From Spirochaetales bacterium (GTDB taxonomy: Bacteria > Spirochaetota > Spirochaetia > JABEVK01), in contig CANJXC010000001.1 of assembly GCA_947478845.1 (NCBI GenBank), positions 248,001 through 312,000 of the forward strand: a stretch of 64,000 bases of DNA. Reading direction: 5' to 3'. Below are positions 1 through 64,000 of this stretch, piece after piece. The stretch's first letter is position 1. Each line of letters opens with the position of its first letter. The notes under the pieces are model-generated. The model saw only the letters and a program-made list of their open reading frames with translations, did no database searches and was not told the DNA's origin. The position numbers and the translations under genes were made by a program.

Positions 1-75
1 AAGATTGATCCCAAATTGCTTCTGACCTCATGGGAAACCGAAGTCCAATCGCAATTGTTGCGGAAACACCAATGA
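1..75 (+). CDS. 3' end of an upstream gene, cut by the window edge
   Basis: Frame 1 is open from the first base for 24 codons and closes at a TGA at 73-75. This stop overlaps the next gene's ATG at 72 in an ATGA arrangement, the same coupling used further along this operon, so the fragment is probably the tail of a real upstream gene and not chance reading. The visible residues (ending LLRKHQ) match no family I recognise. It implies that the defence operon begins to the left of the window. Confidence 0.45.
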   Translation, partial: KIDPKLLLTSWETEVQSQLLRKHQ

Positions 76-473
76 GAAACCGAATCGAGTACACGGACAG
101 ATACCCCGAAGAACTCGCCGCGAGACCCGGATTTGTCGTCTTGGACGTTGGGTCGATTCTTTCAGCGACCTACTCAGAGTCACCCAGTGACCTCTCTGCA
201 GACTCCTACACCGCAGTCTCTGCAGCACTTCGCCACCAGATTCCGGAAGGGAGCAAACACCTGCTACTTACGAATGTTGGAATCCTTTGCGAACCGGAAC
301 TCCACCTCAACCCTTCAAAACTGCTGCTGGATCTCGCACTGGACTTCGAGGTCCTTCTCTATTGGACCTTTCCGGTGATCAACGCCAAGCGTCTGGTCTG
401 GGATACAGCGGCACCCCAATACGGAATAGAATTTGAACCCACCATCTTGCAACGAATGGAGCAACAAAATTGA
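72..473 (+). CDS. brxF: BrxF-like protein of a type 3 BREX system, without a visible P-loop
   Basis: First of the BREX-type genes, 133 residues. The start is placed at ATG 72, which overlaps the upstream stop (ATGA); an in-frame ATG at 30 would lie deep inside the upstream gene. The central part, with LLLTNVGILCEPEL followed by a predicted strand LLYWTF, resembles the second half of BrxF, where a Walker B-like segment (LLDN.ELLFDP type) precedes an AxWPG-like turn. BrxF is normally a small P-loop protein at the head of type 3 BREX operons; here no GxxxxGK[ST] motif exists anywhere in the reading frame. Identity rests on position plus this partial resemblance, so it could be a degenerate or functionally different relative. 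The stop at 471-473 overlaps the TTG start of brxC. Confidence 0.5.
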   Translation: MRNRIEYTDRYPEELAARPGFVVLDVGSILSATYSESPSDLSADSYTAVSAALRHQIPEGSKHLLLTNVGILCEPELHLNPSKLLLDLALDFEVLLYWTFPVINAKRLVWDTAAPQYGIEFEPTILQRMEQQN

Positions 474-3400
474 AGTACTCGGAACTTATTCACTTTGAGC
501 CAATCACCTCGGTCATCAAGTTGGTCACCACTGACACTAGAAAGGTCCAAGAAAACCTCGTCAAGTCTTATGTCTTCTCGAAAAAGATGCTGGACGCGAT
601 ACCGGAAGTGATCTCCAAGAACCTCGATACTGACTCTGCACTTGAACAGAAGGGTATCCAAGTTGTTGGTAGCTACGGGACGGGCAAGAGCCACCTTATG
701 GCGATCATTGGCGCAATTGCCGAAGATGCCTCCCTTTTGGATCTTGTAACAGAAGAGTCCATCAAACCTTCCCTTCTGCGTTTTGCCGGAAAATATAAGA
801 CGCTTCGTTTTGAGGTCGGCGTTGATAAGCCGCTGAAGGATGTTCTCTTTTTTCAGCTTGAACGCTTCTTGAAAGCCAATGGCGTTGCTTTCACATTTGA
901 CCCTGAGAACTCGCAGAGCTGGAAGGAACAGCTAAAAGAAATGATTGCCGCCTTCGAAGCGGTTTTTCCGGATAAGCACATCCTCGTGGTGATCGACGAA
1001 CTCCTTGAATACTTGCAAGGGCGCAATCCCCAGTCTCTCAACAACGACCTGATGCTTCTCCGTCAGGTTGGTGAAGTGTGCGATGGGACTCGTTTCAAGA
1101 TCATCTTCGGGGTTCAGGAACTGCTCTACCGGAGCACTTCTCTTCAGTTCGCCGCGACCATGCTTGGAAAGGTGGAAGACCGCTTTGAAGACCTGATCAT
1201 AAACAAGGACGATGTGGCTTACGTGGTCAAGGAACGGCTTCTGAAGAAAGACGCGCATCAGAAACAGGCAATCCGCGACCACCTCGTGAAGTTTGGACAT
1301 CTCTTCGACGGGATCAACACGAGTCTGAACGAGTACGTGGACCTCTTTCCTGTTCATCCATCCTATGTGAGCACGTTCGAAAGAATAAAAGTTGGCAAGT
1401 CGCAAAGGGAAATCCTGAAAACCCTGAGCGCACGCTTTGAGGCTATCGCTTCTACCGATGTGCCAACGGATCGTCCCGGATTGGTCTCCTACGATACCTA
1501 CTGGGAGGACATCAACTCTACTGCCTCCATGCTCATCATTCCGGATGTGAGGACTGTCAAAGACAAGATGGACACCATCTACGAGCGAATCGACAGTCAC
1601 TTTGTGGCAGGGCGAGCCAACAAAAAGGCTATCGCAAAGCAGATCGCAAACGCCCTCGCAGTCAAAGTCCTTTGCGATGATTTGGACAAACACAACGGCG
1701 CGGGTGCTCGGGACTTGAAGGAAGACCTGTGCCAGACTATCTCCGGCATTGATGACCCTGAATTACTCACCCAGACAATCGAGACCACGGCAAACCAGCT
1801 GAAGTCGGCGACCTCTGGGCAGTTTGTGGATCAGGACACCGTATCGAACCAGTTCTATGTGCGAACCGAGGGTGGAATCAACATTGCCCAAATTGTTCGA
1901 GATTACGCTGACAACGTTCTGAAGAAGAACCTCCCGGTTAGTGACCAGTACTTCTTTGAGTTTCTGCAGTTCGTACTCGCAATAAAGCAGGACCCGTACA
2001 GGACGGGCTTTCAAATCTGGCAGCACAGCCTTGAGTGGATCGACAAGAAAAGCTATCGGCTCGGGTACATCTTCTTTGGTAACCCGAACGAAAGATCAAC
2101 CACAGAACCAATGCAGCAGTACTACCTCTTCTTCTGCCCGTTGTTCTCTGACCTCGATCGAAACGACGGCGAAGATGAAGTCTATTTCGACATGCGTGGC
2201 TTCAGCGATGCATTCAAAGAGAGAATTTATCTTTTCGGCGCGGCGCTGGCAAAGCATGGTGACGCAAGTTCTGATCAGAAACCGCTGTTTGAATCTCAGA
2301 TCGTTGAGCATCGAAAGAAGGCACTGGAACTATTCGAACAGGAATACGTGGACAAGACCCAACTCCTGTACAAGGGAACGAAGACCAACCTGAAGTCATA
2401 CCAGTTGCCACCGAGTGGATCGAGCAAAGAGTCGGTCTTCGCGACAGTAGCAGCCAAAGTCCTGAACAAGCATTTTTCGGATCGCTCACCCGATTATCCA
2501 GCGTTTACGGATCTGGGCTCACCAATTACACCCGAAAACTTCGAAGGACGCATCAAGAGTGCCCTACGGAAGTTGACCTCTTTCTCCCAAGCAAATCGTG
2601 AGGGTGAAGCTATTTTGGCAGGCTTGGGGCTGCTTGGTCCAAACTCGATTGATACCCAGAACTCAAAATATGCCGATTCCATCAGGAAGCAACTTCGTGC
2701 CAAAGGACCGGGCAAGGTACTCAATCGTGATGAAGTTCTCTATGTCCACTACCAACCGCAAAATCTGTGGTACACGAAGGACTACTCGATAGACTTCCAG
2801 TTGGAGTTCGTTGTCCTCGCTGCAATGGTCTACAAGGGAGACATAGAAGTTAGTTGGGCAGGCAAATCACTAACCGCTTCAACAATTGAGGGTAACTTGT
2901 TGAGTCTCCAGACGGAGGATCTCTTTACGTTTCAGAGTATTCGAGAGCCCATCGGCTTGCCGGTCAAGGCTCTCAAGACACTCTTCTCCGTACTTGGCTT
3001 GCCCGATCTGAGCGCGGAGCTTGAAAAACCAGAAACAATGAGCTCCATTCGAAGTTCAGCCGAAACCAAGGTTCGTAGAGTCGTCGAGACAAAGGCTAAG
3101 ATCCAAGCTGGCATCAAGTGCCGAAGTGTTGACCTGTTGGCACCCGTGACGGCGAAGGAACAGGTTGAGAAACTTGAACGACTGAGCACCGTGTTGGACA
3201 GCGTCATCGGTTACAACACGATCGGTAAGCTTCGCGGGTTCAAACTGACCTCTGAGGAACTGACGGATACGTTCACTTCGCTTGCAATATGTGACGCTAC
3301 AGATCGCCTTCTATCGCATTCCACCAAATTCGAAAAACTTATCGGATACTTGGGGAGCGCGAAGTCTTACGTCGTCGAAAGCGAACGCCCCCTATATGAC

Positions 3401-4144
3401 GACATAGAAAGAAACATCGACCGCTTAGCGTCCGTGGTTTCATCGGACAGTGAAGCTGAATTCAAAAGATACGAAACTGTGTTGAACGGGCTAATTGATC
3501 AGTATGCCGACTACTACCTTCAACAGTATGTCAAGTGTCGCCTATCAAGTGCTGACAGTCAGAAGAAAGAACTATTGCTTCTCTCGGACACCAAAAAGAT
3601 CTGCGACATCCTTCAGGACTTCGAAATGCTGAACAAAACTGAGTACCAAAACTGGCTAAACAGTCTCTCGGCACTAAAGCCATCCAAGACGGATATCAGC
3701 AAAGCTGCAATCAAGCTAGAACCGTACCACGATTTTAGCCCGAGAGAGTACTACAATAAGGCAACCGATACTATAGCAAGCCTAACTGATAGACTGAATA
3801 CACTGCTGGAAAAATGGACGTCTGCAATGCGACAGATTTTCAAAGATCCATCAGTCAAGGACAATATTTCCCTTCTCGATGCTTCCGATAGAATGCTTAT
3901 TGAGTCATTCCGAGATGGCGAAGTGGACATTTCCATTTCGAATGCGGTCAAGTTGAAGAAACTAATCTCCGAGTTGTCAAAAGGCTTCGACCGAATTGAG
4001 CTATCTGCCATCGACCTTCAGAAGATTCTTCTGAGACCAATGACACTCGATGAAGCAAGAACTTCATTTGAGGGGTACCTAGAACAAATATGCAAAGGAA
4101 AGGACAGATCGAAGGTCCGGATACTTTTCACTGAGGCAAAATGA
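470..4144 (+). CDS. brxC: BREX ATPase BrxC/PglY (DUF6079-like)
   Basis: Large ATPase of 1,224 residues, the usual size for BrxC/PglY proteins, which are AAA-type ATPases essential to BREX phage exclusion. A Walker A motif GSYGTGKS sits near residues 67-74 and a Walker B motif ILVVIDELLEY near 168-178; the long remainder is helical with no recognisable catalytic motif. The start is a TTG at 470 that overlaps the previous stop (TTGA), with a GGAG Shine-Dalgarno 8 nt upstream, so translation is coupled to the brxF-like gene. In known systems the protein acts with PglX and PglZ in host methylation and phage restriction. About 120 bp separate it from the preferred pglX start, the largest gap in the operon. 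Confidence 0.85.
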   Translation: MKYSELIHFEPITSVIKLVTTDTRKVQENLVKSYVFSKKMLDAIPEVISKNLDTDSALEQKGIQVVGSYGTGKSHLMAIIGAIAEDASLLDLVTEESIKPSLLRFAGKYKTLRFEVGVDKPLKDVLFFQLERFLKANGVAFTFDPENSQSWKEQLKEMIAAFEAVFPDKHILVVIDELLEYLQGRNPQSLNNDLMLLRQVGEVCDGTRFKIIFGVQELLYRSTSLQFAATMLGKVEDRFEDLIINKDDVAYVVKERLLKKDAHQKQAIRDHLVKFGHLFDGINTSLNEYVDLFPVHPSYVSTFERIKVGKSQREILKTLSARFEAIASTDVPTDRPGLVSYDTYWEDINSTASMLIIPDVRTVKDKMDTIYERIDSHFVAGRANKKAIAKQIANALAVKVLCDDLDKHNGAGARDLKEDLCQTISGIDDPELLTQTIETTANQLKSATSGQFVDQDTVSNQFYVRTEGGINIAQIVRDYADNVLKKNLPVSDQYFFEFLQFVLAIKQDPYRTGFQIWQHSLEWIDKKSYRLGYIFFGNPNERSTTEPMQQYYLFFCPLFSDLDRNDGEDEVYFDMRGFSDAFKERIYLFGAALAKHGDASSDQKPLFESQIVEHRKKALELFEQEYVDKTQLLYKGTKTNLKSYQLPPSGSSKESVFATVAAKVLNKHFSDRSPDYPAFTDLGSPITPENFEGRIKSALRKLTSFSQANREGEAILAGLGLLGPNSIDTQNSKYADSIRKQLRAKGPGKVLNRDEVLYVHYQPQNLWYTKDYSIDFQLEFVVLAAMVYKGDIEVSWAGKSLTASTIEGNLLSLQTEDLFTFQSIREPIGLPVKALKTLFSVLGLPDLSAELEKPETMSSIRSSAETKVRRVVETKAKIQAGIKCRSVDLLAPVTAKEQVEKLERLSTVLDSVIGYNTIGKLRGFKLTSEELTDTFTSLAICDATDRLLSHSTKFEKLIGYLGSAKSYVVESERPLYDDIERNIDRLASVVSSDSEAEFKRYETVLNGLIDQYADYYLQQYVKCRLSSADSQKKELLLLSDTKKICDILQDFEMLNKTEYQNWLNSLSALKPSKTDISKAAIKLEPYHDFSPREYYNKATDTIASLTDRLNTLLEKWTSAMRQIFKDPSVKDNISLLDASDRMLIESFRDGEVDISISNAVKLKKLISELSKGFDRIELSAIDLQKILLRPMTLDEARTSFEGYLEQICKGKDRSKVRILFTEAK

Positions 4145-4264
4145 GACAGATGTCGATCTTCGCGCCGTCAGCAAGAATGAAGTATTTCAGTTCTCGGATC
4201 ATCCAACGTCATGAGATGTGCGGAACAGACAGATATTCAGTTAGACCCCGTGGGAGAGAAGTAC

Positions 4265-7003
4265 ATGCCCAATAAAGATTACAGCGGCGACCTTTTTGGT
4301 TCCGCCAATGATAATGGTAACGTGAACCGACAACGTAGCCAAAGCCCAAAGCCAGATCAAAAATTGACCTGTCTCGGTATGACCTTTGAGTCCGATAATC
4401 AACGCAGAGACTACTTCAGATCAGAGCTTCGGAAATTGCTGCCACAACTGCGCGAAACGATTGGCTTCCCTTTGGGATCTGACGAAGACATTTTGTCCAT
4501 TTCAGACCCCCCATACTACACAGCCTGTCCTAATCCTTGGTTGGGCGCAATTGTCGCGGAATGGACAGCCGAAAAGCAACTCCTAAATAGCCAGAAGAAA
4601 ACCGGCTCTATCCATCAAGTACGTCAACCTTATGCCTCTGATGTCAGTGAAGGCAAGAACAACCCGATCTACAATGCACACAGTTACCATACTAAGGTTC
4701 CACATCCGGCAATCATGCGTTACATACTCCACTACACGCAACCCGGAGATATTGTACTCGATGGCTTTGCTGGTACTGGGATGACTGGCGTTGCTGCGCA
4801 GCTGTGCTCGAACCCCGATCCGGAGTTGAGACACTCAATTGAGGAAGAGTTTAGAAGAAATGGCATCGACGCTCCTGTATGGGGAAACAGGAAGGCGATC
4901 TGTAGTGACCTCTCGCCTATAGCGAGCTACATAGCTCACAATTACAATACCCCACTTGAAGCCGTTGAGTTTGAACTTGAAGCCAAACACTTACTCGAAG
5001 AGGTCAGGAGAGAGTGTAACTGGATGTATGAGACTGACCACAGACCCAAGCAATCAAGTTTTGAGCCTTCGGGTAAGGGGTTGATAAACTACACGGTTTG
5101 GAGCGATGTATTTGTCTGTGGGAATTGCGGTTCGGACATTGTCTTCTGGGACGCTGCGGTTGATCAGCAACAAGGCGAAATTCTTGATGAATTCACCTGT
5201 CCATCCTGTGGCTCTATTCAAACCAAGAGAACCACAACCAAATCGTTTGAGACCGTTTTTGATACCTCGTTGGCAATGTCAATTCGCCGCGTGAAAGCCG
5301 TTCCGGTCTTGATTAGCTATACTTTTAAGGGAAAGAGATTTGAAAAATCGCCAGATGCAGGTGACCTAGAACTTCTTCGAAAAATCGAACAGACGAGCCT
5401 TCCGTATTGGTTTCCGACCGATGAATTGCCTGATGGTGACAAAGTCAGTGACCCAAAGAACAAAGAGATTACACATGCCCATCTATTCTATAACAAGAGA
5501 GAGTTGCTTTGGCTCTCCTCTCTGCGCCACAAGGCGCTTGGGTCACCCAAGGTATTTTGGTTGTTGATCTCAATAGTCAACACTGTTTCAAAACTGTACA
5601 GGTTCGTACCACAAAAACCTGACTACAATGGGCAAGGAGGCGGTATCCTGAACGGAACGCTGTATGTACCGAGCCTTGTCAGGTCATTGTCGGTTTGGTC
5701 TTGTCTCGATCGTTCACTTCCACGACTATGCCGGGCGTATTTTAAGTCACTAAAGGATCAAGTGGTCGTTTCGGTGAATGATGCTTCACGTTACGCGATT
5801 GAGGATGAGTCAATTGACTACATCTTCACTGACCCGCCTTTTGGTTCGAACATCATGTACTCTGAACTCAATTTCCTCTGGGAAAGTTGGCTCAAAATCA
5901 AGACCAATTCTTTGAGTGAGGCGATCGAGAACAAAACACAAAAGAAATCGCTCATAGTCTATCAAGAAATAATGCAGTCCTGCTTCAGAGAGTATTACAG
6001 AATACTCAAGAGTGGTCACTGGTTGACAGTCGAGTTTAGCAATACAGGTGCCGCAGTCTGGAATGGTATTCAGACTGGACTTCAACGTGCGGGTTTCGTA
6101 ATTGCAAACGTTGCAGCACTTGACAAGAAGCAAGGTAGCTTCAACTCAGTTACGAATCCGACCTCCGTAAAACAAGATCTCGTGATTTCCTGCTACAAGC
6201 CAAGTAGTGAGTTTGATGAACGCTTTAGGGTCCAGTCTGGCGAGGTAAATGTCTGGGATTTTGTTGCAGAGCATTTGTCCCATCTTCCAATATCCATCCG
6301 CAAGGACAATTCCACCACATCGGTTATTGAGAGAACGCCGAAGATTCTTTTTGATCGGCTCGTCAGCTTCTATCTGATGCGAAATTTGGCTGTTCCCATC
6401 GACTCCGCCGAGTTCCAAAACAAGCTTCGATCGATGTTCAAGGAAACCGATGGAATGATCTTCACGGCTCAACAGCTAGTCGAATATGAGGAGCTCAAGT
6501 CAAAGTTCGGAATTTCGAAACAGCTGAACTTGTTTCTCGATGTTATCTATTCCGAGGCTGACGGAATCGAATGGCTAAAGGGAAGACTGAAGTCAAAACC
6601 ATCCAAGTACCAAGATCTACACGCTGATTTTCGTAAGGCAAATGCTACGACAAGACGCGGCGAAAAGGAAATCGAGCTCAGAACTCTTCTTGAAGAGAAC
6701 TTTATTGAGGGCGAGGACAATACGTGGAGAGTTCCAGATCCAGCGGAAGCAGGTGACAGGGACCTCCTGCGCAAGAAGGCGCTGATGAAGGAGTTTTCGG
6801 GTTACCTAACCGAGTTGGTTTCGGCAAAGCCAAAGCGTTTCAAAGACGTCCGGCTTGAAGCTCTCCGCATCGGATTCCGGTCTCTCTGGGAAAAGAAAGA
6901 TTTTTCAACTTTGGTAAGGCTCGCAGATCTCATTCCACAGAATCTCCTAATGGAGGACGAAATGCTCCTGACCTACTATGACATCGCAAAAGATCGGGTG
7001 TAG
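4265..7003 (+). CDS. pglX: BREX DNA methyltransferase (PglX, type 3 BREX class)
   Basis: DNA methyltransferase of about 912 residues, expected to mark host DNA at the BREX recognition site, most likely as N6-methyladenine. Three motif blocks are visible: DPPYYTACPNPW near residue 81, the S-adenosylmethionine-binding loop GFAGTGMTG near 166, and TDPPFGSN near 522. A CxxC...CxxC zinc ribbon lies near residues 284-315. ATG 4265 is chosen because GGGAGAG precedes it by about 7 nt; an in-frame ATG at 4211 has no ribosome binding site. It stands third in the operon, as in type 3 BREX, and is followed 6 bp later by the helicase. Two DPP[YF] motifs flanking the AdoMet loop make the catalytic one uncertain. 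Confidence 0.85.
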   Translation: MPNKDYSGDLFGSANDNGNVNRQRSQSPKPDQKLTCLGMTFESDNQRRDYFRSELRKLLPQLRETIGFPLGSDEDILSISDPPYYTACPNPWLGAIVAEWTAEKQLLNSQKKTGSIHQVRQPYASDVSEGKNNPIYNAHSYHTKVPHPAIMRYILHYTQPGDIVLDGFAGTGMTGVAAQLCSNPDPELRHSIEEEFRRNGIDAPVWGNRKAICSDLSPIASYIAHNYNTPLEAVEFELEAKHLLEEVRRECNWMYETDHRPKQSSFEPSGKGLINYTVWSDVFVCGNCGSDIVFWDAAVDQQQGEILDEFTCPSCGSIQTKRTTTKSFETVFDTSLAMSIRRVKAVPVLISYTFKGKRFEKSPDAGDLELLRKIEQTSLPYWFPTDELPDGDKVSDPKNKEITHAHLFYNKRELLWLSSLRHKALGSPKVFWLLISIVNTVSKLYRFVPQKPDYNGQGGGILNGTLYVPSLVRSLSVWSCLDRSLPRLCRAYFKSLKDQVVVSVNDASRYAIEDESIDYIFTDPPFGSNIMYSELNFLWESWLKIKTNSLSEAIENKTQKKSLIVYQEIMQSCFREYYRILKSGHWLTVEFSNTGAAVWNGIQTGLQRAGFVIANVAALDKKQGSFNSVTNPTSVKQDLVISCYKPSSEFDERFRVQSGEVNVWDFVAEHLSHLPISIRKDNSTTSVIERTPKILFDRLVSFYLMRNLAVPIDSAEFQNKLRSMFKETDGMIFTAQQLVEYEELKSKFGISKQLNLFLDVIYSEADGIEWLKGRLKSKPSKYQDLHADFRKANATTRRGEKEIELRTLLEENFIEGEDNTWRVPDPAEAGDRDLLRKKALMKEFSGYLTELVSAKPKRFKDVRLEALRIGFRSLWEKKDFSTLVRLADLIPQNLLMEDEMLLTYYDIAKDRV

Positions 7004-7009
7004 CGCATA

Positions 7010-9802
7010 ATGACATACAACGGTCAGCCCATCGAAGTCCTCTCCACACGCAAGACTTTCGGTTCCAGTGTTTCTCAGATACGTTTCCTCTCGACTGGTA
7101 ACGTTCTGGATGTCCTGACAGCGGAACTCAAGGAGGAGTTGGCTTCTGCAGGCTTGGAAGAACTGGTCTTCCGTTCTATGGCTGCTCGAATTCGAAACGA
7201 AACGGCGCAACAGAAGATTCTCGCTCCGTTCGAAAGTAACATTATTCCTCTACCCCACCAGATCCTCGCGCTAGAGAAGGTAATGACCGGGTCCTACATC
7301 AGGTTCTTGATGGCGGATGAGGTTGGTATGGGTAAGACCATCGAAGCTGGACTAGTGCTCAAAGAGCTTAAATTGCGCGGTATCGTGAAGCGAACACTCA
7401 TCATCGTCCCCGTCTCGGCGATGCAACAATGGCAAAGTGAGCTAAAGAAGCATTTCAATGAGTCCTTTAATATTTACGATTCAGACTATATCAGTACACT
7501 GACAAAGACCTTCAGCCGGTTGGACGCCGACAACGACATCAATCTCTGGGCTCAACACAACCAGATCATTGTTTCGATGGACGCGCTAAAACCGCTTGAG
7601 GGACGGCAGGGTTGGTCGCAGGAAAAGGTTGAGGAATACAATCGATACCGGATTCAAAGTGTCTTGGACACGGACTTTGATCTATTGATAATCGACGAGT
7701 GCCACAAGGTTGGCGGCTCTTCCCTGCTCGTAGGTCGTTTCCAGATGGCTCAGACACTAGCAAGCGCGATCCCCAATGTACTTCTGTTGTCTGCAACTCC
7801 ACACCGAGGCAAGAGTGATCACTTTCGCCGAATTCTGGGTCTTCTTGACAGCGATGCCTTCTCGGGAGATGGGATGCCCAGTATCAAGGATCTGGAACCG
7901 TACGTGGTACGAACCGAAAAACGTCAGGCAATCGACCATGCAGGTAAGCCGCTTTTTAACAAGCGGAACACTGAACGAGTGATCGCCGAATATAATTCCA
8001 GTCGCCATTCACGTCAGGAAGCTCTCTATGAGAACGTCACCAAGTACGTAGTAGAAGGCTTCAATTTGGCTCAGCAAACCAAAAACTCCTCCTATGGCTT
8101 CGTTATGGTTCTCTTCCAGAGGATGATTTCGAGTTCGACCCAAGCCATCTTTGATGCCATGGCGAATCGTAAGCGTCGCCTCGAATCCGCAAGGGACTCG
8201 ATGACACGGGAGCAAGTGGCAGGTGATCTAATCGAGTCTGGGTATGGCTCCCAGCTCGAAATGGACTTTGAAGCCAAGCTCAATGAAGCCGTTCAGAATA
8301 CCAAGATGGCTTATCAGACTGAGCTTGAGGTTCTTTCCGGCTTGGTCCGTGAGGCACAAGATACCTTGGACAAGGAACTCGACGTCAAGTTCGAGTACCT
8401 CATCGAAAGAATGGCGAAGCTCAAGGCTGAAGAAAGCAACACGGATCTCAAGTTCTTGATCTTTACCGAATATACAGGGACCCAACGGATGCTCGCAAGG
8501 GAACTCGCCCAGCGTGGTGGCTACGTCTGCGAGACCATTAACGGAAGTATGGACTTCGAGACCCGAGTTACGGCATTGCGCCGCTTCAAGTCCGATGCTC
8601 AGATTCTCGTAAGCACCGATGCTGCTGGCGAGTCACTCAACATGCAGTTTGCACACATCATCATAAATTACGACTTGCCGTGGAATCCGATGGTACTCGA
8701 ACAGCGAATCGGTCGTGTGGATCGTATTGGGCAGACCTTTGAAGTGTTGGCTATCAATCTCATGATTAATAATTCGATCGACCAAAGGGTGTATGAGGTC
8801 ATTGAGACCAAACTCAATCAGATCATGGACGAGCTCGGCATCGACAAATCAGCTGACGTGCTGGATTCAACTCTTGAAGCGGATTCGGTCAATCGTCTAT
8901 TCATGACTTCCCTCCTCGACCCAAAGCGCTTCGAAGGCGAAAGCAAAGACTGGCTGGCTGACATTCGTGAGAAGCTGAACTCTTTCAAAACTACCGAGGG
9001 AGCCTTGCCCACGGTTTCGACCTCTGACATCCGCGCAGTCGATATCGATGCTGTGAAGTACAGTCCCCTGCCGACGTGGCTTGAGGCACTGGCAAAGTCT
9101 TGGCTAAGGACCAAAGGCATTCCATTCTCTGAAATGGAACAGGGACTCCGTGCAACGTTTCCGGGTCGGACTGATCAAATCTACACCTTTGACACCAAAA
9201 CCGGGCTTGAGAACCCAATACCAGAACCCTTGACGATGCAACACGAATTGATCCAGACCATGTTGGCAGGCGCTGTTCCGCACCTTTCAACCAGCCCTGT
9301 CCCCGTTCTCGCAGTCGAAGACGCGAACACACCCGATGGATACTTCATGGTGTGGGGGGTTAAGGCATCAAACATGTTCGAATCACGGGAGACGTTCCAA
9401 CCCCTGTTCCTAACCGATGGTGGGGATACGTTTACAACGTTTGCCCAAGACTTCTGGACCAAACTGAGTATGGGCGAGGTGAGAGGAAAGGTTGAATCAG
9501 TACTGAAGGCGGCTTCAGACTTTGGCAGCCTTCAAGAAAAGGCAGAGGAACTTCTTGGTAATATTTTCAACGACCTGAAGGTGGGTATCGAGCAGAGAGC
9601 CGAGCAGGCTCGGGAAAACAAAGGCAAGGCGTTTGAGTTCCAGATGCGGCAGGTGACAAAGATCGGTATTGAACATGTCCGCAATTTCCGCACTCAGAAG
9701 TATCGTCGCGAACATCAAGAATGGCTGGCTGCTTTCGACTCGTCGTCTCAGGTCGTCCCAAGCCTGACGTGCATGCTGGCTGTTAGGGTTGTCCATGGCT
9801 GA
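7010..9802 (+). CDS. brxHII: SNF2-family helicase/ATPase BrxHII
   Basis: Superfamily 2, SNF2/HepA-type ATPase of 930 residues. Visible motifs are I (DEVGMGKT, near residue 103), II (IIDECHK, near 227, a DECH form of the DEAH box), III (LLLSATPHRG), V (STDAAGESLNMQ) and VI (EQRIGRVDRIGQ, near 563), so both RecA lobes appear intact. In type 3 BREX this helicase sits between pglX and pglZ, exactly as here. The ATG lies 6 bp after the pglX stop and has no strong Shine-Dalgarno, so it probably depends on coupling. Its final codons overlap the pglZ start. Its precise role in BREX is not known from sequence. Confidence 0.85.
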   Translation: MTYNGQPIEVLSTRKTFGSSVSQIRFLSTGNVLDVLTAELKEELASAGLEELVFRSMAARIRNETAQQKILAPFESNIIPLPHQILALEKVMTGSYIRFLMADEVGMGKTIEAGLVLKELKLRGIVKRTLIIVPVSAMQQWQSELKKHFNESFNIYDSDYISTLTKTFSRLDADNDINLWAQHNQIIVSMDALKPLEGRQGWSQEKVEEYNRYRIQSVLDTDFDLLIIDECHKVGGSSLLVGRFQMAQTLASAIPNVLLLSATPHRGKSDHFRRILGLLDSDAFSGDGMPSIKDLEPYVVRTEKRQAIDHAGKPLFNKRNTERVIAEYNSSRHSRQEALYENVTKYVVEGFNLAQQTKNSSYGFVMVLFQRMISSSTQAIFDAMANRKRRLESARDSMTREQVAGDLIESGYGSQLEMDFEAKLNEAVQNTKMAYQTELEVLSGLVREAQDTLDKELDVKFEYLIERMAKLKAEESNTDLKFLIFTEYTGTQRMLARELAQRGGYVCETINGSMDFETRVTALRRFKSDAQILVSTDAAGESLNMQFAHIIINYDLPWNPMVLEQRIGRVDRIGQTFEVLAINLMINNSIDQRVYEVIETKLNQIMDELGIDKSADVLDSTLEADSVNRLFMTSLLDPKRFEGESKDWLADIREKLNSFKTTEGALPTVSTSDIRAVDIDAVKYSPLPTWLEALAKSWLRTKGIPFSEMEQGLRATFPGRTDQIYTFDTKTGLENPIPEPLTMQHELIQTMLAGAVPHLSTSPVPVLAVEDANTPDGYFMVWGVKASNMFESRETFQPLFLTDGGDTFTTFAQDFWTKLSMGEVRGKVESVLKAASDFGSLQEKAEELLGNIFNDLKVGIEQRAEQARENKGKAFEFQMRQVTKIGIEHVRNFRTQKYRREHQEWLAAFDSSSQVVPSLTCMLAVRVVHG

Positions 9803-11618
9803 TTGGGTTGAACGACTGATTTTGAGACTCACTCCATCGGATCATAAGCCGGTGGTCGTCACCGACAGCGATGGGATACTGGGGTTTGTCGAGTTCCAAA
9901 AACGGCTTCAGGACCTTGGATTCAAGCTCATTTGGGCTAATTCCGGTCTGTCGTTCCGATTCCAGTTTGAGCTTCGCGGACGGAAGCAGATGAAGGTCAT
10001 GTTCATTTTGAACAGCGAGACCGAAATCCTCCCCGACATCAGAGTTGATTCCAGCGTCGTAACAGTCGATCTCCACGAAGTCTTTCCAAATCTCGACCGA
10101 AAAGCACTTCTGGGTCTCGGATTCAATGCCTTCACGACTATTGAGTCGTTCAGGCTCTTTGCTACGCTCAGCTATGAGAACTCGGTTCGCTTCTTGCTTG
10201 AAAACCTCTATCAGGTTGATCTTTCAGCTTTGTCGAGCTTCAAGTCGAAAGAGCGTGTCATGGCGATTTTGATATCGGTGATCCTTCACCGAGACCCGCC
10301 AAACAAACCTATTGTCGAGTTCCTTCGTCAACTCGCCACACCCTACTTCGGCAAAGAATCTAGTCGGCTTCTTGATCGAACGGGTCTTGTCAGCTACATC
10401 CAGAGTCAGTGGGAGCTGATTGTCACGGAAAGGTCAGAACTAAACTTCGGTGATCCGGCACTAGAGCGGGTTGTCCAGCCTCTATTCCTGAACAAGTCTC
10501 TTACCGCCCACAGAGTCGATAAGCACGTATTTGACGCCCTGCCTGCCTCGTTGGCATTAGGTTTCACTTTTGACTCGGGCGCGAGTTCCAGATCCGTGAT
10601 TTCCACCAAACTCTCTTACATTGAGGAACGTTCTCTCACGATCCAAAACCAACAACGCGACTTCTTTGACTTGGCACCCCACCTCGCTGAGCTCGGCAAA
10701 CTGGTCTATGAACTCGGCGAAGACGCCGTAACGGCTAGGTATCGGCAGGCTATTCGAAGCCTGAGTGACAGATTCCAGATCTACGTTCGAGACAGTTACT
10801 GGACAACACACAACCTTTCAGGGATTCAGTTCCCGAGCTCAATCCACAAGATTCAGGACTTCGTGAGGGCACAAAACTCCCTTCGAAGGGCTTTTGTCGT
10901 ACTTGATGGAATGAACCTGTGGCAATGGTGGATTCTCAGGGAGAAACTCTTGGAACGGAGCCTTGAAGTTGCTGACTATGCAACTTTCTCGTGGCTCCCC
11001 AGCATAACGGCGTGGTCTCGACAAGCACTCTTCAGAGGGGCAAAACCAGATCTTTCCCTCGACAACAGTAAGGAAGACCAGTACTTCCGCGAATACTGGG
11101 TAAAGGCTGGCTACCAGAAGTACCAGATTAGCTACTCGAAGTTTGGGGTCTCCTCGCCCCCAATCGAGGTTGGTCCTGACGTGGTCGCTGCGGCATTCGT
11201 TTCCAACGACCTCGACGAGATGATGCATGCCACTATAATGGGAAGTACCCAACTCTATGCGGACACCATTCAGTGGGTGGCGAGTTCCGGAGTCGTTAGT
11301 CTGATCGAGAGGCTCAAGAACGATGGTTTTTTGGTCTGTGTCACCACCGACCACGGCAACATTGAGACAACATCCCGAGGCACAATCGCTCTGAGTGACC
11401 GCCAGCTGAGCCGATCTCGCAGTAAGCGCCATATCGAGTTCATTTCCAATGAAGACGCGCTGAAGTTTCGAGCGACAATGACTGATCGCGTCCTGAGCGT
11501 CCGAGACACATCAGTCTACTTGACGGATGAGACATCCTTCACTTCTGGGGGTCTAGTTGTCACTCATGGCGGAAGCCATATTCTTGAGATGTTGATTCCA
11601 GTGGGGATTGTAAAATGA
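9795..11618 (+). CDS. pglZ: PglZ alkaline phosphatase-superfamily protein
   Basis: PglZ-domain protein of 607 residues. Signature blocks: VVLDGMNLWQWW (near residue 366, the segment that carries the metal-site and nucleophile region in PglZ proteins), CVTTDHGN (near 514) and the terminal VVTHGGSHILEMLIPV (near 588), which is diagnostic for the family. PglZ is the one component common to all BREX types. The start is ATG 9795, overlapping the brxHII stop by 8 bp (ATGGCTGA); an upstream in-frame TTG at 9789 is possible. The stop overlaps the next ATG (ATGA at 11615). The N-terminal 350 residues show no recognised domain. Confidence 0.88.
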   Translation: MADWVERLILRLTPSDHKPVVVTDSDGILGFVEFQKRLQDLGFKLIWANSGLSFRFQFELRGRKQMKVMFILNSETEILPDIRVDSSVVTVDLHEVFPNLDRKALLGLGFNAFTTIESFRLFATLSYENSVRFLLENLYQVDLSALSSFKSKERVMAILISVILHRDPPNKPIVEFLRQLATPYFGKESSRLLDRTGLVSYIQSQWELIVTERSELNFGDPALERVVQPLFLNKSLTAHRVDKHVFDALPASLALGFTFDSGASSRSVISTKLSYIEERSLTIQNQQRDFFDLAPHLAELGKLVYELGEDAVTARYRQAIRSLSDRFQIYVRDSYWTTHNLSGIQFPSSIHKIQDFVRAQNSLRRAFVVLDGMNLWQWWILREKLLERSLEVADYATFSWLPSITAWSRQALFRGAKPDLSLDNSKEDQYFREYWVKAGYQKYQISYSKFGVSSPPIEVGPDVVAAAFVSNDLDEMMHATIMGSTQLYADTIQWVASSGVVSLIERLKNDGFLVCVTTDHGNIETTSRGTIALSDRQLSRSRSKRHIEFISNEDALKFRATMTDRVLSVRDTSVYLTDETSFTSGGLVVTHGGSHILEMLIPVGIVK

Positions 11619-12355
11619 AGAACGAGAAGACCCTTGGCATCGGCATCACTCAGCGAGTACCCCTTGAAATCCTCACTCGTGCAATTACCCAAATCGTTGA
11701 GTACGGCGAGTTCAGCCGAAGCGAGCTGACAGGGATAGTGAACGAGCATGACAAGGGCGACAACCGCAAGGCGAAAGTTGAGAGGACCGCCGCAAAGATC
11801 GTTTTCGGTTCCAAGAAATATCTTGATGCTCTCAAGTCGCTCCTAGACTTACGAACCATCACTGGCGAGGAGTCCAAGTTGCTGGCAATCGCGCTTTCAG
11901 CTATCGCCTTTCCTAGTTTTCATGTGCTACTCACGTCACTTGCGCAACAGTTCCGGGTTCAAGAGACTGTGAATCGAGCGTTCATCAACAAGGTTCTCTA
12001 TGATCGATATGGAAGTAGTAGCTCGACTGAACACGGTGTGGATGCTGTCATGCCGATGCTGGTTGAAGCAGGAGTGTTGGTCAGAAAGTCCCTTGGGACG
12101 TTCACCAAAGGAGCACTCCCGGCATTAATCTCCAAAGAAGTCTGTGAGTTCTGGGTACTAACGGACCTGAAGGTTAGCCGCAATAAATCAATCGCCGTGG
12201 ATGATTTGGTCCACCGACCGTGGAGCGACTATTGTCCCGACGTCTTACGAGCGTCGGAGAGTCCTAAGATGTTGACCGTAGAAAATCTTCTTGGTAGCAA
12301 GGCGTACTTGAAAATGGACCCCAATCCTAGAAATAGTAATCTCGAACAGAAGTGA
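11615..12355 (+). CDS. brxA: Small BREX protein in the BrxA position
   Basis: Protein of 246 residues translated from an ATG that overlaps the pglZ stop (ATGA). In type 3 BREX the gene after pglZ is brxA, a small DNA-binding protein, and the length and mostly helical composition fit. I do not recognise a decisive motif; a basic stretch (NRKAKVERTAAK, near residues 50-62) and a region that looks like a winged helix (MLVEAGVLVRKSLGTF) are compatible with nucleic-acid binding. The assignment is therefore mainly positional. hamA starts 7 bp after its stop with no promoter-sized gap, so the BREX and Hachiman parts appear to share a transcript. Confidence 0.5.
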   Translation: MKNEKTLGIGITQRVPLEILTRAITQIVEYGEFSRSELTGIVNEHDKGDNRKAKVERTAAKIVFGSKKYLDALKSLLDLRTITGEESKLLAIALSAIAFPSFHVLLTSLAQQFRVQETVNRAFINKVLYDRYGSSSSTEHGVDAVMPMLVEAGVLVRKSLGTFTKGALPALISKEVCEFWVLTDLKVSRNKSIAVDDLVHRPWSDYCPDVLRASESPKMLTVENLLGSKAYLKMDPNPRNSNLEQK

Positions 12356-12362
12356 GCTAAAA

Positions 12363-13199
12363 ATGCCCGGACTTAATCACACAGGTATTGAGCCACTTTA
12401 CCTTGCAGGACTGATTCCTACGGGCAATTCCATTCAGACTACTGATGGACTCACCATCGACATCTGGAGACTTGAACCATCGAGAGATCAGGTCACTCTG
12501 TCAGGCTGGGGCAAACACTTTCGTGAGGTATACTCTGATCCATCGATAACTGAATCGCTGATGGAGGGAACCCAATACTCCAGCAGATCTGAGTTCTACG
12601 CCGCACTGGTTTTTCCAGACCGAACAGAGCTCGGACCAGCAACCCGCTCAGGGGACTTTGGTGAAATTCTAGTCTCCGACTATCTACAGTACCGTCTAGG
12701 CTACTGGGTTCTCAAGGAGAAATACTCCTCTAAAGAGCGAAAGAACCAATCCATGATGGGCATAGACGTCGTAGGGTTACGAGCAGATCACTGGGAAAGT
12801 CCAAGTCAAACCGACTCACTATTCACCTTCGAAGTTAAAGCGAAACTGACAGGCACGATTGACGACGCTCGCCTTGAAGTAGCACTACGGGACTCAGCCA
12901 AAGACCACCTGAAACTTGCTGGGACTCTTCATGCCGAAAAAATCCGACTTCTGAAGGCTCATAGGATTGATGAGGCAAAGAGGATCTCACGTTTTCAAAG
13001 TCCGATCGACAACCCTTACTTGCACCAGTCCGGCGCAGCTGCAGTTGTGCTTGATCAAATGCTAGATGTGGCGGCTCTGGAGAGTCTCGATGCTTCCGCA
13101 CACTGGAACAGACAGTCGCTGAAACTGATGGTTATTACAGGCGCGGACCTAATGAACCTAGTTCACAGTGTCTTCGAGACAGCCGTAAATGAAGCCTGA
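12363..13199 (+). CDS. hamA: Hachiman nuclease HamA (DUF1837)
   Basis: Protein of 278 residues matching the DUF1837/HamA family, the effector of Hachiman anti-phage systems. The central part has the expected FGEILVSDYLQ segment followed by a PD-(D/E)xK nuclease core: GIDVVG near residue 133 and FEVKAK near 156, i.e. D...ExK. In studied Hachiman systems HamA is a nuclease held in check by the HamB helicase and released on phage attack, degrading DNA. It begins 7 bp after the brxA-position gene and ends inside the start of hamB, an 11 bp overlap, so it is embedded in the same operon as BREX. No separate promoter was seen. Confidence 0.8.
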   Translation: MPGLNHTGIEPLYLAGLIPTGNSIQTTDGLTIDIWRLEPSRDQVTLSGWGKHFREVYSDPSITESLMEGTQYSSRSEFYAALVFPDRTELGPATRSGDFGEILVSDYLQYRLGYWVLKEKYSSKERKNQSMMGIDVVGLRADHWESPSQTDSLFTFEVKAKLTGTIDDARLEVALRDSAKDHLKLAGTLHAEKIRLLKAHRIDEAKRISRFQSPIDNPYLHQSGAAAVVLDQMLDVAALESLDASAHWNRQSLKLMVITGADLMNLVHSVFETAVNEA

Positions 13200-16100
13200 A
13201 CGAGATAGCAAGAAGTCGCTCGCACACACAAGGGCGAGAGCGAAAATGACTGAACTCGAAGTACCGACAGAGTACCAACCCAACATACCACGGACACATG
13301 ACCCGAGAAAGCTGATCCTTCTGACCGTTGGAATTGTTGGAGAACTAGCCTTCCGAGTGGCTGAGGCTAGTGGTGATGTTGAGGTTCTGTTGGAGAGTGA
13401 CAAACAGTCGCTTGGCTTTGCAGCGACGTTCTTTGATTCATTGATCGTCTCCGATCTTGGCTTCAGCATTGAGCAGGAAGCTCTAGTTTATGCCTCTGCA
13501 GCGTACCTAATGGCAGGACGCCCCGGAAGTTCGCTTGTTCTTGCGAGAAGACTTGCGATACCTGAGGGATCAGCCGCCCTCCAAGGATTTCTAGTCTGGC
13601 TATTGAAGGCGGGCTGGCATGAGAGCAGCACTTTTCCAAACCTGCAAGACTCAAGCCTCCTCCACATATGTGACATGGTGGTGAGACACTTTGGAACTGG
13701 CGCGGACTTGTCTGACCTATGGGAAACTCTGACTGAACTGCGAATGTCAGTTTACAGTAGCGGCAGCAGCCACGACGTCTTGGCAATAGATGTGGCGGCA
13801 GCGGTGATTGCATTCAGAATTCACAGTTCGGCTTGGATCAAACTTCCAGCTTACTCTGGACTAACCATGCAGTGGTGGAGCCCAGCCCTGAGACGCAGGG
13901 GTTTCGCAACCGAATTGTGGCCATCGCAGGAAAGGCTCGGCGAACTTGGATTCTTCCAAGGCAGATCAGGGATCATTCAGATGCCCACTAGTTCCGGCAA
14001 GACAAGGGCAATCGAATTGATATTGAGGAGCCACTTCGGAAGAACGCCACATCCGTTTGCTGTAGTGGTTGTGCCTTTCAGGGCTTTGTGCCACGAAATC
14101 GGGCATTCATTTCGAAAAGCTTTTGAACCCGACGAAGTTTCAATTCAGGAACTCACCGACCTGCCGACAGCGGAAAATCTGCTCCTCGGAAGAGAGGATC
14201 AGGCAGAAGCAAGTCGCCCTGTCATTGTGATTTTGACTCCCGAAAAACTCGTTTACCTGCTGAGGCAAGACCAGACAGTTGTCACATATCTGAGTTTGAT
14301 CATCTATGATGAGGCTCATCAATTCGATTCGCCAAGTCGTGGCGTAACCTACGAACTCCTAATGTCCGAAGTCCGAAGCCGTATTCCGACATCGGCGCAA
14401 ACTATCCTTGTTTCGGCTGTGCTCCCAGACGTTGAGAACTTATCACGTTGGCTTTTTTCAGATACCGGTGTTATAGCTTCGGGAAATGGCTTGCAACCGA
14501 CTAGCAGGTCAATTGCATTTGCAAGCTGGGCTCATGACTTTGGATCATTACAGTTCTTCGACGAACTTCAAAATACGATACCCGACTTCTTTGTGCCACG
14601 AACAATCATCCAAAATGTACTTGAGCCAACGCCCAGACAACGGGTTCCAAGACTGTTTCCAGAAAGAACAAATGTCGGGGACATTGCGCTCTACCTTGGG
14701 CTCAGATGCTGCACAAGTGGAGCTGTCGCAATCTTCTGCGGAAGAAAAGACTCAGCGAACAAGATTGCACGCCGCGCCCTCGAAGTCTTTGAACTCGGAG
14801 CAGGTTACCGACCTCCCCGTTTGCGATCACGGGTGGAGCAACTGACAAAGCTTGAACATCAACTGGAGTTGAATCTTGGTCCAAGTCACCCGCTGACACA
14901 AGCAGCACGACTTGGCATAACTGTCCACCATGGCGCTATACCTCAAGGAATACGGTCCTCGATTGAGTATGGGATGCACGTCGGCGACTTTCATTTCGTG
15001 ATTTGTACATCGACACTCGCGCAGGGCGTGAACATGCCCATAAGGTATTTGATTGTCGCCGCTACAGGTCAAGGAAAGGAGCCACTAAAAAGCAGAGACT
15101 TTCAGAATCTTATGGGTCGTGCTGGCAGAGCTGGGATGCACACCGAGGGTCTGACCATTTTTGCGGACCCAAAGGCTTTTGATGGACTTCCTCGAAATAG
15201 CTACTACTTCAGCAAAGCCAAGGATCTCGTCAATCCGCAGACAGCTGAAACCCTAACTAGTGCCCTTGCGTCGCTTGTCTCGCCGATGGTCGCCTCGACG
15301 GAAAGTGACGTGTTCATTCCGTTTGAAGACTTCGCAACGCTTCTACTTTTGGATACCGATGGGTTCGAATCTGGACTCTCTCAGTTGGCAATGCGATTTC
15401 CGACCTTCACAAATGCCCAATTGAATGACGAGTTGCAGTCTAGGCGGAAGATGATCATCGCAGTTGAGTCGTATTTGATGTCAATTCGTCAGAGTGACAC
15501 CTCCGAGAGTTTCTTTCTGCGGGCAGAGGAGTCTGCAACTCAGACCCTCGCTTTTCAGTTGCTGGCAGACATTGATGGACGGAAATTGACAATGCTTTTC
15601 AGGAAAGTCGCAGAGTTTCTCGAAGAGAACTCCGTTGATGATCTTTCGCAGGAACGGTTCTCGCGTACCATGCTCGGGATTCGGCGGTCTCTACTCCTCG
15701 AAAGGTGGGTGCTAGCAAATCTGCGCGTTTTTGACTCCATCGACGACGAGATCGCTTGCTTGGAGCACGTTTGGGAGATAGTCGCTCAGAATATCGACTT
15801 GAAGAAGTTCTCAAAGACCCAGCCTGCGAACTTGACCATAGAAGTTGTTCGGGATTGGATGGTGGGGAAATCATATCTGCAAATTTGGAACAGAGTCAGC
15901 TCCGAAAATCATGGGTCAATTGACCAAGCTGGAGTTCTGAGAAAGTTAAGTTATGACGACCTGATGTGGTTCCTTGAGAACGGGCTTGGATATCAAGCAT
16001 CCCTTGTGATCTCGGCTATCAGACAGACCCTAGAAGCCGTGCCAGCGAGTACTGCGATTCTGGAAGTCTTTTCGAACTTCCAACACTCAATCAAGTACGG

Positions 16101-16311
16101 GCTCCAAGGGCGAGCCACTGCGGAATTGTTCGAGTTCGGCTTCAATGATCGGGAACTATGCAAACAACTATCACAAAGAATCGAGTTACATGTCGCTGTT
16201 GGCACGAGCCATGTAGAGTTCTTGAAGACGTCGCCAGAGAGCGTACTTGATATTGTTGCGTTGTTCCCACGCCATTTTGATGAAGTCCTTCGAGGCTTGG
16301 GTCGCCGCTAA
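13189..16311 (+). CDS. hamB: Hachiman helicase HamB
   Basis: Superfamily 2 DEAH helicase of 1,040 residues. Motif I is MPTSSGKT (near residue 265), motif II YDEAHQF (near 374), motif III-like LVSAVLPD, motif V CTSTLAQGVNMP (near 606) and motif VI LMGRAGRAG (near 641); the layout is Ski2-like, as expected for HamB. HamB senses DNA damage or phage DNA intermediates and controls HamA. The ATG at 13189 overlaps hamA by 11 bp; an in-frame ATG at 13246 has a better upstream GAGAG and may be the true start. It is the last gene of the defence operon and is convergent with the integrase, with 190 bp between them that contain no gene I can see. Confidence 0.85.
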   Translation: MKPERDSKKSLAHTRARAKMTELEVPTEYQPNIPRTHDPRKLILLTVGIVGELAFRVAEASGDVEVLLESDKQSLGFAATFFDSLIVSDLGFSIEQEALVYASAAYLMAGRPGSSLVLARRLAIPEGSAALQGFLVWLLKAGWHESSTFPNLQDSSLLHICDMVVRHFGTGADLSDLWETLTELRMSVYSSGSSHDVLAIDVAAAVIAFRIHSSAWIKLPAYSGLTMQWWSPALRRRGFATELWPSQERLGELGFFQGRSGIIQMPTSSGKTRAIELILRSHFGRTPHPFAVVVVPFRALCHEIGHSFRKAFEPDEVSIQELTDLPTAENLLLGREDQAEASRPVIVILTPEKLVYLLRQDQTVVTYLSLIIYDEAHQFDSPSRGVTYELLMSEVRSRIPTSAQTILVSAVLPDVENLSRWLFSDTGVIASGNGLQPTSRSIAFASWAHDFGSLQFFDELQNTIPDFFVPRTIIQNVLEPTPRQRVPRLFPERTNVGDIALYLGLRCCTSGAVAIFCGRKDSANKIARRALEVFELGAGYRPPRLRSRVEQLTKLEHQLELNLGPSHPLTQAARLGITVHHGAIPQGIRSSIEYGMHVGDFHFVICTSTLAQGVNMPIRYLIVAATGQGKEPLKSRDFQNLMGRAGRAGMHTEGLTIFADPKAFDGLPRNSYYFSKAKDLVNPQTAETLTSALASLVSPMVASTESDVFIPFEDFATLLLLDTDGFESGLSQLAMRFPTFTNAQLNDELQSRRKMIIAVESYLMSIRQSDTSESFFLRAEESATQTLAFQLLADIDGRKLTMLFRKVAEFLEENSVDDLSQERFSRTMLGIRRSLLLERWVLANLRVFDSIDDEIACLEHVWEIVAQNIDLKKFSKTQPANLTIEVVRDWMVGKSYLQIWNRVSSENHGSIDQAGVLRKLSYDDLMWFLENGLGYQASLVISAIRQTLEAVPASTAILEVFSNFQHSIKYGLQGRATAELFEFGFNDRELCKQLSQRIELHVAVGTSHVEFLKTSPESVLDIVALFPRHFDEVLRGLGRR

Positions 16312-16501
16312 TTCTTGCGAATGCCTTGGTCCGGAAAATTTCCATCGACAAGAGGAATTTCAGAGTGCGCAAAAGATCCGGAAAAAGGGGCAAACCAGTC
16401 CAACTGGGGTACACCGATCCTATACATCCCCAATTCACCGAAAAGATGTCCTTCTGGTGTTCGTTCTCAAGTTGATGGACACTTCTTCCAGATTGTCAGA
16501 A

Positions 16502-17509
16502 TCAGAACTGGACGGTATCCACCCCGAGGGTATTCCTCAAATACCTTTCCGTTACCGCGATGGACGCATGTCCAAGCCTGTCACGGAGCCAGACTAACCC
16601 ACGGTCAGCGTGCTTCTGGGCAAAGTAGTGGCGAAAGTCATGGGGGCTGTACGCCGCCGCGACGAGTTTCGAGTCCTTCAGCGCGGCACAATGCCTGCCG
16701 ATTCTCGAAGAGAGTGCAGCCGTTGCCTTCGCTACGGGATCTCCACCGTCACCCCTCGTTGGGTGGTCTTCGGCGTTCCACGGGCGGAAGGTACTCATTC
16801 CAGCCTCGCGGATCATTTGCAGTGTCTCTTGAGAAAGCGACTCCAGACTCTCGAAGCGCTTACCCTTGGTCACCGTCAGGAACGAGCCATCAGCTTTTAT
16901 TCTCAGCTCAACGAGTCCGCCGACCCGCATTCCGGTCTCGACCATGATAGCAATCGCGACTCTGATCTCAGGTGTTGCCTTGTCCATGAGGATCTTGACC
17001 TCGTCCTCAGAAGGAATGACTGCTGTCGCCCAACTGCTTCGAGGGCGGATCTTGGTGCCACGGAATGGGTTCCGCACTTCCTCGTAGCGGCGTTCCAAGA
17101 AAGTGTAAAAGGACGAAAGGGTGGTGATGCGAAGACGGATGGTGTCCTCGTCGAGATCAAGGCTTCTTTGGGCGCGGATGAAATCGTCGGCAAGAGCAGG
17201 TGTCAAATCAACGACGTTCAGGTTCTTGTGTCTGAGCCAGCCTTCAAAGACACCCAGAGCCGTGGCATAGGCTCGGCGAGTATGGACGCTCCGCTTGTCT
17301 GAGAGGAACAGATCGCGTTCCACTGGGAACCGAACCCTTTCGGACAGCACTGCCCGTTTCATTTCGTCCTTCAGAAAATCCCCGAGGACGGCAGCCGCCA
17401 CTTGACGGCTCTGTTCTTCAGTCAAGTCACCAAGAGACGGTGCACGATGTGCCAACCCTTCAATTAGTTTTCTTGTGGATTCTGGTAGAACTCGTGCCAA
17501 GTCGCCCAT
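16502..17509 (-). CDS. Tyrosine recombinase/integrase
   Basis: Phage-type integrase of 335 residues. The N-terminal half contains a SAM-like core-binding domain (SVHTRRAYATALGVFEGWL), and the catalytic half has a complete set of residues: Arg in ETGMRVGGL, Lys in VTKGKRF, HxxR in SPHDFRHYF, LGHAS and the nucleophile Tyr in TERYLR. ATG 17509 is preferred, with GAGGG 8 nt upstream; the frame extends to a GTG at 17602 that overlaps the stop of the upstream gene (GTGA), which would make a coupled 366-residue version. A TATAGT box at 17541-17546 could serve the shorter form. It is the likely mobility gene of the island. Confidence 0.85.
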   Translation of the reverse strand: MGDLARVLPESTRKLIEGLAHRAPSLGDLTEEQSRQVAAAVLGDFLKDEMKRAVLSERVRFPVERDLFLSDKRSVHTRRAYATALGVFEGWLRHKNLNVVDLTPALADDFIRAQRSLDLDEDTIRLRITTLSSFYTFLERRYEEVRNPFRGTKIRPRSSWATAVIPSEDEVKILMDKATPEIRVAIAIMVETGMRVGGLVELRIKADGSFLTVTKGKRFESLESLSQETLQMIREAGMSTFRPWNAEDHPTRGDGGDPVAKATAALSSRIGRHCAALKDSKLVAAAYSPHDFRHYFAQKHADRGLVWLRDRLGHASIAVTERYLRNTLGVDTVQF

Positions 17510-17598
17510 CTGGATAGCCCTCGATTTCTCCCCGTAGGATACTATAACAATATCACACAAGGATCGAAAAATGAAGGCTATTTTGGAGAAAATGGAGC

Positions 17599-18030
17599 TC
17601 ACTGAAAGTACGTTCTCAGGAAGGCACCGAGGGGTTCATAGGTTTGGACGAGACTCAATTTTTCAGGCGAAACTATATATTCACCAAAGGAGCCCTTGTC
17701 GGCGTCCCGTGCGCGAGTTTCTACGCCATTTCTGACAAACACATCCTTGAGCACGTGACCGCTCTTGGGGTCTACATAAACCGACTCTCCATGTTTCGAG
17801 CCCATTCGTCTGCAGATCGCAGTTGTCAACATTCGATTGCTGCTGTAAGAGAGTTCGCAGCCGTCGCGCATCCCACCCATATATTCCGAGACTTTGCGCA
17901 GTCTGCCATTTCGCCAAAATAGGACATGGATTCCGTTGTTACTGTTTCCCTCGACGAAGAATCCGAGTTGGCAAAATAAATCGGAAATTTGCTCGAAACA
18001 ACACAGGATCTTTTCTCGATCCTCAGGCAT
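17599..18030 (-). CDS. Hypothetical protein between a coupled small gene and the integrase
   Basis: Protein of 143 residues of unknown function. ATG 18030 is preferred because it overlaps the preceding gene's stop (ATGCCTGA) and has a GGGAAAAG purine run just upstream; longer starts up to 18105 would overlap that gene by about 80 bp. The sequence has a hydrophobic, Cys-containing start (ILCCFEQISDLFCQLGFFV) and a mixed remainder with many charged residues; no family motif is recognised. The TGA at 17599-17601 touches a GTG in the integrase frame. The chain of three coupled minus-strand genes suggests it travels with the integrase, perhaps as an accessory or regulatory factor, but that is inference. 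Confidence 0.6.
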   Translation of the reverse strand: MPEDREKILCCFEQISDLFCQLGFFVEGNSNNGIHVLFWRNGRLRKVSEYMGGMRDGCELSYSSNRMLTTAICRRMGSKHGESVYVDPKSGHVLKDVFVRNGVETRARDADKGSFGEYIVSPEKLSLVQTYEPLGAFLRTYFQ

Positions 18031-18457
18031 CTTCTTTTCCCAGAACCAGCGGTAACCGGCTTCTGTCGATCCCATTGGCTTCAAGAATTTCGGGGAGGTC
18101 ATCAATGAGCCAATTCCCCCAACCTTCGAACAATGTGCGTTCTCGGTCGGAGAGTTCGTCGTCTTCCATGCAAGAGTTGAGATCTTCTCTATGCTGATTC
18201 ACCAAGGCGGCGATCTCAGCCTCGCTCAGAGATTTCCCCGAAGGCTTCAGGTTCGGAAGCTTGCCCTGTGGGATTGTCACCGAGCACATGCGCCCTGCTC
18301 GGTCGAAGTAGCTGACATAGAGTGAGACACTGCCATTACGTCGCCGCACTTCCATTAGCGAACGGACAAGGAAAAGCTCTTGGGAGCCGTAGATGCATGT
18401 TCGATGCTTGAGCTTGCCTTCGTGGGCAAATGGTTTGAAGGTCATGTTTTCACTCAT
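18023..18457 (-). CDS. Hypothetical protein, first gene of the integrase cluster
   Basis: Protein of 144 residues of unknown function. ATG 18457 is chosen; a GTG at 18493 would overlap the divergent gene region. The C-terminal half is acidic and helical (around LNSCMEDDELSDRERTLFE). No Shine-Dalgarno of note is seen. It heads a three-gene minus-strand unit ending in the integrase and is divergent from the Lys/Pro-rich gene at 18538, with about 80 bp between starts that must hold both promoters. Confidence 0.6.
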   Translation of the reverse strand: MSENMTFKPFAHEGKLKHRTCIYGSQELFLVRSLMEVRRRNGSVSLYVSYFDRAGRMCSVTIPQGKLPNLKPSGKSLSEAEIAALVNQHREDLNSCMEDDELSDRERTLFEGWGNWLIDDLPEILEANGIDRSRLPLVLGKEDA

Positions 18458-18537
18458 GGAACTATCTTGTCCCGTAATTCGGAAAGTTGACACTTTTCCT
18501 GCCGACTTCCATACTCCCCTTCACCAAGGAGTCCAAC

Positions 18538-18885
18538 TTGTCCGAACAGACTGAAGCGCCGAAGACCAAGAAGCCGCGAGCTCCGATCAACGCCCTGAAG
18601 ATTATCAACCAATTTCGGCTGGAGCGAGGTCTCCCTAAGGCAAGGAAGCCGAGCCCACCCAAGCCAGCCAGACCACCGAAGCCGCCCAAAGCCCTCAAGG
18701 TCACCCGGCAAATGGTCGCTCAGATCTGTGCAGATGTTTGGAAGGAACAATATCCGGCTTCGTTGACCGCTGAAATCTACGAGTTGGGGAGTCTGACCAC
18801 TAAGTTGGTCGAGAGTGAAGTGGAGCGCAGGATTGCAATCCTGAAGGGTGACCTCATCCCGATTGGCGGTCGCAGGGCGAAATAA
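18538..18885 (+). CDS. Small Lys/Pro-rich protein of unknown function
   Basis: Protein of 115 residues. The start is a TTG at 18538 supported by an AAGGAG Shine-Dalgarno 6 nt upstream; the in-frame TTG at 18487 has none. The N-terminal 60 residues are a disordered, strongly basic segment with a PSPPKPARPPKPPKAL run, and the C-terminal half looks helical (RQMVAQICADVWKEQYPASL, then a Glu/Arg-rich helix). A basic disordered tail plus a small helical domain suggests nucleic-acid or partner binding, but no family is recognised. It lies in the cargo between the integrase cluster and the phospholipase D-like gene. Confidence 0.6.
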   Translation: MSEQTEAPKTKKPRAPINALKIINQFRLERGLPKARKPSPPKPARPPKPPKALKVTRQMVAQICADVWKEQYPASLTAEIYELGSLTTKLVESEVERRIAILKGDLIPIGGRRAK

Positions 18886-18954
18886 TAGAATTCTTCGCCG
18901 AAGTTAGAAGCAGGAACGCCATTTACCCCGTCTGTACAAGTGGAGGGTGCGAAT

Positions 18955-19155
18955 ATGGACATGCAAACGGCGATGACGAGGATTGAGACCTGTATTGAGC
19001 GAATCTCTAGGATTCAAAGAACGGCGGTGACAAAAGAAATGACGCAATATCACCAAGGAATTGAGAATGGTCTGAGGATAGCTTGGGGGGTACTGCAGGG
19101 TAAAGGAGACTTTGCTACTGACGACGAAACCAGCATCCTCATTGACCATCACTGA
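18955..19155 (+). CDS. Small helical protein of unknown function
   Basis: Protein of 66 residues starting at ATG 18955, which has a good GGAGG 8 nt upstream. The sequence from MDMQTAMTRIE to about residue 50 is predicted helical with spaced hydrophobics (RIETCIERISRIQRTAV), and the end is acidic. It follows the Lys/Pro-rich gene by 69 bp on the same strand and may be co-transcribed. It converges on the phospholipase D-like gene. Existence is supported mainly by the ribosome binding site; function is unknown. Confidence 0.5.
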   Translation: MDMQTAMTRIETCIERISRIQRTAVTKEMTQYHQGIENGLRIAWGVLQGKGDFATDDETSILIDHH

Positions 19156-19188
19156 GCCAGTCGGAACGGTTCATTGCCTCAGACTGTT

Positions 19189-19896
19189 CTATCTCCTCAA
19201 AGCCTCAAAGTGGTTGATTATCTTCTGTCCCATTTCCTTGGTCAGAACGGTCGTTCGCAGTAGCCCTGTCTTGTCTTGGTACTTTTCCGAATCGCTGAAG
19301 TCCCTAAGGGTATAAGCAAATCGGCAAATGGTTCTGTAAAGAGAGTTGGGCTCGTTGGTGACAACTCCCGCCTTGTACTTGTAGTTTCCCAGCACCGCCC
19401 AGATCTCAGACATCGTAATCTGGTCGGCTAGCGCTGGTATCGTCTTGGTGTCTAGTTGGGGCTTCCTGATTCCCATGACGAATTCACTGCTACGTTCAAT
19501 TATCGAAATGTCGCTCCGAATAGAGTCGTACATTTCAACATCACCGGCTCGACTGACCTCAACCCCAAACTCGATGTTGTTTATCTGCGAGTAGTCGAAC
19601 AGGTTCATGGAGGTAATCAGACAGCGATCTTCATTCAGGTAACATTTGCCATGCAAATTCTCTTTGAAGCGTATTTCGACGTTTGGAAGTTCACGAATCC
19701 GGTCGAGCCCGTCTTGTCGCTTCGCCTTTCCATAAATGAAGGTCACGGGAAGAGTCCGTGAGGTGCCTTTCAGAAGTTCGATTAGCCAGTCATTGAGGCG
19801 AAGGTATGGTGAGACAATCAAGATCTCCTTCTTTGCCTCGCGGATAATTCCTTCAATGGTGTGAGAGCATCCGCTCGTGTTGTGATATTGCGCCAT
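19189..19896 (-). CDS. Phospholipase D-like family protein
   Basis: Protein of 235 residues with one HKD-type motif in the form HGKCYLNED...ITSMNL (near residues 84-102). This HxKCYxNE...SMNL variant belongs to a bacterial subfamily in which the usual Asp position is taken by Glu. The N-terminus (EILIVSPYLRLNDWLIELL) forms the first strand-helix unit of the fold. A single motif implies dimerisation to make an active site. Members of this superfamily include nucleases and restriction enzymes, so DNA cleavage is possible, but the substrate cannot be read from the sequence. The gene is 6 bp downstream of the 105-residue gene and probably part of the same minus-strand unit. Confidence 0.75.
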   Translation of the reverse strand: MAQYHNTSGCSHTIEGIIREAKKEILIVSPYLRLNDWLIELLKGTSRTLPVTFIYGKAKRQDGLDRIRELPNVEIRFKENLHGKCYLNEDRCLITSMNLFDYSQINNIEFGVEVSRAGDVEMYDSIRSDISIIERSSEFVMGIRKPQLDTKTIPALADQITMSEIWAVLGNYKYKAGVVTNEPNSLYRTICRFAYTLRDFSDSEKYQDKTGLLRTTVLTKEMGQKIINHFEALRR

Positions 19897-19902
19897 ACTG
19901 TG

Positions 19903-20220
19903 CTACCGCTCCTGCTGAGACATTATCGGAACAATAACAAACCCGATGGACTTCAATCCCGCCCGGAGAGACGGGGAAACCGAATACGAGATCCGACCGG
20001 TGCGGAACGGTAACCACAACTGACACCAACCCATTCCGTTTTCCTGTAGGTGCCGTGCGTGCAGCCCGCCGCCCAGCTCCCAGACTTCGAGCCCTTCTCT
20101 ACCCGTCGAAGCGGGTTTCAGTTGGATCACAGTGCCTAGCTCGATGCCATACCCCTGCAACGAGTCGTCGAGTACCCTAAGGTTTGCCTTGTCAGCCCAG
20201 ACCAGATTCGGCTTCATCAT
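19903..20220 (-). CDS. Hypothetical protein coupled to the secreted repeat protein
   Basis: Protein of 105 residues. Its first ATG (20218-20220) overlaps the TGA of the upstream gene (20217-20219), and a second ATG follows directly. No signal peptide or domain is recognised; the sequence is rich in Gly and Leu with a central GGGLHARHLQENGMGW segment. Translational coupling to a secreted protein suggests a shared role, but nothing more can be said. Confidence 0.55.
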   Translation of the reverse strand: MMKPNLVWADKANLRVLDDSLQGYGIELGTVIQLKPASTGREGLEVWELGGGLHARHLQENGMGWCQLWLPFRTGRISYSVSPSLRAGLKSIGFVIVPIMSQQER

Positions 20221-21860
20221 GGGAACGGAACGTACTCACTTACCACGTTGGTCTTCTGCCCCGTAACACTTGTCGAGACTTCGTAGATGAATAGATGCCC
20301 GTCCTTGATCTCGTAGGCTTTTGAGTAGGGTTTTCCGTTTGCACCGGGGCTGTTGTTAGTCGTCGTCAGAGTCTTTCCTGCAGTGGTCATCCATGTGATC
20401 TTGTCTTGGACTCTGAGCCCTATCTCCACGTAGGAGGCGGTTCCATCGGCGAAGAATGTGTATTGGGCTCCCATCACGTCGGTCTTCCAGCGACCTAAAA
20501 GACGTTGGTCGTGGTTTGAAACAGGAGCTGGTTTAGGGCTGGAATTCGTATCAGGTAGGTCTTTGGCAAGAGACTCGACCTTGACATCCTTGATCAGCGT
20601 ATATTCATCCTCAAACCAAGACTTCTTCGCGCCGTTGTACTTCTTCAGGAACAAATGCCCATTAGAAAAACGATAGGTCGGATCATTCTTTGCGCCGGTG
20701 ACCGAAGAGTTCATAACAGGAATCATCAATGTCATGTCTCCCGCAGTCGTCCAATCGAACTCTTGGTAAATGCCCGACTGCGTGTACAAGCCAGTACCAT
20801 CGACTCGGAAAGTCCAGTCGTTCGTCCACGATACGCCAGTCCAGTGTCCTACAAGGCGACCATCGTGATTAACACCAATGACGGAAACCAACGGAGCATC
20901 GGGATTTGTGTCTTGGGGCGAGGATACAGCTATCAGGGGTTCATCGTCAGGTTGTTTCTCTTCACCTGCTACATCCACTTTGTTCGGCTGCTGTTGGGTT
21001 TGAGCGACCGTGCTTGTCCGAATCACTCCCACAGCCAGTTCTGCTGGAATCAAGGAAGGTTTCAGGGTAGCTAGGTCTTGCAGGATGCGGAAGAAGATAG
21101 TAGCTCGACGACCAGAGAAGTCTATGATACAGGTCGCTTCTTTGACCCCTACCATTTTTTCGAGGGGCACTGCGAACGTCGTTGTGCCTTTACCGGAACG
21201 CAGACCGGGTCTGGCAACCAGTTTGAAATGGTCACCATTGGGTGGGTCGAAGAAGCTCACGTCCCAGTCGCCTTTTGAGTCGTAGGGAATGGAGAAGACT
21301 GCCTCGGTGCCCGTCGAGAACATGACCATTGTTCCAATAGTCGCCATATCCGCTGGTACGTTTGCCGTGGCAACGAATGGCGGCTTTGCAGCGTCAGACG
21401 CCTGAGTGACCTGAGGAGCTCCCGCCCTGATCACCATCGAGGCGAGAGCTGCCGGAATCGCCGCCTTTCGAAGACCTGTAACGCCACTCTTCAACTGAAT
21501 GTAAACTGTTCCGCGCTGAGAGTTGAAGTCCAGAATCGCGGTGATCTCGAAGACCTTGGAGAACGACGCGGCTGGAACTCCAAAGAGCAGGGTTCCCTTG
21601 CCAGCTTGCATCCCGCCGCGTGCGAGAATCTTGAATGCATCGCCGTTCGGAGGGCTAAAGACAGAGCAGTCCCAAGTCCCCTTGGAATCGTAGGGGATTG
21701 ATACGATCACCTCGTCGCCAGCCAGAAACACATCAGGGCTCTGCACCGTGCCGATGCCTGCCCCGACGTTTATGGTGGCAGTGAAACCCTGACCACTCTG
21801 AGCGGCAAGCGCCACCAAAGAAAATAACCCGACAGCTGCTGCCAAGACGATACGCTTCAT
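20217..21860 (-). CDS. Secreted protein with two pairs of internal repeats
   Basis: Protein of 547 residues starting at ATG 21860, with GGAG just upstream and a clear signal peptide (MKRIVLAAAVGLFSLVALAA). The N-terminal half holds two related units of roughly 120 residues, each with a SIPYDSKG.WD..[FV]F.PPNGD.FK core and ending in a ...DF..[QR]R.T..[FI] segment. After a Gln/Glu/Pro linker, the C-terminal half holds two further units of about 95 residues (DGRLVGHW...FR.DGTG...KNGHLF type, and DQRLLGRW...FADGTA...KDGHLFI), similar to lipocalin-like 'weight of text' domains that begin with LxGxW. Function unknown; a periplasmic or surface binding role is an inference. A strong promoter lies 40-67 bp upstream. 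Confidence 0.75.
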   Translation of the reverse strand: MKRIVLAAAVGLFSLVALAAQSGQGFTATINVGAGIGTVQSPDVFLAGDEVIVSIPYDSKGTWDCSVFSPPNGDAFKILARGGMQAGKGTLLFGVPAASFSKVFEITAILDFNSQRGTVYIQLKSGVTGLRKAAIPAALASMVIRAGAPQVTQASDAAKPPFVATANVPADMATIGTMVMFSTGTEAVFSIPYDSKGDWDVSFFDPPNGDHFKLVARPGLRSGKGTTTFAVPLEKMVGVKEATCIIDFSGRRATIFFRILQDLATLKPSLIPAELAVGVIRTSTVAQTQQQPNKVDVAGEEKQPDDEPLIAVSSPQDTNPDAPLVSVIGVNHDGRLVGHWTGVSWTNDWTFRVDGTGLYTQSGIYQEFDWTTAGDMTLMIPVMNSSVTGAKNDPTYRFSNGHLFLKKYNGAKKSWFEDEYTLIKDVKVESLAKDLPDTNSSPKPAPVSNHDQRLLGRWKTDVMGAQYTFFADGTASYVEIGLRVQDKITWMTTAGKTLTTTNNSPGANGKPYSKAYEIKDGHLFIYEVSTSVTGQKTNVVSEYVPFP

Positions 21861-21899
21861 GGGTCTCCAATTCGGTTCAAAAGTCACTGTTGTGCCTCC

Positions 21900-21927
21900 A
21901 TTATAATGTTCATTAACCTGAAAACAA
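21900..21927 (-). promoter_or_regulatory. Sigma70-type promoter for the secreted repeat protein
   Basis: On the minus strand TTGTTT (21922-21927) and a perfect TATAAT (21900-21905) are separated by 16 bp. The -10 lies 40 bp before the ATG at 21860, leaving room for a short leader with its GGAG site. The best -10 element in the island cargo. Confidence 0.6.
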
Positions 21928-21934
21928 GTTCAGG
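21917..21934. promoter_or_regulatory. 18-bp palindrome overlapping a -35 box
   Basis: CCTGAA-N6-TTCAGG is a perfect inverted repeat at 21917-21934. It covers the -35 hexamer of the promoter for the secreted repeat protein, the position of a classic repressor operator. The regulator is not identified. Confidence 0.45.
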
Positions 21935-22025
21935 GGGAGTCCAAGATCGATGTTGTAGCGGATGGTTAAGCCGACCAATTGAATGGGAGCTCGACCAATG
22001 AATACAGTAACACTACTTTCAATGA

Positions 22026-22262
22026 TGTATTCTCGTTCATCCGCGTGAAGTGTTCGCTCCTGCTCTAGCCGACCGGGCCGCCAGTGTTGTTCTCGCTCAT
22101 TCCCATCCAAGCGGCAACCATGAACCAAGCCGAGAAGATCGCGAGGCGACCAACCGACTCTGCCGAGCCGGCAAACTGTTGGGCATAGAAGTGCTGGACC
22201 ACCTGATTTTTTCCCTACAGGGTTATTTGAGCTTTCGTGAACAAGGTCTACTTGTCCTGTAA
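22026..22262 (+). pseudogene. radC: 5'-truncated radC remnant (C-terminal JAB/MPN domain)
   Basis: The frame from 22026 to the TAA at 22260-22262 encodes the C-terminal part of RadC: LVHPREVFAPAL, then HSHPSGN with the metal-binding His residues, and the terminal GYLSFREQGLL. It is preceded in frame by a TGA at 22023, and no N-terminal RadC sequence is found on the left within the window, so only about 78 codons remain. The break coincides with the end of the low-G+C defence island and the start of core genes, so the island probably entered radC and this is the right-hand piece. The missing part may lie beyond the left edge of the window. Confidence 0.75.
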
Positions 22263-22309
22263 CTTAATGGGTGTTCGAACTTTTGCTGGCAACAAACCCA
22301 GTTTTCCTG

Positions 22310-22315
22310 TAGTAT
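22310..22315 (+). promoter_or_regulatory. Candidate -10 box of deaD with a very short leader
   Basis: TAGTAT at 22310-22315 is separated from the deaD ATG by only 10 nt, and no Shine-Dalgarno occurs in between. A weak -35 (TGGCAA) lies 17 bp upstream of it. If used, the transcript leader would be a few nucleotides long. Confidence 0.35.
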
Positions 22316-22325
22316 ACCTCATCTT

Positions 22326-24086
22326 ATGAATATCCCCCCTACTTTCGCCGACCTCGGTTTGTCGGCAGACGTCCTGGAAGCCCTTTCCAAGAAAGGATTT
22401 GAGGAACCTACCCCTATTCAGGCGCTGGTGATTCCTGAGCTTTTGAATGCGGACGTGGATTTGATCGGACAGGCTCAGACGGGCACCGGAAAAACCGCTG
22501 CTTTTGCCCTTCCACTCTTGGAACGGCTTGTGCCTGGTGCCGGATTCGTCCAGGCGCTTGTCCTTGCTCCCACTCGAGAACTTGCAGTGCAGATTTGCGA
22601 GGAAATCTCTTCGTTGCGGGGAACTAAAGCTTTCTCTGTCGCTCCTGTCTATGGGGGACAGTCGTACACCGAACAATTCCGACGCTTCAAAATGGGCGTG
22701 GACATCCTGGTGGGCACTCCGGGTCGTATTCTTGACCACTTGGAGCGCGGAAGCCTCAAGCTGGACAAGACACAATTCGTCATCCTTGACGAGGCAGACG
22801 AGATGCTCGACATGGGGTTCTCCGAAGATATCGAAACTCTGCTCGAACAGGTGAACCCAGCCCGCAGGATGTTGCTGTTTTCCGCCACAATGCCCGACAG
22901 AATCCGGATCATAGCCAACAAGCACATGAAAAATCCCAAGACCCTTTCGGTCAAGGGACAAGCGATGACCGCAGAAAACACAGAACAGATCTATTTCGAG
23001 GTCAACGAGGGAGACAAGTTTGAATCGTTGTGCCGGATTCTCGACCTCGAAGAAGATTTCTACGGCATTGTGTTTTGCCGCACGAAATTGCAGACCGATG
23101 AAATCAGCCACCGTCTCGCCGATCGGGGCTATGGTGCCGAAGCCATACACGGCGATTTGACGCAGGGACAACGGGAAGCCGTATTGCGGAAGTTCAAATC
23201 GAAACGCCTCAATATCCTCTGTGCCACTGATGTTGCCGCGCGCGGAATCGACGTCGAGAACCTCACCCATGTGATCAATTACAGCCTTCCTCAGGACCCC
23301 GAAGCGTATGTACACCGTATTGGGCGAACAGGTCGTGCGGGCAAAGAAGGGACTGCCGTTACTTTCATCACCGCTGAAGAATACCGCAAGATGGCCTTCA
23401 TCGAGCGGGTTTCAAAAACGCGAATCCGCAAGGAACGCGTGCCGGGGGTAAGCGAGATCATTACCCTCAAAAAAAACCGACTTGCAGGAAAAGTGCAAGA
23501 AGCGCTGGAGAAGCCAGTTTTGCCCGCTATCGGTGAACTCGCTAAGGAGCTTCTACAGGACAGAGATGCCACTGAGGTGCTTGCGGCCGTGCTTCAGCAG
23601 TATGCATCGGGCGAGTTCGACGAAAAGACTTACGCCCCCATTCGCGACCTTTTTGACCGCCCCAAACGAGAGAGAGCAAGCTTCAGTTCTACTACCGGTT
23701 TTCCGGGTTCAGGTGGTGGCTATGGCTCTGAGCGACCTTTCGACAATGGTCCCGGTCCTTCCGGAAAGGCCAGGCTGTTTATTGCCATGGGACGTACAGA
23801 TGGTATTTCACCTCGCAAGATTGTTGATCTACTCGAAAGCCAGGGAGGAATTCCCAGCCGTTTCATCGATGATGCCGTCGTGATGGAGGAGTTTTCTTTT
23901 GTGACCGTCCCCTTTCGTGATGCCGAACGCTTGATACAAACATTCCGTTCCCAGGGGCACCAGGGCAAGCCGCTGATTAAACTTGCCCGTCCCGAGGACG
24001 GAGAGGGCGGTGCTCCGCGTCGAGCCTTTAACGGACCGCCGGGGAAGTTTGGCACACCTAAGTACGGAAAACCTCGGAAGTACTAG
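22326..24086 (+). CDS. deaD: DEAD-box RNA helicase (DeaD/CsdA type)
   Basis: ATP-dependent RNA helicase of 586 residues. It shows the Q motif (FEEPTPIQ), motif I AQTGTGKT (near residue 49), PTRELA, motif II ILDEADEM (DEAD near 154), motif III SATMP, and motifs V and VI ARGIDVE and HRIGRTGRAGK. A Gly/Ser-rich linker (near 450-475) leads to a DbpA-like RNA-binding domain (LFIAMGRTDGISPRKIVDLL) and a Gly/Pro/Lys/Arg tail. Such proteins remodel structured RNA in ribosome assembly and cold adaptation. It is the first intact core gene beyond the island. There is no Shine-Dalgarno; see the -10 box just upstream. queG follows 13 bp after its stop. Confidence 0.93.
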   Translation: MNIPPTFADLGLSADVLEALSKKGFEEPTPIQALVIPELLNADVDLIGQAQTGTGKTAAFALPLLERLVPGAGFVQALVLAPTRELAVQICEEISSLRGTKAFSVAPVYGGQSYTEQFRRFKMGVDILVGTPGRILDHLERGSLKLDKTQFVILDEADEMLDMGFSEDIETLLEQVNPARRMLLFSATMPDRIRIIANKHMKNPKTLSVKGQAMTAENTEQIYFEVNEGDKFESLCRILDLEEDFYGIVFCRTKLQTDEISHRLADRGYGAEAIHGDLTQGQREAVLRKFKSKRLNILCATDVAARGIDVENLTHVINYSLPQDPEAYVHRIGRTGRAGKEGTAVTFITAEEYRKMAFIERVSKTRIRKERVPGVSEIITLKKNRLAGKVQEALEKPVLPAIGELAKELLQDRDATEVLAAVLQQYASGEFDEKTYAPIRDLFDRPKRERASFSSTTGFPGSGGGYGSERPFDNGPGPSGKARLFIAMGRTDGISPRKIVDLLESQGGIPSRFIDDAVVMEEFSFVTVPFRDAERLIQTFRSQGHQGKPLIKLARPEDGEGGAPRRAFNGPPGKFGTPKYGKPRKY

Positions 24087-24099
24087 TTTGTTGGAATCG

Positions 24100-25146
24100 A
24101 TGGCCCCTGCCGATGGTCACGATCTCCTGAAGGGACTCCTCGAAGCCGAGGGGCTGATCTTTCTAGGTGTTGCGTCTGTGAGTGCTGAGACCAGCGAAGC
24201 CAAAGCGCGCTACCGCAGGATGCTGGAAGAAGGTCGCCACGGTACCATGGACTGGATGGAACGTCACGAGGCCCTGAAATACGCTCCTGCGGTTGTGGTG
24301 CCCGGCACAAGGAGTCTGGTGCTCGCCGGCTTGAATTATTACCAACCGCGAAGCGAGACGAAAAATCAAGGGCAGATTGCTCGCTACGCTTGGGGCAGAG
24401 ATTATCACAAGGTCATGCTGAAAAAGCTCAAGCACGTGGCGGTTCAACTTGCCATAGCGTTTCCAGGCAACAAGTTCAGAGCCTTTACTGATACCTCGCC
24501 CATCGACGAACGGTTTTGGGCACAGGAAGCTGGTGCCGCCTTTACAGCACGTAACACCCTGTCGATTCGTGCAGGATTAGGAAGCTGGTTCCTCCTCGGA
24601 GAGATATTTTCTTCGGTGCCCTTCAAAGCCTCCCCGAAAGCAGCCCACACCCATGGTTCCTGTCCGTCCTCCTGTCACCGGTGTGCGTCGGCCTGCCCTA
24701 CCGGTGCGCTAGAGCCTAACGGAAGAATCGATGCTCGCAAGTGCATTTCCTATCTGACTATAGAGCATAAGGGCTCAATCGCTTTGGAATTGCGGCCCTT
24801 AATGGGAAAATGGCTTTTTGGATGCGATTTGTGTCAGGAGGTCTGCCCCTTCAATCTGAAAGCTGAAACCACGCGGGAGCCTGAGTTTTTGTCTTGGAAA
24901 GCTGGAAGCACCTTGGACCTAAAAGAAATCCTCGATCTGGCTGATGAAGAGGCCTTCACACGGCGCTTTGGAGGGTCCCCTGTGCACAGGGCCGGTTTTC
25001 AGGGACTCAGGCGAAACGCGTGCATTGCAGCGGGAAATGGGCTTCACACTGAACTCACATCGACCCTGACGCGCCTGGCTTGTGGTAGCGATGAAGTAGT
25101 CGCGGAGGCCGCCCATTGGGCGCTCGAGCGCTTTCGAGACAACTAG
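24100..25146 (+). CDS. queG: Epoxyqueuosine reductase QueG
   Basis: Cobalamin-dependent iron-sulfur enzyme of 348 residues that converts epoxyqueuosine to queuosine in tRNA, the last step of queuosine synthesis. Family markers are HGTMDWM near the start, VVVPGTRSLVLAGLNYY, and two 4Fe-4S clusters bound by CPSSCHRCASACPTGAL (near residue 187) and CDLCQEVCPFN (near 241). The reading frame extends back into deaD, but ATG 24100 or the TTG at 24088 (with GGAAG 7 nt upstream) fit the family N-terminus. Its TAG overlaps the GTG of the next gene by one base. Confidence 0.92.
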   Translation: MAPADGHDLLKGLLEAEGLIFLGVASVSAETSEAKARYRRMLEEGRHGTMDWMERHEALKYAPAVVVPGTRSLVLAGLNYYQPRSETKNQGQIARYAWGRDYHKVMLKKLKHVAVQLAIAFPGNKFRAFTDTSPIDERFWAQEAGAAFTARNTLSIRAGLGSWFLLGEIFSSVPFKASPKAAHTHGSCPSSCHRCASACPTGALEPNGRIDARKCISYLTIEHKGSIALELRPLMGKWLFGCDLCQEVCPFNLKAETTREPEFLSWKAGSTLDLKEILDLADEEAFTRRFGGSPVHRAGFQGLRRNACIAAGNGLHTELTSTLTRLACGSDEVVAEAAHWALERFRDN

Positions 25147-25829
25147 TGAACCGTAGTCTTATAGCACTGGTGTTTTGCACCTTGACCACTGGGTGTTGGG
25201 CAATTGGGTTTTCCGAAGACCCGGGCGAACTCGTCAAACGGGATTTCAACCTGTTTCCTTTTACCCACCTCAGTCTTAGGGGTGAAGTGACTGCTGAGAT
25301 TCGAAAAGGCGACCGCTATTCGGTTACGGTGCGCACGACCCGTGCTCTCTTCGACCAACTGAGTGTTTTCAGCTTCTTTGGAAATGCTTGGCTTGCAGTT
25401 GAAACCGGCCTGAGGGGGCCCCGAGAAGTTGGACCGGTTGAGATTTCTATAACAGTTCCACGGCTCGAGAGCCTCACCGTTCTCGATAACAGCACGGCGA
25501 TGGTAGAGTGGCCTTCCGAAGCCGCCCACCTCAAGCTCCAGGATGCGAGCTTCGTCGACCTAAAGTTCAATGGGACGGTGCTTTTTATCGAGGGAAACTA
25601 CCGCTCTACCTATGTCATTTCTGGGTCGGCGGAGTCCCTAAAAGTTTACTTGAGGAACGGTAGCAGAGTGGATGCGCGAAACCTGAGTAGCAAAAAGGCA
25701 AATCTGGATCTCAACGAGGCTTCATGCCTACAACTCGGCCCAACGGGGAGTTGGGAAGGAACCCTGAGTCACGGTTCGACCACAGAGGTTTCCACGCCTC
25801 CACCCGAGGGTAACGTCAGGAGACTATGA
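25146..25829 (+). CDS. Putative lipoprotein with a GIN/DUF2807 adhesin-like domain
   Basis: Protein of 227 residues starting at a GTG that shares a base with the queG stop. A short hydrophobic N-terminus ends in TLTTGC, a plausible relaxed spirochaetal lipobox, so the mature protein may be lipid-anchored from Cys17. The rest is made of short beta-strands typical of the DUF2807/GIN right-handed helix: FTHLSLRGEVTAEIRKGDRYSVTV at the front (quoted in part: LRGEVTAEIRKGD), then repeated strand-turn units. Such proteins sit on the periplasmic or outer face, role unknown. Its 3' end overlaps the convergent Dabb gene by 14 bp. Confidence 0.65.
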   Translation: MNRSLIALVFCTLTTGCWAIGFSEDPGELVKRDFNLFPFTHLSLRGEVTAEIRKGDRYSVTVRTTRALFDQLSVFSFFGNAWLAVETGLRGPREVGPVEISITVPRLESLTVLDNSTAMVEWPSEAAHLKLQDASFVDLKFNGTVLFIEGNYRSTYVISGSAESLKVYLRNGSRVDARNLSSKKANLDLNEASCLQLGPTGSWEGTLSHGSTTEVSTPPPEGNVRRL

Positions 25830-26106
25830 AATCTACAGCGACGGCGTTGTCGTAGAGGGGAGCCAAGAAAGCTTTGACCGGCCGATGAAGCTCGTGATCG
25901 TTGTAAACCATTAACGCCTGTTCGTCCTTGAGAGTCACCACCAGGCCGAGATCGTAAGACCGGCCAGAATGAACAACGTCCTCCCCTACATACAAACTCA
26001 GAACCTCAGGAATGGAGCGTCCGATTGCCTGTAACTGTGCCTTCGCTTCACTCAAATGGACCTTGGCCTCAGGCCTGAAGTGGAAAGACACCATGTGAAT
26101 CAACAT
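25816..26106 (-). CDS. Dabb (stress-response A/B barrel) domain protein
   Basis: Protein of 96 residues. The start MLIHMVSFHFRPEAK at ATG 26106 matches the usual Dabb opening (M..HIVLFKFK.E), so earlier (26124) and later (26094) ATGs are less likely. Later markers are a VGEDVVHSGRSYDLGLVV segment and Y..H..H.....P.......DF near the end. Dabb proteins are small dimeric ferredoxin-like barrels of mostly unknown or stress-linked function. It converges on the GIN-domain gene, overlapping it by 14 bp, and lies downstream of katG on the same strand. Confidence 0.8.
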   Translation of the reverse strand: MLIHMVSFHFRPEAKVHLSEAKAQLQAIGRSIPEVLSLYVGEDVVHSGRSYDLGLVVTLKDEQALMVYNDHELHRPVKAFLAPLYDNAVAVDFIVS

Positions 26107-26240
26107 CAGAAATGTCCACTGCATTTACGTTGATCCAATTGCTTACCATCTGACTTGAGAAAGGCTAGGATTTCCGCTCGGTTCGACACTTGTTAACTAC
26201 CCCCATTCCCAAAAAAACGTAGATCCCCAATGGCAGCGCA

Positions 26241-26280
26241 CAGGAAACGGCAGGTGTTGGAGATAACCCGCCGTTTCCTG
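26241..26280. repeat. Inverted repeat downstream of katG
   Basis: CAGGAAACGGC (26241-26251) and GCCGTTTCCTG (26270-26280) form a perfect 11-bp stem with an 18-nt loop. It lies between the katG stop and the Dabb gene. Neither side carries a T-run, so it is not a classical intrinsic terminator; mRNA 3'-end stabilisation, a protein-binding site or a small mobile-repeat relic are possible. Confidence 0.5.
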
Positions 26281-26337
26281 GTTCACCAATCCTCCCGCTC
26301 ACAGCAAGTCTGGAAAACATTAGCGTTGTGCCGATGC

Positions 26338-28485
<2,148 letters not shown>

Positions 28486-28603
28486 TTAGTACCTCCTGTA
28501 CTCTCTCTTCCTGACTTAACAAAGCGCAGGAAAACAGAGCCATCATTCTCCACTCAGAGCGACGTAGGCTGAGACACCTCTTCGCACGGTGAGAAAATAG
28601 CCC

Positions 28604-28619
28604 TTCACTTTGATGTGAA
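28604..28619. promoter_or_regulatory. Palindrome between katG and the LON-domain gene
   Basis: TTCAC-N6-GTGAA is a perfect inverted repeat in the divergent intergenic region, about 120 bp before katG and 60 bp before the LON-domain gene. The spacing is like that of dimeric helix-turn-helix operators of the Crp/Fnr kind, though the sequence is not the E. coli Crp or Fnr consensus. A peroxide or redox regulator of katG is a natural guess. Confidence 0.4.
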
Positions 28620-28665
28620 TAAAATCTGACTATTTCAGGAAAATGTCAAAGGTTGCTTTTTTTTG

Positions 28666-28671
28666 TATATT
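28666..28671 (+). promoter_or_regulatory. Candidate -10 box 7 nt before the LON-domain ATG
   Basis: TATATT at 28666-28671 follows a T-run and stands 7 nt upstream of ATG 28679, with no Shine-Dalgarno between. If used, the mRNA would be leaderless. The -35 is not clear. The alternative start ATG 28643 would place this box inside the gene. Confidence 0.3.
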
Positions 28672-28678
28672 CAACGCT

Positions 28679-29320
28679 ATGGGACAAAATGCGACGATTC
28701 CCCTGTTTCCGCTCAACATTGTTTTGTTTCCGCAGCAACCCCTACCTCTTCACATTTTCGAACCCCGATACAAGCAAATGGTAGCCGATTGCCTGGCTGA
28801 ACAGAGAGATTTTGGAGTCGTGTTGGTTCACCAAGGGCAACTGTACCAAAATGGCACCTGCGCGCGTATCGAGAACATTCTCGAGCGCTTTGACGACGGC
28901 CGCTTAAAGATTCTCACTTTGGGCAAGGGGCGTTTCCGGGTCCGAAAAGTGCTCGAGGGCAAACCCTATTTGGAAGGTGATGTAGAGTTTTGGGACGACA
29001 AAGAATCGCCTTCGAATGGAGTCGAATTGCTCTTCCGCCAGTTACACCAACTCATCAAAGAGTACACCTTTCTGACCGGGAAACTTGCCGACCCAAGCCT
29101 CATCGAAGACTACACACCCTATGGTTTCTCGTTTCTGCTTGCAGAAATCAACATGTACAGCCTCACCCGGCAACAGGAAATCCTAGAGATGACCTCTGCC
29201 GAGGAGCGGCTGATCCAAGGTCTACAAAGTTTGACTCAACTGATTCAAAGGCTCAAACTTGATCAGAAGCTTCAGAAAATTCTCGGTAGTCGCAACAGTT
29301 TCTTCAACATCTGCAATTAA
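28679..29320 (+). CDS. LON substrate-binding domain protein
   Basis: Protein of 213 residues consisting of the N-terminal domain of Lon proteases without the ATPase or peptidase parts. IPLFPLNIVLFPQQPLPLHI and FEPRYKQM are the diagnostic first strands, followed by FGVVLV and a helical C-terminal half. Stand-alone LON domains are widespread and thought to bind protein substrates, but their job is not settled. ATG 28679 fits the family start; ATG 28643 has an AGGA close upstream and would add 12 mostly hydrophobic residues. It is divergent from katG. Confidence 0.85.
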   Translation: MGQNATIPLFPLNIVLFPQQPLPLHIFEPRYKQMVADCLAEQRDFGVVLVHQGQLYQNGTCARIENILERFDDGRLKILTLGKGRFRVRKVLEGKPYLEGDVEFWDDKESPSNGVELLFRQLHQLIKEYTFLTGKLADPSLIEDYTPYGFSFLLAEINMYSLTRQQEILEMTSAEERLIQGLQSLTQLIQRLKLDQKLQKILGSRNSFFNICN

Positions 29321-29380
29321 AGGTTGCCTTGACAGGGTGTGGCTTTTTAGTTAGTATTGGAAAACGTTCTGGAGGGTACT

Positions 29381-29518
29381 ATGGGTTCTGACACCAAAAA
29401 GACAAACACGCGCCGGCGAATGAAAGCAACCAAACGCGCTGCCAACCGGGCTAAGGCTGCAAACCGTGCTCTCGTGCGGCTTAAAGCCAAGGGCTTTAAC
29501 AAGCAGCTAACTGTCTAG
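29381..29518 (+). CDS. Small basic protein of 45 residues
   Basis: ATG 29381 has a strong GGAGG 6 nt upstream, the frame runs 45 codons to TAG, and a terminator follows 13 bp later, so this looks like a complete small gene. The product is very basic and Ala-rich (TRRRMKATKRAANRAKAANR, then LVRLKAKGF), like a small RNA-binding or ribosome-associated protein. I do not recognise the family. It lies 60 bp after the LON-domain gene on the same strand. Confidence 0.6.
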   Translation: MGSDTKKTNTRRRMKATKRAANRAKAANRALVRLKAKGFNKQLTV

Positions 29519-29530
29519 ATAATGTGACCT

Positions 29531-29561
29531 GAAGACCGGCTCTTGTGGCCGGCTTTTTTTT
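29531..29561 (+). terminator. Intrinsic terminator after the small basic gene
   Basis: CCGGC (29536-29540) and GCCGG (29548-29552) form a GC stem with a 7-nt loop, followed by eight T residues (29554-29561). A-residues before the stem can extend it across one mismatch. It ends the plus-strand unit before the convergent flagellar operon. Confidence 0.8.
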
Positions 29562-29652
29562 GCCCTCAGGGGGACTCGGACTCACCGGTCATGAAAAGGC
29601 TGACAAGTCGGAAGTTGATCAGGATGCGACTTAGGTCATCGCCAACCAAAAC

Positions 29653-29871
29653 TTAGTTGGGTACGTCTGGAAACGGCAAGTCAAGGGAGCTTTTAAGGGC
29701 GGCCTCGTTGGCTGCTTGGATTTCAAGCGCCACTTCTTGCCGATAAACCTTGACTTCTTTCGGAGCTTTGATTCCTAGTTTGACGGTATCGCCTCGAAGA
29801 TCCACAACCCAGATTTCTATTCCTTCGCCAATGAGAATCTTCTGGTCTTTTTTTCGAGAGAGAATTAACAT
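29653..29871 (-). CDS. csrA: Translational regulator CsrA
   Basis: RNA-binding protein of 72 residues. The start MLILSRKKDQKILIGEGIEI and the segment GIKAPKEVKVYRQEV are the family core, including the RNA-contacting LSRK strand and the Val-Tyr-Arg near residue 43. CsrA dimers bind GGA-containing hairpins over ribosome binding sites and, in flagellated Gram-positives and spirochaetes, repress flagellin translation until FliW titrates them. It follows fliW by one base, with GGAGGG upstream, and is the last gene of the flagellar operon. Confidence 0.97.
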   Translation of the reverse strand: MLILSRKKDQKILIGEGIEIWVVDLRGDTVKLGIKAPKEVKVYRQEVALEIQAANEAALKSSLDLPFPDVPN

Positions 29872-29872
29872 T

Positions 29873-30310
29873 TCATTCCCTCCGTGAGGCCATTTCTTCC
29901 AGAATATCGTGCTTAGTGCGGTACTCGTCGTGGGGGCTGATGCACTGCGCCCCTTTGCCGGTCTTCTTGTTGATCACCAGCGGTCCCTGCAGGTTGGCTG
30001 TCATCGGGCCGGATTCAGGTATTGTTACGATGGCAAACACGAGCAGATCTGTCGGTTCCGGGTTTTCAAGTTCTTCCAAGTCTTCTCGGCTCAATCCGGG
30101 ATCGTAGTCATCGCGAAAAACTGAGGGCTTGATCAAGATGAAGGCGATGCGGACCTCATCCATGCTTTGCAGCCAGAAGAAGGGTTTCTTGTGTGCATCT
30201 ATCAACGCAAATCGCCGATACTCCTCGAAGCCAAGCAATCCACGGGAGAACTCGAGCACTTGCTTGTCCTCAATATCGACGGGGCCATAGGCCTTGGTTT
30301 CCAGCTTCAT
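29873..30310 (-). CDS. fliW: Flagellar assembly factor FliW
   Basis: Protein of 145 residues; FliW binds CsrA and flagellin and so couples flagellin synthesis to export. Family markers are FSRGLLGFEEYRRFALID near the start, PFFWLQSMD, and the QGPLVINKKTGKGAQ segment that precedes the C-terminus. The ATG lies 2 bp after the flgL stop with GAGG inside the flgL end. The adjacency fliW-csrA is the standard arrangement of this switch. Confidence 0.96.
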   Translation of the reverse strand: MKLETKAYGPVDIEDKQVLEFSRGLLGFEEYRRFALIDAHKKPFFWLQSMDEVRIAFILIKPSVFRDDYDPGLSREDLEELENPEPTDLLVFAIVTIPESGPMTANLQGPLVINKKTGKGAQCISPHDEYRTKHDILEEMASRRE

Positions 30311-30312
30311 GT

Positions 30313-31563
30313 TTACCTCAGGAAGTCCATCAGGGTGACAGGCAATATCTTTGAGGCCGCTTTCAACGCAGCCTGGTGAGTATAGTCAAGCATCTTCATG
30401 GTGGTGATGCCCTGAGTCAGGTCGAGGTCGAGTAGGTTGGAAGTCTTTTCCTGCACCTTGGGAATCTCTTCCTGCAACCGCTTACTGGTGTCGGTCATGC
30501 GCGCATCACGGGAACCCAATTCTGCCAAAGCAGTCTGTACGTTCTTCAATGAGGCCTGAACGCCCGCAAGACCTTGCCCACCAATGAACTCCTTGTTTCC
30601 AGAAAGCAGATTGTCCCGCAGGCGAATCACCGCATCAAACATGGATCCGCCGAAGGCACGGGCATCTTCATGAAGGTTCTGCGGCGGTTGAAGGCCCGGG
30701 CGGTCTGAAACGATTCCTAAATCACGAAGAACGTTGCTGCCAGCCTTGTCTTCCAGAAACAATTGGTGCGGCTGGGTTGTCTCGAGGACCAAACCATTGG
30801 TCACAGGGTCGAGCGAGGCCTTTACGGCAACAGGAGCAGCGTTGATTCGGGCAACTATGGAGTAGATATTGTCGCCTGCTTTAAGCTCTATCTGCTTGCC
30901 GTCAAGTTGAAATGAGGTATCGGCCTGCACCTGATATTTCTGGGAGTCGACAGCGGAATAAACCTTTTGCTGGTCGGCCCAGAACACTTTATTGCCGGCG
31001 AAACCGGTCGCTATGGAAGTTTCTTCCCCGATGGCCGCTTGATTGCTGTTGATGGAACCCATGTATTCCACATGGGTGATGACTTGACCTCGCCCCCCAT
31101 CGACATGCCCCTTGAGCGTCCTGAAGGCTTCTGCGTCGATTTTTGTGCCCGCAAAGAGAGACTGCCCATCAGGCCCTTTGGCATTTCCAATCGAGACCAG
31201 CTCGTTAAGGTACTCATTGACCTCATTGCCCATCGTTTGAAGGTCACTTTTGGCATAGGAGCCGTTGGCTCCCTGAATACTTAGCTCGTTAAGTCGTTGC
31301 AAAATATCCTGAGTTTGTGTGATATGACTCTCTTGGATGCGGAAGTTTGACTGCGCTTCAAGTGCATTAGCATCATAGCGCTCGAGTCTGGCTTGCCAGC
31401 TCTGGTATCGCGTTGCGTGTGCGGCAGCCAACGGGTCATCGCGAAGGTTCTGGATCCGGGTTTGACTTGCCATCTGGTTCTGCGTCTGGTTCATGTGGAA
31501 CTCCTGGCTGCGCAGAGAATAGTTCATGTCGTTGTTGGTCATGTTCGAGCTGATGCGCTGCAT
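30313..31563 (-). CDS. flgL: Flagellar hook-filament junction protein FlgL
   Basis: Junction protein of 416 residues, second of the two proteins that join hook and filament. The N-terminal helix (MQRISSNMTNNDMNYSLRSQ) and the C-terminal coiled coil around LLDLDLTQGITTMKMLDYT are typical flagellin-like D0/D1 segments. ATG 31563 is chosen: GGGAG precedes it inside the flgK end; the frame runs to 31611 without better support. It is longer than enterobacterial FlgL (about 317), an extra central domain being usual outside that group. Confidence 0.93.
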   Translation of the reverse strand: MQRISSNMTNNDMNYSLRSQEFHMNQTQNQMASQTRIQNLRDDPLAAAHATRYQSWQARLERYDANALEAQSNFRIQESHITQTQDILQRLNELSIQGANGSYAKSDLQTMGNEVNEYLNELVSIGNAKGPDGQSLFAGTKIDAEAFRTLKGHVDGGRGQVITHVEYMGSINSNQAAIGEETSIATGFAGNKVFWADQQKVYSAVDSQKYQVQADTSFQLDGKQIELKAGDNIYSIVARINAAPVAVKASLDPVTNGLVLETTQPHQLFLEDKAGSNVLRDLGIVSDRPGLQPPQNLHEDARAFGGSMFDAVIRLRDNLLSGNKEFIGGQGLAGVQASLKNVQTALAELGSRDARMTDTSKRLQEEIPKVQEKTSNLLDLDLTQGITTMKMLDYTHQAALKAASKILPVTLMDFLR

Positions 31564-31565
31564 GG

Positions 31566-33446
31566 CTAGACTCCCATTCGGTTGATAATTGTATCGAGCA
31601 TGTCGTTCCAATTCGTGATGAATCGAGCGGCGGCGTTGTAGCCGTGCTGAAACTTCAGAAGGTTAGACATCTCTTCGTCAATGTTGACGCCCGAAATGCT
31701 GTCTCGCATACTTTTCAGGTCTTTCATAACTTTGCTCTGAGTCTCGAGGCTAATTTTGGCGGCTTCGCCCTTGAGGCCGATGTTGGCGACTGAGTGGGCA
31801 AAATAGTCGTCGAAGGTTTTTGATTCGCCCACCATGACCTGGCTGCCGCGAAGGCTAGCAATAGCCAGGGCTCCGCTACCGTCACCGACCTCGGCCGGTC
31901 GCCCGTTCGTTCCTAGGCCAGCAGCGAGTTTTGAGGGATCAGCCTTAAGCTCTTCGTTGATACCGACCCACGCTGACGGATGCGCCAAAGGCGCCAGTGC
32001 GAACTGCGAGCCTCCTCCGGCTAAAGCAGAAACTGCTTGAGGAGCGTTCCAGTCATAGGCGCCAGCAGGGCCCTTGCCTGCAAGGATGCCAGCATAACCG
32101 ACGAGAAACTGCCCCGAGTCCTCAACATGCCGCAAAACAAAGGGAGGATTAGCGGCGTCCTGACTTGGAAGAGCCTTCAGTTGAAGCTTTCCTTCACGGT
32201 CGAGTCGGGCACTGACTTCGGCACCTGAATTGTTGATGCGGGCAATCACATCGTGAACGGTGTCTGCTGCGTTGTAGGGCAACGAAATGTTCCCGGTTTT
32301 TCCAGGCAAGGTCATGGTTCCGGCTAGGCCGATCTGCTGCTGGGAATCGAGCGAGTTCTTTCCCGAGATTCGGAACACGTAAGTGGAATCTAGAACCCCG
32401 TCTCCGTTCTTGTCGTAGCTCCCATCGGCATTCAAAACGGCGTGGTATTGCGTGAAGAAGTTTTTTCCGGTGTCTCCGTTGATGCCAAAACCGGCCGAAT
32501 GGACTTCATTGACCAGGTCGCTAAAATGCACAGTCATGAGGTCGAGGCTCTGAATTTCCTTGCGTGTGTCGACGTCTCGCAGTTCAAGCAGAGACCCGAG
32601 CTTACCACCGGTCACGTTGGCCGATTCCTTGGTGTCGGGCCTAATCACTTTCCAGTAGCCTTCGTTGTTGGGGTCGCCGGTTATCTCCAAGGGGCTGGCG
32701 AGTTTACCCTGGACGAGATGGACCCCGTTCATGTGGATGAGGAACTCGTCAGGGTCGCGTTTATTCTCTACCGTTATCGGAAGCAGCTGGGATAGTTTGT
32801 TAGTCAAGAGATCGCGCTGGTCGAGGAGGTCATTGGGATTATCACCAATACCTTTCGCCTTCTGTATCTGAAGGTTGAGGGCAGAGATATTTTTGAGGTA
32901 CCCGTTGATTTCGGTGACAGTTCCAGACACATCGTCGTTGAGCTGCACTGCGACGTCGGTCAGGTTCTTGTTCTTGAAATGGATGGCGTCCATCAGCGTC
33001 TGGCCCCTCTCGAGAACAGCCACACGGCTACCCATCTCGTCAGGGTGGTTTGCCAGATCCTGCCAACCTTCCCAGAACTTATCCATGCGGCTACGGACCG
33101 AAGTTTCCGCAGGCTCATTCTGAATCTTTTCTAGTTGCAGGATGTATTGATCTCGGGCTGTCCAGTAACCTTCGCCCGAACCAGTGCTGTTGATGCGCAT
33201 TTCCAACAGGTCATCGTGAACGCGGTTGACCGATTGGGTCATCACACCTTGACCAAGCTGGCCAGGCACCATCGCTCGGTTTAGTCCTGGGTCGTCTAAG
33301 GGCGGCGATGCAGTCAATTCGACCCGCTGGCGAGAATAGCCTTCGGTTCCCGCGTTGGACAAGTTGTGTCCGGTGGTCTGCATAGCCTCGGTGTGCGCTG
33401 CTAGAGCGCGTTTTCCCATTTCGATTCCTGCAAAAGCTGAACTCAT
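31566..33446 (-). CDS. flgK: Flagellar hook-associated protein FlgK
   Basis: First hook-filament junction protein, 626 residues. The N-terminus carries the rod/hook family signature (AMQTTGHNLSNAGTEGYSRQ), and the C-terminus has the matching coiled coil (SGVNIDEEMSNLLKFQHGYN). The central variable part is large, as expected. GAGAGG lies 6 nt before the ATG. It is exported through the flagellar apparatus with FlgN as chaperone, encoded just upstream. flgL starts 2 bp after its stop. Confidence 0.96.
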   Translation of the reverse strand: MSSAFAGIEMGKRALAAHTEAMQTTGHNLSNAGTEGYSRQRVELTASPPLDDPGLNRAMVPGQLGQGVMTQSVNRVHDDLLEMRINSTGSGEGYWTARDQYILQLEKIQNEPAETSVRSRMDKFWEGWQDLANHPDEMGSRVAVLERGQTLMDAIHFKNKNLTDVAVQLNDDVSGTVTEINGYLKNISALNLQIQKAKGIGDNPNDLLDQRDLLTNKLSQLLPITVENKRDPDEFLIHMNGVHLVQGKLASPLEITGDPNNEGYWKVIRPDTKESANVTGGKLGSLLELRDVDTRKEIQSLDLMTVHFSDLVNEVHSAGFGINGDTGKNFFTQYHAVLNADGSYDKNGDGVLDSTYVFRISGKNSLDSQQQIGLAGTMTLPGKTGNISLPYNAADTVHDVIARINNSGAEVSARLDREGKLQLKALPSQDAANPPFVLRHVEDSGQFLVGYAGILAGKGPAGAYDWNAPQAVSALAGGGSQFALAPLAHPSAWVGINEELKADPSKLAAGLGTNGRPAEVGDGSGALAIASLRGSQVMVGESKTFDDYFAHSVANIGLKGEAAKISLETQSKVMKDLKSMRDSISGVNIDEEMSNLLKFQHGYNAAARFITNWNDMLDTIINRMGV

Positions 33447-33458
33447 CGTGGACCTCTC

Positions 33459-33959
33459 TCAATAGTGCGCGTTTAGGACCAGGGGTTGGGCTTCTCCGCC
33501 ACGGATAAATCCGCTGCGAGAGTACATCCGACCCTTGAGCGTAGGATTCATTTCGTGGATCACGGCCTTGACCAGTGCTCCTGCTGTTTGAACGTAAGTC
33601 GCGATTCCTAAACCCAAGCCTTTGAGCCTGAGACTGCGGAGCTTCAAGTCGCGAAACAGGGCTGCCATTGGTTCCCGCCAGGGTTCTGGAAGCCGGGGCA
33701 GAGTCTCGTAAAACTTAGCCTCCCGGCCCAAGACCTGTTGCTGGATTCGTGTCCACAGTTCGTGGCGTCGTTCTTCAAGGCAACGAAGGCCTTCCGACTG
33801 GAAATCTAGCGACAGAAGGCTTCGTTCGAGAGCAGGCCATGACTTGGTCTCAAGGGCGGCCTTGGCAGCGAGCTGGGTATCTTGGAATTGGTCCATGCCT
33901 TGAATCTGCAATTCCATCAGTGATTTGAGATCCAAGAGATTACGGTCGAGTTTTTCCAT
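33459..33959 (-). CDS. flgN: FlgN-like flagellar export chaperone
   Basis: Protein of 166 residues, entirely helical, with long amphipathic heptad-like stretches in the first 110 residues (LLDLKSLMELQIQGMDQFQ). Size, helical make-up and position directly before flgK support FlgN, the export chaperone of FlgK and FlgL; sequence identity in this family is always low. A strong AAGGAG lies 7 nt before the ATG but is part of a stem-loop. The stop is 12 bp before flgK. Confidence 0.75.
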   Translation of the reverse strand: MEKLDRNLLDLKSLMELQIQGMDQFQDTQLAAKAALETKSWPALERSLLSLDFQSEGLRCLEERRHELWTRIQQQVLGREAKFYETLPRLPEPWREPMAALFRDLKLRSLRLKGLGLGIATYVQTAGALVKAVIHEMNPTLKGRMYSRSGFIRGGEAQPLVLNAHY

Positions 33960-33967
33960 GATCCGAC

Positions 33968-33992
33968 TCCTTCCTTTCGATTGTCGGAAGGA
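33968..33992 (-). promoter_or_regulatory. Hairpin that would hide the flgN ribosome binding site
   Basis: On the minus strand TCCTTCC (33992-33986) can pair with GGAAGGA (33974-33968) across an 11-nt loop. The 3' arm includes most of the Shine-Dalgarno of flgN, whose ATG is at 33959. No T-run follows, so it is not a terminator. The arm contains two GGA triplets, the CsrA recognition core, and csrA is in the same operon; control by CsrA is an inference. Confidence 0.45.
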
Positions 33993-34012
33993 CTAGATTT
34001 TTCCTGAGTCTT

Positions 34013-37000
34013 TTACCAGATTCCTACACGTAGCCCGGTACTAAACGAAGGCACGACCGTTGCCTGCACTTCCGAAGAGATAAACCACGTCGTGAGTTCA
34101 CCGTACCAGCTGTAAGTCCTGAAAAAGGTCTGGTTGCGGAGGGTGATCTTGGCTAGTTCCCATTGAACCAGAAGAGAACCCAAAAAGACCGATGGAGCCT
34201 CTTTACCGGAAAAGTCAAGGAAGGTCGTGGTGTTGGAAAAAAGCGAGAAGTCGGCACCGAGTGCCACAGTTTGAGAGAGCCAGTCCCAGTCGGGACCAAA
34301 GAAGTACTGGAAAGGAATGGTAGCTACCGTGGCTATGAGTTTGATTCCTGCAATGGTTCCTGAGAACCGGGAATCTGGAGGCGCTTGGCCAATCTGTGCT
34401 TGCAACTTAACTGCTTCGTTTGAAAACGAGAAGCCTACAGCTTGTTCCCACCACGTGGCACCCCATAGGTGGGTATCCATATAAAGTCCCTGAATAAATG
34501 TAGGAGCGCCGTAGTTTGCTTTGTCGCCTTCACGCAGGGCAATCTCGACCTTGCTTTGTCCTGTAGGGTCGCTGGTATAACCAGAAAGTTCCACCTTGCC
34601 GTACACCCTGGTGTTTTCCAAGGATTTTGTCATATTGACCGTGGTTGCGGTCTGTCTAACGTTGACAATCATCCTTTGCAAAGCAGCAGAACCGTCGGCA
34701 AAGCGGGCGCGGAACACCAGCGGGAGGGCCCCGTCGGGCAGTTCGAGAGACTCGAGTCGGTACGTCCAGTTGGCCGTTCCAACGGCGCTGGTGAAGCTCT
34801 TTCCGTTGTCGAGTGATACCTCGACGCTGGTAATCGCGTGGGTTGGATCAAGCTTGTTCACGTCCTGAAGAGTTTCAACGGCCATCCATCCCGCTACCCC
34901 TTCGATGTAGGGTCGATTTGTGACGAACGCACCGTTCTTGGTGCTGGTCACTTGAACATACGGCCCTTCGGCCTCAAAGATTACCTTGCGTGGTTCACTG
35001 CTTAGCTTGACAGCAGCATTGAGCTGAACCACGGCTTGGATGACGTGCTCACCCGATTCGACGAGATCTCCAAACACTTCCAACTGGAAATACCCTTTTT
35101 CGTCGATATCAACCAAAGTCTTGCTCTTTCCGTCGATCAAGATGCTTGCTTTTTCAACTTTGTTGTGGCTTGTGACTTTGCCGGCAATAAGGAACATGCC
35201 ATTTCGGGTCTCTCCCGAAAGGGGGTAAAGAACTTCTACTTTGTCGAAGGTCGCAGCAGACCCAATTTGCACGTTACGTGCAATATAGGTTGTGTTGCCC
35301 GCGGCATCCCGGCCTTCAAGACGCAAGTTGTACCAACCCGGTGTCAGCGTATCTAGCGGAAACTCCTGGTTGAAGACGGGGGTAACCGGCAAGTCGTACA
35401 CCTGAACTGTGTTGGAACTTACCGAAACAGAGCTCGCAACTCCAGAAACCGTTGCTGTTGCTTCAATGAGTCTTAGCATTGCCTTAAGGCTTTGAAGGTT
35501 TACGTTGTCGCTACTACGGCCTTCCAGTTTTAAGGCATCGAGCAGGGGTTGACCATCGGTTGGTGAGTTGAGTGTTAATTGCGGAAAAGTATTGTCAAGG
35601 TTGAGGAGACTCGTATAGATGGATTCAGAGTCGTAGGCATCTGTCGTTCGGATTAACACCGAATAGGTTCCGTCTTTCAGTGTCTTGGTATCAAAACGCC
35701 ACTCCCATTCCCGACGTTCCTTAGGAAGAAACTCTTTCACCTGCGGATCAGCGCCAGGGGACAGTACGAGGTCTTCTTTTGGCCTAAACTCTGCCCGGTT
35801 CCAACTCAGACCGTTGTCGAGTGAGATGGCTACGGACTTAATGCCGTTGCGGTCTAAGCCGGCTCCAATAAGGCTCACCACACCATTTGCGGTTTTCTGT
35901 ATCTCAGGAGCTAAGAGCACAGACACAGGAGGAGCGAGCGACACCCGGAATGTCGAGGTGAAAACATTGCTTTTCGTCCCGTAGATATCTTCTGCCTGCA
36001 TTTCAATTCGATGCTCGTTATCTTTTAAAGTCGATAGGGCTTGCGCAATGGAGAAACTCGTCACGTTATCAAATTTGGTCCATGGACCTCCATCGATCCG
36101 CCACGAAACTGATTTTACGCCGTCATCATCGAATACCATACCAGTGATTTTGAAGTCGGAGCGGACGACTTCTCCGTTGGCTGGAGTTTGAATCTGAACC
36201 ACGGGTTTGTCGGCCTCTTGGTCCACAGCGAAGGCGACGGGTGTGACGGAAACGTTACCTGCAAGGTCGGTAGCCCGTATAGACCATTTTTCGGGGAGTT
36301 TTGCATAGGATGCAAAATCAAGCTGAAATTGGAATGTATCGGTGCCATTGGCCAACTTGTAGGTTTTTCCGTCGTCACTGAACTCGATCTTCCCTATTCC
36401 CCCCAGATCAGTCGCGGTCCCCACGATGGTGGTCAACCCGTTGACTTTGAGTCCTTCGGGAGGAGTTACAATGGCAATAGCGGGTCCTCCCCCATCATTG
36501 GTGACCCACCGGTCCAACGAACTGACATGACCACCACGGTCGGTGGCACGGAGACGGATGCCTACCAGACCATCCGGTCCGGTGACAGGTAATTTCACGC
36601 TGAAAACACCCTTGTTGACCACCAATTTGGACCAAGTTTGCCCAGAATCGACCGAAACCTCTGAACTCACCAAACCAGATGGCTCGGTAATTTTTCCCTC
36701 CACCTGAACGGAACCCCGAATCCAGTCGCCTGTTTGGGGAGTCGAAACATCGATGGACGGTCCGCCTCCGTCAAAAAATAAGGTGAAGGTTTGGGAAGAA
36801 TATTTCTCGTTGTCGACCGTAAGCGCCGAAACCGTGAAAGGACCGTAGAGGCCTTCTTCCTTCGCCGACAAAAGGATGCGGTCGCCAGAGAGCTGGAGGT
36901 CAAGGCCTGCAACCGGGGGCACCAGAGTTACCGACTTCAGCGCACTGCCCCGGAAGGTACCGGAGAAGGTCGCACCCGGAAGAAGCTCAACCTTTCCGTT

Positions 37001-40000
37001 TTCTCCAATACGGTTATCTGCAAACAGGATTCCCTCTCTCTCGTACACCTGGGCAGCGTCCTTTGGCCAGATTCGATGAAAGAGCGTCCTTCCCTCCACC
37101 AACTGCCCTAGGGAGTCCTCCCCCCTCACGACAACTGCGATTCGGGCGTAGGGCAAGTCTAGGGGTGTGGGGATTTCAAAGTTCCAGGTATTTTCGGTGA
37201 CTTTGTCCTTCACCGGTAAAAGCGGCAGAAAAGGACCGTTGAGCCAATCGGGCTGCGAAAAATCGGCGATCCGGTATTCGAGTCGCTTCCAACTGTTAGG
37301 CGAAGGGACCTTCCCCTGTATGCGAGTGTCCTTAGTTACGGCGACTGCGGCCCCAAAGGTCATTCCGCTGAACTGCACCGGTCCTGACATCGAGGTCGAG
37401 GTAAACTCGACGGAGATTGGTTTTCCCTCTTTACCGCCCGCGTCGAGAGGAAAAACGGTCAACTTGTGAGATCCAAGAGGGGGCACTCCAAGATCGACAA
37501 GGAAGCTACCAAGCGGCGGCTTAGCGGGATCGGGGGTTGTGGTCACCTTCGGGTTACCATCGAGTTGGCTGCTCCAACTCACGACGCCGCGGTCGTCGCC
37601 GATCCAGCCCGAGGCCGTCACGTTGCCTGTGAGGACCATCTTCTCGGTTCGAGGAAGGAACCTTGCCACCGGCAAGTCGGAAGCATCATCATAGGGAACC
37701 TTGAAGGTAAGCGTTGCAGTCTGCTTGTTGCTGTTGGACGCCGTGAAGATCAAACTCCGATCTTTCCATGCGCTGACATCCACATCTACTGTAAAGTAGC
37801 CAGCGTCTGTGAGGGTCAATGGCTTCTGCGCGAGCCCTTCTCCCCTCACGTTCAGTTGCGGCACAGCGTCAAAGCCTCTGATTCGTCCAGTGATCGGCAA
37901 AGTTCCATTGAGACCCTTACGCTCTGGTGTTGGGAACAAGATCTGCAAGGCCGGGATAGGAGCTGCAGCCGTGGATGCACTGGGCGCGGGTGGAGTCTCC
38001 AGCGATAACTGCAGAAGCTTCTCAGCTTGGTTGCCCGCCACATCAAACACGCGGATCTTCACCGGAGTCGAAAGATAAGTTGCGAGATCTAGGTTCAGGG
38101 TAAAGGGTCGGTCAATAGGAAGTGCAACCACCTTTCTGTCGAGCTGAACTTCTGCCCGAGCAACGGCCCCTTCGTCCGTAAATCGACCAGAAACCAAGAC
38201 AGTACCTTTGCTTTTTGAATCGAGCAAAGGTACCGCCAGGTCGATCTCGGGCGCTTGCGTGTCCCTTCGAACTACGGTCAGCACTCTTGCCTCACGGCCG
38301 GCTTTGTCGGTGGCCCTCAGCAGTAGGTTAACAACATCGTCGGGGCCGGGAAGAGTGATGGTGCGGGAAAAGGTGCTCGTGTTACCCACGGGAAGGTCCA
38401 GTTGGGCCCAGGTGACCCCATTGTCGACCGACCACTCAAACTTGGCAAGCCCACCCGAGTCGCTCACCTGTCCATCAATTTTCAACAGACCGTTTGACCA
38501 GGCACCGGGCAAAGGCGAGGAAAGTCCCACCGCAGGAGGGGCGACGTCACTAAGTATGCTCCCAAAGTCGGTATCGAAAACCCTGCCCTTGTCGGTAACG
38601 ATGTGAAGTTTGGCTCCATCGATTCGTCCGTCTTTCAAGGCCTTGAGGGTAATGACCTGGCCATCGAAGGAAACCCCTACCGGCACCGTGGCGACAGCGC
38701 GGGAGGTGCTGAGAATTTCAATGGTACGTATGTTTCCCCCGCTGAAGTAGCCCAGAAGGGGTGTCTCCGGCGTGAGAAATAGAGGATTGCTCCCTATTCT
38801 CGCATCCACGAATGCCAGACCTTCAGGTCCCTGCGGTTTTGAGTAATTCAAAACATTGATAAAACTTGAGGCCGTGAAAACCTGCCCGTAAACGTCTGCA
38901 GCGGTGACTTTGACCGCGACGACACCAAAGGGAGGATCAGCAGGAAAAATCAGATCTGCTGAAAAGCCCGATTTCGCAGCAACAGGAATCAGTTTCATCG
39001 GTTCGCCGTCCGCGAGGCTCCAGGTGAGTTCCTTGAGCTGGTTTGGCGAAGTGAGACTGACGCGGATACGGTTCTTTTTCTCCGGAGCCACCTTCATGCC
39101 AGCAGTAAACGGAATCTCCATGTCGTTGGCGAACAGACTCACAAGAGAGATCTCAGGCTTGGGCAGAATGCCAGTGAAGGTATAACTCGCCGTGCTCCCG
39201 CGTTTTTGGGTTTGGTCGACAGGAGTCAGTGTCAGTTTGTTGGTTCCCGAAAGCATACCGGGCAGGAGAAAGGAAAAGGAAGCCCCAACAGACTGAAGTT
39301 TTTCAGGGCCACCATTAAGACTCCAAGCGACCGCTGAAGGACCATCAGGTGCCCGCAAAGTCCCTGTGATAGTCATCGGGTCGTCAAAGGTCGACTTGTC
39401 TATCTCCTGCTTGAGGATCAGTGTGGGCAGAGATGTTTCCAGTTCCAATTTGCGGCGAACGGTGAGAAAACCTTTGGCACCCGCCGTGTCGGTTGCTTCG
39501 AAAGTTACAGCAACTTCTGGGCCTACCTCCTTAGACAGGTCAAGGTCTACCGACCAGAAAGGATTCCCAGCCAAAACAGGAATTTTGACCGCTGTATTCT
39601 TTCCAATCTGGGCCGTGAGACTGGCAATACCGAGCTTTTTGGTCACTTTGCCTGCAAAACGGACAATCCCATGCACTCCTGCCTCTTCCTTGGGTGATAA
39701 GACTTCTAGAATCGGAGGGGTATTGTCGGCTAACAGTAAGAACGCCAACCGTGATTCACTGCCCTGCCGGTCGATGCCCTTAAACCAGAGAACTACCGGA
39801 CCGTCTGGGAACAAGCGGGAGTTGAGGTGTACCTGCCAGTCGCGAGATTTGGCTGTCGGGTCAGATGGCATCTCAATAGGTTTCCAGGTGGCAGCGCCGT
39901 CGGTGCTCCATGACATCGACGCGAGCCCATTTCCGTCGGTCAGGGTACCCTTGAGGTCGAGCTCACCGGTGACTCTCTCTCCGGATGGGTGACTGACAAC

Positions 40001-40570
40001 CGTCAAGCCGGGTTTGAACTGATCGGTGATGAAAGGCACCCTTTGTGTGCGACCTTCGAGGTTATGGACATCGAAGCCCCTGACTTCGACTTCATGCGGG
40101 CCGTCCGCATAGGTCGAGAGATCCAACTTGTAGGACCAGAATGCCTTTCCGCTCGCAACTTTCCAATCACCACCATCGATGCGAACCTCGACACGCCCCA
40201 CACCTTCGGTAGCGGTCGCAGCACCTACGATGTTTACCGATGATCTGATTCTTTGATTGGGTTCAGGAGTTGCCAAGGTCACGACAGGGAGTGCGCTATC
40301 AGGATCGTTGATGATATTGAAAGGCGTAGAATACGTGACATTGCCGGCTTGGTCGGTGGTCTTGATCACGACGTTATAGGTGCCGGCTTTCTGATCCGTG
40401 AGGTCGATAGTTCCCGAAAAGGTTTGAGATCCTTTAGCTTCTTTGTAGGTTGCTTCTTTGTTTCCGTTTGCCCACACAGCTGGAGTCAGCCCCCAGAGGA
40501 GAAAAAGGAGTATGACGTGCCACCGGGACCGCCACAACGCAAAAGCCTGCATAAACTCCACAATATCCAT
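34013..40570 (-). CDS. Giant exported protein with many Ig-like repeats
   Basis: Protein of about 2,185 residues. ATG 40570 (or 40552, with GGAG close upstream) leads into a signal sequence (ALWRSRWHVILLFLLWGL, then TPAVWA). Most of the chain is a run of beta-sandwich repeats of about 90-100 residues resembling bacterial Ig-like domains, each with motifs such as SVDSG.TW, SLDNGLSW or RIDGG.W and a RATD..G or KTTDQAGN strand. The last 150 residues differ: alternating hydrophobic strands rich in aromatic residues, ending in GLRVGIW, as in outer-membrane beta-barrels. It may be a surface or periplasmic adhesin-like or scaffold protein. It ends 53 bp before flgN on the same strand, so co-transcription with the flagellar operon is possible. 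Confidence 0.75.
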   Translation of the reverse strand: MDIVEFMQAFALWRSRWHVILLFLLWGLTPAVWANGNKEATYKEAKGSQTFSGTIDLTDQKAGTYNVVIKTTDQAGNVTYSTPFNIINDPDSALPVVTLATPEPNQRIRSSVNIVGAATATEGVGRVEVRIDGGDWKVASGKAFWSYKLDLSTYADGPHEVEVRGFDVHNLEGRTQRVPFITDQFKPGLTVVSHPSGERVTGELDLKGTLTDGNGLASMSWSTDGAATWKPIEMPSDPTAKSRDWQVHLNSRLFPDGPVVLWFKGIDRQGSESRLAFLLLADNTPPILEVLSPKEEAGVHGIVRFAGKVTKKLGIASLTAQIGKNTAVKIPVLAGNPFWSVDLDLSKEVGPEVAVTFEATDTAGAKGFLTVRRKLELETSLPTLILKQEIDKSTFDDPMTITGTLRAPDGPSAVAWSLNGGPEKLQSVGASFSFLLPGMLSGTNKLTLTPVDQTQKRGSTASYTFTGILPKPEISLVSLFANDMEIPFTAGMKVAPEKKNRIRVSLTSPNQLKELTWSLADGEPMKLIPVAAKSGFSADLIFPADPPFGVVAVKVTAADVYGQVFTASSFINVLNYSKPQGPEGLAFVDARIGSNPLFLTPETPLLGYFSGGNIRTIEILSTSRAVATVPVGVSFDGQVITLKALKDGRIDGAKLHIVTDKGRVFDTDFGSILSDVAPPAVGLSSPLPGAWSNGLLKIDGQVSDSGGLAKFEWSVDNGVTWAQLDLPVGNTSTFSRTITLPGPDDVVNLLLRATDKAGREARVLTVVRRDTQAPEIDLAVPLLDSKSKGTVLVSGRFTDEGAVARAEVQLDRKVVALPIDRPFTLNLDLATYLSTPVKIRVFDVAGNQAEKLLQLSLETPPAPSASTAAAPIPALQILFPTPERKGLNGTLPITGRIRGFDAVPQLNVRGEGLAQKPLTLTDAGYFTVDVDVSAWKDRSLIFTASNSNKQTATLTFKVPYDDASDLPVARFLPRTEKMVLTGNVTASGWIGDDRGVVSWSSQLDGNPKVTTTPDPAKPPLGSFLVDLGVPPLGSHKLTVFPLDAGGKEGKPISVEFTSTSMSGPVQFSGMTFGAAVAVTKDTRIQGKVPSPNSWKRLEYRIADFSQPDWLNGPFLPLLPVKDKVTENTWNFEIPTPLDLPYARIAVVVRGEDSLGQLVEGRTLFHRIWPKDAAQVYEREGILFADNRIGENGKVELLPGATFSGTFRGSALKSVTLVPPVAGLDLQLSGDRILLSAKEEGLYGPFTVSALTVDNEKYSSQTFTLFFDGGGPSIDVSTPQTGDWIRGSVQVEGKITEPSGLVSSEVSVDSGQTWSKLVVNKGVFSVKLPVTGPDGLVGIRLRATDRGGHVSSLDRWVTNDGGGPAIAIVTPPEGLKVNGLTTIVGTATDLGGIGKIEFSDDGKTYKLANGTDTFQFQLDFASYAKLPEKWSIRATDLAGNVSVTPVAFAVDQEADKPVVQIQTPANGEVVRSDFKITGMVFDDDGVKSVSWRIDGGPWTKFDNVTSFSIAQALSTLKDNEHRIEMQAEDIYGTKSNVFTSTFRVSLAPPVSVLLAPEIQKTANGVVSLIGAGLDRNGIKSVAISLDNGLSWNRAEFRPKEDLVLSPGADPQVKEFLPKERREWEWRFDTKTLKDGTYSVLIRTTDAYDSESIYTSLLNLDNTFPQLTLNSPTDGQPLLDALKLEGRSSDNVNLQSLKAMLRLIEATATVSGVASSVSVSSNTVQVYDLPVTPVFNQEFPLDTLTPGWYNLRLEGRDAAGNTTYIARNVQIGSAATFDKVEVLYPLSGETRNGMFLIAGKVTSHNKVEKASILIDGKSKTLVDIDEKGYFQLEVFGDLVESGEHVIQAVVQLNAAVKLSSEPRKVIFEAEGPYVQVTSTKNGAFVTNRPYIEGVAGWMAVETLQDVNKLDPTHAITSVEVSLDNGKSFTSAVGTANWTYRLESLELPDGALPLVFRARFADGSAALQRMIVNVRQTATTVNMTKSLENTRVYGKVELSGYTSDPTGQSKVEIALREGDKANYGAPTFIQGLYMDTHLWGATWWEQAVGFSFSNEAVKLQAQIGQAPPDSRFSGTIAGIKLIATVATIPFQYFFGPDWDWLSQTVALGADFSLFSNTTTFLDFSGKEAPSVFLGSLLVQWELAKITLRNQTFFRTYSWYGELTTWFISSEVQATVVPSFSTGLRVGIW

Positions 40571-40724
40571 TTTCTCAAAAACTTCCAACTGCACTTTTTT
40601 AAAATATCTTGCTATTTCTTGCACTATCGGCACTTTAGTGCGGGAACTTCATCCGACGAGGCTTGGAAAAGGACAACAGACTCCAAGAACACGGGAATAT
40701 CACTAGTGGCTAGTTAGTTCCATA

Positions 40725-43373
<2,649 letters not shown>

Positions 43374-43381
43374 TGAACGCG

Positions 43382-43411
43382 ATTATAGAGGAAGCCCCAA
43401 ACAAGAATCAA
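43382..43411 (-). promoter_or_regulatory. valS promoter giving a leaderless or near-leaderless mRNA
   Basis: On the minus strand TTGATT (43406-43411) and a perfect TATAAT (43382-43387) are 18 bp apart. Only 8 nt separate the -10 from the valS ATG, so transcription would start at or within a couple of bases of the start codon. Confidence 0.6.
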
Positions 43412-43444
43412 CAAGACAGGGATATCACCAGGAAAGCTTTGAAA

Positions 43445-44677
43445 CTAGGTACGGGACTTGGACTCTGCTCGGCTTTTGTTCATGCGGTCCATTTTGCGGA
43501 AATACTTCGCCTGACGTTCAACCTCGGACATGTCTGCAACCACAATCTTGTTCTCCACGAGCTTAAAACCTTGAGCAGCCATCATTTCCTTGACAAAGAG
43601 GTTACCCTCCGCACTGGAGAAACCCACCATGTTGAGGAGATCTTTCGGGCCGAAGGGAAAAGTATAGGGAACTCCAGGCTTCATAGCTACCCTCGCTTTT
43701 TCCATTTGCAAGTACAGTGCATCGTAAAGGCGCCCCACCGGGCTGTCCAGTGTCGCGTTGGAAAGCTGACGGTAGAGGGACCAGATGCGCTCGGCAAGCA
43801 GTGTCGTCAGCCGAGTAATGATCTGAGGCTGTGTCGTGACCATGCGTTGAAAGTTGGCCCGATTGACGGCGAGCAAGACAGCTTCCTCGTAGGCATCGGC
43901 TGATGCTGACCTAGGCTTATTCTCGATCAGAGACATTTCGCCGAAGATGTCGCCAGGCTTGAGAATAGCCAAGAGTACTTCCTTGTCACCCACGATCTTC
44001 GAGATTTTTACCTGACCCTTCTGCAGGATGTACATTTCTTGACCGGACTGCCCCTCAGCAAAAATCATGGTGTCTTTGGGATAGGTACGGGTAAAGACGT
44101 CTTCTGGCGGTTCCAAGTAAGCAACTTTCGCATAGGGCTTAATCTTTCCCATGCGGTCCTTGGCAACAGCCGCTTGCGCCCCCTGAGGATTGTTCCTGAT
44201 GTACTGGTAATACGCAAAGAAAGCCTGATTGTACTTGCTCTGCTTGGCATAGTACTCCGCGACGCTGAACAGGTGCTCTGCGTCGCCGTCGACAGAGTTC
44301 TTGAAGGTCAGTTTTGTGAGAGCCTCATCGAGGTAACGAACTTTTTTTGAGAAGCCCTGAATAATCTTCATGGCAACAGGCGCATTGCGTTCAATCAAGA
44401 CACCATATTGATCTCGATGCACCTGAATCAAGGAAACATCGGTAAGGGCTTGGGTGGTCTCGATATGAGAGTGGGAACTCATCGTTGACACGACGCCAAA
44501 GAAGTCACCGGGTTGAAGCGGACCTGAGTCCTCCTCTTCCACAACCTCAACTTCCTTGCTGATCCGGACCTTGCCCGACCGAAGGATATAAAAGTAGTCA
44601 GAGTTAGACTTCCCTTCAACAATGATGTAAGCGTCTTTTTTGAAACTGACAAGCTGGAGCTGTAAAGGATTATCCAT
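43445..44677 (-). CDS. Protein with two cyclic-nucleotide-binding domains and a winged-helix-like C-terminus
   Basis: Cytoplasmic protein of 410 residues. The first cNMP-type jelly roll covers about residues 10-120 (ILRSGKVRISKEV, LQPGDFFGVVS), the second about 200-310 (MIFAEGQSGQEMYILQKGQV, LKPGDIFGEMSLIENKPRSA, which keeps the Gly-Glu and Arg-Ser-Ala phosphate cassette). A TPR-like helical linker joins them. The C-terminal segment (FGPKDLLNMVGFSSAEGNLF) resembles a Crp-family winged helix, perhaps degenerate. A sensor or regulator role is likely; the same kind of gene stands next to cysS and murB in Treponema as I recall it. It has its own strong promoter. Confidence 0.8.
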   Translation of the reverse strand: MDNPLQLQLVSFKKDAYIIVEGKSNSDYFYILRSGKVRISKEVEVVEEEDSGPLQPGDFFGVVSTMSSHSHIETTQALTDVSLIQVHRDQYGVLIERNAPVAMKIIQGFSKKVRYLDEALTKLTFKNSVDGDAEHLFSVAEYYAKQSKYNQAFFAYYQYIRNNPQGAQAAVAKDRMGKIKPYAKVAYLEPPEDVFTRTYPKDTMIFAEGQSGQEMYILQKGQVKISKIVGDKEVLLAILKPGDIFGEMSLIENKPRSASADAYEEAVLLAVNRANFQRMVTTQPQIITRLTTLLAERIWSLYRQLSNATLDSPVGRLYDALYLQMEKARVAMKPGVPYTFPFGPKDLLNMVGFSSAEGNLFVKEMMAAQGFKLVENKIVVADMSEVERQAKYFRKMDRMNKSRAESKSRT

Positions 44678-44706
44678 AAATGCTGTGGCGCCCCACCTTC
44701 GGAAAC

Positions 44707-44735
44707 AGTATAGGTACCCCTTGCGACACTGTCAA
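44707..44735 (-). promoter_or_regulatory. Strong sigma70 promoter for the cNMP-binding protein gene
   Basis: Minus strand TTGACA (44730-44735), a 17-bp spacer and TATACT (44707-44712). This is the closest match to the consensus in the window. The -10 is 29 bp before the ATG at 44677. Confidence 0.75.
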
Positions 44736-44740
44736 CAAAC

Positions 44741-46294
44741 TCAGGGCGCCGCGGATGCTTCAAGTACGGGTGTTCCCCAACTTACGCTTCCCAACTCCAA
44801 GGAATCCGTGACTTCTGCCAACAAAGTTTGCGTCGTGAAGGGAAGCACACCTGAAACCGGTCGTGAGCTCGGCGCGAGCCGAACTGGATAAACCTTATCA
44901 GTCGCCCACGGCAAGTGACGGTTATCAAAACTCCCAACTTCCGCATCGACAGAACCTTCAGCCGAATCGAGCACGAGCCACGGATCGATATCAATCCAGG
45001 ATGCGCCCGAAATCCAAACCCGCACCCAGACGTGAGCCGTCAAGTTCCCTGATTCTCCAAGGTAGAAGCCACGGACTAAACGCACTACCAAACCCGCCTG
45101 TTTCCCCACTACAGCGGATAAGGTGGCGGCTTCCCAAGGGTTGAGCATGCGTGAACTTAGCAGCGAAGCCGCATTGGTTCGGTTGGGCGTTCCCATCGCC
45201 GCACGGTGAAAGCCGGCCCGAAGCGCTGTGAGAAGATGCTTTGTTTTCAGGAAATCGTCGGGAGCATCGAGGCCCCAATTTTGACTGAGGGTCTTCAACG
45301 AGCCAGGAACTGAGGTCCAGAGATTCTCCGGCAAGGCAGGTCCTGGCGGAATTGGAAGATCCAGCGGTATTTCCACTCCCGCTGGCCATCCCTGCCATCG
45401 TCGGGAGGCCACGGTCAAGGTGAGCCTCCAGTGCGTCGAAAGGCTCTGAGAAACCGAAGTAAACTGTAACGGGTCCGCTTGCGGTTTTGCCGACAGGTTC
45501 AGCCCCCCTTGGGGCAGAGGCGGCAGTATGGTGAGGTTGCCAGAGCCTGCGTTTACCGTTATTTCTAAGGGAAAATTGAGATGATAGGTTCGCAAGGACT
45601 CGAGAACAACGGGCGTGGAAGGATTCAGTGCAAGAGGGGTCGAAAAACCCTTGGCATTGTGAACAGTGCTCACGGTCTTATCACCCCAGCCCGAGGGAAG
45701 GTAGAACTGGATGCTTTGGTCAGACCAACTGATTGTCTGGTATGGACTAATGTCTTGGGAAATCGTTTCTCCTGATGGCATCGGAGCCGTTAGGGTGAGC
45801 CATGAGCCGTTGTCTGCCCGCCCAAAGCCGCGGCCTCCAAGGGTCACTAATTGTCCGGGAACTGGTGAGCTAGGAAGCACATAAGTGATTTCCAGTTCGG
45901 GCGTTTCAGGGCGAGATTTTAGAACGGTAGGTACGCTGAAGGAGTTCGTGAAAAGTACGCTGGAGCTGATTCCTTGGGAATTGGAAACCGTAACCAGCCC
46001 CGAAGGGGCATCTGAGGGCACTTGAAAGACAATCCTCTGGTCACTCCATTCCGTTATTACCGAAGGAGGCGGCGTCAGGCCCGATATCGTAAGTTGTCCC
46101 TCTCGGGCTGTGCGGCCAAAATAATCGCCGATCAATGTCACGGTATCGCCAGGGGCAGCAATCGAAGGATGAATGTCGGAAATTACGGGTGCTTTTCGTG
46201 AAAAGAGCATCATCATCGAGAAAACTATTGCCAAGAAGACCAGGGCTGCCAATGGCCATTGCCGGCGCAGGGTTGAACGGTCCCAGGCTTTCAA
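44741..46294 (-). CDS. Membrane-anchored protein with TIG domains and a Cys-less transglutaminase-like domain
   Basis: Protein of 517 residues. An N-terminal membrane segment (residues about 13-32) is followed by two IPT/TIG beta-domains (starting PVISDIHPSIAAPGDTVTLI and ITYVLPSSPVPGQLVTLGG) and then by a region near 380-435 like a transglutaminase core: AATLSAVVGKQAGLVVRLVR, a His in AHVWVRVW and an Asp in WIDIDPW. The catalytic Cys expected before the Ala-rich helix is absent; no Cys occurs in that region. It is therefore probably a non-catalytic relative with a binding role in the periplasm. The TTG start overlaps the stop of the preceding gene (TTGA). Confidence 0.7.
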   Translation of the reverse strand: MKAWDRSTLRRQWPLAALVFLAIVFSMMMLFSRKAPVISDIHPSIAAPGDTVTLIGDYFGRTAREGQLTISGLTPPPSVITEWSDQRIVFQVPSDAPSGLVTVSNSQGISSSVLFTNSFSVPTVLKSRPETPELEITYVLPSSPVPGQLVTLGGRGFGRADNGSWLTLTAPMPSGETISQDISPYQTISWSDQSIQFYLPSGWGDKTVSTVHNAKGFSTPLALNPSTPVVLESLRTYHLNFPLEITVNAGSGNLTILPPLPQGGLNLSAKPQADPLQFTSVSQSLSTHWRLTLTVASRRWQGWPAGVEIPLDLPIPPGPALPENLWTSVPGSLKTLSQNWGLDAPDDFLKTKHLLTALRAGFHRAAMGTPNRTNAASLLSSRMLNPWEAATLSAVVGKQAGLVVRLVRGFYLGESGNLTAHVWVRVWISGASWIDIDPWLVLDSAEGSVDAEVGSFDNRHLPWATDKVYPVRLAPSSRPVSGVLPFTTQTLLAEVTDSLELGSVSWGTPVLEASAAP

Positions 46295-46725
46295 GGGAGC
46301 ACCGCCTCAACATGCAACTCCACAAGCATCTGGTGTTTGGCGCCTCTTCGCTCCCTGCCCAAAGGGAAGTAAACCACCCGTTCACCGGCAGGAACTATCA
46401 AAGACTGCACGGAAGTCCTCCAATTCCGCCCTGCGACTTCGCCTTGTCTAACAAATCCCTGCACTACAATAAGATAACTCAAATCTGGGGCCGAATAACA
46501 GGTAATGGTGAGCCTGACACTGGTCGAGCCTACCTCGAGGTTGACCACTACTGGTCTTCCGGCCACTGTGTCCTGAATCAGAGTTTGTTCCCAAATCACC
46601 TGCACGGCATCATTGAGGATGCGAGGCACGACGGTGAGGTGGAGCAGGGGCTCTTCCTGTGCCGGTAGATCGGCCAGAGCAAACCCGATAGTCAGGAAAA
46701 GCGCCACAGTCCGGACGTGTTTCAG
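46291..46725 (-). CDS. Small exported hypothetical protein, possibly starting at CTG
   Basis: Protein of about 144 residues. The first conventional start is GTG 46707, but that would begin inside the signal peptide. A CTG at 46725, overlapping the anti-sigma stop (CTGA) and preceded by GGGGGAG at 4 nt, gives a proper signal sequence with positive charge (MKHVRTVALFLTIGFALA if read as Met). The mature part is all-beta and rich in Val and Leu, with no recognised family. It stands between the anti-sigma gene and the TIG-domain gene and is coupled to both, so it may be part of the envelope function controlled by the sigma factor. Confidence 0.55.
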   Translation of the reverse strand: MKHVRTVALFLTIGFALADLPAQEEPLLHLTVVPRILNDAVQVIWEQTLIQDTVAGRPVVVNLEVGSTSVRLTITCYSAPDLSYLIVVQGFVRQGEVAGRNWRTSVQSLIVPAGERVVYFPLGRERRGAKHQMLVELHVEAVLP

Positions 46726-47165
46726 GGCGCTCCCCCTTCCATAGTCGAGACTTTGAGAAGCTGGCCGTCGCCACTGAGCTGCAGGCTATACTGCCCGGGA
46801 ACCTGAACCTTCAGTTCTGCCAGGTTTTGGCTCGCAGGAGCCGAGTGTGTGCCGAGCCAGAAACCTGACCCCAACACAAAGGCCAAAACCGCGGCCACGG
46901 CAGGGTAGCTCCACCACGGCAGAAAGGTGGTTGGTTTGACCAGCGCTTCGCGCGGAGCAAGCGCCTGAAGCCTCGACCAAACAGCAATCTGGGAATCCTC
47001 GATCGCAGGCCAAGGTGCCTCAGCCAGTTGGTGTTTGACTTTGTGGTGAAGTTGGGCTTCGGCCTCCATTTCCCGGTCTTGGCGAATCAACTCATCGACG
47101 CGAGTGGCCCAGGGCTCTTCGACTTCGTGATCGACGTGCGCCGATATCAGCATCTTGGGATTCAA
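46722..47165 (-). CDS. Anti-sigma factor-like membrane protein
   Basis: Protein of 147 residues with a helical cytoplasmic N-terminus (about 85 residues), a single membrane segment (about 86-105) and a short periplasmic tail. Its ATG overlaps the stop of the ECF sigma gene (ATGA), the usual arrangement for a cognate anti-sigma factor. The N-terminus starts like a zinc-finger anti-sigma domain (ISAHVDHEVEE) but lacks the HxxxCxxC cysteines; there is no Cys in the protein. It should hold the sigma factor at the membrane until an envelope signal arrives. Confidence 0.7.
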   Translation of the reverse strand: MNPKMLISAHVDHEVEEPWATRVDELIRQDREMEAEAQLHHKVKHQLAEAPWPAIEDSQIAVWSRLQALAPREALVKPTTFLPWWSYPAVAAVLAFVLGSGFWLGTHSAPASQNLAELKVQVPGQYSLQLSGDGQLLKVSTMEGGAP

Positions 47166-47704
47166 AGGACCTCCTTCAGCAGCTTCGCTAGCTGGGCCCT
47201 GGCGCGAAACACCCGGACCTTCACATTTCCTTCGGTAATCAAAAGCATTTTCCCGATCTCCGCGTAGGAAAAATCAGTATATTCTTTCAAGACAAGGACT
47301 TCTCTCATTTTTACAGGGAGAACCAGTAGTGCACGCTGAACAGCTTCTTTGTCTTCCTGACCCACTATCAACTCCAATGCGCCAGCTTGTTGCTGTATTG
47401 CCGGTTCGTGAAAAACCCTTTCCAGCGCCCGCCGCTCCCTACCCCGGCGCTTTTCGTGGTTTAGGGTTAGATTCCTCACGACCCTGATCAGCCAATACTT
47501 CAGGCCGTCATCGGTCGGCAACTGCTCCCGTCGCTCGTAGTATTTGATGAAGGCTTCCTGAACCAGTTCCTCGGCCACTTCCCGCTTCCCCACCATGCGG
47601 TAGACGATGCGGAACAGCAGGGGAAACCAATCTTCATACGCCTTATGAAAAGCCTGTGAGGGGTTGACTTCACCTGACATGGAAAACAGCAAGAAGGTCT
47701 TCAC
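47162..47704 (-). CDS. ECF-type RNA polymerase sigma factor
   Basis: Sigma-24/ECF factor of 180 residues from GTG 47704, or 172 from ATG 47680. Region 2 is visible in RIVYRMVGKREVAEELVQEA and region 4 in KEYTDFSYAEIGKMLLITEG followed by VKVRVFRARAQL. Regions 1 and 3 are absent, as in all ECF factors. It starts 14 bp after the cysS stop and is coupled to the anti-sigma gene, so cysS, sigma, anti-sigma and the two following envelope genes probably form one operon. The signal and target promoters are unknown. Confidence 0.92.
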   Translation of the reverse strand: MKTFLLFSMSGEVNPSQAFHKAYEDWFPLLFRIVYRMVGKREVAEELVQEAFIKYYERREQLPTDDGLKYWLIRVVRNLTLNHEKRRGRERRALERVFHEPAIQQQAGALELIVGQEDKEAVQRALLVLPVKMREVLVLKEYTDFSYAEIGKMLLITEGNVKVRVFRARAQLAKLLKEVL

Positions 47705-47718
47705 GTTACAAGGGACCC

Positions 47719-49113
47719 CTAAAGTTTGTTGAGCCGAGGCCCGGAAGGCGTATCGACAACGGTCCAGCCCTTCGCCTTGAGTTCATCTCTGATCTCATCA
47801 GAGCGCGCAAAGTTTTTGGCCCGCCGGACTTCGGTGCGTTCGGTGGCCAACCTGAGCACCTCATCGGGTACTACGGGGGAGCTAGGCGCCTCAAAATCCG
47901 CGAGGCCAAGTCCCAAAACTTCGTCCATACGGTAGAGGCAAGAGAGCTTCTCCCCTGGGCTGACTTTGGGGTCTTTCACTAGTGCCCAGAGCGAAGCTAG
48001 GGCCGAAGGGGACGCGAGGTCATTGGCCAGAGCTGCGAGCCAGTTGTCGATATGATGTTGCGATGCTGCGCTCACCGCTGAAAGACTTCCCATCGCTTTC
48101 CACTCAGCGACTTTATCGGTGAGGTTCCTCCGGGCGTTTCGGGCGCCATCCAGAGCCTCCCAGCTGAAGGAAAGAGCGCTGCGGTAGTGGGCACCAAAAC
48201 AGAAGTACCGGTAATCCAGTGGGTCATAGCCTTTGTCGGAAAGAAGCTGTATCGTCAGAAAATCACCGCTGGATTTTGACATTTTGTCCTTGCCGGTAAG
48301 TAGAAACTCGTTGTGCAGCCAATAGTTGACCCAAGAATGGCCCAGTGCTCCCTCACTCTGTGCTATCTCATTGGTGTGGTGAACTGGAATGTGGTCGATT
48401 CCCCCGCAATGGATATCGAACCTTTCTCCTAGGTGATGAATGCTCATTGCCGAGCATTCAATATGCCAACCCGGGTAGCCCCGCCCCCAAGGGGAGTCCC
48501 AGACCATTGTCTGGCCGCCAAACTTGGAAGAGGTGAACCAGAGAACAAAATCACGTGGATTTTTCTTGCCTGCGTCAAGGTCTACTCTGCTTACGGCAGG
48601 AGCCTCTTGACGGTCTAGCAGGGCCATCTTGCCATAAGCGGGGAACCGTGAAGTGTCGAAATAAACATTACCACCGGCTTGGTAGGTCATTCCTCGATCT
48701 TGCAGACGCTCGATCAGCCTGATCATCTGGGGAATGTGTTCCGTTGCATGGGCCACTGTGCCGGGGCGCAGGATGTTCAGGCGTTTGGAATCGCTGAAAA
48801 AAGCTTCGGTAAAAAAGCGAGCAATATCCCAAACGGTCTTACCCTGCTCCCGGGCGCCTTTTTCCATCTTGTCTTCGCCGTCATCGCCATCTCCCGACAA
48901 GTGACCTACATCCGTAACATTCATGACGTGAGTCACGGCAAAACCGATTTGGGCCAGCGTCCGGCGCAACACGTCTTCAAACAGGTAGGCTCGAAAGTTC
49001 CCTATGTGAGCATAGTTGTACACGGTTGGCCCGCAGCAGTACATCGACACCTTCCCGGCCACGAGAGGAACGAAATCCTCGATACGGCGTGTTGCGGAAT
49101 TATACAGTTTCAT
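47719..49113 (-). CDS. cysS: Cysteinyl-tRNA synthetase
   Basis: Class I synthetase of 464 residues. HIGN (residues 36-39) stands for the HIGH motif, KMSKSSGDFLT near residue 275 for KMSKS, and the zinc ligands are in CCGPTVYN (near 26), ECSAMS and HCGGIDH. ATG 49113 is chosen; a TTG at 49119 with GGGGG upstream would add two residues. It is divergent from murB with 35 bp between start codons, so the two promoters must overlap. Confidence 0.96.
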   Translation of the reverse strand: MKLYNSATRRIEDFVPLVAGKVSMYCCGPTVYNYAHIGNFRAYLFEDVLRRTLAQIGFAVTHVMNVTDVGHLSGDGDDGEDKMEKGAREQGKTVWDIARFFTEAFFSDSKRLNILRPGTVAHATEHIPQMIRLIERLQDRGMTYQAGGNVYFDTSRFPAYGKMALLDRQEAPAVSRVDLDAGKKNPRDFVLWFTSSKFGGQTMVWDSPWGRGYPGWHIECSAMSIHHLGERFDIHCGGIDHIPVHHTNEIAQSEGALGHSWVNYWLHNEFLLTGKDKMSKSSGDFLTIQLLSDKGYDPLDYRYFCFGAHYRSALSFSWEALDGARNARRNLTDKVAEWKAMGSLSAVSAASQHHIDNWLAALANDLASPSALASLWALVKDPKVSPGEKLSCLYRMDEVLGLGLADFEAPSSPVVPDEVLRLATERTEVRRAKNFARSDEIRDELKAKGWTVVDTPSGPRLNKL

Positions 49114-49148
49114 GGACAAGGAAAGGCCCCCGAGGCTAGGATGGTCGC

Positions 49149-50105
49149 ATGGCGCAACACCCGTCCAAGATAGGCAATCTGCTTACGAAATGCAACCTGA
49201 AAGGGACGTGGCAGGCCGATGCACCGATGTCTGGCCATACCACCTTTCGTGTGGGCGGGCCGGCCGACTTTCTGGTATTTCCTCGGAGTTTTGAGGATGT
49301 GCAGGTTGTACGCGAACTGGCGCGAAACCAAGGAATCCCTCTGACCATTGTGGGCCGTGGGGCTAACCTCTTGGTCGCAGATCAAGGAATTAGGGGAATC
49401 ACGCTGGCCATGAGTAGCCTTGTCGGCTTCCAATGGAAACAGAGTTTGCTCACCGTTTCGGCGGGTACCGACGTCAGCGACGCAGCCCGCGCAGGTCTGG
49501 AGGGAGGCTTCAGCTGCCTAGAGTTCCTGAATGCCATGCCCAGTACCGTGGGAGGAGCCATATGGATGAATGCCCGATGCTACGGCTGGGAAATTGCCGA
49601 CGTGTTGTCTTCGGTCACCGTGCTAGATGAAAGTAACCGGACAGTGATCGTACCCTTTGCAGCAAAGGACTGGTCGTATAAAAAATCCCCTTTCCAAGGG
49701 AGAGACTGGTTGATTCTTGAGGCCAGCTTTCGCACAAGTCCGGCGACGCGGGAGGCCGTCGAGGCAGTGATGGTGGCCAACGAGGCGGACCGCACGGCCA
49801 AAGGGCATTTTAGGGCACCCTGTGCCGGAAGTGTGTTCAAGAACAACCATGCCTTCGGAGCAGCCAGCGGGGTCCTTATCGACCGCTGCGGGCTCAAGGG
49901 CTTAAGGTGCGGAAAAGCGGTCGTTTCGGACTGGCATGCAAACATCATCATCAACGAAGGGGGCGCCTTGGCCTCCGACATCCGGCAACTCATCAACGCC
50001 GTCAAGCAAAAAGTTCATAGTCAGATGGGATTCTTGTTGGAGGAGGAGGTGGTTTACTGCGGTGATTGGTCCTTAAGCGAGGTAGATATCAACAAAGTGG
50101 TGTGA
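49149..50105 (+). CDS. murB: UDP-N-acetylenolpyruvoylglucosamine reductase MurB
   Basis: FAD enzyme of 318 residues that completes UDP-MurNAc synthesis for peptidoglycan. The FAD-binding blocks are HTTFRVGGPADFLV, VGRGANLLV and NAMPSTVGGAIWMNA; the catalytic Ser is in CAGSVFKN and the Glu in EEEVVYCG. The layout is that of a type II MurB. AGGA lies 9 nt before the ATG. Its 3' end overlaps the convergent exported-protein gene by 52 bp. Confidence 0.94.
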   Translation: MAQHPSKIGNLLTKCNLKGTWQADAPMSGHTTFRVGGPADFLVFPRSFEDVQVVRELARNQGIPLTIVGRGANLLVADQGIRGITLAMSSLVGFQWKQSLLTVSAGTDVSDAARAGLEGGFSCLEFLNAMPSTVGGAIWMNARCYGWEIADVLSSVTVLDESNRTVIVPFAAKDWSYKKSPFQGRDWLILEASFRTSPATREAVEAVMVANEADRTAKGHFRAPCAGSVFKNNHAFGAASGVLIDRCGLKGLRCGKAVVSDWHANIIINEGGALASDIRQLINAVKQKVHSQMGFLLEEEVVYCGDWSLSEVDINKVV

Positions 50106-51142
50106 TTCTCGGGCCCAAACCATTGAGCCACCAAGTGGGGAGCCTCCATCTTGAGTTCGGCCCTCCAAGGACCTTGAACCTGGGCCCAGCCCAGAGTCAA
50201 CGTGGCCCCCACCTCCTCAGAGGTTGTCATTTTCCAACTTGCACGGCCAGACCATTGCGTACTGTTAGCCCGGAAACTGCCGAAGGCAGAGACTTCCCGC
50301 AGGCAGCCAGGAAAGGGAAAACTGCCGGATAAACCCACAGACCAACCGACCTGGTCAAGGGAAAGGTGGAACTTTCCGGACCATTCCCGGGTTGACCGCA
50401 TCACAGCCACACCGACAGCGCCTTGTTTTCCCTCAAACGACCAACCGGCTTCACCCACTGCAGCTTCTCGATCTTCCCAAAGCACCTCAGCCTTGGTCGA
50501 AACCCCCCACACGCTAGCCAAAGTTCGCCACAGCACCTTGCCGGTTTCAAGACGCTCCAAACCCGTGCCAAGTTCGATCCCAGGCGGGTGTACCCTGAGG
50601 TCTGTCCGCCCTGTCAACGTTGGGAGCTCACCGGCAGTAGACACCTGCTCAGCTCGAACCCCTACCTCCCAGAGATCGGACTTCCAAAGGGCCAAGCCCC
50701 GCAAACAGTCGCTTTCGTCCGGCCAGGAGCGTTGGTAAGCAACACCGCTGCGAAAAGTCGCGAGCCTAAATAAGGCCTGGCCCCCTACCCGCGTTTCGGC
50801 GGGTTCCTGAATCAACCATGCTGAGCCCCAAGGCATCTGGAAAACACCACCCCAGGTGCCCGGACGCGCCAGCGGGTCGGGAGCCCAAACCCAGGGGGCC
50901 GATTCAGACCAAGCTGCCCTAAGGGGCCCCATTAAAAACGGCTCGGCCTTAAGGCTCCCGCTCAGCCAACCCCCATCGCGACCCCACGCCCTTGCTTCGA
51001 AGGACTTCAGTGGGCTCCACTGACCCTGCCAGCGAAGCAGGTGCCCGTCTTGGAGTTCCAAAGAAAGATCTATGGCCGTGAGCCAGCTTGGCAAAAGAGC
51101 CACAATCGCTCCCACACAAAACGCCATTTTTCGCTTTTTCAT
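50054..51142 (-). CDS. Exported hypothetical protein, all-beta
   Basis: Protein of 362 residues from ATG 51142, giving a signal peptide MKKRKMAFCVGAIVALLPSW followed by LTA. Earlier in-frame starts, up to 51289, run into or past the divergent ackA start. The mature chain is rich in Trp, Gly and alternating hydrophobic residues (SWSFEGKQGAVGVAVM, SGSFPFPGCLREVSAFGSF), suggesting many beta-strands, possibly a membrane barrel. No family is recognised. Its last 52 bp are antisense to the murB end. Confidence 0.6.
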   Translation of the reverse strand: MKKRKMAFCVGAIVALLPSWLTAIDLSLELQDGHLLRWQGQWSPLKSFEARAWGRDGGWLSGSLKAEPFLMGPLRAAWSESAPWVWAPDPLARPGTWGGVFQMPWGSAWLIQEPAETRVGGQALFRLATFRSGVAYQRSWPDESDCLRGLALWKSDLWEVGVRAEQVSTAGELPTLTGRTDLRVHPPGIELGTGLERLETGKVLWRTLASVWGVSTKAEVLWEDREAAVGEAGWSFEGKQGAVGVAVMRSTREWSGKFHLSLDQVGWSVGLSGSFPFPGCLREVSAFGSFRANSTQWSGRASWKMTTSEEVGATLTLGWAQVQGPWRAELKMEAPHLVAQWFGPENHTTLLISTSLKDQSPQ

Positions 51143-51241
51143 AGCCATAAAGACAGCGGAATCCGCCATTTTGCTTGAAGTTGCCGAAAGCTTCGTGGCA
51201 CACTTTGGCTGTGGCGACACCGATAGGAGGGTCTTAAGCCC

Positions 51242-52570
51242 ATGGTCATTTTGACATTGAATTGCGGCAGTTCGTCCGTGAAGTACCAAGTCTACAACTG
51301 GGAGGCGAAAGAGGTCTTGGCCCGGGGTCTTGTAGAACGTGTTGGCACCGCAGACTCCGTTCTAGAGCACACAACCCATCGCAATGAGACCCTGACGATC
51401 AATCGGGAAATACCTGACCACGAGACGGCGATTCAGATGATCCTGGAAACGGTGGCCGACAGCAGGGTCGGCGTTGTAAAAAAAATTGAGGAAATCAAGG
51501 CCGTCGGACACAGGGTTCTGCACGGTGGTCAGAAGTTCAACAAATCCGCCATGATTACTCCCGAGTCACTTCAGACCTTCCGGGAACTGGTCGATTTGGG
51601 ACCCCTTCACCTACCGGCCAATATCTCAGGCATTGAAGCGGCTCAGAGGGTGTTGCCTCAGATTCCCCAGGTAGCGGTGCTCGACACGGCCTGGCATCAG
51701 ACTATGCCTGCTTTCGCCTACATTTATGCGGTACCTTACAACTGGTACACCTACTATGGGGTGCGCCGGTACGGTTTCCACGGGACCTCCTTCCTCTATA
51801 CCGCTAAACGTGCATCGGCTCTCTTAGGAAAACACCCGATGGAGACAAATCTCATCATTGCCCACGTAGGCAACGGAGCTTCGATGAGTGCCGTCAAGAA
51901 CGGTTGCGCGTTTGACACTTCCATGGGCCTTACTCCTTTGGAAGGTCTGGTGATGGGCACGCGCTCAGGCGACATCGACCCCGCGATCATCAACTATATT
52001 TGCCGGCGCACCGGAATGACGAGCCTGCAGGTTGAAAATGATCTGAACAAAAAATCGGGTTTACTGGGTGTAACCGGGCGCTTTTCGGACCGGCGTGACG
52101 TCAATCAGGCCGCAGAAAACGGAGATTCCCAGTCCTTGCTCGCCAAACAGATCGAGGGATACCGCCTCAAGAAATATATTGGTGCTTATATGGCCGGCTT
52201 GGAAAGAGTAGATGCCATCGTATTTACCGCCGGCGTCGGTGAGATGAGCCCGGCAACACGGGAAGAGGCTCTTAAGGGCCTCGATAACTTGGGAATCATA
52301 CTCGACCCCGATAAGAATAAACTCAGCCGCACTCGCAACGCCGAAACCTGCATCAGCTCCGACCACTCGCCGATAAAGATTTTTGTCATCCCCACCGACG
52401 AGGAGCTTGTCATCACCGAGGATGCCTATGCCATCAGTATCGGTACCTACGACATCCACACCAATTTCCGTTATTCTTTCGAGGACAAAGCGTATGTCAA
52501 TAAGGAACGAGCCAAAGGTCTTGAAAGGGAATTGAAGAAAAACCCTGCTTTGCAGGACATTTTGGCCTAG
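51242..52570 (+). CDS. ackA: Acetate kinase
   Basis: Acetate kinase of 442 residues, interconverting acetyl phosphate and acetate with ADP/ATP in fermentative energy metabolism. The N-terminal NCGSSSVKY, the [12 protein letters not shown] segment, and the block [20 protein letters not shown] continuing with [14 protein letters not shown] are family signatures. TAGGAGGG lies 9 nt before the ATG. It is about 40 residues longer than E. coli AckA, mainly through a C-terminal extension with a Lys/Glu-rich end. Confidence 0.96.
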
Positions 52571-52592
52571 CAGGCCAGGAGATTTCCGCGCG

Positions 52593-53456
52593 CTAGTGGC
52601 CCCGCTCGATCTGAGGGAATACTTCCAGCTTGTCGAGCAGTTCAGCCACCAAGTCGCGGCTTTCCGGAGTCAACCGCTCGGGAACATCGTCAGGTCCGTG
52701 CATCGTTTTCCAAGCGGCGGGAAGTTCACCCGGCTCTTTTCCTTCGAGCTCACCCGGAATCTTGCGGCGCTTGCGGTATTCGAGAGCCTGTCGGCGTGGC
52801 AAGAGGCTAATCTGCACGGCGGGGATTCCGCCTAGGAAAAGCCCCAAGTCGTCAGAAAATGGGGTGTTGACTTCCAGCGTGTCGCCTGCACCACAAGTCG
52901 CGAGCCACCGCAATGCCCCCAGACGCAGGCGCGCGTAGGCATCGAGTCCTGTGGGAGGCCCTTTTTGACGGGTCTGGCGAATCAGATGCTCGCCCAAATG
53001 CCCCAGGACCACGGTGTCGCCTATACCCGTCATGTCCATCACGACGGGGAATAGGCCCTCAATTGGCCCCCATAAACGGGCCAACGCATAGGCACCCTGG
53101 TCGCTAGCGCTGCCACCAGTGGACAATTCCTCACCATCTGTAAAGACCACCCTCATTGCCAGTCCTTTCCTAGAACGGCACAAGTAGTCCACGAGGGCTA
53201 AAACGCTAGCTCCATTGTCATTCGCTCCCGGGGTCCCAGCCACTCGATCGTAGTGGGCAATGACAAGTTTTTCGCCCGGTTCGGGCACCATAGGCCGTCC
53301 TGAGCGCAGCTGCACATGCCGGAAGGGGCCCACCCTGACCAATTCAAGGGGGAGATCCAAACTCTTGAGCGCCCTTACCAACACCGAAAAACGGTCGGCA
53401 CTCGGTGTGCAAAACTCATGGAACCAGGGCGGTAAAGTTTCGTCGGCGAGGGACAT
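52593..53456 (-). CDS. M28-type metallopeptidase-like protein
   Basis: Protein of 287 residues without a signal peptide. Zinc-site blocks of family M28 are present: AHYDRV with GANDNGASVLALVDYL (His and bridging Asp, near residues 67-85), FTDGEELS (catalytic Glu-Glu, near 104), VVMDMTGIGD (Asp) and, near the end, TMHGPDD (His). An aminopeptidase role in the cytoplasm is likely, substrate unknown. No Shine-Dalgarno is present; a TATAAA box ends 6 nt before the ATG. It is convergent with ackA and divergent from the carboxypeptidase gene. Confidence 0.82.
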   Translation of the reverse strand: MSLADETLPPWFHEFCTPSADRFSVLVRALKSLDLPLELVRVGPFRHVQLRSGRPMVPEPGEKLVIAHYDRVAGTPGANDNGASVLALVDYLCRSRKGLAMRVVFTDGEELSTGGSASDQGAYALARLWGPIEGLFPVVMDMTGIGDTVVLGHLGEHLIRQTRQKGPPTGLDAYARLRLGALRWLATCGAGDTLEVNTPFSDDLGLFLGGIPAVQISLLPRRQALEYRKRRKIPGELEGKEPGELPAAWKTMHGPDDVPERLTPESRDLVAELLDKLEVFPQIERGH

Positions 53457-53462
53457 GGGGCG

Positions 53463-53491
53463 TTTATATCATGGGGAACCCAGATTGTCTT
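53463..53491 (-). promoter_or_regulatory. Promoter giving a leaderless mRNA for the M28 peptidase gene
   Basis: Minus strand AAGACA (53486-53491), a 17-bp spacer and TATAAA (53463-53468); the ATG follows 6 nt later at 53456. The predicted transcript would start at or just inside the start codon. Confidence 0.5.
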
Positions 53492-53502
53492 AGAGGTTTA
53501 CC

Positions 53503-54768
53503 TTGACCGCAACCCGTCCCTTAGTTAAGGTGGGGTTTCGCATGCGAGTTCTCGTCTTTTTCATAGTGTTGCTCCTCAGTGGGGTTCCTGCCTGGGTTCA
53601 GGACCTTGTTCCCTCGGTTCCCGGGGCCATTCTCATGGACTTCACTACGGGTAGGTTGCTTTTTCAAAAAAATCCAGACTGGGAAGATCCCCCGGCGTCG
53701 CTGACTAAGTTGATGACTCTACACTTAGCTTGGAAGGCCCTCGAAGCGGGTCGGCTTTCATCGGCAACTCCTGTTCCAATTAGGAAAGAGGTTTTAGGCT
53801 TGGTTCCTCCTGGGTCGTCGCTGATGTTTCTCGAGGTCGGTCAAAGGGTTACGGTGAAAGACCTTATGCTCGGTCTGGCAGTTGACAGTGGCAATGATGC
53901 AGGTTTGGTTCTTGCCGATTTTCTCGCCGGCAGCCAAGAAAAGTTCGTCGCCCAAATGAATGCCGAGGCGCAGGCGCTTGGTATGACTCGTACGCGGTTC
54001 CAAGATGCGTACGGATTCAGCCAGGCCAACACTACGACAGTCTTGGAGTGGTCCCGCTTCTGCCGTTTTTACCTGCAAAAACACTCGCAGGCTATTGAGA
54101 ACTTGCACAGCGTACGGCAGTTTGCCTTTCCGCTGCCTGAAAACTTTCCACCCGGCGTGAGCCGCTCGCAGACGATAACTCAGAAAAACCGGAACTCACT
54201 TCTGGAAAGCTACCCTGGAGCCGATGGTCTCAAAACCGGTTATATTGCCGAATCAGGTTATAATCTTGCGGCTACGGCACTACGCGGAAGGCAACGGCTA
54301 ATTGCCGTTCTTATGGGGATACAGGGAAAAGACGCGAACGAAGGAAGTGCGAAAAGGTCGGCAGCGGCGAGCAAACTACTGGACTTCGGGTTTAACACTT
54401 TTCCTTTGAGGCCACTGCCGGTGCCTGTGATCCCACCGGTGAAGGTTTGGTATAGCCAAGAGGGTCGAGTCGATGTTCTTGTCGTTCAGGAAGCAGTTTA
54501 TCCACTTTCTGAGGCCGAGTTTCGCAAAGTTGAGGTTTCGGTGATTATGGCACCCGCATTTTTGGGCCCATTCTCGGTACACACGATCTTAGGCCACCTT
54601 GAATGGACCAGAGAAGGCAAAGAGTTCTATCGACTCGCGTTGGTTTCGGCTCGCGAGCTCCACAGGGCTCCCTGGTGGGAAGCCCTGAGCGACGCGTTAA
54701 CGCTGTTTTTTCAGGGGTTATTTGGGAGCAAGTCTCCCATTCATCCGGCTATCTTGCCCAATAGCTGA
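53503..54768 (+). CDS. D-alanyl-D-alanine carboxypeptidase (S11 family, DacA/DacC type)
   Basis: Penicillin-binding enzyme of 421 residues that trims the terminal D-Ala of peptidoglycan stem peptides. Catalytic motifs: SLTK (near residue 66), SGN (near 130) and KTG in GLKTGYIAESGYN (near 245). A signal peptide (RVLVFFIVLLLSGVPAWVQ) is followed by the mature domain and a beta-rich C-terminal domain. The start could be TTG 53503 (AGAGG 6 nt upstream) or ATG 53542. The 3' end overlaps the convergent GNAT gene by 20 bp. Confidence 0.92.
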   Translation: MTATRPLVKVGFRMRVLVFFIVLLLSGVPAWVQDLVPSVPGAILMDFTTGRLLFQKNPDWEDPPASLTKLMTLHLAWKALEAGRLSSATPVPIRKEVLGLVPPGSSLMFLEVGQRVTVKDLMLGLAVDSGNDAGLVLADFLAGSQEKFVAQMNAEAQALGMTRTRFQDAYGFSQANTTTVLEWSRFCRFYLQKHSQAIENLHSVRQFAFPLPENFPPGVSRSQTITQKNRNSLLESYPGADGLKTGYIAESGYNLAATALRGRQRLIAVLMGIQGKDANEGSAKRSAAASKLLDFGFNTFPLRPLPVPVIPPVKVWYSQEGRVDVLVVQEAVYPLSEAEFRKVEVSVIMAPAFLGPFSVHTILGHLEWTREGKEFYRLALVSARELHRAPWWEALSDALTLFFQGLFGSKSPIHPAILPNS

Positions 54769-55549
54769 TGCGAAAGTCGGAGGCCTCACCAAAACCCAGT
54801 TCAAAGTAGAGATTCAGGGCGGCGAGGTTTTGTTTTTTTACAAACAGGCAGGCGCCCTGCCCTTGCTTCGAGAGCTGGTTCAGCAAGGTAACTAGCAAGG
54901 CTTTTTGCAACCCCTTACGACGATGCGAGGGTGTTGTGTACACCCCGCCCAATTGAGCCCACTCGCCGGCCCGGGCGTTTGTCCTGGCCATGGCTACCGG
55001 TTGCTCCCTGTCCCAGGCCACGAGAACCAATTGCTCCCTGAGGGTTTTCTGCAACGCTATCCAGCTCAGTACCGGTTGGAACTCCTCGGGAGAAAAAAGC
55101 ACCTCCTCTTTTTCGTAGCCTTCTTGAAGAGAAAAAAGCTTCAGGGCATCCCTTGGCCTAGCCTGGGTCACCGCAATCGAGCCACCCGATGACGTCTCTT
55201 GACGTGCCCGAATCAAAAGATCGTAATCGACGCTGCGTAACCTGCGGGCAGGCTCAAGCGCCGACTCAGCGAAATTAACCCAGTCCGAGGGTCCCATCAA
55301 ACAAAAGTTTTCGTGGAGGCGGGAAAGGTGAATGACGCGAACTAGCTGTTGTCGCGTTATCGGTGCATACGGAAGCACTGGGTAGACCACAGACCGGTCG
55401 CGCACACCGAAGACGGCTCTGAGGCCCGAATCATCGGATTCTGCGAAGAGTTTCAACCCCCTTTGGGCCAACATTCCAGTAGTTTGGGGACCGAACCTAG
55501 ATAACCAAGTCCGAACACTCGCATGGTCGGCAACAGTTACTTGTTTCAT
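54749..55549 (-). CDS. GNAT-family acetyltransferase
   Basis: Protein of 266 residues whose C-terminal half is a GNAT fold. Motif A is GGVYTTPSHRRKGLQKALLV (acetyl-CoA pyrophosphate loop, near residues 195-214), followed by LFVKKQNLAALNLYFELGF, the usual final strand-helix. The N-terminal half is less clear. The ATG overlaps the stop of the GH3 gene (ATGA), so the two are coupled. The acceptor substrate is unknown; a link to amino-sugar or peptidoglycan turnover through its neighbour is only a suggestion. Confidence 0.82.
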   Translation of the reverse strand: MKQVTVADHASVRTWLSRFGPQTTGMLAQRGLKLFAESDDSGLRAVFGVRDRSVVYPVLPYAPITRQQLVRVIHLSRLHENFCLMGPSDWVNFAESALEPARRLRSVDYDLLIRARQETSSGGSIAVTQARPRDALKLFSLQEGYEKEEVLFSPEEFQPVLSWIALQKTLREQLVLVAWDREQPVAMARTNARAGEWAQLGGVYTTPSHRRKGLQKALLVTLLNQLSKQGQGACLFVKKQNLAALNLYFELGFGEASDFRISYWAR

Positions 55550-57207
55550 GGCATTCCCGTTGCCAAACCCGGAAACTTCAGTGGCAGGCGACCCCTGGGG
55601 GTAAAGTCACCCGCAAGCGCCGCAGTAGCAACCTCAAAAGCAGCGGGATTGGTTCCAAAGACCGCGATTGCGTTACGGACCCAGGGCACCTCCCTTAGGT
55701 ACACTGGCGAAAGCAGCGAAATAACTGCCAGACGGTCTTTCCAAGGCTCAAGTGCCTTTAAATAGGCAACCCCGCCCGGGACAGCTAAAACAAACACGAT
55801 GCGGGACGCCGACCGGGCCTGCTCGACCAGGGTGTCACGGAAGACTGAGTCGTACCCCGAAAACCGATATTCGTATTCCAAGCTACGGGTCCCCGGAAAC
55901 CGGATACCTACGGCAGCTGTAGCCCCTTGGTAGGGGGTCACCAAAAGAAGTGGCCCGGGTTTCCACGGCAGATCCTGACCCGCCATCAGGACAGCAGCAC
56001 GAGCTGTTGACTGAAAAAAGAACTCGTTGGCCCCGGTTGCTGGCAACTTCAGGCGGGTAGGATCAGGTTCCAGCGGTATCGCTCCCTTGCCTTTCAGGTA
56101 GGCTAGCTTGAGCCTCACCACCCGCGTCGCAGCCTCCCTCAATCGCGCCAAAAAGGCAGGATCGGCCGCTTTTGCCACCAGTTCTTCTCGGGTTTCCGTC
56201 TGCGCAGCGGCGGGCTTCGATATCAGGAGCAGGTCATTCCCTGCGGCTAGCGCTTTGACGGCAGCTTGCGGAATTGTCATGCTATCGGGTCTGGCACCGT
56301 CCATGAGCAGGTCGTCCGTTATCACCACACCTGAAAACCCGAGATCCTTTCTCAGCAGTCCACCGATCAACTCAGGCGATAGGGACGCAGGAAGCTCATT
56401 TCCACTGACCTGGGGAAAGGCCAGATGTCCGCTCATGATGGCCGGCAAGCCCTCCGCTATCATCATCCGGTAGGGAACTAATTCCCGCTTCAACAGCATA
56501 TCCCTCGTGTCATTGAGAATGGGAAGCCGCCCGTGGCTATCGTCGGGCGTGTTACCATGACCAGGAAAGTGTTTTGCCGTGGCAATCACGCCCGCCTCGG
56601 CAAGTCCCCGCTGAAAAGCAGCTCCTAAAACACCAGACTGAATCGGATCCGAAGAAAAGGAGCGAGGTCCGATCACGGTGGTATTGGCATTAATGTACAG
56701 GTCTACTGAGGGGGCGAAGTTCATGTTCACCCCCAACTGGCGCAGTTCGGTGCCGAGAAACCATCCAGTCTGCCAGGCATCGTGAGGCAGACCCGCTGAG
56801 CCAAGGGCCAGATTTCCGGGACTAGTGCTGGTAGTGCCTTTGATGTGCCTCACCCAGCCACCTTCCTGATCGGTTGCAACCAGAAGGGGAATCCGACCCT
56901 TGGCCCGTTGGCTGGCAGCTTGAAGTGTCTGCACGGCCTTAGCAACCGACTCCGGGCTTCCTGCGTTCCAGCCGAAGAACTTCACCCCTCCCAAAGGTCC
57001 ACTTGACGCCCATTGCAGGATGAATGAGTCCGGCTCTGAATCCGGAAAGGCCAGCATCAGGACCTGGCTTGACAGTTCTCGGGGCGACATTCCCGCAACT
57101 AGCTGCGCGGCCAATTCCGCGTCTGGGCGTTGATCCCAGAAATCAACGGCATCGGAAGGAAAGCTTAAACAAAGGAAGGCTAGCAGGGCGGCGCAACGTG
57201 CAACCAT
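55546..57207 (-). CDS. Exported GH3 beta-N-acetylhexosaminidase-like glycosidase
   Basis: Glycoside hydrolase family 3 protein of 553 residues with a signal peptide (MVARCAALLAFLCLSFPSDA). ATDQEGGWVRHIKG, KHFPGHGNTPDDSHGRLP (near residue 211, the NagZ-type His-Asp acid/base loop) and the nucleophile Asp in VVITDDLLMDG (near 297) indicate the N-acetylglucosaminidase branch. An additional C-terminal domain of about 180 residues follows the TIM barrel. It probably cleaves GlcNAc from peptidoglycan or chitin fragments outside the cytoplasm. It is coupled to the GNAT gene. Confidence 0.9.
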   Translation of the reverse strand: MVARCAALLAFLCLSFPSDAVDFWDQRPDAELAAQLVAGMSPRELSSQVLMLAFPDSEPDSFILQWASSGPLGGVKFFGWNAGSPESVAKAVQTLQAASQRAKGRIPLLVATDQEGGWVRHIKGTTSTSPGNLALGSAGLPHDAWQTGWFLGTELRQLGVNMNFAPSVDLYINANTTVIGPRSFSSDPIQSGVLGAAFQRGLAEAGVIATAKHFPGHGNTPDDSHGRLPILNDTRDMLLKRELVPYRMMIAEGLPAIMSGHLAFPQVSGNELPASLSPELIGGLLRKDLGFSGVVITDDLLMDGARPDSMTIPQAAVKALAAGNDLLLISKPAAAQTETREELVAKAADPAFLARLREAATRVVRLKLAYLKGKGAIPLEPDPTRLKLPATGANEFFFQSTARAAVLMAGQDLPWKPGPLLLVTPYQGATAAVGIRFPGTRSLEYEYRFSGYDSVFRDTLVEQARSASRIVFVLAVPGGVAYLKALEPWKDRLAVISLLSPVYLREVPWVRNAIAVFGTNPAAFEVATAALAGDFTPRGRLPLKFPGLATGMP

Positions 57208-57264
57208 ACCGATTCTTACCTTATCGGCGCCGAAAAATCCAGCGGGATGGTTTAAACTGGTCCT

Positions 57265-58674
57265 ATGCGCTCGTTTTTCCTTGGATTGCTTGGCTTATTG
57301 GTGTTTGTTGGTGCTTACCTCGACGCGTCGGAACCGTTGCGTTTTCGACCTCAACCCGAAATCGTGGCTCTCGCTGCGGCCCCGAGTTTTAGCCTCGACA
57401 ACCAGCTCGATGTGGCACTTCTTTTTTCGGGGGTTGCTCCTGCCGATACCCTTTCGTGGCACAACCGATTCTCGTCGTGGATGTCTGATCTGGCCTCACG
57501 ACTGCCACCGGGACTTTCCGATGAAAAGAAAGGTGAGTTTGTGCTCGAATACCTCCATAAGCACCATCTCGCCCGGTATCAGACTTTTCAGACCAGGCTC
57601 GATACGATGATCCTCAACGGGAGCTTCAACTGCGTATCTTCGGCAGTCGCCTACCTTCTGCTCGGTCGAAGCGTCGGCCTCGAGGTTCAAGCCGTAGCCA
57701 CGAGTTCACACGCCTTTTGTCTGGTAAAGCTTCCCGATGGTCGAGAGATGGACGTGGAGACAACATCCGTTTATGGGTTCAACCCCGGAACTAAAACCGA
57801 GTTCAAGGACAGTTTCGGAGCGACAGGTTTGGCTTACGTTCCACCGGGCAAGTATTCAGACCGCAAGAAGATCACCGACCGGGGGTTACTGGGCCTGATT
57901 GTGCAAAACCGAATGGCCGCTTGGCAGGCCCAGGGCAACCTCAATCCCTGCGTCGGTGCTGCGATCGACCGGTGGACCCTCGACCCCTCTCCAGAAAGTC
58001 GGGAGACCCTCGTCGAGGGGTTTGTGAATCTTGCGGCGGAGTACAACACCCACAAAATGTATCTTGCGGGTCTGAGCCTTGCGGAAACGCTTCTCGGGTA
58101 TCTCGGTCCGGTGACCGAAGTGAAAAACCTTGTGAACGCGCTCCTCAACAACCATATCAACACCCTTCTTGACCGCTCCGACTATTCGGGGGCCCTGGCG
58201 TTGGCAGCCCAGTGGAAAAACCGGGAGTGCCTCAAAGAGGAGCAGTTCGCACAGGTTTCCATGGTCATTTTGTCGGCCAGACTGGTCTCAGATGTCAAAA
58301 CGCTCGGCTACCTCGAAGCCGCTAGAAACGTAGAAAACGTGTTTTCCCAGGGTGGAATCACCGCAGCGCGAAGGCAAGAGCTCCTAGGAGTGGTTTATTC
58401 GCAGGAAATCCAAAAGCGAGCCACCAATGGGGGTGCTCTGGCCGGCTGGCAGTTCATCGATACACTTCCGGATGAAATCCGGCGACAATCTTCTGTGGTC
58501 AAGGCTCGCGAAATCTATGTTTACAACTGGACCGTCGATATTCACAACCAGTTTGCAAGCTTATGGAACAAAGGGCAGAAAGACTCTGCCCGCAAGCTCC
58601 TTTCCGAGGCAATTCCCTTGCAACCCGAAAGCTCTGTGCTCAAGAAAGACTTGCTTCTCAGCCAAGGCAAGTGA
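57265..58674 (+). CDS. Exported transglutaminase-like/SirB1-type domain protein with helical C-terminus
   Basis: Protein of 469 residues with a signal peptide (MRSFFLGLLGLLVFVGAYLD). The Cys-His-Asp triad of a transglutaminase-like core is visible: GSFNCVSSAVAYLLLG (Cys near 123), TSSHAFCLV (His near 149) and REMDVETT (Asp near 163). The rest is helical, TPR-like, with a final unit KDSARKLLSEAIPLQPESSV. A periplasmic peptidase or crosslinking-type enzyme is possible. No Shine-Dalgarno is near; a TTAAAC box lies 7 nt upstream. argR starts 63 bp downstream after a separate operator region. Confidence 0.72.
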   Translation: MRSFFLGLLGLLVFVGAYLDASEPLRFRPQPEIVALAAAPSFSLDNQLDVALLFSGVAPADTLSWHNRFSSWMSDLASRLPPGLSDEKKGEFVLEYLHKHHLARYQTFQTRLDTMILNGSFNCVSSAVAYLLLGRSVGLEVQAVATSSHAFCLVKLPDGREMDVETTSVYGFNPGTKTEFKDSFGATGLAYVPPGKYSDRKKITDRGLLGLIVQNRMAAWQAQGNLNPCVGAAIDRWTLDPSPESRETLVEGFVNLAAEYNTHKMYLAGLSLAETLLGYLGPVTEVKNLVNALLNNHINTLLDRSDYSGALALAAQWKNRECLKEEQFAQVSMVILSARLVSDVKTLGYLEAARNVENVFSQGGITAARRQELLGVVYSQEIQKRATNGGALAGWQFIDTLPDEIRRQSSVVKAREIYVYNWTVDIHNQFASLWNKGQKDSARKLLSEAIPLQPESSVLKKDLLLSQGK

Positions 58675-58680
58675 ACTATT

Positions 58681-58710
58681 TTTGCAACTTTATGCAAACT
58701 TATTGCATAA
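58681..58710. promoter_or_regulatory. Overlapping palindromes, probable ArgR operators
   Basis: TTTGCA-N6-TGCAAA (58681-58698) and TTATGCAA-N5-TTGCATAA (58690-58710) are two perfect overlapping inverted repeats just upstream of argR. ARG boxes are AT-rich 18-bp palindromes, usually paired, and argR genes are commonly autoregulated; these fit in position and shape though the half-site (TGCAA) differs from the E. coli TGAAT. They overlap the -35 box of the argR promoter. Confidence 0.7.
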
Positions 58711-58730
58711 CATTGCACTCTCTGTTAATT
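58703..58730 (+). promoter_or_regulatory. argR operon promoter with leaderless spacing
   Basis: TTGCAT (58703-58708), a 16-bp spacer and TTAATT (58725-58730); the GTG start of argR follows after 7 nt. There is no Shine-Dalgarno. The -35 is inside the second palindrome, so ArgR binding would block polymerase. Confidence 0.45.
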
Positions 58731-58737
58731 TGTCCTT

Positions 58738-59202
58738 GTGAAGACGAGAGATGACCGCCTTAAAGCCATTTCCAAGACTATTGTCTCTCATGCTGTTGCC
58801 AGCCAGGAGGAATTGCTCAGACTACTGACTGAACAGGGCCATGAGGTTACACAGGCAACGTTGAGCCGGGACCTCAAGGTTCTCCGCGTGGGTAAGGTCA
58901 GTTCTCCCCACGGGGGGTATATCTATTCCCTTCCAGAGGAATCCAACCGAAACCTCGAGGAATTGGTGCGCGATTTTCAGCGGGGTTATCTGAGCATGGA
59001 AAGTTCGCAGAACTTGGTTGTTCTCAAGACTCTGCCTGGCCATGCGCAGTCGGTCGCCTGGGCACTGGATAATCTGGAACTACCCGCAGTCCTCGGTACT
59101 GTCGCAGGAGACGATACAATTCTGCTCATCCTACGTACGGGCAACACCTTTGACGCCCTGCAACAGAATCTGGCAAAGTTGATGCCAGACTGGGAGGCCT
59201 GA
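58738..59202 (+). CDS. argR: Arginine repressor ArgR
   Basis: Regulator of 154 residues. The N-terminal winged helix has the ArgR signature EVTQATLSRDLKVLRV with the Ser-Arg recognition-helix pair; the C-terminal oligomerisation domain has LGTVAGDDTILLIL, containing the GD[DN]T arginine-binding motif. ArgR hexamers bind ARG boxes when arginine is present. GTG is the only sensible start: a nearby ATG is out of frame. It heads argC-argB-argD-unknown-argG with 1 bp before argC, so it represses its own operon if the upstream palindromes are its operators. Confidence 0.95.
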   Translation: MKTRDDRLKAISKTIVSHAVASQEELLRLLTEQGHEVTQATLSRDLKVLRVGKVSSPHGGYIYSLPEESNRNLEELVRDFQRGYLSMESSQNLVVLKTLPGHAQSVAWALDNLELPAVLGTVAGDDTILLILRTGNTFDALQQNLAKLMPDWEA

Positions 59203-59203
59203 A

Positions 59204-60235
59204 ATGAAAGTTGCCGTTCTAGGAGCTACAGGGTATACCGGCATGGTACTTCTGCGCCTGCTGGAAAACCATCCTAAAGTCACCGATATTTTCGCTGTTT
59301 CCAGTTCTAAACCGGGTAGCAAGATCTCGAGCGAGGATTTTGGACTGGGTTTAGTTGAAAAATACGAAGCGTCTGAAGGTTTATTCTTGACGGTTGAACA
59401 GACGGTGGCCAAAAAACCCGATGTGGTCTTTGCCGCCTTGCCACACCTTGCCAGTGCGAGCGTATGCTCACCCTTTTTTGGGTCTACCGTTGTTATCGAC
59501 CTCTCGGCAGATTTCCGGATCAAGGACCACGCCGCGTTCGAGAAGGCGTACGGGCAGAAGCCACCGAGACCCGATTTGCTGGCCACGGCAGTCTACGGGC
59601 TTGCGGAATGGCACACCCAAGCTCTGCGCAGCGCAGATTTGATAGCCAACCCGGGTTGCTACACAACCTGTTCGTTGCTGCCGCTGCTTCCTTTGTATCG
59701 AGACCACATCATTATCGGTCGAACCATCATTAGCGCCGTCAGTGGCATCTCGGGTGCAGGCAAAAAACCAGACCTCAAGTACAGTTTGAACGAACGTGCT
59801 GAAAGCGTGCTCCTCTATTCACCGGGCCACGCCCACCGACACAGCCAAGAAATCGAGGCAGAGCTGAATTATGCAGCCCCAGGTGCCAGCATTCTCTTTA
59901 ACCCGCATCTGGTGCCCATGAAACGGGGCATGGAAGCCACTTTGGTGGTAGATTTTGCTCCAGGAAAATCGCTCACGGATGCTGAGGTTTCTTGGCAGGA
60001 TGCGTATGGTGGCCGACCTTTTGTCCGTTACACCGGAAACCGAATGCCCGCCACCGGGGAAGTTTGGGGCTCGAATCGCTGCGACTTCGGAGCAGTGCAA
60101 GATGGCGCTAGCCTGATCATCAGCAGCGTGCTCGACAACTTGGTCAAGGGTGCTTCGGGGCAGGCCATTCAGAATATGAATCTGAGGTTCGGTTTCGAAG
60201 AAACTCTGGGCCTTCCGCTCAGCAATCAGGTGTAG
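59204..60235 (+). CDS. argC: N-acetyl-gamma-glutamyl-phosphate reductase
   Basis: NADPH enzyme of 343 residues for the third step of arginine synthesis. The Rossmann loop is GATGYTGMVLLRLL at the N-terminus, the catalytic Cys is in NPGCYTT (near residue 151), and the His in HRHSQEIEAEL (near 208) completes the site. The length is that of the type 1 enzyme. GGAGG lies 6 nt before the ATG and only one base separates it from argR. Confidence 0.97.
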   Translation: MKVAVLGATGYTGMVLLRLLENHPKVTDIFAVSSSKPGSKISSEDFGLGLVEKYEASEGLFLTVEQTVAKKPDVVFAALPHLASASVCSPFFGSTVVIDLSADFRIKDHAAFEKAYGQKPPRPDLLATAVYGLAEWHTQALRSADLIANPGCYTTCSLLPLLPLYRDHIIIGRTIISAVSGISGAGKKPDLKYSLNERAESVLLYSPGHAHRHSQEIEAELNYAAPGASILFNPHLVPMKRGMEATLVVDFAPGKSLTDAEVSWQDAYGGRPFVRYTGNRMPATGEVWGSNRCDFGAVQDGASLIISSVLDNLVKGASGQAIQNMNLRFGFEETLGLPLSNQV

Positions 60236-60244
60236 GAGAGCTCG

Positions 60245-61030
60245 ATGAATGTCATCGTGATCAAGATCGGGGGACTGGTGGCCCAGAATTCCGACGTGCT
60301 TGAAAAGCTTCTTTCCGAACTAGCGTCCTCGTCGCAGGGAACGGCAGTGAGCCCCGATTTTGTTCTTGTTCACGGCGGTGGTAAGGAAGTTACAGCCGTG
60401 AGCCAGAGGTTTGGTTTTGAGGCGGAGTTCCGGGAAGGAATCCGCATCACCAGCCCCGGTGAGCTCGAGATTGTGGATATGGTTCTCGGGGGCAAACTGA
60501 ATATCGATCTGGTGCGTCGAGCACAGACCGCAGGCCTGGATGCTGTGGGCCTTGGTGGGCAGGATGGTAGCACGTTCACAGGTGAGGTCCTCAAAGTCGC
60601 CGATAAACCTGACAGCCGCACAGGCAGGGTTACGGCAACGGATCCCAGGCTCCTGAAAACACTGCTGGAGGCGGGTTTTCTTCCAATTCTCAACTCCACC
60701 TCCATGGATGGTAGGGGCCAAGGACTCAACATCAACGCCGACGAAGTGGCTCAAGAGGTGGCGATAGCCCTCCTCGCCCGTAGTCTGATTTACATTTCCG
60801 ATATCCCGGGTGTGCTCAAAAACGACGCTGTAGTTCCCACTCTCGATGAAAAGGCCATCGACGCCGAAATCAGGGCAGGAGTTATTTCTGGCGGAATGAT
60901 CCCCAAGGTGAGGAACGCCATTTACGCTTGCAGCCGTGGCGTGGGGGAAGTGCTTATTGGTGGTTATGGGGCCGAAGGCGATTTGGCCCGGCTTTTGGAT
61001 CATCAAACAGGAACATCCATAACCGAATAG
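60245..61030 (+). CDS. argB: Acetylglutamate kinase
   Basis: Amino-acid kinase of 261 residues, second step of arginine synthesis. KIGGLVAQN, LVHGGGKEVTAV, GLGGQDGSTF and NINADEVAQEVAIAL are the substrate and ATP-binding blocks. It lacks the long N-terminal helix of hexameric, arginine-inhibited forms, so it is likely the short, arginine-insensitive type, which fits control by ArgR at transcription. GGAGAG precedes the ATG. Confidence 0.95.
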   Translation: MNVIVIKIGGLVAQNSDVLEKLLSELASSSQGTAVSPDFVLVHGGGKEVTAVSQRFGFEAEFREGIRITSPGELEIVDMVLGGKLNIDLVRRAQTAGLDAVGLGGQDGSTFTGEVLKVADKPDSRTGRVTATDPRLLKTLLEAGFLPILNSTSMDGRGQGLNINADEVAQEVAIALLARSLIYISDIPGVLKNDAVVPTLDEKAIDAEIRAGVISGGMIPKVRNAIYACSRGVGEVLIGGYGAEGDLARLLDHQTGTSITE

Positions 61031-61048
61031 TTTCTACGGAGGATACCT

Positions 61049-62275
61049 ATGCTGAACATTGACCCGATGGCCCACAAACCCCCTTTTCCTCAAAACTACG
61101 CGCAGGATTTCCTTGTTCTCGACCACGGCAAAGGCACAGTGGTGTGGGACAGGTCGGGCAAACGCTACCTCGACTTTACGGGTGGCATCGCCGTAAGCGC
61201 TCTCGGACACGGGCGCAGGGACCTAGCCAAAATCGCGGGCAAGCAAATGCAGAAACTCACGCATGTGAGCAACCTGTTCACCACCGAACCTGCCCTAAAG
61301 TTGGCTTCCAAACTCGTCAACACCGGCAACCCGGGTCAATTTGCTGCCGTCCACTTCGGTAATTCTGGAACCGAGGCCAACGAAGCCGCTCTCAAATACG
61401 CCCGGGTTTATGCGTTGCGCACCAAGGGCGAGGGCCACCACAAGTTCCTGAGTTTCACAGGTGCTTTTCACGGGCGCACTCTAGGCGCGCTGAGCCTGAC
61501 CCCCACGGAAAAATACCAAAAACCCTACTATCCCCTCCTTCCCGGCTGTGAATCGGTCGCCTACAACGACATCGATGCCCTTTCCCGCCTCGACCGCACC
61601 TACGCAGCTGTGCTCATCGAACCGCTTCAAGGCGAGGGCGGCCTAGACAAGGTAAGCCCAAAGTTTGTAGAGGCCTTGCAAGTCCGTTGCCGGCAACACG
61701 ACATCCTGATCATCGCCGACGAAGTTCAAGCCGGTTATGGACGCACAGGAACTTTTTACTCCTGGCAACAATTAGGCCTCATCCCCGATATTGTGACCCT
61801 CTCAAAGCCAATGGCAGGTGGATTGCCTCTTTCTGCCACCCTGATTCCTGCGCGGGTCAATGAGCAAATCCACATTGGCGACCATGGGACGACCTTTGGT
61901 GGAGGCCCGGTCACTTCGGCCGTAGCGAACCGGGTGTTCGACGTCATCAACGAGCCTAAGTTTCTTGACACAGTAGCTGAGCGCGGAAAGAGCTTTGAAA
62001 GCTTATTGGACGGCCTCAAAAAGGACTTTACGTTTGCCAAGGATGTCAAAGGAATGGGGTTACTTCGTGGTTTGCCACTGGCCTTTAACCCCGAGAAAAC
62101 GACCTTAATGGCCGAAATAATCTCTTCCTGCCAGTACAGAGGCTTGCTGGTCCTTCGCGCCGGCACCAATATCCTTCGTTTCGCCCCTCCCCTCACGGTC
62201 AGCCGGAAAGAGCTCGACCAGGCGGTGGAGATTCTCCGTGAAGTGCTCACCCTGAAGGCCAAGGAGTTTGTTTGA
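61049..62275 (+). CDS. argD: Acetylornithine aminotransferase
   Basis: PLP enzyme of 408 residues, class III aminotransferase. The PLP lysine is in TLSKPMAGGLPLS, the Asp that holds the pyridine nitrogen in IADEVQAGYGRTG, and the phosphate loop in FGNSGTEANEAALKYAR. It makes N-acetylornithine from the semialdehyde produced by ArgC. GGAGG precedes the ATG. Its TGA overlaps a TTG that opens the next gene. Confidence 0.94.
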   Translation: MLNIDPMAHKPPFPQNYAQDFLVLDHGKGTVVWDRSGKRYLDFTGGIAVSALGHGRRDLAKIAGKQMQKLTHVSNLFTTEPALKLASKLVNTGNPGQFAAVHFGNSGTEANEAALKYARVYALRTKGEGHHKFLSFTGAFHGRTLGALSLTPTEKYQKPYYPLLPGCESVAYNDIDALSRLDRTYAAVLIEPLQGEGGLDKVSPKFVEALQVRCRQHDILIIADEVQAGYGRTGTFYSWQQLGLIPDIVTLSKPMAGGLPLSATLIPARVNEQIHIGDHGTTFGGGPVTSAVANRVFDVINEPKFLDTVAERGKSFESLLDGLKKDFTFAKDVKGMGLLRGLPLAFNPEKTTLMAEIISSCQYRGLLVLRAGTNILRFAPPLTVSRKELDQAVEILREVLTLKAKEFV

Positions 62276-62721
62276 AAATCATCCTCGAGTTTGACGACGC
62301 CACCGTAACCCAGCTGCTGAAAACCGTGTTCTTTGGTGCGTGGATGAAGAATGCCACCAAGACCGCCGAGGAACGGGACCCCAATATGGATAGTTTTGTC
62401 CAATACGTGCTCGGAAGGCTCTGGAACTCGGGCGAAAAGACCCGCGTTTGCGTGAACGGTGAAGGGCTCTTCGCTTTTGCACCTGAGTTCGAGGAGGTTC
62501 TTTTTGAGCAGGTGGACGAATACGATCAGGATATTTTTTGGGACGAACTGACCGACCAACTGGCGCGTCGGGATTACTACCAAAAAAATCCCTCAAGAAT
62601 CGGCAAAGTTCCTGAAGGCAAGGCCGCTGAAGATCTGGTGACTGCCATCGAACGGGAGAAAGAAAAGTTTGACAAAGAGTTCGAAGAGCGTGGCGTGGAG
62701 AGGCTGAGAATTGTCCGTTGA
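62272..62721 (+). CDS. Hypothetical protein inside the arginine operon
   Basis: Protein of 149 residues from a TTG coupled to the argD stop (TTGA). It is acidic and soluble, starting MKIILEFDDATVTQLLKTVF, with a Glu/Asp-rich centre (EQVDEYDQDIFWDEL) and a helical Lys/Glu-rich tail. No family is recognised. Its place between argD and argG, with 56 bp to argG, suggests a function tied to arginine synthesis, but none of the missing steps (acetyltransferase argA/argJ, argF, argH) has this size or motif set. Confidence 0.65.
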   Translation: MKIILEFDDATVTQLLKTVFFGAWMKNATKTAEERDPNMDSFVQYVLGRLWNSGEKTRVCVNGEGLFAFAPEFEEVLFEQVDEYDQDIFWDELTDQLARRDYYQKNPSRIGKVPEGKAAEDLVTAIEREKEKFDKEFEERGVERLRIVR

Positions 62722-62777
62722 GATTCCGCACCGGCTTCGAGGCCATGACCCCAAGGGATATTCGAAGGAGTGAACCC

Positions 62778-64000
62778 ATGAACAAGAAGACCTACAAGAA
62801 AATCGCGCTGGCCTATTCCGGCGGGCTCGACACGAGCATCATCATCCCCTGGCTGAAAGAGAACTACGGCGGCGCCGAGATCATCGGTGTCTCCGTTGAT
62901 GTGGGACAAAAAGAGGACTGGGAAGCGGTGCAAAAGAAGGGTGAGGCCAGCGGCGCCAGCAAATTGTTCATCGTTGACGCCAAAGAGGAGTTCGCCCAAG
63001 AGTATTTGTTTCCCATGCTTCGAGCGGGGGCCCTGTATGAAGGGAAATACCTTCTAGGAACCGCAATAGCACGTCCGGTGACGGCCAAATACCAGGTGCA
63101 TTACGCCCTGCAGGAAGGCTGCGATGCCGTTGCGCATGGTTGCACCGGCAAGGGCAACGATCAAGTCAGATTCGAGATGACCTACAAGGCCCTGGCCCCC
63201 CATTTGGGCATCATAGCCCCCTGGAGAGAGTGGGACATCACCAGCCGTGAACAAGCCATCGACTACGCCCAAGCCCGGAACATACCGTTGGGCAATATCA
63301 CCAAGCAAAACATTTACAGCCGCGATTGGAACGTGTGGCACATGAGCCACGAAGGCGCCGAGCTCGAGGACCCCCTTCAGCGCCCGCTGGAGCCCATGTT
63401 CCAGCTGACCAAGAGTCCCAAGGACGCCCCCGACGCCGAGACCGAGGTCAGCATCGACTTCGAGAAGGGCGTGCCCGTCGCCGTCAACGGAACGAAGCTG
63501 TCGGGCATCGCGCTCCTCGATCTGCTGAACAAACTCGGGGCCGAGAACGGCATCGGCCGCGCCGACCTCGTGGAAACCCGTACCGTGGGCATGAAGAGCC
63601 GCGGAGTGTACGAAACCCCGGCAGGTACCATTCTCTATACGGCCCTGAGGGAATTGGAGATGCTCTGCCTGGACGGTGAGACCCTCGAAATGAAGAAGAA
63701 TCTCGCCAATACCTACGCCCGCCTGGTGTACACCGGAAAATGGTTCACCGCATTTCGGGTCAATCTGGACGCGTTTTTTACCAGTTCCAGCCGCTACCTT
63801 ACCGGGGAAGTAAACCTCGTACTCTACAAGGGCAACGTGCTGATCTCAGGAAGGCAAAGTAAGTATTCTCTCTACAGCGAGGATTTGGCGAGCTTTGGCA
63901 AGAGCAACTACGACCACCATGACGCGACGGGTTTCCTGAAGCTCTATAGCCTGGCCACAGGCGTCCAGGCCAGCGTGCAGAAGGACTGGAATAAAGCATG
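62778..64000 (+). CDS. argG: Argininosuccinate synthase, complete except for the last base of the stop
   Basis: ATP-dependent enzyme joining citrulline and aspartate. The PP-loop AYSGGLDTSI is at residues 11-20; TAIARPVTAKYQ, HGCTGKGNDQVRFE and the later SRGVYETPAGT are family blocks. The frame runs 407 codons and the window ends in TG directly after the codon for Ala, so a TGA stop is probably completed by the next base; this length is normal for ArgG. AAGGAG lies 8 nt before the ATG. It is the last visible gene of the argR operon; argH may follow. Confidence 0.95.
   Translation, partial: MNKKTYKKIALAYSGGLDTSIIIPWLKENYGGAEIIGVSVDVGQKEDWEAVQKKGEASGASKLFIVDAKEEFAQEYLFPMLRAGALYEGKYLLGTAIARPVTAKYQVHYALQEGCDAVAHGCTGKGNDQVRFEMTYKALAPHLGIIAPWREWDITSREQAIDYAQARNIPLGNITKQNIYSRDWNVWHMSHEGAELEDPLQRPLEPMFQLTKSPKDAPDAETEVSIDFEKGVPVAVNGTKLSGIALLDLLNKLGAENGIGRADLVETRTVGMKSRGVYETPAGTILYTALRELEMLCLDGETLEMKKNLANTYARLVYTGKWFTAFRVNLDAFFTSSSRYLTGEVNLVLYKGNVLISGRQSKYSLYSEDLASFGKSNYDHHDATGFLKLYSLATGVQASVQKDWNKA

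What the first reader, a model, noticed from the sequence alone, without database searches (positions are those of the whole stretch)
58681..58738. Overlapping TGCAA palindromes as spirochaetal ARG boxes
Two perfect inverted repeats overlap each other and the -35 of argR. The half-site TGCAA differs from the usual TGAAT, which would define a lineage-specific ArgR motif controlling the whole argRCBD-x-G operon.
Basis: partly seen in the sequence, partly recalled or inferred. Interest (0 to 1): 0.5.

Follow-up and report, generated by a model that had tools for sequence, protein, structure and literature searches.

The report
Arginine repressor binding site before argR
Just upstream of a spirochaete's arginine-repressor gene lies a well-formed double binding site for that repressor, laid out as in other bacteria, so it is very probably the ordinary feedback switch of the arginine operon and not a new lineage-specific motif.

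Summary
The palindromes are real. Read properly they are two 18-bp ARG boxes (58681-58698 and 58702-58719), 3 bp apart and 21 bp centre to centre: the textbook ArgR operator layout, 18 bp before the GTG of argR, which heads argR-C-B-D-x-G. The tandem motif occurs once in the 2.99-Mb genome without mismatch.

Of 61 argR leaders, 45 carry a box pair at 20-22 bp spacing, against 0.4 in shuffles. argF of this genome and two congeners has a similar pair at 20 bp. argJ, argH and carA have none. Two relatives without argR lack the boxes at argC and argF.

The 'lineage-specific TGCAA motif' fails. The third half-site base is nearly free (T 86, C 49, A 40, G 5 of 180). The recognition helix TQATLSRD is identical in 88 of 88 ArgRs. 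TGCAT is already the published Streptomyces half-site (PMC4865122). C is enriched in this genus (17 of 24 half-sites), perhaps from base composition; a link to glutamate 36 is only a lead.

Verdict: a new member of a known kind.

The parts
58681..58698 (.). ARG box 1, TTTGCAACTTTATGCAAA (core 58683-58696)
   Evidence: 8 of 8 core positions of TGNAW-N4-WTNCA; unique tandem match in the genome
58702..58719 (.). ARG box 2, ATTGCATAACATTGCACT (core 58704-58717)
   Evidence: 8 of 8 core positions; centre 21 bp from box 1, 3-bp gap 58699-58701
58693..58707 (.).
   Evidence: sequence; follows from the two boxes standing side by side
58682..58711 (+). Possible weak promoter TTGCAA-N18-CATAAC under the operator (by eye)
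   Evidence: 8 of 12 consensus positions; not found by the scan, so unproved
58738..59202 (+). argR, arginine repressor, 154 aa, GTG start
   Evidence: TIGR01529 and both Pfam ArgR domains over cut-off; only PF01316 match in the genome
59204..60235 (+). argC
   Evidence: TIGR01850 over cut-off
60245..61030 (+). argB
   Evidence: TIGR00761 over cut-off
61049..62275 (+). argD-type aminotransferase
   Evidence: TIGR00707, 404.9 bits, just under its cut-off of 410.05
62272..62721 (+). unassigned gene x, 149 aa, overlapping argD by 4 nt
   Evidence: no NCBIfam or Pfam match
62779..64000 (+). argG (stop codon ends one base beyond the window)
   Evidence: open frame read; identified as argininosuccinate synthase by eye, not by a family search

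Best explanation
This is the autoregulatory operator of the arginine operon. When arginine is plentiful, an arginine-loaded ArgR hexamer binds both 18-bp boxes on one face of the DNA and keeps RNA polymerase from the argR promoter, lowering transcription of argR-C-B-D-x-G. Shown here: the tandem boxes, their canonical spacing, their conservation before argR across the class, the same kind of site before argF in three congeners, and their absence in two relatives that lack argR. Inferred: ArgR binding, arginine dependence, the promoter position and repression.
For: Unique tandem match in the genome, control 0. 45 of 61 argR leaders have a pair scoring at least 14 of 16 at 20-22 bp, shuffles mean 0.4 and maximum 1. 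argF pair in G000 and G001 and G002; those sites were not in the profile that also finds them. argC away from argR: 7 of 11 argR+ genomes and 0 of 6 argR- genomes have a pair of 14 or more. Published layout: two 18-bp boxes 3 bp apart in E. coli, 2 bp at its argR (PMC3293853; PMC6640053).
Against: No binding data. No recognisable sigma-70 promoter. No boxes at argJ, argH or carA. 16 of 61 leaders lack a pair of 14 or more, and 27 added leaders are weaker (53 of 88 in all). G008 and G009 have argR but no argF pair. The argF pair of this genome is degenerate (profile E 0.3).
Confidence: 0.92

Rival explanations
1. A lineage-specific ArgR code: this lineage's ArgR has been retuned to read TGCAA/TGCAT instead of TGAAT.
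For: All four half-sites here have C as third base; C is 17 of 24 in this genus (argR and argF sites) against 52 of 208 in the other argR leaders. Glu36 is the best of 218 residue tests (p 0.00036).
Against: Third base mixed within the class and within single operators; congeners show TCCA and GCCG at argR; recognition helix identical in 88 of 88; the same TGCA boxes in Gemmatimonadetes leaders and in Streptomyces (PMC4865122); the number of C follows GC content in one set.
Confidence: 0.08
2. A chance palindrome or promoter element without ArgR binding.
For: Short palindromes are common: 5 loose matches in the window against 3.3 expected.
Against: Unique tandem match, conserved position and spacing, recurrence at argF, absence in relatives without argR.
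Confidence: 0.03
3. An operator for a different regulator, or a transcript hairpin acting as an attenuator.
For: The whole element is one long imperfect inverted repeat, and a terminator-like stem lies just upstream at 58649-58672.
Against: The conserved features are those of ARG boxes (spacing, core positions), the site sits before the repressor's own gene, and it is absent where argR is absent. No folding test was run on the transcript.
Confidence: 0.03

Closest known systems
E. coli ArgR operators (tandem 18-bp ARG boxes)
   Same: [quoted passage not shown] PMC6640053)
   Different: E. coli half-site is TGAAT (consensus TNTGAATWWWWATTCANW, PMC4865122) and the E. coli argR boxes are 2 bp apart; here the half-sites are TGCAA/TGCAT and the argR boxes are 3 bp apart
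Streptomyces ARG boxes
   Same: TGCAT half-sites, consensus AWTGCATRWWYATGCAWT (PMC4865122); tandem pairs before arginine genes (PMC3293853)
   Different: Boxes 2 bp apart in S. clavuligerus; unrelated phylum
B. subtilis AhrC operators
   Same: Nearest solved repressor by sequence is AhrC (1f9n, E 8.3e-30); TGNAT-type half-sites
   Different: Consensus CATGAATAAAAATKCAAK; in argC the two boxes are 11 bp apart (PMC3293853)

Membership tests
ArgR/ARG-box operator | Palindromic box of the form TGNAW-N4-WTNCA | tested here: met
   Both boxes 8 of 8
ArgR/ARG-box operator | Two boxes about two helical turns apart (2-3 bp gap) | tested here: met
   Centres 21 bp apart, 3-bp gap
ArgR/ARG-box operator | An ArgR encoded in the same genome | tested here: met
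   One PF01316 match, argR itself
ArgR/ARG-box operator | Located before arginine biosynthesis genes | tested here: met
   argR-C-B-D follow; second site before argF; not before argJ, argH, carA
ArgR/ARG-box operator | Overlaps the promoter | tested here: inconclusive
   No promoter found by the scan; weak candidate by eye
ArgR/ARG-box operator | Arginine-dependent ArgR binding | not testable with these tools
   Needs gel shift or footprint
   Third base T/C/A mixed in the class; TGCA boxes in Gemmatimonadetes loci and Streptomyces (PMC4865122)

The most novel reading that the evidence does not exclude
The third half-site base is set by the residue just before the recognition helix (position 36 of this ArgR). 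Glutamate or aspartate there favours C, asparagine or lysine favours T or A. This would be a one-residue, one-base code explaining the TGAAT, TGTAT and TGCAT flavours of ARG box across bacteria. Perfect-core half-sites: Glu 18 of 33 C, Asp 11 of 27, Asn 1 of 29. M. tuberculosis ArgR also has Glu there and B. subtilis AhrC has Lys (species names recalled for those entries). Against it: the Glu signal disappears when related ArgRs are clustered (4 Glu clusters against 28 others, p 0.98), the added loci alone are not significant (p 0.17), and 0.00036 over 218 tests is about 0.08 after Bonferroni.
Probability: 0.12. Interest if true: 0.45.

Novelty: new member of a known kind. Interest (0 to 1): 0.17.

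Why it matters
It extends the classical ArgR operator, with canonical spacing, to uncultured Spirochaetes, a group for which my paper searches listed no ARG-box report (open-licence PMC papers only). It also shows that the third half-site base is weakly constrained, so a TGCA half-site alone should not be read as a new specificity.

Tried and rejected
Overlapping-palindrome reading: rejected, because the 21-bp tandem register is the one conserved across the class. Genome-wide single boxes: 7 exact TGCAW-N4-WTGCA places against 3 for the reversed control; two are this site and one is before argF. Of the other four, L006 and L008 lie inside ORFs, L010 overlaps predicted ORFs and L009 lies between ORFs of at least 100 aa; none was tied to an arginine gene. 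The exact argF box is the dyad between a 20-bp-spaced pair, not itself one of the aligned boxes. The only other tandem place within 3 mismatches (L003) overlaps ORFs. Degenerate tandem pattern with 2 mismatches: only this site and one place inside an ORF. carA: the best weak pair lies by a tRNA-like stretch (sequence, judged by eye). Residue-to-base coupling at Glu36: suggestive, not established.

Data-quality limits: gene starts were assigned automatically; two argC starts (G026, G020) look misassigned but were kept in the counts; several argF orientations (G002, G004) were wrong and were redone; G002 argF is split over two contigs; no open frame was found for the argJ locus of G008. The profile was trained on argR sites that include this one and those of G001-G003, so its argR hits are circular; the argF hits are not. 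Makarova et al. 2001, on conservation of the ArgR site in all bacterial lineages, is in the reference list of PMC3293853 but is not held; I know only its title.

Full report
What is there. The stretch before argR holds TTTGCAACTTTATGCAAA-CTT-ATTGCATAACATTGCACT at 58681-58719. Each 18-bp unit fits the general ARG-box form TGNAW-N4-WTNCA at 8 of 8 core positions, and the centres are 21 bp apart. Its second, TGCAA-N5-TTGCA at 58693-58707, is the dyad formed between the inner halves of the two boxes and follows from placing two palindromes side by side. The tandem motif has one exact place in the 2.99-Mb genome; the only other place within 3 mismatches has 3 and overlaps ORFs; the reversed control has none.

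Genes. The site ends 18 bp before the GTG of argR (58738). ArgR passes the NCBIfam and both Pfam cut-offs and is the only PF01316 match in the genome. argC, argB and argD follow with gaps of 1, 9 and 18 nt, then an unassigned 149-aa gene overlapping argD by 4 nt, then argG after 57 nt. The three nearest named relatives are Spirochaetes MAGs with ArgR 66-75% identical. The sigma-70 scan found no promoter, so the claimed -35 overlap stays unproved.

Conservation. PF01316 was found in 61 of 78 genomes searched around this one, own genome included. All 61 leaders were scored over -150 to +20. A pair scoring at least 14 of 16 occurs at spacing 21 in 27 loci, at 20 in 16 and at 22 in 9; shuffles average 0.1 to 0.2. 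A smaller excess at spacing 30 (9 loci) fits the 10-bp half-site register. Any of 20-22: 45 of 61, shuffles mean 0.4, maximum 1 of 30 runs. Adding 27 leaders from a phylum-wide draw (38 of 218 genomes with a match) gives 53 of 88 at 14 or more and 70 of 88 at 13 or more. The added leaders score worse, so conservation is not universal.

Other arginine genes. In this genome argF has boxes at -66 and -46 from its ATG, 20 bp apart, score 14; G001 scores 16. G002 has TGCATATTTATGCA and TGAATAAAGTTGCA 20 bp apart before argF, on a contig that breaks inside the gene. argJ, argH and carA show nothing above background. G008 and G009, which have argR, show no argF pair (12 and 11). So the regulon here appears to be two promoters, argR and argF, as far as tested. 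A profile of 24 argR operators, scanned over 13 genomes, ranks this site first in its own genome (E 1.3e-4, circular because the site was in the training set) and finds argF next (E 0.3); in G001 it finds argR and argF (E 0.002 and 0.005).

Coupling to ArgR. G004 and G006, same family, no argR found at 99% and 97% completeness, have no pair at argC or argF above 13. Their best profile hits are E 4.8 and 6.3. Among genomes examined with argC away from argR or without argR, 7 of 11 argR+ and 0 of 6 argR- have a pair of 14 or more. Two of these 17 starts look misassigned and were kept.

Is the half-site special? The third base is T 86, C 49, A 40, G 5 over 180 half-sites of 90 boxes, 0.33 bits; box selection did not use this base. 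Congeners show TCCA and GCCG at argR. The helix TQATLSRD is identical in 88 of 88. Gemmatimonadetes argR leaders also carry TGCA boxes at 21 bp (L172-L174), and PMC4865122 gives AWTGCATRWWYATGCAWT for Streptomycetes (passage seen). There is a genus-level excess of C, 17 of 24 (related sites, so not independent). GC content follows the number of C in one set (rho 0.42, p 0.0015, 55 loci) and less in the larger one (rho 0.22, p 0.067, 70 loci). Glu36 is the best of 218 residue tests (p 0.00036), but support fails after clustering related ArgRs.

Mechanism. From the known biology of ArgR (hexamer, arginine as co-repressor, boxes overlapping the promoter; PMC6640053 and PMC3293853, passages), the site most likely lets arginine-loaded ArgR shut off its own operon. 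Binding, arginine dependence and repression are inferred, not shown.

Literature. Read as passages only: PMC3293853, PMC6640053, PMC4865122; abstract and outline of PMC1784095. Searches for ARG boxes or ArgR in spirochaetes gave nothing relevant in their listings. The library holds open-licence papers only.

Verdict. An ordinary, well-formed ArgR operator in a poorly studied lineage: a new member of a known kind.

Noticed in passing
window 62272-62721: A 149-aa gene between argD and argG, overlapping argD by 4 nt, has no NCBIfam or Pfam match; it may be an uncharacterised partner in the arginine operon.
   Followed up: partly
window 57265-58671: The 469-aa protein encoded just upstream of the operator has no NCBIfam or Pfam match.
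   Followed up: partly
L162 (G009:C19), about 1501-1530: A strong ARG-box-profile hit (E 2.8e-4) lies by the start of a gene that looks like glutamate synthase gltB (by eye); E. coli ArgR also represses gltBDF (PMC1784095, abstract).
   Followed up: partly
L155 (G010:C63) and L166 (G010:C162): ARG-box-profile hits (E 0.0016 and 0.0068) lie near genes that look like a peptide-binding transport protein and a sodium-dependent transporter (by eye).
   Followed up: no
phylum-wide search: ArgR is patchy in the phylum: 38 of 218 genomes drawn have a PF01316 match, mostly in this class.
   Followed up: no
window 58720-58737: The argR leader shows no obvious Shine-Dalgarno sequence before its GTG start (sequence, by eye).
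   Followed up: no
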